A stretch of DNA of 36,301 nucleotides from Desulfotignum sp. (lineage in GTDB: Bacteria > Desulfobacterota > Desulfobacteria > Desulfobacterales > Desulfobacteraceae). The stretch spans positions 1-36,301 of the forward strand of contig JAABUB010000033.1 in the NCBI GenBank assembly GCA_011389575.1. Reading direction: 5' to 3'. Under the pieces are notes generated by a model. The model searched no databases. It saw only the letters and a list, made by a program, of their open reading frames with translations, and was not told the DNA's origin. A program made the position numbers and the translations under genes. Below, piece by piece: positions 1-36,301 of this stretch; positions within the stretch are counted from its first letter, which is position 1, and each line of letters starts with the position of its first letter.

Positions 1-914
1 ATAAAAAAGTCATGGAAGCTCTGGTCAAGTGCGGGGCATTTGATTCCACCGGTGCCAGGCGAAGCCAGATGATGGCCATGCTGGAAGATGCCCTGGACCA
101 CGGAACCCGGATTCAAAAAGAAAAGGCTGATTCCCAGCTGGATCTGTTTGCCGATTCCGGGATGGGATCAGCTGTTCCTGTGAGTATTCCTGTGATGCCC
201 GACATGGAAGAATGGGAAGACAATATCCTGCTGGAGATGGAAAAAGAAGTTTTGGGGTTTTATATCAGCGGGCATCCCATGGATAAATACCAGAAGACTA
301 TTGCAAAATTTGCCAATGTCAATACCATCACCCTCCAGGAGATGACAGACGGCAAAATGGTCCGTATGGGGGGCATAATAAAGGTGCGCAAGACCCATAA
401 GACCAAAAAAGGGGATATGATGGCCTTTTGCACCATTGAAGACCGTAATGCCAGCGTGGAGATTGTGGTTTTTCCCAATACCTATGCCAGATGCCACCCT
501 TTTCTTTCCCAGGAGCAGGTGGTGATACTGGAGGCTGAAGTTCAGAAAAAAGACAATGGTATCAAGCTGCTGGCAGAAAAGATTGTGCCGGTGGATCAGG
601 CCGGGGAAGAATGGACCAACGGCATCCTGATTGCAGTGGATGCGGACCGGGTGGGAACCGATGCCCTGGAACAGCTCAAGCCAATCATCCAGCGGTATCC
701 CGGTGACTGTACCACCTGTTTGAAAATCCATATCCAGGACACTCCTGAAATTCTAATAAAACTGGATGACGACTTTTCCACCTGTTCTGATCCTGTCTTT
801 TTCCAGGAAATTGAGAGCCTGCTGGGCACAGGCAGTATTGAAATCCGGTGTGCACCGGTCAAGGGAAAAGCCAAAAAGAAGAAAAACTGGCGCAGGCAGC
901 ACAACAATGCCTGA
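1..914 (+). CDS. dnaE: DNA polymerase III subunit alpha, C-terminal part (partial)
   Basis: This is the last ~304 codons of the replicative polymerase alpha subunit; the reading frame is open to the left edge (AAA AAA GTC precede the first ATG at 12), so the ATG is internal. Visible pieces are the end of the helix-hairpin-helix region (VMEALVKCGAFD), a linker ending in EKEVLGFYISGHPM, and the OB-fold (GGIIKVRKTHKTKKGDMMAFCTIED, then VVFPNTYARC). The OB-fold probably binds single-stranded template. The C-terminus ends in a lysine-rich tail (KGKAKKKKNWRRQ), less typical of the family. The stop is at 912-914. No clear terminator follows in the 46 bases before the convergent small gene. Identification is firm; polymerase catalytic residues lie outside the window. 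Confidence 0.95.
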   Translation, partial: KKVMEALVKCGAFDSTGARRSQMMAMLEDALDHGTRIQKEKADSQLDLFADSGMGSAVPVSIPVMPDMEEWEDNILLEMEKEVLGFYISGHPMDKYQKTIAKFANVNTITLQEMTDGKMVRMGGIIKVRKTHKTKKGDMMAFCTIEDRNASVEIVVFPNTYARCHPFLSQEQVVILEAEVQKKDNGIKLLAEKIVPVDQAGEEWTNGILIAVDADRVGTDALEQLKPIIQRYPGDCTTCLKIHIQDTPEILIKLDDDFSTCSDPVFFQEIESLLGTGSIEIRCAPVKGKAKKKKNWRRQHNNA

Positions 915-960
915 CATGTGTGTATTTGAGCAAAAGGTATGCAAAGAATTTTTGCAATGC

Positions 961-1215
961 TTATTCAAAATCATCCAGATCAAGTTTATCCAGATCAGAC
1001 AAATCCAGATCTTTAAGAAGATCTTCCTCCTGGGGTATGATATCATCATTTATGATTTCAGGCTCTTTTTTTACCACAGGTGACCGGGGGTCAGGTTCGG
1101 CGTCCTTTGGAAAAAAATGGTCGATACCGGCCAGGATGCCCAGATAAATCACAAAGCCCAGTCCTGCGGCGTTCAACAGCAGGATCAGAATGCCCAAAAG
1201 GTTTTTGAAGATCAT
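961..1215 (-). CDS. small membrane-anchored protein with acidic repeat tail
   Basis: An 84-residue hypothetical protein. Residues about 4-31 form one hydrophobic segment (LLGILILLLNAAGLGFVIYL), followed by a proline/acid-rich linker and a strongly acidic C-terminus of five-residue repeats (DLDLSDLDKLDLDDFE). In DNA the repeats show as ATCCAGATC at 973, 988 and 1003, exactly 15 bases apart. I chose the ATG at 1213-1215 because the hydrophobic segment begins just after it; the frame is open to 1359, but that extension would run into the divergent djlA gene. Topology is probably N-in with the acidic tail outside or cytoplasmic; the sequence cannot settle this. I do not recognise the family and infer no function. 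It diverges from djlA across an 85-base gap. Confidence 0.6.
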   Translation of the reverse strand: MIFKNLLGILILLLNAAGLGFVIYLGILAGIDHFFPKDAEPDPRSPVVKKEPEIINDDIIPQEEDLLKDLDLSDLDKLDLDDFE

Positions 1216-1237
1216 ACACCATCTTTTTGTTATTTGT

Positions 1238-1265
1238 TTGACGACTTGAACATTTGTGTTATATA
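1238..1265 (+). promoter_or_regulatory. sigma-70-like promoter for the djlA-like gene
   Basis: A -35 element TTGACG (1238-1243) and a -10 element TATATA (1260-1265) are separated by 16 bases, about 35 bases ahead of the ATG at 1301. AAGG at 1287-1290 is the likely ribosome binding site. Seen by eye only. Confidence 0.5.
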
Positions 1266-1300
1266 TAACTTTTGAAAATTTGACACAAGGATTTTTACTT

Positions 1301-2065
1301 ATGAGCTGGCTGGGAAAAATGATCGGGGGCACCATTGGATTTGCTTTGGGCGGGCCCATTGGTGCTGTGGCAGGGGCGGCATTCGGCCATGCCTTTGTGG
1401 ATAAAAAAGAAGATGCCTACCTTACCTCTATTTCAGGAAGAAGCGGGTCACTGTCTTCCAATGAAGAAGCCCAGCTGGTTTTTTTTACTGCGGCATTTTC
1501 CATGCTGGCAAAGTTGTGCAAGGCAGACGGACAGGTAAGCGAAAAGGAAATCCAGGTGGTGGAAGAATTCATGAAACAGGATCTCCAGCTGGATGCCACG
1601 GGACAGGAAACTGCCAAAAACATATTCAGGCAGGCTGTCCAGTCCAAAGAAAGTTTTGATGCTTTTGCCCTGCAGTTTTATTCTGTGTTCAGGTCCCAGC
1701 CCAATATTATTGCCCTGATGATGGATGTTTTGTTCCGGGTGGCAGCCGCGGACGGCAGGCTGGCAGATGCAGAAGAAGCCACCCTGCTTTCCGCTGCCAG
1801 AGTTTTTAATGTCTCAGACACGGATTTCAACCGATTGAAATCAAAACATATCCGTCAGACCAACAAATACTATGCAGTTCTCAAGTGCGATGAAACCGCA
1901 TCCAACGAAGAGATCAAAAAAAAATACCGCTCTTTGGCCACGGAATACCATCCGGACAAAATCCAGGCCAAAGGCCTTCCCGAAGAATTTGTCAAATTCG
2001 CCAATGACAAATTCAGGGAAATTCAGGAAGCCTATGACCAAGTCAGAAAAGAACGCGGTTTTTAA
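1301..2065 (+). CDS. djlA: DjlA-like co-chaperone (glycine-zipper membrane anchor, TerB-like domain, J domain)
   Basis: A 254-residue protein with the three-part DjlA layout. Residues 7-32 are a glycine/alanine-rich membrane segment (MIGGTIGFALGGPIG). Residues ~55-175 are a helical TerB-like domain with two acidic D-G motifs (KADGQVSEKE and AADGRLADAE). Residues ~188-254 are a C-terminal J domain with the essential HPD motif (EYHPDK, H217-P218-D219). J domains stimulate the ATPase of a DnaK partner; a DjlA-type protein would do this at the inner membrane. The start at 1301 is preferred over 1256 because the extra 15 residues precede the membrane anchor and AAGG lies 10 bases ahead of 1301. 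The stop codon overlaps the stop of the convergent Fe-S gene (shared TTAA, 2062-2065). No dnaK is nearby. Confidence 0.85.
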   Translation: MSWLGKMIGGTIGFALGGPIGAVAGAAFGHAFVDKKEDAYLTSISGRSGSLSSNEEAQLVFFTAAFSMLAKLCKADGQVSEKEIQVVEEFMKQDLQLDATGQETAKNIFRQAVQSKESFDAFALQFYSVFRSQPNIIALMMDVLFRVAAADGRLADAEEATLLSAARVFNVSDTDFNRLKSKHIRQTNKYYAVLKCDETASNEEIKKKYRSLATEYHPDKIQAKGLPEEFVKFANDKFREIQEAYDQVRKERGF

Positions 2066-3126
2066 AAAAGTCCTTTTTCCCCGGCAATGCGCATGTATGT
2101 ATCCACCAGGGTCTGGGGCGGTTCCCACCGTTCCATCTCTTTTTTGTCGGTCAAAAACATGGCATCATATTCACAGGCTGTCACGCACAGACCGCATCCG
2201 ATACATCTTTTTACATTGACCACTGCAATCATGCCTGTGTCATCCATGGCAACGGCATCCATGGGGCAGATCTGTTCACAGGCCTGGCAGCCGGTGCAGC
2301 TGTTGTCATCCACATCTGCCTGAAAGTTGGAATTGACCAGTCTGGCCGGTGCAGTAGATTTTTTGATATTGCTTAAAATCTGACAGCAGCAGTCACAGCA
2401 CAGGCATATATTGACAGGTTTTACCGTGTTGGAGGGCTGGGGAACCAGACCCTGTTCAACCCCTTTGTGGATGATGTCCAGGGCCTCATCCCGGGTGATG
2501 GTCCGGCCGATACCCCGGCTTTCGTAAATGTATGCCCCGCCACCGAATACCAGGCAGGCTTCTTCCATTTTGCCGCAGCCTTTGTCCACCATCTCATGTT
2601 CCCTGCGGCAGATGCAGGGTGCCACCAGAATTTTGGATTGCTGCCTGATCAGATTTTCCAGGCGTTCATGGTCCATGATGTGCAGCTGCGTGTTGATGGA
2701 TTTTTCTACCGGCACCACCCTGAGCTGTTTGGTTTTGTTTTTATTCTGGGATTTTATGAGATGGGGGACATATTCATTGAAATCTGCAATCAGCTGCCTG
2801 GTCAAGCGGTTTACCTGGTACTCCCAGATGCCCACCACAAACTGCAGCAGCATGAATGTGTCTGTGTTGTTTTTTTGGATATGAAGAATAAGGCCTTTCT
2901 CCCCCATTTTTTTGAGAACCGGTAAAATTTGCTGCTCCGGCTTTCCAACCTTTTCGGCAATGGTGTCTGCCGGTTCCGGCATCATGACCAGACACAGGGC
3001 CAGGTGTGCTTCTTTTGGAGAGAACAATTGTTTGAGAATGCGCAGTTCAACTCCGGATTCTGTGGGAGGAAATCCGCCCGGGGTATTGTCCAGGTGAACA
3101 GCCAGCTTTTTATATACATCTTCCAT
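2062..3126 (-). CDS. winged-helix-like N-terminus plus polyferredoxin (two 4Fe-4S motifs and two extra Cys clusters)
   Basis: A 354-residue protein of unknown role. Residues ~28-85 look like a winged helix (LKQLFSPKEAHLALCLVM, then VLKKMGEKGLILHIQ). Residues 171-191 carry C171-I-C-R, C184 and C191, and 241-248 carry a dense cluster CLCCDCCC. The C-terminus has two classical ferredoxin motifs: C277/C280/C283 with C287, and C308/C311/C314 with C318. The ferredoxin part should bind two [4Fe-4S] clusters and carry electrons; the other cysteines could hold another cluster or metal. Related proteins are common in anaerobic deltaproteobacteria with no agreed function as far as I know. It lies 66 bases downstream of mtaB on the same strand, so it may be the last gene of the tRNA-sulfuration operon or transcribed separately. 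GGGAG precedes the ATG at a slightly long spacing. Confidence 0.75.
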   Translation of the reverse strand: MEDVYKKLAVHLDNTPGGFPPTESGVELRILKQLFSPKEAHLALCLVMMPEPADTIAEKVGKPEQQILPVLKKMGEKGLILHIQKNNTDTFMLLQFVVGIWEYQVNRLTRQLIADFNEYVPHLIKSQNKNKTKQLRVVPVEKSINTQLHIMDHERLENLIRQQSKILVAPCICRREHEMVDKGCGKMEEACLVFGGGAYIYESRGIGRTITRDEALDIIHKGVEQGLVPQPSNTVKPVNICLCCDCCCQILSNIKKSTAPARLVNSNFQADVDDNSCTGCQACEQICPMDAVAMDDTGMIAVVNVKRCIGCGLCVTACEYDAMFLTDKKEMERWEPPQTLVDTYMRIAGEKGLF

Positions 3127-3192
3127 GATAAATATCTCCCTATATTGTTTCTGGTGTGCTTTTTACGCATTCCAGGGCAAAGCATAGACCCG

Positions 3193-4512
3193 TCAGGGGA
3201 AAACGGTCTGCAGTTTTCCAAAAATTTGCAGGTTACTATCACATTGTTCACATACAAGATCAACTATTTTTCCCTTGATGTGATCGGTTTTTTCCAAAAA
3301 CACATTAAGGTAGTTGGTTGTCACTGCAGTGAGGTGCCCTGTGTGTGGATCCTGTTTGTGCTGCACCACGCCTTCCAGAGTTTGACCCATATTGGCCGCA
3401 ATAAAGGCAGCCTTTTTTTGTCGTCCCAGTTCCCGGAGTCTGCTGCAACGCGCTTTGATGACGGATTCATCCACCTTTGGGGTAAAAGAAAAGGCAGGGG
3501 TGCCCTGTCTGGGAGAAAAGGGAAACACATGAAGATAGGAAACCGGCAGCTTTCTGATCAGGTTAACGGTGTTTTCAAACTGCTGGTCGGTTTCCGTGGG
3601 AAATCCTGCCAGTACATCCACTCCTATGCCGGCGGACGGTAGTTTTTCATGGATTCCCAGGACAGTGTCTGTGAAAAATCCGGCTGTATAGGGCCGTTTC
3701 ATTTTTTTTAAAATGGTGTCATCCCCTGATTGCAGCGGGATATGAAAATGGTCGCACAGAATGCCGGACGGCACTGCCAGCTCCAGGAGCCGGTCGTCGA
3801 TTTCATTGGGCTCAATGGAGGAAAGCCGGATCCGGTGCACCGGTTTTTTTTCCTGGATGGTTTGTATCAGTCGGACCAGACTGGACCGGGCTCTCAGGTC
3901 CCGACCGTACAGACCTGCATGGATTCCTGTGAGGATCACCTCGTTGAACTCCTTTTGCCCGAGTGCTTCCAGGTGCTGCAAAACCCTGTGTTCAGGCATG
4001 CTCACAGAAGAGCCTCTGGCATAGGGCACAATGCAGTAGGTGCAGAATGCATTGCACCCATCCTGGATTTTCAGGTAGGCCCTTGTCATGCCGCCGTGAA
4101 CCGGCTTTTCAAATGACTGGAACCGGTTGTCAGGACAGTGATCCGGAGGTTTGAATGCCAGGGGGGCGGTCTTTGGGCGGGCAAAAACGTGATCGATGAT
4201 ACGGGTTTTGTCCTGGTGGCAGACCACCTGCAGGGAATCCCCGATTTTGGGGATACGTTCAGGTTCTGTCTGGGCATGGCAGCCGGTTACAATGATTTTG
4301 GCCCCCGGGTTGTCCCTGGCAAGTTTCCGGACAGCCTGGCGGGACTGCATCCCGGCCCTGGCTGTGACCGCGCAGGTGTTGATGATGCACACATCGCAGG
4401 TCTCGCCTTTTTTGGCCCGGACCATGCCTTTGTCTTCAAGGCTTGCGGCAACCCCGTCGGATTCATACTGGTTGACCTTGCATCCAAGGGTTTTGATATA
4501 AAAGGTCTTCAT
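3193..4512 (-). CDS. mtaB: tRNA N6-threonylcarbamoyladenosine (t6A37) methylthiotransferase MtaB
   Basis: A 439-residue MiaB-family radical-SAM methylthiotransferase. The N-terminal UPF0004 domain shows TLGCKVNQYESD, CIINTCAVT and VTGCHAQ; these three cysteines hold the auxiliary cluster. The radical-SAM triad is in CNAFCTYCIVPYARG. The C-terminus (~375-439) fits a TRAM-like RNA-binding domain. The KTLGCKVNQYES opening and absence of MiaB hallmarks favour MtaB, which converts t6A37 to ms2t6A in ANN-decoding tRNAs, over MiaB. Length is normal. The ATG at 4510-4512 overlaps the mnmA stop in an ATGA arrangement (4509-4512), which indicates translational coupling. Both enzymes insert sulfur into tRNA, so the pairing makes biological sense. 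Confidence 0.92.
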   Translation of the reverse strand: MKTFYIKTLGCKVNQYESDGVAASLEDKGMVRAKKGETCDVCIINTCAVTARAGMQSRQAVRKLARDNPGAKIIVTGCHAQTEPERIPKIGDSLQVVCHQDKTRIIDHVFARPKTAPLAFKPPDHCPDNRFQSFEKPVHGGMTRAYLKIQDGCNAFCTYCIVPYARGSSVSMPEHRVLQHLEALGQKEFNEVILTGIHAGLYGRDLRARSSLVRLIQTIQEKKPVHRIRLSSIEPNEIDDRLLELAVPSGILCDHFHIPLQSGDDTILKKMKRPYTAGFFTDTVLGIHEKLPSAGIGVDVLAGFPTETDQQFENTVNLIRKLPVSYLHVFPFSPRQGTPAFSFTPKVDESVIKARCSRLRELGRQKKAAFIAANMGQTLEGVVQHKQDPHTGHLTAVTTNYLNVFLEKTDHIKGKIVDLVCEQCDSNLQIFGKLQTVFP

Positions 4513-5552
4513 TGAATAATACCGGATCCTGATACCCTTTTTCCTTTATAAAACACCGCTGCCTGGCCCGGGGTGATGGCATACTGGGGATGTTTGAAAA
4601 CAACTCTCCCCGCAGCTCCTTTGCGAAAAAGCCTGGATTCAGATTCTTTGTGGTGGTACCGGATTTTGGTTTTCAGTTCCTGGGCATTATCACTGTCTGG
4701 ATCATTCCACATAATACTATCCACTGCCATGTCCGTCTGGGCCAGGTCCTGCTTGAAACACACATGCAGGGTATTTGTCACCGGGTCGATTTTTCTCACA
4801 TAATAGGGTTCAGGTGCCGGACAGTTGATTCCCCGGCGCTGGCCTATGGTAAATCTGAAAACCCCGGTATGGGTTCCTACTTGCCTGCCGTTGATATCCA
4901 GCACAGGGCCTTTTTGGGACGTCATCCCTGTTTTGTCAGTAATAAATTCACAAAATCCTGTGCTGGAAATAAAGCAGATATCCTGGCTTTCCTTTGCACT
5001 GATGGGGGCAATATTATGGCGGACAGCCAGATCTTTGACTTTGCCCTTGGTAAAATCCGCCAGAGGGCACAGAATCCGGGAAAGCTGGTGACAGGAGAGC
5101 CGGGCCAGAAAATAGGACTGGTCTTTTTTTTCATCTGTTCCTTTTTCAAGCCAGGCACAAGAAATATCCTGGTCCGGCCGTGTCAGTGTGTTGACAACGG
5201 TAGCATAATGGCCGGTGGCCAGATAATCCGCCCCCAGTTTTTTTGCCTGTTCAAGCAGGATTCCAAATTTGATTTTCTGGTTGCAGACCATGCAGGGGTT
5301 TGGGGTCTGGCCCTGGATATAGGTGGATACAAAATATTTTACCACCTTTTGTTCAAAGGCTTCCGACAGATCCAGGTAGACAATATCCATTTTCAGCTGG
5401 TCTTTGAGAGATGCCATGTTTTTTGGTCCTTGTTCATATCCAGTGGTAAAATGCAGGCCAAATACATGGGCATATTTTTTTTTCAATAAAAAGCCTGCTA
5501 CCAGAGAATCCACTCCTCCGCTCAGGGCAACGGCTATGACCGGGGTTTTCAT
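4509..5552 (-). CDS. mnmA: tRNA-specific 2-thiouridylase MnmA, CxxC type
   Basis: A 347-residue enzyme that adenylates and thiolates U34 of Lys, Glu and Gln tRNAs. The PP-loop is SGGVDS (residues 11-16). The first cysteine region reads TPNPCMVCNQKIKF, with C87 and C90; the second is ESQDICFI with C193. In E. coli MnmA the equivalent of C87 is an aspartate (DxxC), so this is the three-cysteine (CxxC...C) form. As far as I recall, such cysteines have been proposed to bind a catalytic [4Fe-4S] cluster in related thiolases. The frame is open to 5618, but the ATG at 5550-5552 starts exactly at the conserved MKTPVIAVALSGG and overlaps the upstream stop by one base (TGATG). It is sandwiched between a NIL-ferredoxin gene and mtaB. 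Confidence 0.95.
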   Translation of the reverse strand: MKTPVIAVALSGGVDSLVAGFLLKKKYAHVFGLHFTTGYEQGPKNMASLKDQLKMDIVYLDLSEAFEQKVVKYFVSTYIQGQTPNPCMVCNQKIKFGILLEQAKKLGADYLATGHYATVVNTLTRPDQDISCAWLEKGTDEKKDQSYFLARLSCHQLSRILCPLADFTKGKVKDLAVRHNIAPISAKESQDICFISSTGFCEFITDKTGMTSQKGPVLDINGRQVGTHTGVFRFTIGQRRGINCPAPEPYYVRKIDPVTNTLHVCFKQDLAQTDMAVDSIMWNDPDSDNAQELKTKIRYHHKESESRLFRKGAAGRVVFKHPQYAITPGQAAVFYKGKRVSGSGIIQ

Positions 5553-5983
5553 CAGACCATGGCTTCCATTGCTTTGGAAAACAGTCCCATGGCCCGGCTG
5601 GGGCAGGTCAGGATGCACAGTTCACATACAGAACATTTTTCTTTGTCAAATACAACCCGCATTTCAGGACGCTCTATATACAGGGCACTGGTGGGACAGA
5701 CGGCAGTACAGGCCCCGCAATGGGTACATATTTCTTCATCCTTGAAGATCTGGTGTTCAGGCGAGGATACCTGCACTCCTTGTTCCTTGAGAAAGGCAAT
5801 TCCTTTATTGAATCCAGCCCGTGAAGCTGCAGAAATTTCCATTACCATGACCCCTTCTCTGCGGTTGGAAATTTTCGCACTCAAAATATTGAACAGCAGG
5901 TCAAATTTTTTAACCAGCTGACAGACCAGGGCTTTTTCAGCCACTTCCGGGGGAAAATTCAAAATAACGATTTTTGCGTACAA
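5552..5983 (-). CDS. NIL domain plus two-cluster ferredoxin protein
   Basis: A 143-residue protein. Residues ~2-76 match the NIL fold (YAKIVILNFPPEVAEKALV, later GVMVMEISA), and the C-terminus has two [4Fe-4S] motifs: C86/C89/C92 with C96, and C117/C120/C123 with C127. The frame is open to 6190, but the start is best placed at the TTG at 5981-5983: AGGAG lies seven bases ahead, and the NIL domain begins on the next codon. NIL-ferredoxin proteins in methanogens and sulfate reducers have been linked to sulfide-based homocysteine synthesis. Here it is the first gene of an operon with two tRNA-sulfuration enzymes, so a role in delivering sulfur or electrons to MnmA or MtaB is an inference worth testing. 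Its stop overlaps the mnmA start by one base. Confidence 0.82.
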   Translation of the reverse strand: MYAKIVILNFPPEVAEKALVCQLVKKFDLLFNILSAKISNRREGVMVMEISAASRAGFNKGIAFLKEQGVQVSSPEHQIFKDEEICTHCGACTAVCPTSALYIERPEMRVVFDKEKCSVCELCILTCPSRAMGLFSKAMEAMV

Positions 5984-6043
5984 AACAGTGCTCCTGTAAG
6001 ATAGATACTCTAAATTGTTTTTGACAACCTGGTATGGTGGCGT

Positions 6044-6072
6044 ATTATAATGAATACGTACAAAAAAGGCAA
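6044..6072 (-). promoter_or_regulatory. promoter of the NIL-ferredoxin/mnmA/mtaB operon
   Basis: On the minus strand a perfect -10 TATAAT (6044-6049) lies 17 bases from TTGCCT (6067-6072). Transcription would start near 6037, giving a leader of about 50 bases to the TTG start at 5983. Confidence 0.55.
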
Positions 6073-6135
6073 TACACCGGATCTGATACCTCAGGGTAAT
6101 CGCATGTAAATGCAGCGTCCCCGATATTGCCATAG

Positions 6136-6207
6136 CCCCCTGGGGGTGCCGTGTGACAGGATCGTCAGATGCCAATCTCGGGCCGGTCACACGGCACCCC
6201 CCGGGGG
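6136..6207. repeat. large inverted repeat (16-bp perfect core stem)
   Basis: GGGGGTGCCGTGTGAC at 6142-6157 pairs perfectly with 6186-6201 across a 28-base loop. The stem continues through one mismatch to 6136 and 6207 (CCCCC with GGGGG). It is not followed by a T run in either direction, so it looks more like a REP-type palindrome than a simple terminator. Confidence 0.75.
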
Positions 6208-6310
6208 GCGGGTATCAAGCTGCTGAACAGGATGTGCTTACAAGTGATAGCCCTGTCTGACACCTGCAGTGCAATCACATGCAGAGGTGACGTCAGATAT
6301 AATGACCAGA

Positions 6311-6394
6311 GCACCCCCCCTGCCGGGTCCTTCATCCGGCCTGAGATCCCTGTCGGCCCTGACAGTCCTGATGCAGGACCTGCCAGGGGGCTTG
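6311..6394. repeat. imperfect inverted repeat
   Basis: CCCCCCTGCCGGGTCC (ending at 6330) is matched at 13 of 16 positions by the reverse complement of the segment starting GGACCTGCCAGG at 6376. The loop contains a smaller hairpin, CTGTC...GACAG. It resembles the neighbouring repeat in being C-rich and extragenic. Confidence 0.45.
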
Positions 6395-6475
6395 TACAGC
6401 ATACCGGATGCCGGATATTGATGCGATTGCCCTGGCCCGTTTCTGCCGGGCAAAATTTTTGTAAAGGCCAGTTGT

Positions 6476-7154
6476 ATGAATCCATTTGCATTTAAGCTGT
6501 CCACCTATACTCTGAAATATCTTTCCGGTTTTTCCCGGGCACGGATTCAGATCCAGGGCCAGGAAAATATTCCGGCAGGGTCTGTGGTTTTTGCGCCAAT
6601 CATTTTACCCGCATTGAAACGGTGTTTCTTCCCCACCATATCCATACCATTACAGGAAAACAGGTCTGGTCCCTGGCAGCCCGGGAGTTGTTCCAGATAC
6701 CGGTACTGGAAGGCTATCCTTATAAACGGAACGGCATTGATCGGTATGAATTCGCCTGCAAGGTATATTGTGCCATTACCTGTCTGGTTTTAAATAAAAC
6801 GGATAAATCTGAAGGGGGATGACCAGGGAGTTCATTGACAACCATCCGGAAAATCCCCATACCAATTATCTGCGCAATCCTGTTTCCGGGGTGCATCAGC
6901 TGGCATAACTCATGTTACAGCTGGAACCTAAATTAAAAACCATTGAAAAACAGGTTCTGGTGGTCCAGTCCAGAAAGGACCCGGTGGTGAATCCCAAAGG
7001 AATACAAAAATTGTTCAATCAACTGGGATCAGATAGTAAAGAATTTTATCTTTTTGATTATGACTGCCAGGGCCTTTTTCAGACACCCCAAAAGAAGATC
7101 TATGTGTTTCCTGGCACCAGCATCATGGTAGCAGGTTCCAAAAGAAATTTCTGA
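6476..7154 (+). pseudogene. decayed PlsC-like acyltransferase / alpha-beta hydrolase fusion gene
   Basis: The gene starts well (AAAGG then ATG at 6476; residues ...QGQENIPAGSVVFA) but shifts frame near 6598. The next frame reads ANHFTRIETVFLPHHIHTIT, the acyltransferase NH-x4-acid motif, and runs to 6822. A third frame begins around 6819 with FIDNHPENPHTNYLRNPVSG, meets an in-frame TAA at 6906-6908, and continues with VLVVQSRKDPVVNPKG, the end of an alpha/beta hydrolase, then FDYDCQG, where a catalytic-His region (FDYDRHG-like) would be expected. Intact relatives, as I recall, join both domains in one much longer protein, so at least one frameshift, one nonsense change and a large internal deletion have occurred. 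The 3' end runs into the convergent ATPase gene. No product is expected. Confidence 0.75.
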
Positions 7155-7801
7155 TTGGTGTTATTACCGTCCTTGAGAACAAGGGCCTGGATTTTATTGT
7201 TTACCGGCTGTAAAAACACGGCCTTGTCAAACAATTTTTGCCGGGTTTCCAGCTGCACTGGATATCCATCTTTGCCCAGGGCTTCATCTCTGTGGCTTCG
7301 CATGGCAAACCAGATGGAAATGGCAAACTCCTGGTTCAGCGATTTCAGTTCTTCCAGAACCTCTGTGATATCTTCATCAAAATCAAGCCCGTCAATGATC
7401 ATGAGGGCCGGCATGGGCAGCTGGGCTTTGTTAAAGCTTTTCAGGTAGTCTCTGATTTTGGTGGTGTCAAAGCTGGCTTCGTTGTAGCTGATCCCCACTT
7501 TGTTTAAATTTATATCATCCCACAGACGCAGTGCCTTCTGGGGATCTACATACCCGATACTGTCCACCAGATTGGTATAACCTTCATTGTAGCGCAGATT
7601 TATCTTTTCCATGGAATCATCCAGGCTGACATGCACAATTTTTTCATCCTGCAGCAGACGGGTTAATGCTATCTGCACAAGAAATCTGGTTTTGCCCACA
7701 CCTGCCCTGGAAAGGACCGCGCCAAAATTGCTGGTGGTGATATTGTCAATGCCGATGATTTTTTCAATCGGACTTCGGAGATTGAGATCTTTTTTTAACA
7801 T
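7100..7801 (-). CDS. RecA/KaiC-like P-loop ATPase of unknown role, downstream of EF-G
   Basis: A 233-residue single-domain P-loop protein. Walker A is SRAGVGKT (31-38), with Ser replacing the usual first Gly. Walker B is ALMIIDG (132-138), followed by a sensor-like strand (AISIWFAMRSH, 160-170). The order (GxxxxGKT, ~45 residues, strand VSLDDSMEKI, then Walker B) fits the RecA/KaiC/RadA class rather than AAA+. I see no transmembrane or nucleic-acid-binding add-on. It starts 24 bases after the fusA stop, with GAGAGGG ahead of the ATG, so it is almost certainly co-transcribed with EF-G. A link to translation or ribosome state is inference from position only. The 3' end overlaps the end of the convergent pseudogene. 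Confidence 0.75.
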   Translation of the reverse strand: MLKKDLNLRSPIEKIIGIDNITTSNFGAVLSRAGVGKTRFLVQIALTRLLQDEKIVHVSLDDSMEKINLRYNEGYTNLVDSIGYVDPQKALRLWDDINLNKVGISYNEASFDTTKIRDYLKSFNKAQLPMPALMIIDGLDFDEDITEVLEELKSLNQEFAISIWFAMRSHRDEALGKDGYPVQLETRQKLFDKAVFLQPVNNKIQALVLKDGNNTNQKFLLEPATMMLVPGNT

Positions 7802-7825
7802 ATTCCCTCTCTTTATATTGCGATC

Positions 7826-9904
7826 TTAGGCTTTTTTTTCTTCTTGTTTTTGTTTGATGATATCTTCGGCAATTGACTGGGGAACCTGTTTGTAGGAAGA
7901 AAATTCCATGGTAAACTGGGCTTTCCCCTGGGTGGCCGACCGCAAAATAGTGGAAAACCCGAACATTTCAGACAAGGGCACCTGACTTTCAATAACAGAC
8001 ATGACCCCTTCTTCCTGGGAGCCTTGAATGATTCCCCGTCTCTGGTTGATCAACCCCATGCACGAGCCCTGGAATTCATTGGGGGTTTCAATGACCACTT
8101 TCATGATGGGTTCTTTGATGACCGGTCTGGCTTTGCCATAGGCTTCCAGAAAAGCGCCTCTGGCTGCAGCCTGAAACGCCATTTCCGATGAATCCACTGC
8201 ATGGTATGCCCCGTCATCGATGGTCACCCGGATACCTGTAACCGGGAATTCCAGTTTGGGACCTTTTGCCATGCAGGCCTGGAAGCCTTTTTCACAGGCA
8301 GGAATATACTGGGTGGGAATTCTGCCGCCGGTGATTTTGTTTACAAATTCAAATTCTTCCTCACATGGCTCCATGGCACCGGCCACCCGGCCGAACTGCC
8401 CTGCACCGCCGGTCTGTTTTTTATGGGTGTAATTAAACAAAGCTTTCTGGGTAATGGTTTCTCTGTAGGCTACTCTGGGTTTTCCTGTGGTGACTTCTGC
8501 CTGGTATTCGCGCTTCATTCTTTCCACATAGACCTCCAGATGCAGTTCTCCCATGCCCTGGATGATTGTATCACCTGTCTCATGATCCACATATGTCTTA
8601 AAGGTTGGGTCTTCCTTGGTGAAGCGGTTCAGGGCTTTGGACATATTGATCTGGGCTTTGTTGTCTTTGGGTACGATGGAAAGAGAAATAACCGGGTCCA
8701 TGACATGCATGGCCAGCATGGAATAATTGATACTGGGAGAAACGAATGTGTCGCCTGAAGCACAGTCTATTCCGAACATGGCACCAATATGGCCTGCGGG
8801 AATTTCCTCCACATCTTCCATCTGGGAGGCATGCATCCGGATGAGCCGGCCTGCTTTGATTTTTTTCCCGTCCCTTGAGTTGATCAGGGTGCTGCCTTTG
8901 GTAATACTTCCCTGGTACACCCGAAGATAGGTGAGCTGGCCGTACTGCCCGTCCTCCAGCTTGAAAGCCAGAGCAACCGTGGGTTTGTCGAAATTACTTT
9001 CCAGAACTACGCTCTCTTCATTGTTGTCCAGATCAATGGCTTCGTTATTGATGTCCAAAGGAGAGGGAAGATAATCTATCACCGCATCCAGCAGAGGCTG
9101 AACCGCCTTGTTTTTGTAAGCTGAACCCAAAAATACCGGGGTAATATGCCGTGCAAGCACACCGGTTCTGATCGCTTTTTTGATCATAACATCACTGATA
9201 TCTGATTCTTCCAGAATGGCATCGGTCAGTTCTTCTGAAAAAAGAGAGGCAGCATCGATCATTTCATCTCTGGCTTCCTGTGCCTGGTCACGCATGTTCT
9301 CAGGAATATCTTTGACAGCGACACGTTCGCCATGATCGCCTTCAAAGTAACAGGCTTTCATGGCCACCAGGTCGATCACCCCTTCATGCCTGTCTTCAAG
9401 GCCTATGGGCAGCTGCATCAGAACTGAATTGTGCCCCAGTTTGTCCTTGAGCTGCCGGGCCACCTTGGCCGGGTTTGCACCGGACCGGTCACATTTGTTG
9501 ACAAATGCAATGCAGGGGACCTCATACCGTTTCATCTGCTGATCCACGGTAATGGACTGGGACTGGACCCCTGAAACCGAGCACAGAATCAGTACCACAC
9601 CATCCAGCACCCGCAGGGAACGCTCCACCTCCACGGTAAAATCCACATGGCCGGGCGTGTCGATAATATTGATATTGTGATTTTTCCATTCACAATAAGT
9701 GGCAGCCGAGGCAATGGTGATGCCCCGCTCTCTTTCAAGGTCCATGGAATCCATGACCGCACCGGTACCGTCTTTTCCCCTGACCTCGTTGATTTTATGA
9801 ATCCTGTCCGTGTAAAACAAAACCCTTTCTGTAAGCGTGGTTTTGCCGGAATCAATATGGGCACTAATGCCGATATTTCTTACCCGCTTTAAATCTTTGA
9901 TCAT
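7826..9904 (-). CDS. fusA: elongation factor G (translocase GTPase)
   Basis: A 692-residue EF-G of standard length. G1 is HIDSGKTT, G2 lies in [11 protein letters not shown]3 is DTPGH and G4 is NKCD (usual NKMD). Domains II-V follow, with [14 protein letters not shown] in domain IV and [16 protein letters not shown] opening domain V. The protein moves tRNA and mRNA through the ribosome after peptide transfer. The [19 protein letters not shown] stretch and [14 protein letters not shown] resemble the EF-G1 paralogue of spirochaetes, planctomycetes and deltaproteobacteria (also close to mitochondrial EF-G). In such organisms a second EF-G often handles ribosome recycling; no second copy is in the window. 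AAGGA lies upstream of the ATG. It is not in a str operon (no rpsL, rpsG or tuf next to it), consistent with an spd-type paralogue. Confidence 0.95.
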
Positions 9905-10358
9905 TTTACATTATCCTTATGAATAAAATTTGTCCTTGGAACAATAAAATTCAACGCAATTATTGCCAAAGGTATTGCCACATACTATTATTATTGCGAT
10001 TTTATTAAAAAATGAATCTCAGGCTGCATTCAGCATATGAGAGACAGATTCTATATCCTGTTTATTTAGTTTTGTCAATGGTTTATTGCGAAAAACAGAA
10101 CAATCGTATGTAAAAAAATGCATTGCCCCGGGATTTTTGACCAAATTGCCGGTTAGCCGCACCGTTTTACAACAATTTGTCTATAAAGGTACAGATGGCA
10201 CCTGGCATACCTGGTACCCTTGCCGGTTTCCATTAAAAACACTGGCATGCGCCAATTTTTTCCTGTATGTAAAACAAGTGCTTTTCATTTTTTTTAAGCT
10301 GACCAAATGAAAATAATATTATTGGATGTGCGGTCTTGTACTGAAAAGGAGCGGCCCT
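9905..10358. other. divergent intergenic region between fusA and rsmG
   Basis: About 450 AT-rich bases without a convincing gene. It must hold promoters for both fusA (minus) and rsmG (plus), but I could not pick a confident -35/-10 pair. TATTGCCA is directly repeated at about 9961 and 9973. A weak stem joins AAGGTAC near 10185 with GTACCCTT near 10213. I see no riboswitch or RNA gene. Confidence 0.4.
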
Positions 10359-11054
10359 GTGAAAGAACAGGATGTGCGTATGTTTTGTGAGACCCTTTGT
10401 CTGGGAAGCCGGCAGATGGGTATTTCCCTTACCCAAAAACAAATAGATCAGATGGTCTGCCATGCCACCCAGCTGGAAAAGTGGAATAAGAAAACCAATC
10501 TGACAGCCATCACAGGACCTGCAGCCATAGCACAAAAACATTTTCTTGATGCCATTGCAGTTCAGCCATTTGTGCATCAGGACAAGACAATTCTGGATCT
10601 GGGATCTGGTGGCGGGTTTCCCGGACTGCCTTTGAAACTGCTCAATGAGAATATGGATATGGTGCTGGTGGATGCATCCAGGAAAAAAGTGAATTTTCTC
10701 AAACATGTTATCCGGTTGCTGGGGACAGGGGGTATTGAGGCTATTCACGGCCGGGTGGAAAGTTTTCACCAGGATCCGGATTTTGCCGGCAGGTTTGATG
10801 CTGTTCTGGCCAGGGGGTTTGCCGGTCTGTCATCCCTTGCCAGCCTGGCAGCCCCTTTGTTACACCCCAAAGGTACCATTTATGCTTTAAAAGGTCCTAC
10901 GGCAACACGGGAAATCACTTCGTCACTGGAAACCCGATTTATAATCCAGTGTGATCACTATACGTTGCCTTTGGAAGAGGCACGCCGCTGTCTGGTAAGG
11001 CTTACACCGAAAACAAAACAGTTCCTGAATTACACAATCCAGGAACTGTTTTGA
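10359..11054 (+). CDS. rsmG: 16S rRNA (guanine527-N7)-methyltransferase RsmG
   Basis: A 231-residue SAM-dependent methyltransferase that modifies G527 of 16S rRNA. The SAM-binding motif is LDLGSGGGFPGLPL, followed by VLVDASRKKVNFL (motif II) and GRVESFH; the helical N-terminus contains KWNKKTNLTAI, typical of the family. The start is taken as GTG at 10359-10361: AAGGAG at 10346-10351 sits seven bases ahead, whereas the ATG at 10326 in the same frame has no such site. Length is normal. It stands alone, without the mnmG/parA neighbours common elsewhere. Its last 13 codons double as one arm and the other of a terminator hairpin (11015-11052). Confidence 0.92.
   Translation: MKEQDVRMFCETLCLGSRQMGISLTQKQIDQMVCHATQLEKWNKKTNLTAITGPAAIAQKHFLDAIAVQPFVHQDKTILDLGSGGGFPGLPLKLLNENMDMVLVDASRKKVNFLKHVIRLLGTGGIEAIHGRVESFHQDPDFAGRFDAVLARGFAGLSSLASLAAPLLHPKGTIYALKGPTATREITSSLETRFIIQCDHYTLPLEEARRCLVRLTPKTKQFLNYTIQELF
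11015..11052. terminator. bidirectional intrinsic terminator embedded in the 3' end of rsmG
   Basis: AAAACAGTTCCTG (11015-11027) pairs perfectly with CAGGAACTGTTTT (11040-11052) around a 12-base loop. The outer A and T runs make it work in either direction. It overlaps the final codons of rsmG (stop 11052-11054) and lies 35 bases past the stop of the convergent cold-shock gene, so it can end both transcripts. Confidence 0.8.
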
Positions 11055-11086
11055 TCTTTAATGCGTTTTGATGTAAACGGACCGGC

Positions 11087-11290
11087 TTAGAGCACGGTTA
11101 CATTTTTGGCGGAAGGCCCTTTCTGGCCTTCTTCAATATCAAATGAGACACGATCCCCTTCATTGAGGGATTTAAAACCGCTTGAGTTAATACCTGAGTG
11201 ATGTACAAAAACATCTTTTCCACCGTCTTCAACTTCGATGAATCCAAACCCTTTTGAGTCGTTAAACCATTTTACGATACCATTTGCCAT
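11087..11290 (-). CDS. cold-shock domain protein (CspA family)
   Basis: A 67-residue single cold-shock domain. RNP1 is KGFGFIEV and RNP2 is DVFVHHSGI, both intact, opening with [15 protein letters not shown]. The protein binds single-stranded RNA/DNA and acts as an RNA chaperone. Length is normal. The ATG at 11288-11290 is preceded by AGGAG (minus strand). A strong promoter lies well upstream (11424-11451), giving a leader of ~125 bases, typical of Csp genes whose leader controls expression. Whether it is cold-induced or constitutive cannot be read from the sequence. Confidence 0.95.
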
Positions 11291-11415
11291 GTCGGCACTC
11301 TCCTGTAATAAATAAAAATAAAAAAATCTTCTTGCTTTGGGGGGTAATCACACGTTTAGTCGGGATATACACCTTACGGCGGAAAATAAATTGCACGCCT
11401 TTTTCTCCGGGCGCG
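11291..11415 (-). promoter_or_regulatory. long 5' leader of the cold-shock mRNA
   Basis: Between the inferred start (~11416) and the ATG lie ~125 transcribed, apparently non-coding bases. They include a GC-rich first part (CGCGCCCGGAG), a run of seven T and several AT-rich repeats before AGGAG. Csp leaders in other bacteria fold differently at low temperature; that such switching happens here is inference. Confidence 0.45.
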
Positions 11416-11423
11416 ATATTTGA

Positions 11424-11451
11424 ATTATATAGTTCTCTTTGCAAAAGTCAA
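11424..11451 (-). promoter_or_regulatory. strong promoter of the cold-shock gene
   Basis: On the minus strand TTGACT (11446-11451) and a perfect TATAAT (11424-11429) are 16 bases apart. Transcription would start near 11416, about 125 bases before the ATG. This is the best sigma-70-like match I found in the window. Confidence 0.7.
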
Positions 11452-11553
11452 GCGGAGTTTCATATTAAAAGAAATTTAAATTTTTTCCAGGCAGATTGTG
11501 TATTTTTCCAGGTAAACAAAATAAGAGGAGATCCACGCCAGGCAACCCAAAAC

Positions 11554-11577
11554 ACACCTGACCGGAATATCAGGTGT
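11554..11577. repeat. small hairpin in the csp/ileS intergenic region
   Basis: ACACCTGA at 11554-11561 pairs with TCAGGTGT at 11570-11577, with flanking CCCAA and TTGGG able to extend it. It is followed at 11607-11619 by a 13-base word (TTACATGCGATTA) that recurs in reverse orientation at 6097-6109. Confidence 0.5.
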
Positions 11578-11643
11578 TGGGTGAAAATTGCTGCATAAAT
11601 GCGTGATTACATGCGATTATCCCGGGATTTATTTGCAGTGAAC

Positions 11644-11672
11644 TTGACTTTTTACCATTTTGGAACTAAAAA
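11644..11672 (+). promoter_or_regulatory. probable promoter of the ileS operon
   Basis: TTGACT (11644-11649) and TAAAAA (11667-11672) are spaced by 17 bases, ~67 bases before the ileS ATG. The -10 is a four-of-six match, so this is tentative. No T-box leader is visible. Confidence 0.4.
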
Positions 11673-11738
11673 GAACGATTTAATGCCAATATGTGACCAT
11701 GACGTGACAAACAATATTTATCCTGATTCGGAGGACGA

Positions 11739-14537
11739 ATGGATTATAAACTGACACTGAACCTGCCTTCCACCCGGTTCGCCATGAAGGCCAATCTGCC
11801 CCAGCGGGAACCGGAGCAGCTCAAAAAATGGGATGAGAAAAAAATATATGAAAAATTGCGGGAACAATCAAAAGATAAACCGCTTTTTATTCTTCATGAC
11901 GGTCCTCCCTATGCCAACGGCCATCTGCACATGGGCCATGCCATCAACAAGATTTTAAAGGATATTATTGTCAGGTCCCGGCAGATGGCAGGTTTTAACG
12001 CCCCTTATGTCCCGGGATGGGATTGCCACGGCCTGCCCATTGAGCACAATGTGGACAAAAAACTGGGGTCCAGGAAAAAAGAGATGACCCCGGTGCAGAT
12101 CCGCAAAGAATGCCGGTCTTATGCTGCCAGGTTTGTGGATGTGCAAAGAGAGGAATTCAAGCGGTTCGGTGTGACCGGCGAGTGGGATGATCCCTACCTG
12201 ACCATGAACTATGCCTATGAGGCACGGATTGCCAGAGAATGCGGTGAATTTGCTTTGTCCGAAGACATGTTTTTAGGAAAAAAACCCATCCACTGGTGCT
12301 GTTCCTGCCAAACCGCTCTGGCTGAAGCGGAAATCGAGTACCATGACCATTCCTCACCTTCCATTTATGTGAAATTTCCTCTTAAAGATGATATCTCTCA
12401 TTTGATTCCCGGCCTGGGTGATGATCCTGTTTCCCTGGTGATCTGGACCACTACCCCCTGGACCATTCCAGCCAACCTCGGGATCTGTCTGCACCCCGAA
12501 TTTGTTTATGCTGTTGTTAAAACCGATGCCCACGGAATGCTGATTCTGGCCAGAGAGCTGGTGGAAAAAGTGATGCAGGCATTCGGTATTGAGAATTACA
12601 CCATTGCTGGCGAGATCAGCCCCCGGGAGCTGGAACATAAAAAATGTACCCACCCCATCTATGACAGGGATTCTCTGGTCATTTTAGGGGACCATGTCAC
12701 CCTGGATGCGGGCACCGGATGTGTGCACACCGCCCCTGGTCACGGGGCTGACGATTATGTGGTGGGCCAGAAATACAATCTGGAATGCTATTCTCCGGTG
12801 GAGGATACCGGTGTTTTTTCTTCAGATGTGTCCTTGTTTGCCGGAGAATTTATCTTCAAAGCCAACAAACACATCAATGCGGTGCTGGAAGAAAAAGGAG
12901 CATTGCTGAAAAACGAACATCTGTCCCATTCCTATCCCCATTGCTGGCGGTGCAAAAACCCGGTGATTTTCAGGGCCACCCCCCAGTGGTTTATCTCCAT
13001 GGACAAACAGGGCCTTCGGGCAAAAACCCTTGAACAGATCAACCATGTGAAATGGATTCCCGCCTGGGGCAAAGAAAGAATTTATGCCATGATCGAGAAC
13101 CGGCCGGACTGGTGTCTGTCCCGCCAGCGTTCCTGGGGGGTGCCCATCCCCATTTTTCACTGCAAAAAATGTAAAAATATCTATGTAACCAGAGAATCAG
13201 TGGACAAGGTCCATACCCTGTTCACAGAAAATTCCTCTGACATCTGGTTTGAGAAGGATGCGGCATTACTCATGCCTGACAATGCCAAATGTGAAACCTG
13301 CGGCGCTGCGGAATTTACCAAAGACCACAATATCCTGGATGTGTGGTTCGACTCCGGGGTCAGCCATGCGGCTGTTCTTGCCGAACGGTCAGGATTGCAC
13401 CGGCCGGCAGACATGTACCTGGAAGGATCTGATCAGCACCGGGGATGGTTTCATTCTTCTTTGCTTACAGCGGTGGGCCGTACGGGAAAAGCCCCTTACA
13501 AAGCTGTTTTGACCCATGGATTTGTGGTGGATGAGGCAGGGCACAAAATGTCCAAATCCGTGGGCAATGTGGTGGCCCCGGAAAAGGTGATCAAACAGTA
13601 TGGTGCTGATGTTCTGCGCCTGTGGGTGGCCTCTGCCGACTACAGAGGAGATGTGAGCATTTCCGATAATATCATCAGGCAGTTGTCTGATGCCTACCGC
13701 AGGATCCGCAACACCTGCCGGTTCATGCTGGGCAATTTCAGTGATTTTGACCTGAAAACCGATATCAGGCCTGTATCCGGCATGTGTGAGATGGACCGGT
13801 TTATTTTGCACCGGCTGTTTCAGGTGACACAAAAATCGGTGCAGGCCTATGAAAATTATGAATTTCACACCATTTATCATGCACTGCACAATTTTTGTGT
13901 GGTGGATCTGTCCGCGTTTTATCTGGATATTATCAAAGACAGGCTGTATACCTCTCCGCCAGAAAGCCCCGGGAGAAAAGATGCCCAGACTGTGATGGCC
14001 TTTATCCTGGATGCCCTGGTCAAGATCATGGCGCCCATGCTGCCGTTTACTGCAGAAGAAATCTATACCCATATGCCTTTAGGGCAGACCGGAAAAGAAA
14101 GTGTGCACATGGAACATATGGCTGTGCCTGATCCCCAATGGCAGGACCGGGCACTGGCAGACAAATGGAAACAGATCCTGGCCCTGCGGTCCGAAGTGAC
14201 CAGGGCTCTGGAGGATGCCAGAAAAACCAAGCTCATCGGCCATCCCCTGGACGCAGCCCTTGAAATAAAACTGCCGGACACGGGTCTTAAAGAATTACTC
14301 CGGAATCTGGACCAGGACCTGTCTGATATTTTTATTGTTTCTTCGGCCCGGCTTGTGGAAAACCTTGAACCAGGCGCTTTTCAGGGCAGAGAGCTCCAGG
14401 GTCTGGAAATTGCAGTAAAAAAGGCAGCTGGACAAAAATGCGAACGGTGCTGGCGTTTCAGCAATGCCATTGGACAGGATCAAAAATATCCCACAGCCTG
14501 TGACCGGTGTGCAGCTGCTCTGCAGCAGATTTTGTAA
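11739..14537 (+). CDS. ileS: isoleucyl-tRNA synthetase
   Basis: A 932-residue class I synthetase charging tRNA-Ile. The HIGH motif is HMGH (64-67) after [10 protein letters not shown], and KMSKS is at 603-607 in [10 protein letters not shown]. The editing domain shows [10 protein letters not shown], and [11 protein letters not shown] lies between. The C-terminal zinc knuckle is C901/C904 with C921/C924 (CERCWRF...CDRC), as in bacterial IleRS of the eubacterial type. GGAGG sits just ahead of the ATG. It leads the plus-strand run ileS-lspA-lgt-holA-pyk; ileS next to lspA is a widespread bacterial arrangement. Length and motifs are normal. Confidence 0.97.
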
Positions 14538-14548
14538 CAAAAAACATT

Positions 14549-15037
14549 GTGGGAAAAAAAGAACTCATACGCCTGATTGTTGTGACCAGTGCAGTTGTTC
14601 TGGTTGATCAGACCACCAAAAAATGGATTGTGATGCACCTGGGACTGCACGAATACATTGTGGTGATTGATAATTTTTTTCATATTACCCATGTGCTGAA
14701 CCCGGGCGGTGCATTCGGATTTTTTGCCACCCAGTCCCATATGGTGCGGAAAATTGTCTTTCTTTTTTTGTCATCTGTGGTGGCCCTGTTCATCTGCTGG
14801 TTTTACACCCGGGTTGCCAGAACCCATATTGCGCTGTCCTACGGCCTGGCCCTGATCTTTTCCGGCGCTGTGGGCAACCTGGTGGACCGGTTCCGGTACG
14901 GGCATGTGGTGGATTTTTTGGATTTTTATGTGGGCACGGCCCACTGGCCGGCCTTTAATGTGGCAGATGCCGCCATCAGTGTGGGCATGGCTGTCCTTAT
15001 ATATCATGTGGTATTCAAAAAAATACCCGATTTTTAA
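14549..15037 (+). CDS. lspA: lipoprotein signal peptidase (signal peptidase II)
   Basis: A 162-residue inner-membrane aspartyl protease that removes signal peptides from diacylglyceryl-modified prolipoproteins. Four hydrophobic segments fit the fold. Catalytic aspartates are D122 (VVDFLDFYVG) and D140 (FNVADAAI), and VDQTTKKW and NPGGAFGFF are family motifs. Two GTG starts are possible, 14507 and 14549; I prefer 14549 because it avoids overlapping ileS and gives the usual length and N-terminus (MGKKELIRLIVV). Neither has a strong ribosome binding site, so translation may be coupled to ileS, which ends 11 bases earlier. Lgt, the preceding enzyme of the same pathway, follows directly. Confidence 0.93.
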   Translation: MGKKELIRLIVVTSAVVLVDQTTKKWIVMHLGLHEYIVVIDNFFHITHVLNPGGAFGFFATQSHMVRKIVFLFLSSVVALFICWFYTRVARTHIALSYGLALIFSGAVGNLVDRFRYGHVVDFLDFYVGTAHWPAFNVADAAISVGMAVLIYHVVFKKIPDF

Positions 15038-15049
15038 ATCAGAGGTAAT

Positions 15050-15820
15050 ATGCATCCCATCCTGTTTAATTTCGGCAGCTTCAGTCTCTATACATATGGG
15101 CTGTTTCTTGCCCTGGGGTTTATGGCAGCTGTCTGGTTTTCCAAACGCAATGCCCGGTTTTATGACATAAAACCCGATGACATTTCCGATCTTTTCTTTG
15201 TGGTCCTGGTGTGTGGGCTTCTGGGGTCCCGGTTGCTGTATGTGCTCATCAATTTTGAAGATTTCCAATCCAATCTTCTGGACATAGTTAAACTCTGGAA
15301 AGGCGGGCTGGTCTTTTTCGGGGGATTCATCGGTGGTGTGGCCGGGTCCGTGGTGATGATCAGAATAAAAAAACTTTCATTTTTTAAAACCGCGGACAGT
15401 ATTTCCCCTGGTGTGGCCCTGGGACATGCCATCGGCAGGCTGGGCTGTTTTTTTGCCGGCTGTTGCTACGGCCGGCAGTGTGATCTTCCCTTTGCTGTTA
15501 AATTCACCCACCCTGACAGCCTGGCCCCTTTGCATATGTTTCTGCATCCCACCCAGATATATATGGCAGCATCCAACCTGGCTTTGTTTTTTATTCTGGT
15601 TTGGATCCAGAAACACAAACGTTTCCATGGCATGGTGTTTTTAAGCTATGTTATGATCTATAGTGTTTTCCGGTTCATCATTGAATTTTTCCGGGGGGAT
15701 TTCAGAGGGGATTTTTTCTTTGATTTTTTTTCCATGTCCCAGGGAATCGGGATTGTGGTTTTTTTCATCGCCCTGGCAATGACGGTAAAACTGGCCAGAT
15801 CTTCCCATGCCGACCGTTAA
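15050..15820 (+). CDS. lgt: prolipoprotein diacylglyceryl transferase
   Basis: A 256-residue polytopic membrane enzyme that moves diacylglycerol from phosphatidylglycerol onto the lipobox cysteine. The signature is GHAIGRLGCFFAGCCYGR (125-142) with the essential Arg at 130. Y-G in YTYGLFLALG near residue 16 and RFIIEFFRGD near the C-terminus are also family features. The cysteine-rich variant replaces the GN...NGELYG of E. coli and is common in deltaproteobacteria. AGAGG lies ahead of the ATG, 12 bases after the lspA stop. Its 3' end overlaps the holA start by 14 bases. Confidence 0.95.
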   Translation: MHPILFNFGSFSLYTYGLFLALGFMAAVWFSKRNARFYDIKPDDISDLFFVVLVCGLLGSRLLYVLINFEDFQSNLLDIVKLWKGGLVFFGGFIGGVAGSVVMIRIKKLSFFKTADSISPGVALGHAIGRLGCFFAGCCYGRQCDLPFAVKFTHPDSLAPLHMFLHPTQIYMAASNLALFFILVWIQKHKRFHGMVFLSYVMIYSVFRFIIEFFRGDFRGDFFFDFFSMSQGIGIVVFFIALAMTVKLARSSHADR

Positions 15821-17105
15821 ACACACAGGCCTGGAAAAATGGATGGCCCAACGTGCCGATACCACGCTGCCCGGGTGCATACTGGTGGCAGGTGACGCTT
15901 TTCTGGTCCAGGAAAGTTTTGAACTATTAAAATCTTTTCTGCTCAAAAAAGATCCTGCCGGGTGTAACCTGGACGTTCTGGATGGCCGGTCCACCCCCAT
16001 GGGAGATATCATTGAACAGGTCACCACTTTTTCTTTTTTCCCGGGCAAAAAAATCATTGCCGTGAAACAGTGTCCTGTTTTTTCAACCAAAGCTGGTCCC
16101 GGGGAAATTTTGTATTCGGAAAATGATTTTTTTCGGCTGGCAGACCTTGTGGAAAAAGGGATACCAGAGGAAAATTTTCTGGTAATGACCGCATCTTCTT
16201 TGGACCGGCGCAGAAAAATATGCAAAATACTGGACACATCAGGATTGATCATCGACTGCACTGTGGCCCAGGGGGCCAGAAAAGCGGATCTGGATGACCA
16301 GCGGTCAGTGCTCCAGAACATTGCCCGAAAAGTTTTAAACCATTCCGGCAAGACCATGGATCAGGCTGCTTTTTCAACACTGGCTGATCTGACCGGGTTT
16401 AATCCTGGATTGTTTGCCAAAAACCTTGAAAAACTTGTGGTGTATTCAGGAAACCGGTCGGCTGTTCTGCAAACAGATGTGCAGGCCATCATCCAACGGG
16501 ACAAAAAAGATCCCATTTTCAGTCTCACCAATGCTTTGATGGAAAAAAATGCGGGTCAGGCCCTGTTCTACCTGTCCTCTCTTTTTGCGGATGGGTTTCA
16601 TCCTCTCCAGATCCTTAAATCTTTTGAAAACATGGTAAGACGTCTTGTTCTGGTGAAAGCTTTTGCTGATGATTTTTTTGCGGCCCATCCGGAGATCCGA
16701 TCGGACCGGATGAATTTCAATACCTTTAAACAAAAAATCATGCCTGCAGTTATTGCCCATGACGATGCTGTAAAAAAACAGACAAAAGAACACCAGGCAA
16801 TTCTGAGCGGTGAGCTGTCTTCTGCCGGAAAAAAACAGGAAAAAAAAATCGCGGTGCCACCGGATCTTTTGCTTGCCCCCAACCCACAAAGCCCGTATCC
16901 TGTATTTCAGAATTTTGACAAATCAGCCCGATTTTCCTTAAATGAACTTTGCTGTGCCCTCATTGCCCTGGGGGATCTGGATTTTGCCTTGAAATCTTCG
17001 TCCATGGAAGCAAAGGTGGGCATTGAAAACTTTGTGATGATATTTTGTAAAAAAGGAGGCTGGCACCATGCAGCGCAAAACCAAAATAATTGCAACCATT
17101 TCTAA
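15807..17105 (+). CDS. holA: DNA polymerase III subunit delta
   Basis: A 432-residue protein matching HolA, the clamp-loader subunit that opens the beta clamp. Visible signs are LVAGDAFLVQE near the N-terminus, VTTFSFFPGKKIIAVKQC, a central FNPGLFAKNLEKLVVYSG, KDPIFSLTNALMEKNAGQAL and FHPLQILKSFENMVRRLV; the sensor and lid helices are recognisable but the ATP site is absent, as expected. It is longer than the usual ~340 residues, mainly through a lysine-rich insertion near 325-350. The last ~12 codons overlap the start of pyk, an extension probably dispensable for fold. Similarity is family-typical but weak. Confidence 0.8.
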   Translation: MPTVKHTGLEKWMAQRADTTLPGCILVAGDAFLVQESFELLKSFLLKKDPAGCNLDVLDGRSTPMGDIIEQVTTFSFFPGKKIIAVKQCPVFSTKAGPGEILYSENDFFRLADLVEKGIPEENFLVMTASSLDRRRKICKILDTSGLIIDCTVAQGARKADLDDQRSVLQNIARKVLNHSGKTMDQAAFSTLADLTGFNPGLFAKNLEKLVVYSGNRSAVLQTDVQAIIQRDKKDPIFSLTNALMEKNAGQALFYLSSLFADGFHPLQILKSFENMVRRLVLVKAFADDFFAAHPEIRSDRMNFNTFKQKIMPAVIAHDDAVKKQTKEHQAILSGELSSAGKKQEKKIAVPPDLLLAPNPQSPYPVFQNFDKSARFSLNELCCALIALGDLDFALKSSSMEAKVGIENFVMIFCKKGGWHHAAQNQNNCNHF

Positions 17106-18489
17106 TCTGAACTGTTCCAGACAATTCATTGCAGGGCTTTATCAGGCCGGCATGAATGTGGTCCGCCTCAACACTGCCCACATGACCCATGAGGATGCTT
17201 TGACAGTGGTGAAAACCACCCGGGCTGTGTCTGAAAAAATCGGCATCCTGGTGGATACCAAGGGTCCGGAAATCCGTACCTGTGATGCAATAGCCCCTTT
17301 GAACGTACATCATGGGGATTATATCCGCATCAAAGGAGACCCGGACGGTATCTCCCATGATGATATCATCTATGTCTCCCACAAAGACTTTGTCAATGAT
17401 GTACCCATGGGCAGCTCCGTGCTCATCGATGACGGCACGGTAGCCCTGGCCGTGATGCACAAAGAGGACGAGTTCCTGGTCTGCCATGTGGAAAATGACG
17501 GCGTTATCCTTGCCAGAAAAAGTGTGAACATCCCGTCCGTTCATGTGAAACTGCCGGCTTTGAGCGAAAAAGACAAAGGGTTTATCGCATTTGCCGCTGA
17601 CAACAACCTGGATTTTATTGCCCATTCTTTTGTGCGGAACAAAGAAGATGTGATCTCGGTCCAGGAAATTCTGGACAAAAAAAAATCTTCCATCAAAATT
17701 ATTGCCAAGATTGAGAACAGCCAGGGCGTAGAAAATATCAGTGAGATACTGGATCACACCTACGGGGTTATGATTGCCAGAGGAGACCTTGCCGTGGAGA
17801 TCCCCACGGAAAAAATCCCTTTGATCCAGAAAAGAATTATCACCACCTGTATAGAGCGGCGCAAGCCTGTTATCGTGGCCACCCAGATGCTGCACTCCAT
17901 GATAGATTCCCCCAGACCCACCCGGGCTGAGGTGTCGGATGTGGCCAATGCCTGCCTGGACCATGCCGATGCCCTGATGCTGTCCGGAGAAACCGCCAGC
18001 GGCAAATACCCGGAAGTGGCGGTGCGGACCATGGCCAAAATTGCCAGGGAGGTGGAAACCAACCTGAGCAGCTTTATCAACATTCCCTATTCATCTGAAA
18101 AAAAGATTACCGCCTACCTGGCCAAGGCAGCAGTGAAAGCGGCCCTTCGACTGAACACCAAAGCCATTGTTGCGGACTCTCTGACAGGGGCCACCATCCT
18201 GGCCCTGGCAGCCTACCGGGGGGACAACCCCATTTATGCCCAGGTTTATGACAAGCGGGTGATGCGGCAGCTGTCTCTGTCTTTCGGGGTATCAGCTGAT
18301 TATATTCCCATGAATGCCGGATCCATGGAAACCCTGAAATTGTCCATCTGCCGGTTGCTGGATGAAAAAAAACTGGCAGATGATTCTTTGATCATTGTAC
18401 TGGCCGGTAGTTTCGGACCCACCCACGGGGCATCTTTCATTGAAATTGCCACAGCCGCTACCATGAAGGAAAAATGTGTGATTGTTTGA
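17068..18489 (+). CDS. pyk: pyruvate kinase, divergent form
   Basis: A 473-residue enzyme converting phosphoenolpyruvate and ADP to pyruvate and ATP. Family motifs are VDTKGPEIRT, AKIENSQGVENISEI (catalytic Lys in KIEN), MIARGDLAVEIP, VIVATQML and PTRAEVSDVANACLDHADALMLSGETASGKYP. Several usually fixed residues differ: TKIIATISNLN replaces TKI-AT-GPAS, RLNTAHM replaces RLNFSHG (Ala at 37 where the K+-site Ser normally sits), GDLAVE replaces GDLGVE, and MLHSM replaces MLESM. AAGGAGG at a spacing of eight supports this start, although it overlaps holA by 38 bases. The catalytic Lys, Asp/Thr and Mg ligands look intact, so activity is likely; a paralogue with altered cation dependence is possible. 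Confidence 0.88.
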   Translation: MQRKTKIIATISNLNCSRQFIAGLYQAGMNVVRLNTAHMTHEDALTVVKTTRAVSEKIGILVDTKGPEIRTCDAIAPLNVHHGDYIRIKGDPDGISHDDIIYVSHKDFVNDVPMGSSVLIDDGTVALAVMHKEDEFLVCHVENDGVILARKSVNIPSVHVKLPALSEKDKGFIAFAADNNLDFIAHSFVRNKEDVISVQEILDKKKSSIKIIAKIENSQGVENISEILDHTYGVMIARGDLAVEIPTEKIPLIQKRIITTCIERRKPVIVATQMLHSMIDSPRPTRAEVSDVANACLDHADALMLSGETASGKYPEVAVRTMAKIAREVETNLSSFINIPYSSEKKITAYLAKAAVKAALRLNTKAIVADSLTGATILALAAYRGDNPIYAQVYDKRVMRQLSLSFGVSADYIPMNAGSMETLKLSICRLLDEKKLADDSLIIVLAGSFGPTHGASFIEIATAATMKEKCVIV

Positions 18490-18651
18490 TCGGCCGGTGA
18501 CCGGAACTGCGGGGCATGTCGTACTTACTGCAGACCAGGTCTTCTCAGGTTTTGTCAGGTCTTGGGTGGCCAGTCTTGCGGCTTGTGCTGCAAGACATGT
18601 ATTGTGACATGTCTTGCATGTATCAGGGTTAACGCAAGTAACCATAGACCC

Positions 18652-18841
18652 GTGCCGGGAGGTACCCGGGGGTCTCACCCTCTGCCGCGTTTGCACAGGC
18701 GGTAGGGCATGCTGCGCTGAACGGCAAAAACTGCGGGCAGGTATGTCCTCATACAGTTTGCCGTTTTTAACGCTTCGCATGCCCAACCGCCTGTAGCACC
18801 CGCTGCAGAATGGGATTCGACCCCCGGGTACCCCCCGGCAC
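18652..18841. repeat. long imperfect hairpin (~190 bases)
   Basis: Three nested pairings: 18652-18674 with 18819-18841 (22 of 23 match; GTGCCGGGAGGTACCCG on the left arm), 18696-18712 with 18777-18793 (16 of 17; CAGGCGGTAGGGCATGC), and AACGGCAAAAACTG at 18720-18733 with 18754-18765 (two extra A). The terminal loop is ~20 bases. The arms match well across the whole length, with one unpaired internal bulge. Confidence 0.8.
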
Positions 18842-18907
18842 TAGTGGTTCGTGAGAGCGGTGAACCGGCGTCTTATCCCGGAACCGGGTCATCTTTATAC
18901 GGCGGGA

Positions 18908-18992
18908 GCCTCCGGTGGGGGGTGTCTTGCTGCCGGACTGTCGAAGCCCCCAAGGATTCCAGGCCGGAAGTAAAACACCCCCCACCGGAGGC
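18908..18992. repeat. large hairpin, 20 of 21 bp stem
   Basis: GCCTCCGGTGGGGGGTGTCT begins the left arm at 18908-18928; its reverse complement is at 18972-18992 with one mismatch. The loop is 43 bases. It faces both pyk and lipA ends, and the purine/pyrimidine-biased G6/C6 runs make an unusually stable stem. Confidence 0.8.
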
Positions 18993-19081
18993 GGCACTCT
19001 GCTGAAAAGGTCCTCAAAGCTTTTATATGCAATAGCCCTTGCCGCATGTCTTGCAGCATGTGCCGTGGGTCAAGATCCGGG

Positions 19082-19975
19082 TTAGGAGGAGGTGCCGGGT
19101 GTCTGAAACAGGTCTTCCGCCTGGTAGGAACTTCTGACAAACGGGCCGGCTGCCACTTTTGAAAATCCGATCTGCCGGGCTGTCTGTGCCAGCGCGTCAA
19201 ACTCTTCGGGGGGATAGTATTTTTTCACTTCCAGGTGGGCTCTGGTGGGCTGCAGATACTGGCCCATGGTCAGCATGTCGCAGCCATGGTCAAACAGATC
19301 CTGCATGGTCTGTTCCAGCTGGGATACGGTTTCTCCCAGCCCCACCATGAGGCCGGATTTGGCCGGCATATCAGGATTCAGTTTTTTTACGTTGCTGATC
19401 AGATCCAGAGAGCGCTGGTAAACAGCCTCGGGCCGGACCCGGGAATACAGGGCTGCCACGGTTTCAATATTGTGGTTGATGACATCGGGCTGTGCATCCA
19501 CCACGGTTTTCAAGGCTGTAATATCCCCCTTGAAATCAGGTATCAGCACTTCCACCCGGATGGATTGGCCCATATCTTTTCCCGGTTTTTTAAGGGCCTG
19601 GATCACGGCGGCAAAATGGGCGGCCCCGCCGTCAGGCAGATCATCTCTGGTGACAGAGGTCACCACCACGTAATGCAGTTTAAGTTCCCGGACTGCCCGT
19701 GCCACACTGGCTGGTTCCCGGGGGTCGACGGCCAGGGGAGGGCAGGCGGTTATATTGCAGAACCGGCAGTGCCGGGTGCACTGGTCTCCTAAGATCATAA
19801 AGGTGGCAGTGTCTTTGGAAAAGCATTCAAACATATTGGGGCAGTTGGCTTCCTGGCAGACCGTATGCAGCTTTGCCCCGGCCAGCAGCCGGGTGACTTT
19901 TGCATATTCTCCGCCTCTGGGCAGGCGTTTTTTCAGCCAGGCAGGTTTGCCGGCTCCGGCAGTATGGTTAGGCAT
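19082..19975 (-). CDS. lipA: lipoyl synthase
   Basis: A 297-residue radical-SAM enzyme that inserts two sulfurs into octanoyl groups on lipoyl domains. The auxiliary-cluster cysteines are C40, C45 and C51 (CQEANCPNMFEC); the radical-SAM triad is C66, C70 and C73 (CTRHCRFC). The C-terminal RSSYQAED contains the serine that ligates the auxiliary cluster. DLPDGGAAHFA and HNIETV are also family landmarks. Length is normal. It is the last gene of the glycine-cleavage/lipoate operon and overlaps lipB by eight bases. The likely substrate in context is GcvH encoded upstream. Confidence 0.97.
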   Translation of the reverse strand: MPNHTAGAGKPAWLKKRLPRGGEYAKVTRLLAGAKLHTVCQEANCPNMFECFSKDTATFMILGDQCTRHCRFCNITACPPLAVDPREPASVARAVRELKLHYVVVTSVTRDDLPDGGAAHFAAVIQALKKPGKDMGQSIRVEVLIPDFKGDITALKTVVDAQPDVINHNIETVAALYSRVRPEAVYQRSLDLISNVKKLNPDMPAKSGLMVGLGETVSQLEQTMQDLFDHGCDMLTMGQYLQPTRAHLEVKKYYPPEEFDALAQTARQIGFSKVAAGPFVRSSYQAEDLFQTPGTSS

Positions 19976-20675
19976 GGGTTGTTTCCCTGATCAGTTGAAA
20001 ATTAAACACACGGCAAAAATAGGTTGCAAACTTTTCTTTCACCGCATCCATGGAAACACGGATATCTTTTTTCTGCGATATCTGCATTTCCTGTTCCAAA
20101 GATGTCATGGCTACCCGGGAAAGACCGCAGGGATTGATCCAGGAAAACGGAGTCAGGTCCAAAGATACATTCAGGGCCAGTCCATGGATACTGATACCGT
20201 GTTTGATGGACAATCCCACAGACCCGATTTTTCTGGATCCTGTCCACATGCCCCGGTTTCGCGGATCCCGGGTGATGGCCACCCCGAAATCCTGTGCTGT
20301 TCTGCCCATGATCTCTTCGAGCCCATACACAAAATCCGCCACCCCGATGCGTGCACGCTCAAGGTCCACCACCGGATACAGCACTGCCTGGCCCGGTCCA
20401 TGATAGGTGATATTGCCGCCCCTGTCTGTCTGCACCATATCAATGCCCTGTTGTTCCAGAAAATTATCCGGTTTCATCAGGTTTTCTTTTCCACCCCGTC
20501 TGCCAAAAGTGAACACCGGCGGGTGCTGGACAAAAAACAGATGATCTTGCAGTGAACGGTCCCGTATTTTTGCATTGCGCGCGTCAACCTGCAGGTCCAG
20601 GGCACGCCGGTATTCCAGGACCTGCAGGTCCTGGAATACACAGGTACGCAATCTGGATCTTATCCTCTCAGGCAT
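19968..20675 (-). CDS. lipB: octanoyl-[ACP]:protein N-octanoyltransferase
   Basis: A 235-residue enzyme that moves octanoate from acyl carrier protein to lipoyl domains, the step before LipA. RGGNITYHGPGQ (85-96) is the family signature; the catalytic pair is K149 (GSRKIGSVGL) and C183 (INPCGLSR). HGLALNVSLDL follows the active site as usual. Start ATG at 20673-20675 lies within the last codons of gcvPB (16-base overlap), so translation is probably coupled. The N-terminal coding region contains a perfect 30-bp palindrome (20610-20639) and encodes DLQV twice. Confidence 0.95.
   Translation of the reverse strand: MPERIRSRLRTCVFQDLQVLEYRRALDLQVDARNAKIRDRSLQDHLFFVQHPPVFTFGRRGGKENLMKPDNFLEQQGIDMVQTDRGGNITYHGPGQAVLYPVVDLERARIGVADFVYGLEEIMGRTAQDFGVAITRDPRNRGMWTGSRKIGSVGLSIKHGISIHGLALNVSLDLTPFSWINPCGLSRVAMTSLEQEMQISQKKDIRVSMDAVKEKFATYFCRVFNFQLIRETTHA
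20610..20639. repeat. perfect 30-bp palindrome inside lipB
   Basis: Half-site GTATTCCAGGACCTG followed immediately by its reverse complement, with no loop. Part of the centre (CCTGCAGGTCC) is repeated at 20588-20598. It lies within codons ~13-22 of lipB and could extrude as a cruciform or hinder the mRNA near the translation start. Confidence 0.9.
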
Positions 20676-22117
20676 GGCTTTCTGGCGGCACTGACTTCAT
20701 CGAGCCGGGTCACCTTGGGCAGAACCGGTGCCCGGGTGAGTTTTTCAGGCGCTGATTCCGCTTCCTTTGCAATGGCTTTTACAGCATTGATGAACTGGTC
20801 AATGTCATCTTTGGATTCGGTTTCCGTAGGTTCCACCATAAAGGCGCCTTCCACCACCAGGGGAAAATACACGGTGGGCGGGTGAAATCCGTAATCCAGC
20901 AGCCGTTTGGCCATATCCATAGTGGTGATGTGATAAGATTTCTGCCGCGCGTCATTAAACACACATTCATGCATGCAGGGCCGGTCATAGGGCAGGTTCA
21001 AGGTGTCTTTGAGACTGTCCTTGATATAATTGGCATTGAGCACGGCCAGGCGGGAGGCATCCAGAAGTCCCCGAGGCCCCATGGACAGAATATAGGCATA
21101 GGCCTTGACCATGACACCAAAGTGGCCGTAAAAAGTGTGCATTCGGCCGATGGTGTCCGGGCAGTCGGAGACCAGTTTGAAAGTGTCCAGCTCCTTTTCC
21201 ACTCGTGGAACGGGCAGAAACGGAATCAACGCCTCTGTCACGGCCACCGGTCCGGAGCCCGGCCCGCCCCCGCCATGGGGGGTGGAAAATGTCTTGTGCA
21301 GATTGAGATGCAGCACATCGATGCCCGCATCACCCGGTTTCACAACCCCCATGATGGCATTCATGTTGGCCCCGTCCCCGTAAACCAGGCCGCCTTTGGC
21401 ATGGACAATGTCGCAGATCTCTTTGATATGTTCTTCAAAAAGCCCTAAAGTGTTGGGGTTGGTGATCATGATGCCGGCGGTGTCTTCATCCATGACCGCT
21501 GCCACAGCGTCCGGTTCCAGGATCCCTTTTGGTCCGGATTTCAGGTTGATGCTTTTGTACCCGCACAAAGTGGCGGAGGCAGGATTGGTGCCGTGGGCGG
21601 TATCCGGGATGATGATCTTGGAGCGCTGCCTGCCCTGTTTGGCATGATAGGCATGGATGATGAGCATGCCGGCCAGCTCTCCATGGGCCCCGGCTGCCGG
21701 CTGCAGGGTCACGCCGGCATATCCGGTGATTTCCGCCAGATATTGTTCCAGCTCATACATGAGCCGCAAAGTCCCCTGGGAAAATGCTTCGCCTGCCAGC
21801 GGGTGGGCCCCGGCAAATCCCTGACGGGCTGCCTGGACTTCATTGGTTTTGGGGTTGTATTTCATGGTGCAGGATCCCAATGGATACATACCGGAGTCCA
21901 CACCAAAATTCCACTGGGACAATCGGGTATAGTGGCGGACCACATCCAGCTCAGACAACTGGGGCAGATCCGGGGCATCCCCGGTCAGGGCCGGATCAAG
22001 GGGTGCCCTGTCCACATCTGCTCTGGGCAGAGAAATGGCACACCGGCCGTCTCTGCTCTTGTCCCATACATTGGGTTCGTTGAAAATCAGTCCGCTGGTT
22101 CCTGGCTGTCTGGTCAT
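20660..22117 (-). CDS. gcvPB: glycine dehydrogenase (decarboxylating) subunit 2
   Basis: A 485-residue subunit of the P-protein, which decarboxylates glycine with pyridoxal phosphate and passes the aminomethyl group to lipoyl-GcvH. The PLP lysine is in HLNLHKTFSTPHGGGGPG; GDGANMNAIMG and PDTAHGTNPASA precede it. ATG overlaps the gcvPA stop by one base (TAATG, 22115-22119) and AGGAGG lies inside gcvPA. The split P-protein (PA plus PB) is the usual form in anaerobes and Firmicutes, unlike the single-chain form of E. coli. Confidence 0.97.
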   Translation of the reverse strand: MTRQPGTSGLIFNEPNVWDKSRDGRCAISLPRADVDRAPLDPALTGDAPDLPQLSELDVVRHYTRLSQWNFGVDSGMYPLGSCTMKYNPKTNEVQAARQGFAGAHPLAGEAFSQGTLRLMYELEQYLAEITGYAGVTLQPAAGAHGELAGMLIIHAYHAKQGRQRSKIIIPDTAHGTNPASATLCGYKSINLKSGPKGILEPDAVAAVMDEDTAGIMITNPNTLGLFEEHIKEICDIVHAKGGLVYGDGANMNAIMGVVKPGDAGIDVLHLNLHKTFSTPHGGGGPGSGPVAVTEALIPFLPVPRVEKELDTFKLVSDCPDTIGRMHTFYGHFGVMVKAYAYILSMGPRGLLDASRLAVLNANYIKDSLKDTLNLPYDRPCMHECVFNDARQKSYHITTMDMAKRLLDYGFHPPTVYFPLVVEGAFMVEPTETESKDDIDQFINAVKAIAKEAESAPEKLTRAPVLPKVTRLDEVSAARKPCLRG

Positions 22118-23451
22118 TATGCCACCTCCTTTGCCAGTTGGTCCATCTGCTGTCTGGACACTTTTTCCGTGGCGCAGAACAGATAATGGTCTGTGAGTTG
22201 GGGATAAAACGGTGCCAGATCCAGTCCGGCAAACATGCAGTGCCGGTTGATCAACTCGGCCCGTTTCTGTTTGAAATTTTTCGGGGCTTTCATGACAAAT
22301 TCATTGAAAAAAGGCTGATCAAAGGCCGGCTCAAATCCGGCAGAGGTCAGAATAGATTTCAGATACACGGCTTTGTCGTGGTTGAGCTGGGCGATTTCCC
22401 GGATCCCGATTTTACCGATGGTGGACAGATACATGGCTGCGGTCATGGCGTTGAGACCATTGTTGGAGCAGATGTTGGAGGAGGCTTTTTCCCTTCTGAT
22501 ATGCTGTTCCCTGGTGGACAGGGTCAGCACATACCCATCCTCCCCGTTGGTGTCTTTTGTCCGTCCCACCAGGCGGCCGGGCAGATCCCGCATCAGTTTT
22601 TTGGTGCCGGCCAGAAGACCCAGGCCCGGCCCGCCGAATGTTTTGGCGATCCCAAGGCTCTGGCCTTCTCCGGCCACAAGATCAGCCCCGAAAGATCCCG
22701 GGTTTTTCAAAAGACCCCAGGCCAGTGCTTCGGTAAAAGAAGTGATGAACAGAATTTTTTTGGAATCCGCCACCTTTTTACAGGCGGCCAGGTCTTCAAT
22801 GTGCCCGAAAAAGTTGGGGGATTGCACAGCCAGCCCGGCAATGCCGTCCATGGCTTCCAATGCGCTGATATCTGTGCGCCCCTCTTTGGTATGGCCGATG
22901 GTAACCATCTTAAATCCGGCGGGTTTGAGATAGGTGTCGATGATCTGCCTGTGGCTGGGGTGCACCAGGTCGGATACAGCGATTTTATCGGCTTTTTTGT
23001 TTTTGCGCAGGGCAATGAGGGCGCATTCAGCCAGGGCAGTGCCGCAGTCATAATGGGAGGCAGTGGCAATGTCCATGCCCAGAAGGTCGGTCACCATGGT
23101 CTGGAACTCATAAATACCCTGCAGGGTTCCCTGGCTCACTTCCGGCTGATACGGGGTATAGGCGGTGGCAAATTCCGATCGTGAAACCAGATAGGGGATG
23201 ATGGCAGGGATATAGTGGTCATAGCTGCCTGCACCGATGAAACAGGTATAGCCTTTGCAGGCGATATTTTCTGACGCCAGTTTTTCCATGTGGTCATTGA
23301 GTTCCCACTCGGTCAGAGGGTCGGGCAGGTTCAGACCGTTCTTTGTTTTCAGGGCATCCGGTATGGTATCAAACAGGTCATCCAAAGAGGTGCGGCCGGT
23401 GACAGCCAGCATCTCTTTAATATCTTCCTGTGTATGTGGCAGATAACGCAT
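22117..23451 (-). CDS. gcvPA: glycine dehydrogenase (decarboxylating) subunit 1
   Basis: A 444-residue partner of GcvPB; it has the same fold but lacks the PLP lysine and completes the active site. Family signs: MRYLPHTQEDIKEML at the start, FIGAGSYDHYIPAI, AYTPYQPEVSQGTLQ, and GGPGLGLLA. AAAGGAT precedes the ATG. It sits between gcvH (six bases upstream) and gcvPB, with which it is translationally coupled. Length is normal. Confidence 0.97.
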   Translation of the reverse strand: MRYLPHTQEDIKEMLAVTGRTSLDDLFDTIPDALKTKNGLNLPDPLTEWELNDHMEKLASENIACKGYTCFIGAGSYDHYIPAIIPYLVSRSEFATAYTPYQPEVSQGTLQGIYEFQTMVTDLLGMDIATASHYDCGTALAECALIALRKNKKADKIAVSDLVHPSHRQIIDTYLKPAGFKMVTIGHTKEGRTDISALEAMDGIAGLAVQSPNFFGHIEDLAACKKVADSKKILFITSFTEALAWGLLKNPGSFGADLVAGEGQSLGIAKTFGGPGLGLLAGTKKLMRDLPGRLVGRTKDTNGEDGYVLTLSTREQHIRREKASSNICSNNGLNAMTAAMYLSTIGKIGIREIAQLNHDKAVYLKSILTSAGFEPAFDQPFFNEFVMKAPKNFKQKRAELINRHCMFAGLDLAPFYPQLTDHYLFCATEKVSRQQMDQLAKEVA

Positions 23452-23456
23452 GGGTC

Positions 23457-23855
23457 TTATCCTTTCAACATTTCAAGGTAAGCTGCTTTGTCCATCAATT
23501 CATTTATTTCAGAATTGTCAGAGGATTTTACTTTAATGATCCAGCCGCCCTGATAACAGTCTTCATTCACCAGTTCAGGGGCGTCTTCCAGATTTTCATT
23601 GACTGCCACAATTTCGCCGGATATGGGCATATACAACTCAGATACCGCTTTAACCGATTCCACAGATCCAAATTCATCTTCTGCAGAAAACGTATCTCCG
23701 ACTTCCGGCAGCTCCACAAATACGATTTCTCCCAGCTGGTCCTGGGCATAGTCGTTGATGCCGATGGTGACGGTATCTCCTTCAGCGTTTGCCCATTCAT
23801 GGTCTTTGGTGTATTTTACATCTTCAGGTAGATTCAGGTCATCGATTTCTTTCAT
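23457..23855 (-). CDS. gcvH: glycine cleavage system H protein
   Basis: A 132-residue lipoyl carrier that shuttles the aminomethyl group between P, T and L proteins. The lipoylated lysine is K69 in SVESVKAVSELYMP, preceded by LGEIVFVELPEVG. AAGGAGG lies five bases ahead of the ATG. It is followed downstream by lipB and lipA, the enzymes that would lipoylate it. Some H-like proteins carry sulfur or lipoate for other routes; the complete operon makes the glycine role by far the likelier. Confidence 0.97.
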   Translation of the reverse strand: MKEIDDLNLPEDVKYTKDHEWANAEGDTVTIGINDYAQDQLGEIVFVELPEVGDTFSAEDEFGSVESVKAVSELYMPISGEIVAVNENLEDAPELVNEDCYQGGWIIKVKSSDNSEINELMDKAAYLEMLKG

Positions 23856-23872
23856 AACAGCCTCCTTTTGGT

Positions 23873-25123
23873 TTAAATAAAATGACTCAGTTTTTTTCTT
23901 GCGGTTCTGTCCGGCCGGATGTCATTTACAATGGTCACGTTAATGGATCGCTTGCCTTCTTTGAGAGTGAGTCGTGTGCCCGGTTCCAGCTGTTCTGAGA
24001 CCATGACAAAGCCGCAGGCAATGCCTTTGATTTTTATATTTTCAGGCAGGTTCGGGGTGGCAATGCTGACAATTTTGTTTTCGTACCAGGTAATGCCCAT
24101 GTCGGTGGCACAGGTGAGCACATGGCCGAACCGTTCCTGGTTTTTATCAAATACACCGGTGTTTTCACCGGCAGCCACTTTTCGCAGGCTGTCTCCTGCA
24201 AAAGGGAACACATACACATCGTTTTCTTCGGGAACCAGGGCATCTGCGCCCAGAAAGTCTTTGGTGAAACCGGTCTTGTCCGTTGTATAGGGCAGGGCAA
24301 AATCCCAGGGATGGTTCATGAATTTATAATGGCCGATATCCTGGTGGGAAAGGGGCAGGCAGGCCCCGGTACGCAGAGAATCTCTGGCACCCAGACCACA
24401 GGCGGTGATGCCGTAATCTTCTCCTGCTGCAAGGACATCCTTCCACAGGGCCACAATGGCCCGGGGCGCAAGGAAAATTTCAAACCCGAATTCTCCTGTA
24501 TACCCGGATCTGGACAGCAGCACCGGGGTGCCGTCATTGAGCTTGACTTCACCAGCCCCTGGATGGCCGGGATCAAAATGGCCTTTAAAGGAAAAATAGG
24601 GCATGTGATCAAACACCGTATCCTGCGACTGGATCAGTGTGGACAGGATCCGGGCCGAATCGACCCCCTGGATATCCATTTTGGCAATTTTTCCGGACAG
24701 ATCCGTTATGGCGGCATTTTTTTGTTTTTTGTGGGCCGCCAGGTGCCCGGCAATGGTCTCGCCCATGCCGGCATTCACGCAAATCATATAATTTGTGTCG
24801 GAAAATTTATACACAATGGCATCATCCAGGCAATGGCCTTTTTCATTTAAAAAAGCACCGTAAACACATCTGCCTTCCTTCAGGGGTGTCAGATCCCGGG
24901 TAAAGCAGTAATTGAGAAGGGAAAATGCATCATTCCCATCCACGGTGATACAGGCCATGTGACTGGTGTCAAACACGCCTGCAGATTTCAAGACAGCCAG
25001 ATGTTCGTTTTTGACCCCGGTACCATACCACAGCGGCATGTCATATCCCCCGAAATCAGCCATGTTGGCACCGGCGTTCAGATGCCACTCGTGCAATGGT
25101 GTGGTTTGTAAACTGTTATTCAT
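23873..25123 (-). CDS. gcvT: aminomethyltransferase (glycine cleavage T protein)
   Basis: A 416-residue folate enzyme that moves the methylene carbon to tetrahydrofolate and releases ammonia. The N-terminus TPLHEWHLNAGANMADFGGYDMP, then GVFDTSHM and SRSGYTGEFGFEIF, are clear GcvT features. It is ~50 residues longer than E. coli GcvT, with extra sequence towards the C-terminus. AAAGG is eight bases from the ATG. It is the first structural gene after the regulator, and the 70-base gap in front carries three 14-base tandem repeats (25161-25197). Confidence 0.95.
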   Translation of the reverse strand: MNNSLQTTPLHEWHLNAGANMADFGGYDMPLWYGTGVKNEHLAVLKSAGVFDTSHMACITVDGNDAFSLLNYCFTRDLTPLKEGRCVYGAFLNEKGHCLDDAIVYKFSDTNYMICVNAGMGETIAGHLAAHKKQKNAAITDLSGKIAKMDIQGVDSARILSTLIQSQDTVFDHMPYFSFKGHFDPGHPGAGEVKLNDGTPVLLSRSGYTGEFGFEIFLAPRAIVALWKDVLAAGEDYGITACGLGARDSLRTGACLPLSHQDIGHYKFMNHPWDFALPYTTDKTGFTKDFLGADALVPEENDVYVFPFAGDSLRKVAAGENTGVFDKNQERFGHVLTCATDMGITWYENKIVSIATPNLPENIKIKGIACGFVMVSEQLEPGTRLTLKEGKRSINVTIVNDIRPDRTARKKLSHFI

Positions 25124-25160
25124 GGCAGCAACCTTTTAATTAATGGTGGTAAATATTTTT

Positions 25161-25197
25161 GTATCCTGCATTTTGTATCCTGATTTTTATATCCTAA
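25161..25197 (-). repeat. 14-base tandem repeats ahead of gcvT
   Basis: GTATCCTG starts at 25161 and 25175, and ATATCCTA at 25189, exactly 14 bases apart, with A/T-rich spacers. On the transcript strand each reads as an AGGATA box. The 14-base spacing is more than one helical turn. Position just before gcvT suggests an operator or an mRNA site; a remnant of slippage is the plain alternative. Confidence 0.55.
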
Positions 25198-25637
25198 AAA
25201 ATATAGGGAACCTTCAAGTTATAGGATTTATACACAACAAATGTTTCCACCGACCGTACCCCCTCAATTTTGGAGATCTCTTCTGTGTAAAATTCCAGAA
25301 GACCGAATCCTTTTTTAAACAGTACCAGGATTATCAGGTCAAATCTTCCCGTGACCACGCTTGCGGAAATAACCCCTTTGAGCCGGCTTATTTCCGCCCC
25401 TTTTTCCACCAGGTTCATTTCAGACAGTTTGATGCCGATGATGACCACCCGGTGTCCGGGGAGGGTGGCAGGGTCCACAAGGCCGCAGATTTCCAGAACC
25501 CCTTCCTCCTGGAGCTTGTTGACCCTGGAGCGGACCGTATTTTCGGTAATCTGCAGTTTGTCTGCAATTTTTTTAAAAGATCTTTTTCCGTCTTTCAGTT
25601 CCCTGATGATATCAATATTGGTTTTGTCAATTTTCAT
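25194..25637 (-). CDS. Lrp/AsnC family transcriptional regulator
   Basis: A 147-residue regulator. Residues ~5-50 form an N-terminal helix-turn-helix (IIRELKDGKRSFKKIADKL, ENTVRSRVNKLQEEGVL), and ~65-147 a RAM effector/oligomerisation domain (GRFDLIILVLFK, EGVRSVETFVVY). Lrp-family proteins sense amino acids as octamers. It lies 70 bases upstream of gcvT on the same strand and diverges from lpdA, so it probably controls the glycine-cleavage genes and may sense glycine or a related amino acid; this is context inference. A good promoter (25697-25725) lies upstream. Confidence 0.9.
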   Translation of the reverse strand: MKIDKTNIDIIRELKDGKRSFKKIADKLQITENTVRSRVNKLQEEGVLEICGLVDPATLPGHRVVIIGIKLSEMNLVEKGAEISRLKGVISASVVTGRFDLIILVLFKKGFGLLEFYTEEISKIEGVRSVETFVVYKSYNLKVPYIF

Positions 25638-25696
25638 TCTGCCTCTTTTTGCGCTGAAGAAATGATGAAAACATGAAATTTTTTTAATTATCTTGA

Positions 25697-25725
25697 AATT
25701 TAGACCAGTATAATGATAATGTCAA
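25697..25725 (-). promoter_or_regulatory. promoter of the Lrp-family gene (possibly of the gcv operon)
   Basis: On the minus strand a perfect TTGACA (25720-25725) is 17 bases from TAAATT (25697-25702). It lies in a 200-base AT-rich region shared with divergent lpdA; autoregulation by the Lrp protein would fit. A plus-strand TATAAT at 25709-25714 has no good -35. Confidence 0.5.
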
Positions 25726-25837
25726 TTAATTTTTAGAAAACTTCTGGAAATAGAAATTTTAATTAAAAAATCAATGAAATTCCTTTAAAACAGGGAAAAA
25801 GTTCGCAAAAAAATCCATTATTATAAAGGAGCATGAA

Positions 25838-27271
25838 ATGGGTGAAAAAATCATTGTTGTGGGCGGAGGACCAGGTGGTTATGTGGCGGCATTGCGGGCT
25901 GCATCGCTGGGAGGGGAGGTCACGCTCATTGAAAAAGAAAATTTGGGAGGCACCTGCCTGAACTGGGGATGTATTCCTTCCAAAATCATGAAGAACACGG
26001 CAGACATTTTGCTCAAATGCCGCAAAGCAAAAGATTTCGGCATCCATGTGGAAGGCAGTGTGCTGCCTGATATGGCCGGGCTTATGGCCAGGAAACAAAA
26101 AATTCTGCAATCCCAGCGCACCGGTATTGCCGGGTTGCTTCAGGGCAGAAAAGTGGCTGTTGAAAAAGGATGCGGCCGCATCACCGGCATGGGAACAGCA
26201 CAGGTCACCGCTGCAGAGGGCAGCACCACAGCTCTGAGCTGGGACAAACTCATCATTGCCACCGGCACCACACCCATGAATGTGCCGGATTTTGCCTTTG
26301 ACGGCAAAAAAATTCTGTCCTCCAATGATATCCTGGTTCTGGACCATGTCCCTGAATCCATGACCATTGTGGGGGGCGGGGTGATCGGATGTGAATTTGC
26401 CTGTATTTTCGCCGCCTTGGGCACAAAGGTGACGGTGGTGGAGGCCATGTCCAGGCTGCTGCCCCTGCCGTCGGTGGACACATCCATATCCAGACTGCTG
26501 CTGCGGGAGATGAAAAAACAAAAAATCACGGTGTTCTGCGATACGGTTGTCACCGCCTGTGACACATCAGCCCAAGGGTGCCGCATTTCCCTGTCCAAAA
26601 GTCCGTTTACCGACAATCTCAAGGCAAAAGATCCCAAAACCGATACCCTGTCTTCTGACCTCATGGCGGTGTGCATCGGCAGAACCCCTGTGTCCTCTGA
26701 CCTGGGCCTTGAAACTGTCGGCCTGCACACCCTGGGACCAGGATGGATTCCTGTCAATGACCGCATGGAAACTGAAGTGGAAAATGTCTATGCCATCGGA
26801 GATATCCTGGGACCGTCCCGGGTGATGCTGGCCCATGTGGCCTCCCATGAAGGTCTGGTGGCAGCAGGCAATGCCATGGGACAAGATGATATCATGTCTT
26901 ACAATGCCGTGCCCGGTGCTATTTTCACCATGCCGGAAATAGGTACCGTGGGATTAAGCGAAGATGAGGCCCTGAAAAACAGTATGGACATTGCCAGTGC
27001 ATCCGTCAATTTCCGGGTGCTGGGCAAGGCCCATGCCATTGATGAGATCGCCGGGGAAGCCAAAATGGTTGTGGAAAAAGATACCGGCCGGGTTTTAGGG
27101 GTCCATCTCATCGGTGCCCATGCCACCGACCTGATTGCCGAAGCCACCCTGGCAGTTGAAAAAGGGCTGACCGCACAGGATATGGCCCATACCATCCATG
27201 CCCATCCCACCATGGCGGAAATCATGGGGGAGGTGGCTTCCAAGACGGTGGGCATGCCGGTGCACGGGTAG
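25838..27271 (+). CDS. lpdA: dihydrolipoyl dehydrogenase
   Basis: A 477-residue FAD disulfide reductase that reoxidises dihydrolipoyl-GcvH with NAD+. FAD-binding GGGPGGYVAALRAA opens the protein; the redox pair is C40/C45 (GGTCLNWGCIPSK); the NAD-binding GGGVIGCEFACIFA and FAD motif YAIGDILG follow; the His/Glu dyad is in HAHPTMAE near the end. AAGGAG precedes the ATG. It is divergent from the regulator of the gcv operon, so it most likely serves as the L protein for glycine cleavage. Other lipoyl complexes elsewhere in the genome could share it. Confidence 0.95.
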   Translation: MGEKIIVVGGGPGGYVAALRAASLGGEVTLIEKENLGGTCLNWGCIPSKIMKNTADILLKCRKAKDFGIHVEGSVLPDMAGLMARKQKILQSQRTGIAGLLQGRKVAVEKGCGRITGMGTAQVTAAEGSTTALSWDKLIIATGTTPMNVPDFAFDGKKILSSNDILVLDHVPESMTIVGGGVIGCEFACIFAALGTKVTVVEAMSRLLPLPSVDTSISRLLLREMKKQKITVFCDTVVTACDTSAQGCRISLSKSPFTDNLKAKDPKTDTLSSDLMAVCIGRTPVSSDLGLETVGLHTLGPGWIPVNDRMETEVENVYAIGDILGPSRVMLAHVASHEGLVAAGNAMGQDDIMSYNAVPGAIFTMPEIGTVGLSEDEALKNSMDIASASVNFRVLGKAHAIDEIAGEAKMVVEKDTGRVLGVHLIGAHATDLIAEATLAVEKGLTAQDMAHTIHAHPTMAEIMGEVASKTVGMPVHG

Positions 27272-27309
27272 CGACCGCGCTTTGTTTGTATATACAAAAT
27301 AGTGATGTA

Positions 27310-28023
27310 TCAGGCGCCCAGATAGGCTTTTTTCACATCCGGGTTATCAAGAAGTTCATTGGAAGGTCCTTCCAGCACCAGGGATCCGTTTTCAATAACA
27401 TACCCCCGCTGGGCGAATTTCAGGGCCAGCCTGGCGTTCTGTTCCACCAGCAGAATGGTGGTGCCCAGTTTGTTGATCTCCCTGAGGGCATCAAACATGT
27501 CCAGCATGAGCAGCGGTGCCAGTCCCATGGAGGGTTCATCCAGAAGCATCATCTGGTGTCCGGACATATACCCTCTGCCAACGGCCAGCATCTGCTGCTC
27601 ACCGCCGGACAGGGTGCCTGCCAGCTGGTGGCGGCGTTCTTCCAAGCGCGGAAACAGGTCAAACACCCATTTTCGGTCCGTTTCTATCTGATCTTTGTCT
27701 TTTCTGGCAAAACAGGCCAGTGTCAGGTTTTCCGTCACGGTGAGGTTTCCAAAAATACGGCGGCCTTCCGGCACATGGGAGATCCCCAGTTTTGACACCA
27801 CCTTGTCTGCCGAATATTTTAAAATGTTCTGGCCGTTAAATTCCATAACAGATCCGGATTCACAGGGGATCATCCGGGAAATGGCCCGCAGGGTGGTGCT
27901 TTTGCCGGCACCGTTGGCACCGATGATGGTGAGGATTTCTCCGGCTGCCACGGAAAAACTGATGCCGTGAAGGGCTTTGATGTTGCCGTAGGATACGTTC
28001 AGGTTTTGGATGTTCAGCTGCAT
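27310..28023 (-). CDS. livF: branched-chain amino acid ABC transporter ATP-binding protein LivF
   Basis: A 237-residue ABC ATPase of the high-affinity branched-chain amino acid uptake (HAAT) class. Walker A is GANGAGKST (35-43), signature LSGGEQQ, and Walker B MLLDEPSMGLAPLL. The ATG overlaps the livG stop by one base. LivF and LivG form the ATPase pair at the inner-membrane face. The end converges on lpdA across a 38-base gap that contains a 14-bp AT palindrome (27285-27298). Substrate identity (Leu/Ile/Val or other amide/amino acid) cannot be told from the sequence. Confidence 0.95.
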   Translation of the reverse strand: MQLNIQNLNVSYGNIKALHGISFSVAAGEILTIIGANGAGKSTTLRAISRMIPCESGSVMEFNGQNILKYSADKVVSKLGISHVPEGRRIFGNLTVTENLTLACFARKDKDQIETDRKWVFDLFPRLEERRHQLAGTLSGGEQQMLAVGRGYMSGHQMMLLDEPSMGLAPLLMLDMFDALREINKLGTTILLVEQNARLALKFAQRGYVIENGSLVLEGPSNELLDNPDVKKAYLGA

Positions 28024-28796
28024 CAGGTCATATCCTCCTTGCCCAGATAGGCTTCTATCACCCGGGGGTTGTTCTGGATTTCTTCAGGCGGGCCTTCGGC
28101 GATCACTTCCCCGAACACCAGGGTCTGGATGGATTCACACAGTTCCATGACAAATTTCATGCGGTGTTCTATCAGAAAAATCGCCACATTGAAATCCTGG
28201 TGCACCTGGCGGATGATGCGGATCATTTTCACCAGTTCATCAGGGGTCATACCGGCGGTGGGCTCATCTAAAAACAGCACTTTGGGATTGGTGGCCATGG
28301 CCCGGGCCATTTCCACCCGGCGCTGGGCCCCGTAAGGCAGGCTTGTCACAAGATCGTCGGCATATTTTTCGATATCAAACAGTTCCATGAGGTGATCAGC
28401 ATTTTCCCTGACCTGGTTTTCCTGTTCCCGGCAGGCACGAGAGTTGAAAAACGCACCGAACAGCCCATAGTCCAGCTGCGAATAATGGGCCATGCGGATA
28501 TGGTCCACCACATTCATATGCCGCCATAACGCCAGGTTCTGGAATGTTCTGCCCAGGCCCATGGCGGCAATCTGATTGGTTTCCAGGCCTTTTATGTTTT
28601 TGTTTTCCAGCAGGATCTCCCCTTCAGTGGGGGTGTACACCCCTGTGATCAGGTTGAAAATAGTGGTTTTTCCGGCCCCGTTGGGACCGATGAGGCCGAA
28701 AATCTGTCTGGGTGCAAGGTTCAGGTTATAGTTATGAACAGCCCGCAGCCCGCCGAAAAAATGGGTCATGTTTTCAACATGCAGCAGTGCGGTCAT
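28023..28796 (-). CDS. livG: branched-chain amino acid ABC transporter ATP-binding protein LivG
   Basis: A 257-residue ABC ATPase. Walker A is GPNGAGKTT (37-45), and Walker B KVLFLDEPTAGMTPDE follows a somewhat degenerate signature region (TSLPYGAQRRVEMARAM, where LSYGxQRR is usual). The C-terminal EVIAEGPPEEIQNNPRVIEAYLG is typical of LivG. The frame is open to 28925, but the ATG at 28794-28796 begins at the conserved start, has AGGAG upstream and overlaps the livM stop in an ATGA arrangement, so the longer form is rejected. Confidence 0.95.
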   Translation of the reverse strand: MTALLHVENMTHFFGGLRAVHNYNLNLAPRQIFGLIGPNGAGKTTIFNLITGVYTPTEGEILLENKNIKGLETNQIAAMGLGRTFQNLALWRHMNVVDHIRMAHYSQLDYGLFGAFFNSRACREQENQVRENADHLMELFDIEKYADDLVTSLPYGAQRRVEMARAMATNPKVLFLDEPTAGMTPDELVKMIRIIRQVHQDFNVAIFLIEHRMKFVMELCESIQTLVFGEVIAEGPPEEIQNNPRVIEAYLGKEDMT

Positions 28797-30073
28797 GGGG
28801 ACACTCCTTGTTGGCGTTTGTGTTTGGCTTCCAGCAGTTTTTTTGCATTGATCTCTGTAAAGGAGATCAGCCCATAGGGCCTGAATATCATGACAAAAAT
28901 CAGAATCAAGGGAATGATGATCCATTTGAACAGTTCCAGGGGCCGCAAAGCCTCACCCAGCACATTGATACTCACCGCACCCACAATGGAGCCCACAATG
29001 GAATTGAGTCCGCCAAAGTATACCATGGCAAGAATTTCCGCCAGGCGGTTGATGCTGAACATGCCCGGATTGATATAGGTGAGCACATGGGCAAAAAGTC
29101 CCCCGGCAATCCCGGCCCAGAAGGCACCGAACATAAAGGCGGTCATTTTGGTTTTACGGGTTTTAACGGTCATGGATTCCGCTGCTGCTTCATCATCTCT
29201 CACCGTGTTCAATGCCTTGCCCAGAATTGAGGTGACAAAGTTATGGATGACCCAGATGCACAGCAGGGTCCAGAAGAAAATGACGGGCAGAGGGGCAAGA
29301 TCCGGCTGGCCTCCCATACCCCTGGCCCCGCCGATGATGTTCAGGTTTTCAATAGCGGATTTGACAATAAACATGAATGCCAATGAAATAATGGCCAGGT
29401 AATCACCCCTGGTGCGAAAAGAGGGAATGGCCACGGCCAGAGAACCGATGGCGGCAGCTGCTCCCCCTGCCAGCAGCACCAGCGGAAAAAGAAAGGGACC
29501 CAGGCCCGGCGGCAGCAGGGCAGCGCCGAAAATTTTGTCGTTGGTGAACAGCATCAGGGTAAGAATGGAAGACACATATGCCCCCAGGGCCATGAATCCG
29601 GGGTGGGAACAGGAAAATTCTCCCTGGTATCCATTGATCACATTGACACTTACCGTGAGAATAATGGAGACAAGGGTGAGTTTGACCACCAGAACCCGGT
29701 AATCATTTATACCGGCCCATAAATGGAGGATGGCATAAAAACAGACCAGGTGAATGACAGCGGAAAGCCACAGCGGCAATTTTTCCAGCAGGGCTGCTCC
29801 GGGGTTGGTGAAAACACTGGAAATCTTTGCCACCAACAGTACCGGAATAACGTATACAATCAGGTCATAGGCAAGGGCACCCGGTATCATCACTGGTTCC
29901 TTGAGCATGATCAGTGCCCCGAACAGCACCGGTATCTTGGGCAGACCCAGATAATAGGAGATATAGTCATATCCCCAGTAATATTCAATCAGCACCGCTG
30001 TGAGGATGCCCAGAAACCACCCCAGCATGGGGACAGTCGAAAATATTTGTCGAAATTTTTTTGCAATTCCCAT
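28793..30073 (-). CDS. livM: branched-chain amino acid ABC transporter permease LivM
   Basis: A 426-residue polytopic permease. About ten hydrophobic segments are visible, with the family loop GYQGEFSCSHPGFMALGAYVSS and RTRGDYLAIISLAFMFI, and the EAA-like cytoplasmic region (GKALNTVRDDEAAAESM). LivM is commonly longer than LivH, as here; the first ~110 residues are an extra membrane region. Start ATG has AGGAA upstream. It lies 31 bases after livH. Confidence 0.93.
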   Translation of the reverse strand: MGIAKKFRQIFSTVPMLGWFLGILTAVLIEYYWGYDYISYYLGLPKIPVLFGALIMLKEPVMIPGALAYDLIVYVIPVLLVAKISSVFTNPGAALLEKLPLWLSAVIHLVCFYAILHLWAGINDYRVLVVKLTLVSIILTVSVNVINGYQGEFSCSHPGFMALGAYVSSILTLMLFTNDKIFGAALLPPGLGPFLFPLVLLAGGAAAAIGSLAVAIPSFRTRGDYLAIISLAFMFIVKSAIENLNIIGGARGMGGQPDLAPLPVIFFWTLLCIWVIHNFVTSILGKALNTVRDDEAAAESMTVKTRKTKMTAFMFGAFWAGIAGGLFAHVLTYINPGMFSINRLAEILAMVYFGGLNSIVGSIVGAVSINVLGEALRPLELFKWIIIPLILIFVMIFRPYGLISFTEINAKKLLEAKHKRQQGVSP

Positions 30074-30104
30074 TTGATGTTCCTGTGTGTGTAGGGTCCA
30101 GAAT

Positions 30105-31040
30105 TTAAAGCCGAAGTTTGGTGCTGTGTTCCATTCCGAAAAACCCCCTGGGCCTGAAGGTCAGGATGATCAGGATAATGGAATAGGCTATGAAATCCCG
30201 CAGGGTGGATGGAAAAACCGTGGCCACAAAGATCTCGATGAATCCCAGCAGATATCCGGCCAGGGCAGCTCCCTTGATGGAGCCGCGTCCTCCCAAAATG
30301 GCTGCCACAAATGCTTTCCAGCCCAGCAGCACCCCCATGTAGGGATCCAGGATGGGATAGGCCTGGCCGTAGAGAATGCCGGCCACCGATGCCAGGCCTG
30401 CGCCCACCGCAAAGGTCAAAGGCGCAATGATATTGATGGAAACCCCCATAAGGGGAACCGCCAGAAAATCGTATGACATGGCCCGCATGGCCATACCCCA
30501 TTTGGTTTTCTGGATAAATGCGTGCAGGCCCAGCATGAGCAGCAGGGAAATGATGATGATCATGGCCTTGACATTGGTGATATAGATACCCCCGATATGG
30601 TAGTTGACCTTTTCCATCAACGGTGGAAAGCTCAATCGCTTGGCACCCAGCATGATCAGGATGGTGGTTTCAAAAATGATACCGATCATCAGACCGGTGA
30701 TGGCGGCAGATGCCCGGGGGGCCTGGCGCAGAGGCCGGTATCCTGCCACTTCCACAAACACCCCGATCCAGGATGCCAGAAACATGGTCACCACCACTGT
30801 GGCCAGAAAAATCACCGGCGGTGGCACCAAACCGGTTAAAACCGCCAGAAACACGGTGGCAATGCCAAAGCCGATATAGGTTCCCACCATGAAGATGTCG
30901 CCGTGGGCAAAATTGAACAGCATCAATACCCCGTAGACCATGGAATATCCAATGGAAATAACGGCATAAAAGCTGCCCCGCTGCAAGGCATTGATGATGT
31001 TCTGCAGAATATAATAAAAGTATTCTATCAAGGGTTCCAT
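30105..31040 (-). CDS. livH: branched-chain amino acid ABC transporter permease LivH
   Basis: A 311-residue inner-membrane permease with eight or so hydrophobic segments. Family features include NALQRGSFYAVISIGYSMVYG and LMLFNFAHGDIFMVGTYIGF near the N-terminus, GWKAFVAAILGGRGSIKGA in the cytoplasmic coupling region, and FRPRGFFG at the C-terminus. AGGAG precedes the ATG. It is separated from livK by 92 bases that contain a perfect hairpin (31066-31099). Confidence 0.95.
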   Translation of the reverse strand: MEPLIEYFYYILQNIINALQRGSFYAVISIGYSMVYGVLMLFNFAHGDIFMVGTYIGFGIATVFLAVLTGLVPPPVIFLATVVVTMFLASWIGVFVEVAGYRPLRQAPRASAAITGLMIGIIFETTILIMLGAKRLSFPPLMEKVNYHIGGIYITNVKAMIIIISLLLMLGLHAFIQKTKWGMAMRAMSYDFLAVPLMGVSINIIAPLTFAVGAGLASVAGILYGQAYPILDPYMGVLLGWKAFVAAILGGRGSIKGAALAGYLLGFIEIFVATVFPSTLRDFIAYSIILIILTFRPRGFFGMEHSTKLRL

Positions 31041-31065
31041 TCACCGACTCCTGTTGGATTGGACA

Positions 31066-31099
31066 ACTGCTGCAGGTCTGAAACAAGACCTGCAGCAGT
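31066..31099 (-). promoter_or_regulatory. intercistronic hairpin between livK and livH
   Basis: ACTGCTGCAGGTCT (31066-31079) pairs perfectly with 31086-31099 around a six-base loop. No T run follows it on the minus strand, so it is more likely an mRNA 3'-end stabiliser or partial attenuator after livK than a full terminator. Confidence 0.7.
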
Positions 31100-31132
31100 G
31101 TAATACAGTTTAATGGACAAAGATTTCAAGAA

Positions 31133-32308
31133 TCAGGGGCAGCTGGAGCTGTAAAATTCAAATTCTCCCTGGTTGTTTATTTTGACGATGACCGCACATT
31201 TAATGGGATCTCCTTCTTCGGTAAAGGTCATTTTACCGGTGATGCCGTCAAAGTTTTCGATCCGGGTCAAAGCATCTCTGACCGCTTCTCTGTCTTTTTC
31301 GATACGGCCGGTGAGTTTGCCGGCATCCTGGATGGCCTGTTGGGCCAACTGCAGGGAATCCCAGGTGAGGGCGGCCACATCATCAGGGGTATATCCATAT
31401 GTTTTTTCATACCGGTCAATAAAGGCTTTGGTGTCCCCCTTGGCGCCGGCTGCTGCATAATGGGAGGAAAAGAACAGGCCATGGCAGGCTTCTCCGCACA
31501 GTTCAACCAACTCAGCTGAGCCCCAGGAATCAGATCCCACAATGGGGCCTTCCCAGCCCAGGTCTTTGGCCTGGCGGACGATCAGGGGTACTTCATTGTA
31601 ATACTGGGGGGTGAACAGCACCTGGGCACCGGATTTCACAATCTTGGTAAGCTGGGAGGAAAAATCCGTATCCTTGGTGGTAAAACTTTCATAGGCCACA
31701 ACACTGCCTTCCCCGTGTTTTGCTTCCCAGGCATCTTTGAATACTTCAGCCAGTCCCTTGGGATAGTCGGATGCCACATCATAGAGAACTGCCGCTTTTG
31801 TGAATCCGAATTCATCTGTGATGAAATTGGCCACAACCGGTCCCTGGAAAGGATCCAGAAAACAGCCCCGGAAGACATAGGGCCGGTCCAGGGTGGTGTC
31901 GGGATTGGTGGACCAGGGACTGATCATCACGGTTTTGTATTTGTTTGCCACCTCTCCTGCAGGCACCGCCTGTTTGGAGGACTGGGGTCCGATGATGGCC
32001 AGCACATCATCCTGGGAAATCATTTTGGTGTTTGCCTTTACAGCAGATTCCGCCTTGGATTCATTGTCTTCAATAACCAGTTCCACATCGTACTTTTTAC
32101 CACCCACTTCCAGACCGCCGGCTTTTTCGATATCTTCCAGCCACATCTGGGCAGCGTACTTGGTTCCTTCCCCCACCTTGGGAATGTCACCTGTCAGGGG
32201 GGCGTTGATGCCGATTTTAATGATGGTTTTTCTGGCGGCAAAGGCCAGAGAAGAAAAAAACATGGCCACAGAAAAGGCCACAACCGTTAGAACAGCAATC
32301 TTTCGCAT
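31133..32308 (-). CDS. livK: branched-chain amino acid-type ABC transporter substrate-binding protein
   Basis: A 391-residue periplasmic binding protein. A classical signal peptide (MRKIAVLTVVAFSVAMFF...SLAFA) is followed by KIGINAPLTGDIPKVGEGT, the start of the mature Leu/Ile/Val-binding fold; AIIGPQSSKQAVPAGEVANK and MISPWSTNP form the ligand-binding region. The frame is open to 32476, but GGAGG sits ahead of the ATG at 32306-32308, which begins the signal peptide. It is the first gene of the liv operon. Whether it binds branched-chain or other amino acids, or amides, cannot be settled here. Confidence 0.95.
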   Translation of the reverse strand: MRKIAVLTVVAFSVAMFFSSLAFAARKTIIKIGINAPLTGDIPKVGEGTKYAAQMWLEDIEKAGGLEVGGKKYDVELVIEDNESKAESAVKANTKMISQDDVLAIIGPQSSKQAVPAGEVANKYKTVMISPWSTNPDTTLDRPYVFRGCFLDPFQGPVVANFITDEFGFTKAAVLYDVASDYPKGLAEVFKDAWEAKHGEGSVVAYESFTTKDTDFSSQLTKIVKSGAQVLFTPQYYNEVPLIVRQAKDLGWEGPIVGSDSWGSAELVELCGEACHGLFFSSHYAAAGAKGDTKAFIDRYEKTYGYTPDDVAALTWDSLQLAQQAIQDAGKLTGRIEKDREAVRDALTRIENFDGITGKMTFTEEGDPIKCAVIVKINNQGEFEFYSSSCP

Positions 32309-32399
32309 ACTTCCTCCTTTACAAAAACGATTAAAAGATTTGGATTTTCCATGGCAAAAGAAAACCGATTGCAAAAATCCAAAATATCCGGACCAACAT

Positions 32400-32473
32400 T
32401 TTGGTAAAACAGCATGAAATAGATTCACTGTTCCAAAAAAACAGCAGGGATGCAATGAATCTTTGGTAAAACA
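32400..32473. repeat. 12-bp direct repeat upstream of livK
   Basis: TTTGGTAAAACA occurs at 32400-32411 and again at 32462-32473, 62 bases apart (about six helical turns). The pair lies in the livK upstream region and could be a regulator site for the adjacent activator, but this is unproven. Confidence 0.45.
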
Positions 32474-32544
32474 CAAGTTATTTCTATATGTAAAAACCGG
32501 GCTGAAGTAAAGAAATAATATGCTTGTCCCGGTAAGAATTTTTT

Positions 32545-33624
32545 TTATTTGCTCGGGGGGTCGATTTCAAATTCAGTCATTTTATACAACAGGGTCTTAT
32601 AACTGACCTTGAGGATTTTGGCAGCCCTGGACCGGTTCCATCCCACTTTGTCCAGCACAAAAGCGATCACTTCTTTTTCCACCCGGTCTGAGGCCTTTTT
32701 TTTGATTTTTTTCAAGGAGATGTCCTGAAACAGTTTATCAGAACTGGTGGACAGATCCACAAACTGGGATATCAGACTGGTCTGGTCATTGGCAAAATCC
32801 GGATGAACATTGTTGTTACCTCCGGGATCGAATTGTGACCGGGGTGGTGTCTGGGAAACTATGCCATGGTTTTCTTCTGATGGCATCTCATCAAATATTT
32901 TTTCCCAGGAGTTGAGGACCATCTGTTTTTTGATGCAGTTCTGCAGCTGTCGCACATTGCCGGGCCAGGGATAATTGCACAGTCTTGTCATGGTATCTGC
33001 ATCAGGTTTGCTGCCCTGGTTGTTGGGATACTCAGATTTATAGAGTCTGTAATAATATTCAACCAAAGCCGGAATATCTTCTTTGCGTTCCCGCAAAGGG
33101 GGAATATCAATTTTAATAATATTGAGCCGGTAAAACAGGTCTTCTCTGAATTGTTTCTGTTTTATCCGCTGCTCCAGGTCATGGTTGGTGGCGGCAATAA
33201 CCCATACATCTGTTTTAAAATCCTGGTCTGATCCCAGGGGTGAAAATTCACCGCTCTGGAGCACATGGAGCATTTTGGACTGCAAAGACAGGGGCATATC
33301 CCCGATCTCGTCTAGAAAAAGTACCCCCTTGTGGGCAGCCTGAAATTTGCCGGACCTTTTTTTGTGGGCACCGGTGAATGCCCCTTTTTCATATCCGTAC
33401 AATTCACTTTCAAGAAGGGTTTCAGGCAGGGCTGCACAATTGATTTTTACAAAATTATGTGCGGTTCTGGGGGATTCTTCATACAGATTTTGTGCCACCA
33501 CCTCTTTGCCCACCCCGGTTTCCCCTGTGATCAAAACATTCAGACAGGTATTGGCCACATGGTTGATCAGTTCCTTGATCTTGAGTAATGATTTGCTGAC
33601 GCCAATAAACGGTGTTGTGGTCAT
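32545..33624 (-). CDS. sigma-54-dependent transcriptional activator (AAA+ and Fis-type HTH, no sensor domain)
   Basis: A 359-residue enhancer-binding protein. The AAA+ domain begins almost at residue 1: Walker A GETGVGKE (34-41), the sigma-54 contact loop GAFTGA (81-86), Walker B VLFLDEIGDM (101-110) and the R-finger region REDLFYRLN (~160). A 75-residue low-complexity linker leads to a Fis-type helix-turn-helix at ~315-352 (WNRSRAAKILKVSYKTLLYKM). With no receiver, GAF or PAS domain, regulation must come from a partner, and the CheY-like gene nine bases upstream is the obvious candidate. I could not find a clear -24/-12 promoter ahead of livK. Confidence 0.92.
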   Translation of the reverse strand: MTTTPFIGVSKSLLKIKELINHVANTCLNVLITGETGVGKEVVAQNLYEESPRTAHNFVKINCAALPETLLESELYGYEKGAFTGAHKKRSGKFQAAHKGVLFLDEIGDMPLSLQSKMLHVLQSGEFSPLGSDQDFKTDVWVIAATNHDLEQRIKQKQFREDLFYRLNIIKIDIPPLRERKEDIPALVEYYYRLYKSEYPNNQGSKPDADTMTRLCNYPWPGNVRQLQNCIKKQMVLNSWEKIFDEMPSEENHGIVSQTPPRSQFDPGGNNNVHPDFANDQTSLISQFVDLSTSSDKLFQDISLKKIKKKASDRVEKEVIAFVLDKVGWNRSRAAKILKVSYKTLLYKMTEFEIDPPSK

Positions 33625-33633
33625 GATACGATT

Positions 33634-34026
33634 TTACTCTTGTTTTTTTTGGTTGCCGTTGTCCAGGAGTCCGGTGATTTTTTCTTCAATTTTGAACAGG
33701 TCCACCGGTTTGAACAGCACCACATCTGCCCGGGCTTCAGAAGCCAGAGCGCCGGGCTGGTCGCCATAGCCTGTCATGGCTATGATTTTAAGATCGGGAT
33801 ATTCTTTTTTCACAATGGAAATCAGCCCGACCCCGCTGATGTTGGGCATGACAAGATCGGTGATCAAACAATCAAAATCATGGTTTTTTTCCCTGAGCAG
33901 TTTTAATGCGGCAAAACCGTCCACCGCTGTTTTGACTTCATACCCCATGGAATTGAAAAATTCATAAAAGGTGGACAAAATATCTTTATTGTCATCAACT
34001 ATTAACAAACGGACGGGGTCAGCCAT
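33634..34026 (-). CDS. stand-alone CheY-like response regulator receiver
   Basis: A 130-residue single receiver domain. The acidic pair is D11-D12 (LLIVDDNKD), the phosphorylated Asp is D57 (CLITDLVMPNISG), T85 (IIAMTGYG) and K106 (VLFKPVDL) complete the site. The frame is open to 34170, but the ATG at 34024-34026 gives the usual start (MADPVRLLIVDDN). No output domain is fused; it is followed nine bases later by a sigma-54 activator lacking its own receiver. The two may work as a split response regulator. No histidine kinase is in the window. Confidence 0.9.
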   Translation of the reverse strand: MADPVRLLIVDDNKDILSTFYEFFNSMGYEVKTAVDGFAALKLLREKNHDFDCLITDLVMPNISGVGLISIVKKEYPDLKIIAMTGYGDQPGALASEARADVVLFKPVDLFKIEEKITGLLDNGNQKKQE

Positions 34027-34154
34027 TTTCCTGTACCTTTTAGCAGAATTAAGATGCATTGTTGGTCTGTGTAAACAATTAGTCCATATAATAGATGGAT
34101 TCAGACATGCAAGAAAAAAAATAAAAAACCATAAAATTGTTGGTGCCGGGCAAC

Positions 34155-34183
34155 TTGCGCAAAACACCAATTAATACTATAAG
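34155..34183 (+). promoter_or_regulatory. probable promoter of the fabH-like gene
   Basis: TTGCGC (34155-34160), 17-base spacer and TATAAG (34178-34183). Immediately after, AATCA (34191-34195) and TGATT (34203-34207) form an inverted repeat over the likely start site, a possible operator. Confidence 0.45.
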
Positions 34184-34263
34184 GCGTGTGAATCAGTGTA
34201 ATTGATTATCATGAAAATGTATGAATGAACCACATCCACAAGAAACACAACAAGGACACGGTA

Positions 34264-35271
34264 ATGAAGAAAACCACCATACGCAGTACAGGCATGTTTG
34301 TTCCTCCCAATGTGGTGACCAACCATGATCTGGAAAAAATCATGGACACCTCTGATGAATGGATACGCCAGCGCACCGGTATCAGGCAGCGGTACTGGAT
34401 AAATGAAGAATGCGGTGCTTCCGATTTAGGGGCTGAGGCTGCAAAAATGGCTCTGGCAGATGCCGGATGGCAGCCTGAAGATGTGGATTTTATAATTTTT
34501 GCCACCTTGAGCCCTGATATCATGTTTCCCGGATCCGGATGCCTGATGGCAGCCAAGCTGGGCCTTGACAGAACACCGGTTCTGGATATCCGCCAGCAGT
34601 GCACAGGATTTCTGTACGGCCTTGCCACGGCAGATGCCTATATCAAGTCCGGCCTTGCCGGCAGGGTGCTTCTGGTGGGGGGAGAAGTACATTCTTCCGG
34701 ACTGGATAAATCCACCAGGGGCCGGGATGTGACGGTGATCTTCGGAGATGGTGCAGCAGCAGTCTGTCTTGAAGGTGTGCGCACCGATGAAAAAGTGGGG
34801 CTGCTGGCATCAGCTTTGCATGCGGACGGGAACCATGCCCAATCTCTGATGGCAGAACTGCCAGCCTCCAGACTGCCCCAGCGCCTGCCGCCGGGTGTAC
34901 CAACTGATGATCCCCGGTATTATCCGGTAATGGACGGTCCTGCCATATTTAAAAAAGCGGTTCGCATGCTCCCCCGGGTAACAAATGAAGCGTTGAAAAA
35001 AGCAGATATCAGTCTGGATGAAATTGATCTTGTGGTGCCCCACCAGGCCAACAAACGCATCAACCAGGCATTCGGGCAGTTCATGAAACTGGATGAATCC
35101 AAAATTTTTCATAATATTGAAAAATACGGCAACACCACTGCTGCCAGCATTCCTCTGGCCCTGCATGAGGCCATGGCCCGGGAACGGGTGGGCAAACAAG
35201 GAGATACCGTATTGTTTGTGGCTTTAGGTGCCGGCCTGACCTGGGGGGCTTCTATTTTCCGGTTCTTTTAA
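34264..35271 (+). CDS. fabH: 3-oxoacyl-[acyl-carrier-protein] synthase III family protein
   Basis: A 335-residue thiolase-fold enzyme of the KAS III family, which condenses an acyl-CoA with malonyl-ACP to start fatty acid synthesis. The triad is C113 (RQQCTGFLYG), H260 (VVPHQANKRI) and N290 (YGNTTAASIP). SDEWIRQRTGIRQR is the family N-terminal signature. The nucleophile context QQCTG replaces the usual AACAG/AACSG, so it may be a FabH paralogue with different acyl choice. The start at 34264 is chosen because AAGGA lies ahead, and MKKTTIRSTG is the usual beginning. Its stop overlaps the stop of pgi (TTAA, 35268-35271). No fab genes flank it. Confidence 0.85.
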   Translation: MKKTTIRSTGMFVPPNVVTNHDLEKIMDTSDEWIRQRTGIRQRYWINEECGASDLGAEAAKMALADAGWQPEDVDFIIFATLSPDIMFPGSGCLMAAKLGLDRTPVLDIRQQCTGFLYGLATADAYIKSGLAGRVLLVGGEVHSSGLDKSTRGRDVTVIFGDGAAAVCLEGVRTDEKVGLLASALHADGNHAQSLMAELPASRLPQRLPPGVPTDDPRYYPVMDGPAIFKKAVRMLPRVTNEALKKADISLDEIDLVVPHQANKRINQAFGQFMKLDESKIFHNIEKYGNTTAASIPLALHEAMARERVGKQGDTVLFVALGAGLTWGASIFRFF

Positions 35272-36301
35272 CCTGTTTTGCCGGCAAACAGGGATCTGAT
35301 ATAAAATGCGGCTGCAGGATCCATGTGTGTCAGGTCATGGTCAGGATTCTGGTTTTTGTCTGCCATTTCCTTTCGGATGCCCGCGGCCAGGACTTTTCCC
35401 AGTTCAACCCCGAACTGGTCAAAGGGATTGATGCCCAGAATAAACCCTTCAAAAACGGTTCTGGCCTCATAAAATGACAGCAGCATGCCTATGCTTTCCG
35501 GTGACAGGTCATCTATAACCAACAAAGAAGAAGGCCGGTTTCCGCTGAAAGCCCTGGCAGGTACTTCATGGTCCATACCTTCGGCCAAAGCCAGGGTCTG
35601 GGCAATGAGATTGGCCCATAACTCCTGGTGGTTATACACCCCTTTGGATGTGACCTGGCTTCCCTGACAGCCTGGACGAAGAACGCCGATGAATTCTACG
35701 GGAAAGGGTGGTCCCTGGTGGGCCAGCTGGAAAAAGGAATGCTGGGCATTGGTACCGGGTTCTCCAAAAACAATGCTGCCGGCCGGCCGGGGCAGGGGAG
35801 TTCCCTTGTTATCCACACCCTTGCCAAGACTTTCCATGTATAACTGCTGGACATGGGGCGCCAGTTTTGAAAGGGCACTGGAATAGGGGATGATGGCCTG
35901 GGCTGTGTATCCCAGGATCTGGATATTCCAGATGCTGATAAGGGCGGCCGTAAGGGGAATATTTTCAGCAGCCGGTGCATGCAGGGCATGGCTGTCCATG
36001 GTGCCGCAGCCTTGTAAAAACCGTTCAAACAGATCAAACCCGAAGGCCAGGCTTAAAGGCACCCCGCCCACTGCAGAGGAGACCGAATACCGGCCCCCGA
36101 TAAAATCAAACATGTGAAAACATGCCAGTACCGGGTTGGATGGGTCATCACCAGGGCTTCCTTTGGCGGTGATGGTGACCAGATGGTCTTTTGGCAAAAG
36201 GCTGTGCCGTTCCAGAAAAGCCCTGGCCTGGGCCAGGTTGGCCATGGTTTCGGTGGTGGTATATGATTTGGAGACAATGATCCACAAACAGGTGTCTGGA
36301 T
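35268..36301 (-). CDS. pgi: glucose-6-phosphate isomerase (partial, N-terminus outside window)
   Basis: The last ~343 residues of PGI, which interconverts glucose 6-phosphate and fructose 6-phosphate. Motifs present: VSKSYTTTET (SIS-type phosphate-binding loop), GGRYSVSSAVGG, GEPGTNAQHSFFQLAHQG with the catalytic His region, and NPFDQFGVELGK with the base-forming Lys region near the C-terminus. The frame runs off the right edge (upstream codons read PDTCL), so the TTG at 36285-36287 is not the true start. The stop overlaps fabH by four bases. The rest of the gene and its promoter lie beyond the window. Confidence 0.95.
   Translation of the reverse strand, partial: PDTCLWIIVSKSYTTTETMANLAQARAFLERHSLLPKDHLVTITAKGSPGDDPSNPVLACFHMFDFIGGRYSVSSAVGGVPLSLAFGFDLFERFLQGCGTMDSHALHAPAAENIPLTAALISIWNIQILGYTAQAIIPYSSALSKLAPHVQQLYMESLGKGVDNKGTPLPRPAGSIVFGEPGTNAQHSFFQLAHQGPPFPVEFIGVLRPGCQGSQVTSKGVYNHQELWANLIAQTLALAEGMDHEVPARAFSGNRPSSLLVIDDLSPESIGMLLSFYEARTVFEGFILGINPFDQFGVELGKVLAAGIRKEMADKNQNPDHDLTHMDPAAAFYIRSLFAGKTG

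Follow-up and report, generated by a model that had tools for sequence, protein, structure and literature searches.

Recurrent pairing of a NIL-ferredoxin gene with the predicted tRNA-thiolation gene mnmA in Desulfobacterota

In the window, the whole 36,301-nucleotide stretch of Desulfotignum sp. DNA analyzed here, a NIL-ferredoxin gene stands directly ahead of mnmA and mtaB, and the pairing of NIL-ferredoxin and MnmA recurs in other genomes beyond chance. Among 59 genomes of the order Desulfobacterales (this one and 58 relatives), the NIL-ferredoxin directly adjoins MnmA, in the same order and strand, in 53. The 6 exceptions are two genomes where the gene lies at a contig end (G002, G041), two where it is unlinked (G048, G053), and two where it was not found (G018, G042). 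Across 138 genomes of the phylum Desulfobacterota, the genes are linked, i.e., within 8 kb, in 56 of the 98 genomes that have both (26 of 45 families), a figure to be compared with the approximately 0.45 of 98 expected from random gene scatter in a 3.5-Mb genome. In the remaining 42 the two genes are mostly on separate contigs and otherwise over 8 kb from each other. None of the 80 loci obtained with a Desulfovibrionaceae-type query (flanks of at most 5 kb) showed the pairing. The survey covers this phylum and a single locus from Latescibacterota (L326). The original prediction, which had the NIL-ferredoxin feed sulfur or electrons to MnmA or MtaB, was to be given up if the pairing were absent elsewhere; the pairing is present, and the interpretation is partly supported overall. 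We noticed no report joining the two proteins in the open-licence literature searched. The pairing hints at common sulfur handling, and the NIL-ferredoxin may, but need not, feed MnmA directly.

All genes of the cluster are on the minus strand. The first, the NIL-ferredoxin gene (5552..5983), starts with TTG, most aligned relatives having ATG, and encodes 143 aa in which, as had been proposed, a NIL domain (PF09383, 52.3 bits for a cut-off of 24) is joined to two [4Fe-4S] ferredoxin motifs. For residues 1-74, the predicted structure resembles the MetN NIL domain (3tuz, Z 13.0, rmsd 1.2, 73 aligned); the ferredoxin half is predicted with low confidence. The second gene (4509..5552, 347 aa) encodes MnmA, a predicted tRNA U34 2-thiouridylase matching TIGR00420 (281.8 bits, cut-off 236.95) and NF001138 (325.8 bits, cut-off 284). 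Its predicted model (mean pLDDT 91.9) best matches MnmA/TrmU 2hma (Z 39.5, rmsd 2.1, 339 aligned); the MnmA entries 9hln and 9hlv were found by sequence and are absent from the fold-match list. The third (3193..4512, 439 aa) encodes MtaB, a predicted radical SAM tRNA t6A37 methylthiotransferase (TIGR01579, 411.3 bits, cut-off 357.05). The overlaps between the three genes are exactly those initially described, TGATG at 5554-5550 for the NIL-ferredoxin stop and MnmA start, and ATGA at 4512-4509 for the MtaB start and MnmA stop. A sigma-70-like promoter match (TTGCCT-17-TATAAT, 6044..6072) lies on the same strand some 60 bases ahead of the NIL-ferredoxin start codon; it is a consensus match only, in a region with 10 such sites on both strands vs 5.3 expected. 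A fourth same-strand gene (2062..3126), encoding a 354-aa protein with two 4Fe-4S stretches, comes after MtaB here and in 7 further loci, out of 13 from the same family with sufficient flank (hand count, this locus excluded). The window has no Rfam family above the gathering score, hence no riboswitch match, and no tRNA or tmRNA gene was found in it.

The window MnmA has, as claimed, a CxxC motif (C87 and C90) and a third cysteine, C193, and all three are invariant in the 25 aligned MnmAs of the order, itself included. E. coli MnmA, which works with the IscS-TusABCDE relay and whose reaction the window MnmA is expected to share, has DxxC where this enzyme has CxxC. The CxxC type has already been described in print (PMC11784392). 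The window MnmA shares the CxxC, the third cysteine, the PP-loop, and the full MnmA fold with the C-type enzyme of Thermus thermophilus. It differs in lacking the first CC motif, the region being devoid of any cysteine; PMC11784392 cites a Campylobacter/Helicobacter variant that lacks this motif too. The cluster of the window MnmA is predicted. The PP-loop fold is also shared with the [4Fe-4S] sulfur transferases NcsA, TtuA, and LarE (Z 12.3-14.1 for LarE and 12.2 for NcsA 6scy), and three cysteine ligands are reported for NcsA in PMC10067955; these are nevertheless other families, LarE and NcsA showing 17-20% identity over the aligned part. Across the phylum, the third cysteine is absent from the MnmA of G079, G087, G088, G116, G124, and G149 and present in that of G106, G122, and G172, the G078 sequence being truncated. 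CxxC occurs in all 132 typed MnmAs, 34 of them from genomes without a detected NIL-ferredoxin. Since it is invariant, we rejected it as a marker of the pairing: it is not the mark of a NIL-ferredoxin module that it had been taken for.

The NIL-ferredoxin family does belong, as suggested, to sulfide-based sulfur assimilation, more precisely to a homocysteine route (PMC5764234, PMC12068725). Methionine synthesis in Desulfovibrio vulgaris Miyazaki is reported to need both the NIL-ferredoxin and DUF39 (PMC5764234). PMC12068725 describes MA1821/MA1822 as L-ASST, with a ferredoxin subunit "likely involved in electron supply" and a NIL domain said to bind methionine. The window protein has, compared by description, the same NIL plus ferredoxin architecture as MA1822 and DvMF_0262, whose partners MA1821 and DvMF_1464 are HcyBio (DUF39/COG1900) proteins, HcyBio being the enzyme of L-ASST that forms homocysteine. 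The Desulfotignum genome (83% complete) has one NIL domain and one HcyBio, on a different contig (G000:C51:2410-3483, E 4.5e-154). Among the 138 genomes of the phylum, NIL-ferredoxin is found in 100, HcyBio in 97, and MnmA in 132; every one of the 97 HcyBio genomes has a NIL-ferredoxin, vs 34 of the 132 MnmA genomes in which none was detected. Four one-contig genomes (G027, G045, G083, G146) have a single NIL domain and one HcyBio, so that, if HcyBio needs a NIL-ferredoxin, the lone one in each of them has to fill that role. In G175, a 99% complete genome of the order, neither NIL-ferredoxin nor HcyBio was found, and MnmA and MtaB adjoin. In 17 genomes the NIL-ferredoxin is linked to HcyBio as well as to MnmA.

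The explanation we favor, giving it about an even chance of being right, is that the window NIL-ferredoxin is the L-ASST ferredoxin, co-expressed with the tRNA-thiolation genes, and that no direct hand-over to MnmA is needed. In the order, this single NIL-ferredoxin gene comes first in what looks like an operon that continues with mnmA and mtaB, and the genes for homocysteine synthesis and for tRNA thiolation would thereby be expressed together. MnmA itself would form s2U34 on its predicted cluster, through the [4Fe-4S] chemistry that has been put forward for the CxxC type.

Several observations fit this explanation less well. Unlike the known L-ASST, the window NIL-ferredoxin precedes mnmA-mtaB and is not beside HcyBio. 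Linkage to HcyBio occurs in 37 of 97 genomes (14 of 44 families), and thus a gene beside HcyBio is not a strict L-ASST criterion, but linkage to MnmA is more frequent. A quick tree of 124 unevenly sampled NIL loci, with many open forks, places the window protein in a clade of 105 rows (SH-aLRT 97), distinct from an HcyBio-linked clade of 17 (SH-aLRT 98), with two rows outside both. The window clade is mostly not HcyBio-linked (near MnmA in 76 of 105, beside IscS in 18, near HcyBio in 9), and G037, G061, and G176 each carry one NIL-ferredoxin from each of the two clades, which would fit a different job for the second form. For the Desulfovibrionaceae NIL-ferredoxins (without DvMF_0262), tree and AU test diverge: they fall on the side of the window protein, yet the test does not reject their grouping with the HcyBio-linked NIL-ferredoxins (p 0.714), the constrained tree scoring higher than the one found. 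Two genomes, G077 (95% complete) and G181 (90% complete), have a NIL-ferredoxin and no HcyBio was found in them. We dropped such cases as a natural experiment, since a third, G114, proved under looser search settings to carry HcyBio pieces at contig ends, which leaves these two incomplete genomes. Finally, deletion of L-ASST in Methanosarcina acetivorans is described as causing no methionine need (PMC12068725), which means that not every organism with the pathway depends on it.

The NIL-ferredoxin could also serve MnmA directly, alongside a desulfurase and not in its place, which we regard as rather unlikely. The desulfurase would bring persulfide (S0), the reduced ferredoxin would give two electrons to yield hydrosulfide on the open iron of the MnmA [4Fe-4S] cluster, and the hydrosulfide would attack adenylated U34. 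The recurrence of the MnmA linkage in both NIL clades, the separation of the window clade from the HcyBio-linked one, and the three genomes with both forms argue for such a role. So do the gene order NIL-ferredoxin, IscS, MnmA, MtaB in 10 of the 124 NIL loci and the presence of a same-strand IscS beside the NIL-ferredoxin in 19. For [4Fe-4S]-type MnmA, PMC11784392 presents the sulfur route to the cluster and the exit from the persulfide as disputed, calling the latter unclear in the cluster model, and in PMC10067955 the NcsA cluster is held by three cysteines, leaving a free iron site proposed to bind sulfide. However, the 34 genomes with a CxxC MnmA and no detected NIL-ferredoxin show that MnmA has no general need of it, and the 42 unlinked genomes and the Desulfovibrionaceae-type loci also count against direct service; nor did any MnmA-NIL fusion come to our notice.

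A gene order kept through descent, with a shared promoter and no functional link, appears improbable. The adjacency is indeed inherited across much of the NIL tree, and the same 42 genomes manage without linkage. However, the label "near MnmA" requires at least 21 changes on that quick tree with its many open forks, where some unlinked rows merely end at a contig edge, and both clades show the linkage, in families and gene neighborhoods that differ.

We consider it very improbable that the NIL-ferredoxin delivers sulfide to MnmA in place of a cysteine-desulfurase relay, as first proposed. Methanogen NcsA uses sulfide in vitro (PMC10067955), and the first CC motif, lost in the window MnmA, is missing in 78 of 98 MnmAs of NIL-positive genomes vs 11 of 34 of NIL-negative ones. 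However, this trend is mostly one clade, and we did not take it to indicate an altered route for sulfur: a tree-aware test on 6 independent pairs on starred branches (mean 1.4 the expected way, 0.0 opposite, 4.6 no difference) was not significant, and could not have been with so few informative pairs. The desulfurase machinery is also in place. The Desulfotignum genome encodes an IscS/NifS-type desulfurase (C84:92-1249), 63% identical to the one preceding a NIL-ferredoxin in G048, and TusA-family proteins on C82 and, within a 215-aa frame, on C105. In the order, IscS-type desulfurases are found in 51 of 59 genomes, this one included, and TusA-family proteins in 52, and the IscS within the cluster at 10 loci speaks against a replacement. 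Moreover, from its chemistry, attack of sulfide on adenylated U would be electron-free and so require no ferredoxin.

MtaB requires low-potential electrons, and in 6 genomes (G088, G113, G121, G166, G189, G194) the NIL-ferredoxin is near MtaB and not MnmA, but a role as its electron donor is very doubtful given 13 genomes with the NIL-ferredoxin near MnmA and MtaB elsewhere, the higher frequency of MtaB (above cut-off in 116 of the 138 genomes, vs 100 with NIL-ferredoxin), and an MnmA-MtaB adjacency as common without NIL-ferredoxin (18 of 24 scored genomes) as with it (53 of 88), which leaves the specific link once drawn to MtaB unsupported.

The NIL-ferredoxin, linked to MnmA in over half of the families and at some loci to a desulfurase, is thus a candidate partner of MnmA. 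It is conceivable, though unlikely, that a branch of L-ASST ferredoxins turned into a reductant for tRNA thiolation, converting desulfurase persulfide to hydrosulfide on the MnmA [4Fe-4S] cluster, one ferredoxin then serving both homocysteine synthesis and s2U34 in this phylum of sulfate reducers and related bacteria. Were the link no more than co-expression, it would still couple methionine synthesis with thiolation of the wobble base across many anaerobes.

The NIL-ferredoxin gene (143 aa, TTG start, 5983-5552, minus strand), which family searches resolve into a NIL domain and two 4Fe-4S stretches, is followed on the same strand by mnmA (347 aa), whose start overlaps it by one base (TGATG, 5554-5550), and by mtaB (439 aa), which shares four bases with mnmA (ATGA, 4512-4509). 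MnmA scores above both general cut-offs for its family and MtaB above its own. These positions and both overlaps are exactly those of the original prediction, and the CxxC pair (C87/C90) and C193 that it pointed out in MnmA are invariant in the 25 aligned MnmAs of the order. The predicted structure of MnmA (mean pLDDT 91.9) best matches a known MnmA structure, 2hma (Z 39.5, 339 aligned residues, rmsd 2.1), and known MnmA structures cover the full length of the model. In the ferredoxin model, the NIL half resembles the NIL domain of a methionine transporter (3tuz, Z 13.0, 73 aligned, rmsd 1.2), and the ferredoxin half is of low confidence. Also on the minus strand, a fourth gene (2062-3126) encodes a protein with a pair of 4Fe-4S stretches and a TrmB-like match too weak to reach the cut-off; it lies downstream of MtaB in 7 of 13 other loci of the same family with enough flank (the 13 counted by hand). 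Upstream of the NIL-ferredoxin is a G+C-rich inverted repeat (6136-6207; two 25-base arms, 92% complementary, 22-base gap). Further on, a disrupted gene survives as four pieces (6476-7103, plus strand) that resemble a single 720-aa protein, seemingly acyltransferase-like at its start and hydrolase-like at its end when inspected by eye, which in a related genome (G006, locus L062) is one open frame, divergent and upstream of the NIL-ferredoxin.

The pairing of NIL-ferredoxin with MnmA recurs well beyond this genome, as the original prediction would have it. Among 59 genomes of the order (this one and 58 relatives from genus to order level, 24 families), the two genes are directly adjacent in 53; in the other six the NIL-ferredoxin is at a contig edge (2), not found (2) or unlinked (2). 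We then considered 138 genomes of the phylum, at least 90% complete except our own (83%), of which 100 have NIL-ferredoxin (E 1e-14) and 132 have MnmA (E 1e-40). In the 98 with both, NIL-ferredoxin is immediately upstream of MnmA on the same strand in 34, otherwise within 8 kb on the same strand in 16 and on the opposite strand in 6, the remaining 42 having them farther apart or, mostly, on separate contigs. The total of 56 linked genomes, from 26 of 45 families, exceeds chance (about 0.45 expected if genes were placed randomly). The genes that intervene are telling: a cysteine desulfurase in ten loci (in the order NIL, IscS, sometimes NifU, MnmA, MtaB) and HcyBio in four different loci (L104-L107). 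A contig scan using the NIL-ferredoxin of G095 (contig PHAR01000002.1; nearest named kin Humidesulfovibrio) retained 80 of 130 matches, from Desulfovibrionaceae, Desulfobulbaceae, Desulfurivibrionaceae, Desulfocapsaceae, Desulfoarculaceae, two Desulfobacterales, one Latescibacterota and further Deltaproteobacteria and Proteobacteria. None of these 80 loci has MnmA, MtaB, IscS or HcyBio in its flanks (up to 5 kb per side, shorter in truncated loci), and the pairing is thus confined to some lineages.

The CxxC motif can be dismissed as a signature of the pairing, since it is invariant in all 132 MnmAs typed, including the 34 from genomes without a detected NIL-ferredoxin. CxxC-type MnmA is already known. 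The enzyme has C- and D-types, and in Campylobacter and Helicobacter there is a C-type variant that lacks the first CC motif (PMC11784392); the MnmA of the window, also without CC, is of this variant. The Thermus enzyme carries a [4Fe-4S] cluster (PMC8584467). The CC motif is absent in 78 of 98 NIL-positive vs 11 of 34 NIL-negative genomes, a trend mostly due to one clade that did not pass a tree-aware test (averages over 6 independent pairs on starred branches: 1.4 in the expected direction, 0.0 in the opposite one and 4.6 without difference). Six MnmAs keep CxxC and lack the third cysteine, with ESQDF replacing ESQDxCF and ACYGP (5) or ACFGI (1) as first motif (G079, G087, G088, G116, G124, G149; respectively loci L214, L166, L132, L215, L102, L100); they are possibly a further subtype with a different third ligand.

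Nor does the NIL-ferredoxin replace a cysteine desulfurase, as had been proposed in preference to a relay such as Tus. Our genome encodes two IscS/NifS-type proteins, with 63% and 42% identity to the IscS of a NifU-IscS-NIL cluster in G048; such desulfurases occur in 51 of the 59 genomes of the order, and TusA-family proteins in 52, two of them in our genome. As for MtaB, it comes with MnmA. It exceeds the cut-off in at least 112 of the 132 MnmA genomes (24 NIL-negative, 88 NIL-positive), and among the MtaB matches listed it adjoins MnmA in 18 of 24 NIL-negative vs 53 of 88 NIL-positive genomes. NIL-ferredoxin lies close to MnmA but away from MtaB in 13 genomes, and close to MtaB but not to MnmA in 6.

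Of the 138 phylum genomes, 97 have HcyBio (PF01837; E 1e-40), the homocysteine-forming enzyme of L-ASST, and every one of these 97 has NIL-ferredoxin. Three NIL-positive genomes lacked it at this threshold (G114, G077, G181); a looser search gave pieces at contig ends in G114 and still none in G077 (95% complete) and G181 (90%). Our genome carries a single NIL domain and a single HcyBio, on separate contigs. NIL-ferredoxin and HcyBio are linked in 37 of the 97 genomes, from 14 of 44 families, more rarely than NIL-ferredoxin and MnmA: where all three genes are present (95 genomes), NIL-ferredoxin is linked to both in 17, to MnmA only in 38, to HcyBio only in 19 and to neither in 21. Methionine synthesis in Desulfovibrio vulgaris Miyazaki requires both NIL-ferredoxin and DUF39, which is HcyBio (PMC5764234). 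The Methanosarcina pair was named L-ASST, its ferredoxin being thought to supply electrons and its NIL domain said to bind methionine; deleting L-ASST reportedly had no effect on growth in minimal medium (PMC12068725). Besides the usual HcyBio, G001, G002, G007, G021, G023, G024, G081 and G187 have a second kind of relative that scores less well (E ~1e-64 to 1e-102) and is matched over a greater length (about 1.2 kb when complete); G002 has only this kind among the matches listed, and G007 has it in pieces. A second NIL domain, unlisted by the NIL-ferredoxin search, lies in a 178-aa open frame in G077 (C176:12124-12321) and G114 (C8:3638-3835), in the latter on the contig of the edge-located HcyBio piece.

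A tree of 124 NIL-ferredoxins, an uneven sample in which linked loci and the order of the window are over-represented, separates two kinds, with two sequences outside both. In the small clade (17, SH-aLRT 98) the residue that follows the second cysteine in the first cluster motif is T (S in one member); all 17 are beside HcyBio, and 9 are also near MnmA. The large clade (105, SH-aLRT 97), which includes the protein of the window, has G at this position, with 76 members near MnmA and 9 near HcyBio. Desulfovibrionaceae sequences fall on its side, a placement in the small clade not being rejected (AU p 0.714). Three genomes have one of each kind (G037, G061, G176). Since four one-contig genomes with the large-clade kind alone have HcyBio (G027, G045, G083, G146), this kind probably serves L-ASST too. 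G056 has a second NIL-ferredoxin (L060:3521-3934), outside both main clades, which adjoins an IscS-type gene and seems truncated after the first cluster motif.

An attractive alternative is that the NIL-ferredoxin would serve MnmA directly. Sulfide itself requires no electrons, and on chemistry we therefore favour the form in which the ferredoxin would free hydrosulfide from a desulfurase persulfide. Gene content and gene order are compatible both with co-expression and with such a hand-over. Among the matches listed by full-text searches of open-licence literature for MnmA or thiolation together with ferredoxin, the NIL domain, homocysteine, L-ASST or sulfate reducers, no paper linked MnmA or thiolation with NIL-ferredoxin or L-ASST. 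The most economical reading of these genomes is that the NIL-ferredoxin would be the ferredoxin of L-ASST, its gene being part of a sulfur operon that also contains mnmA and mtaB.
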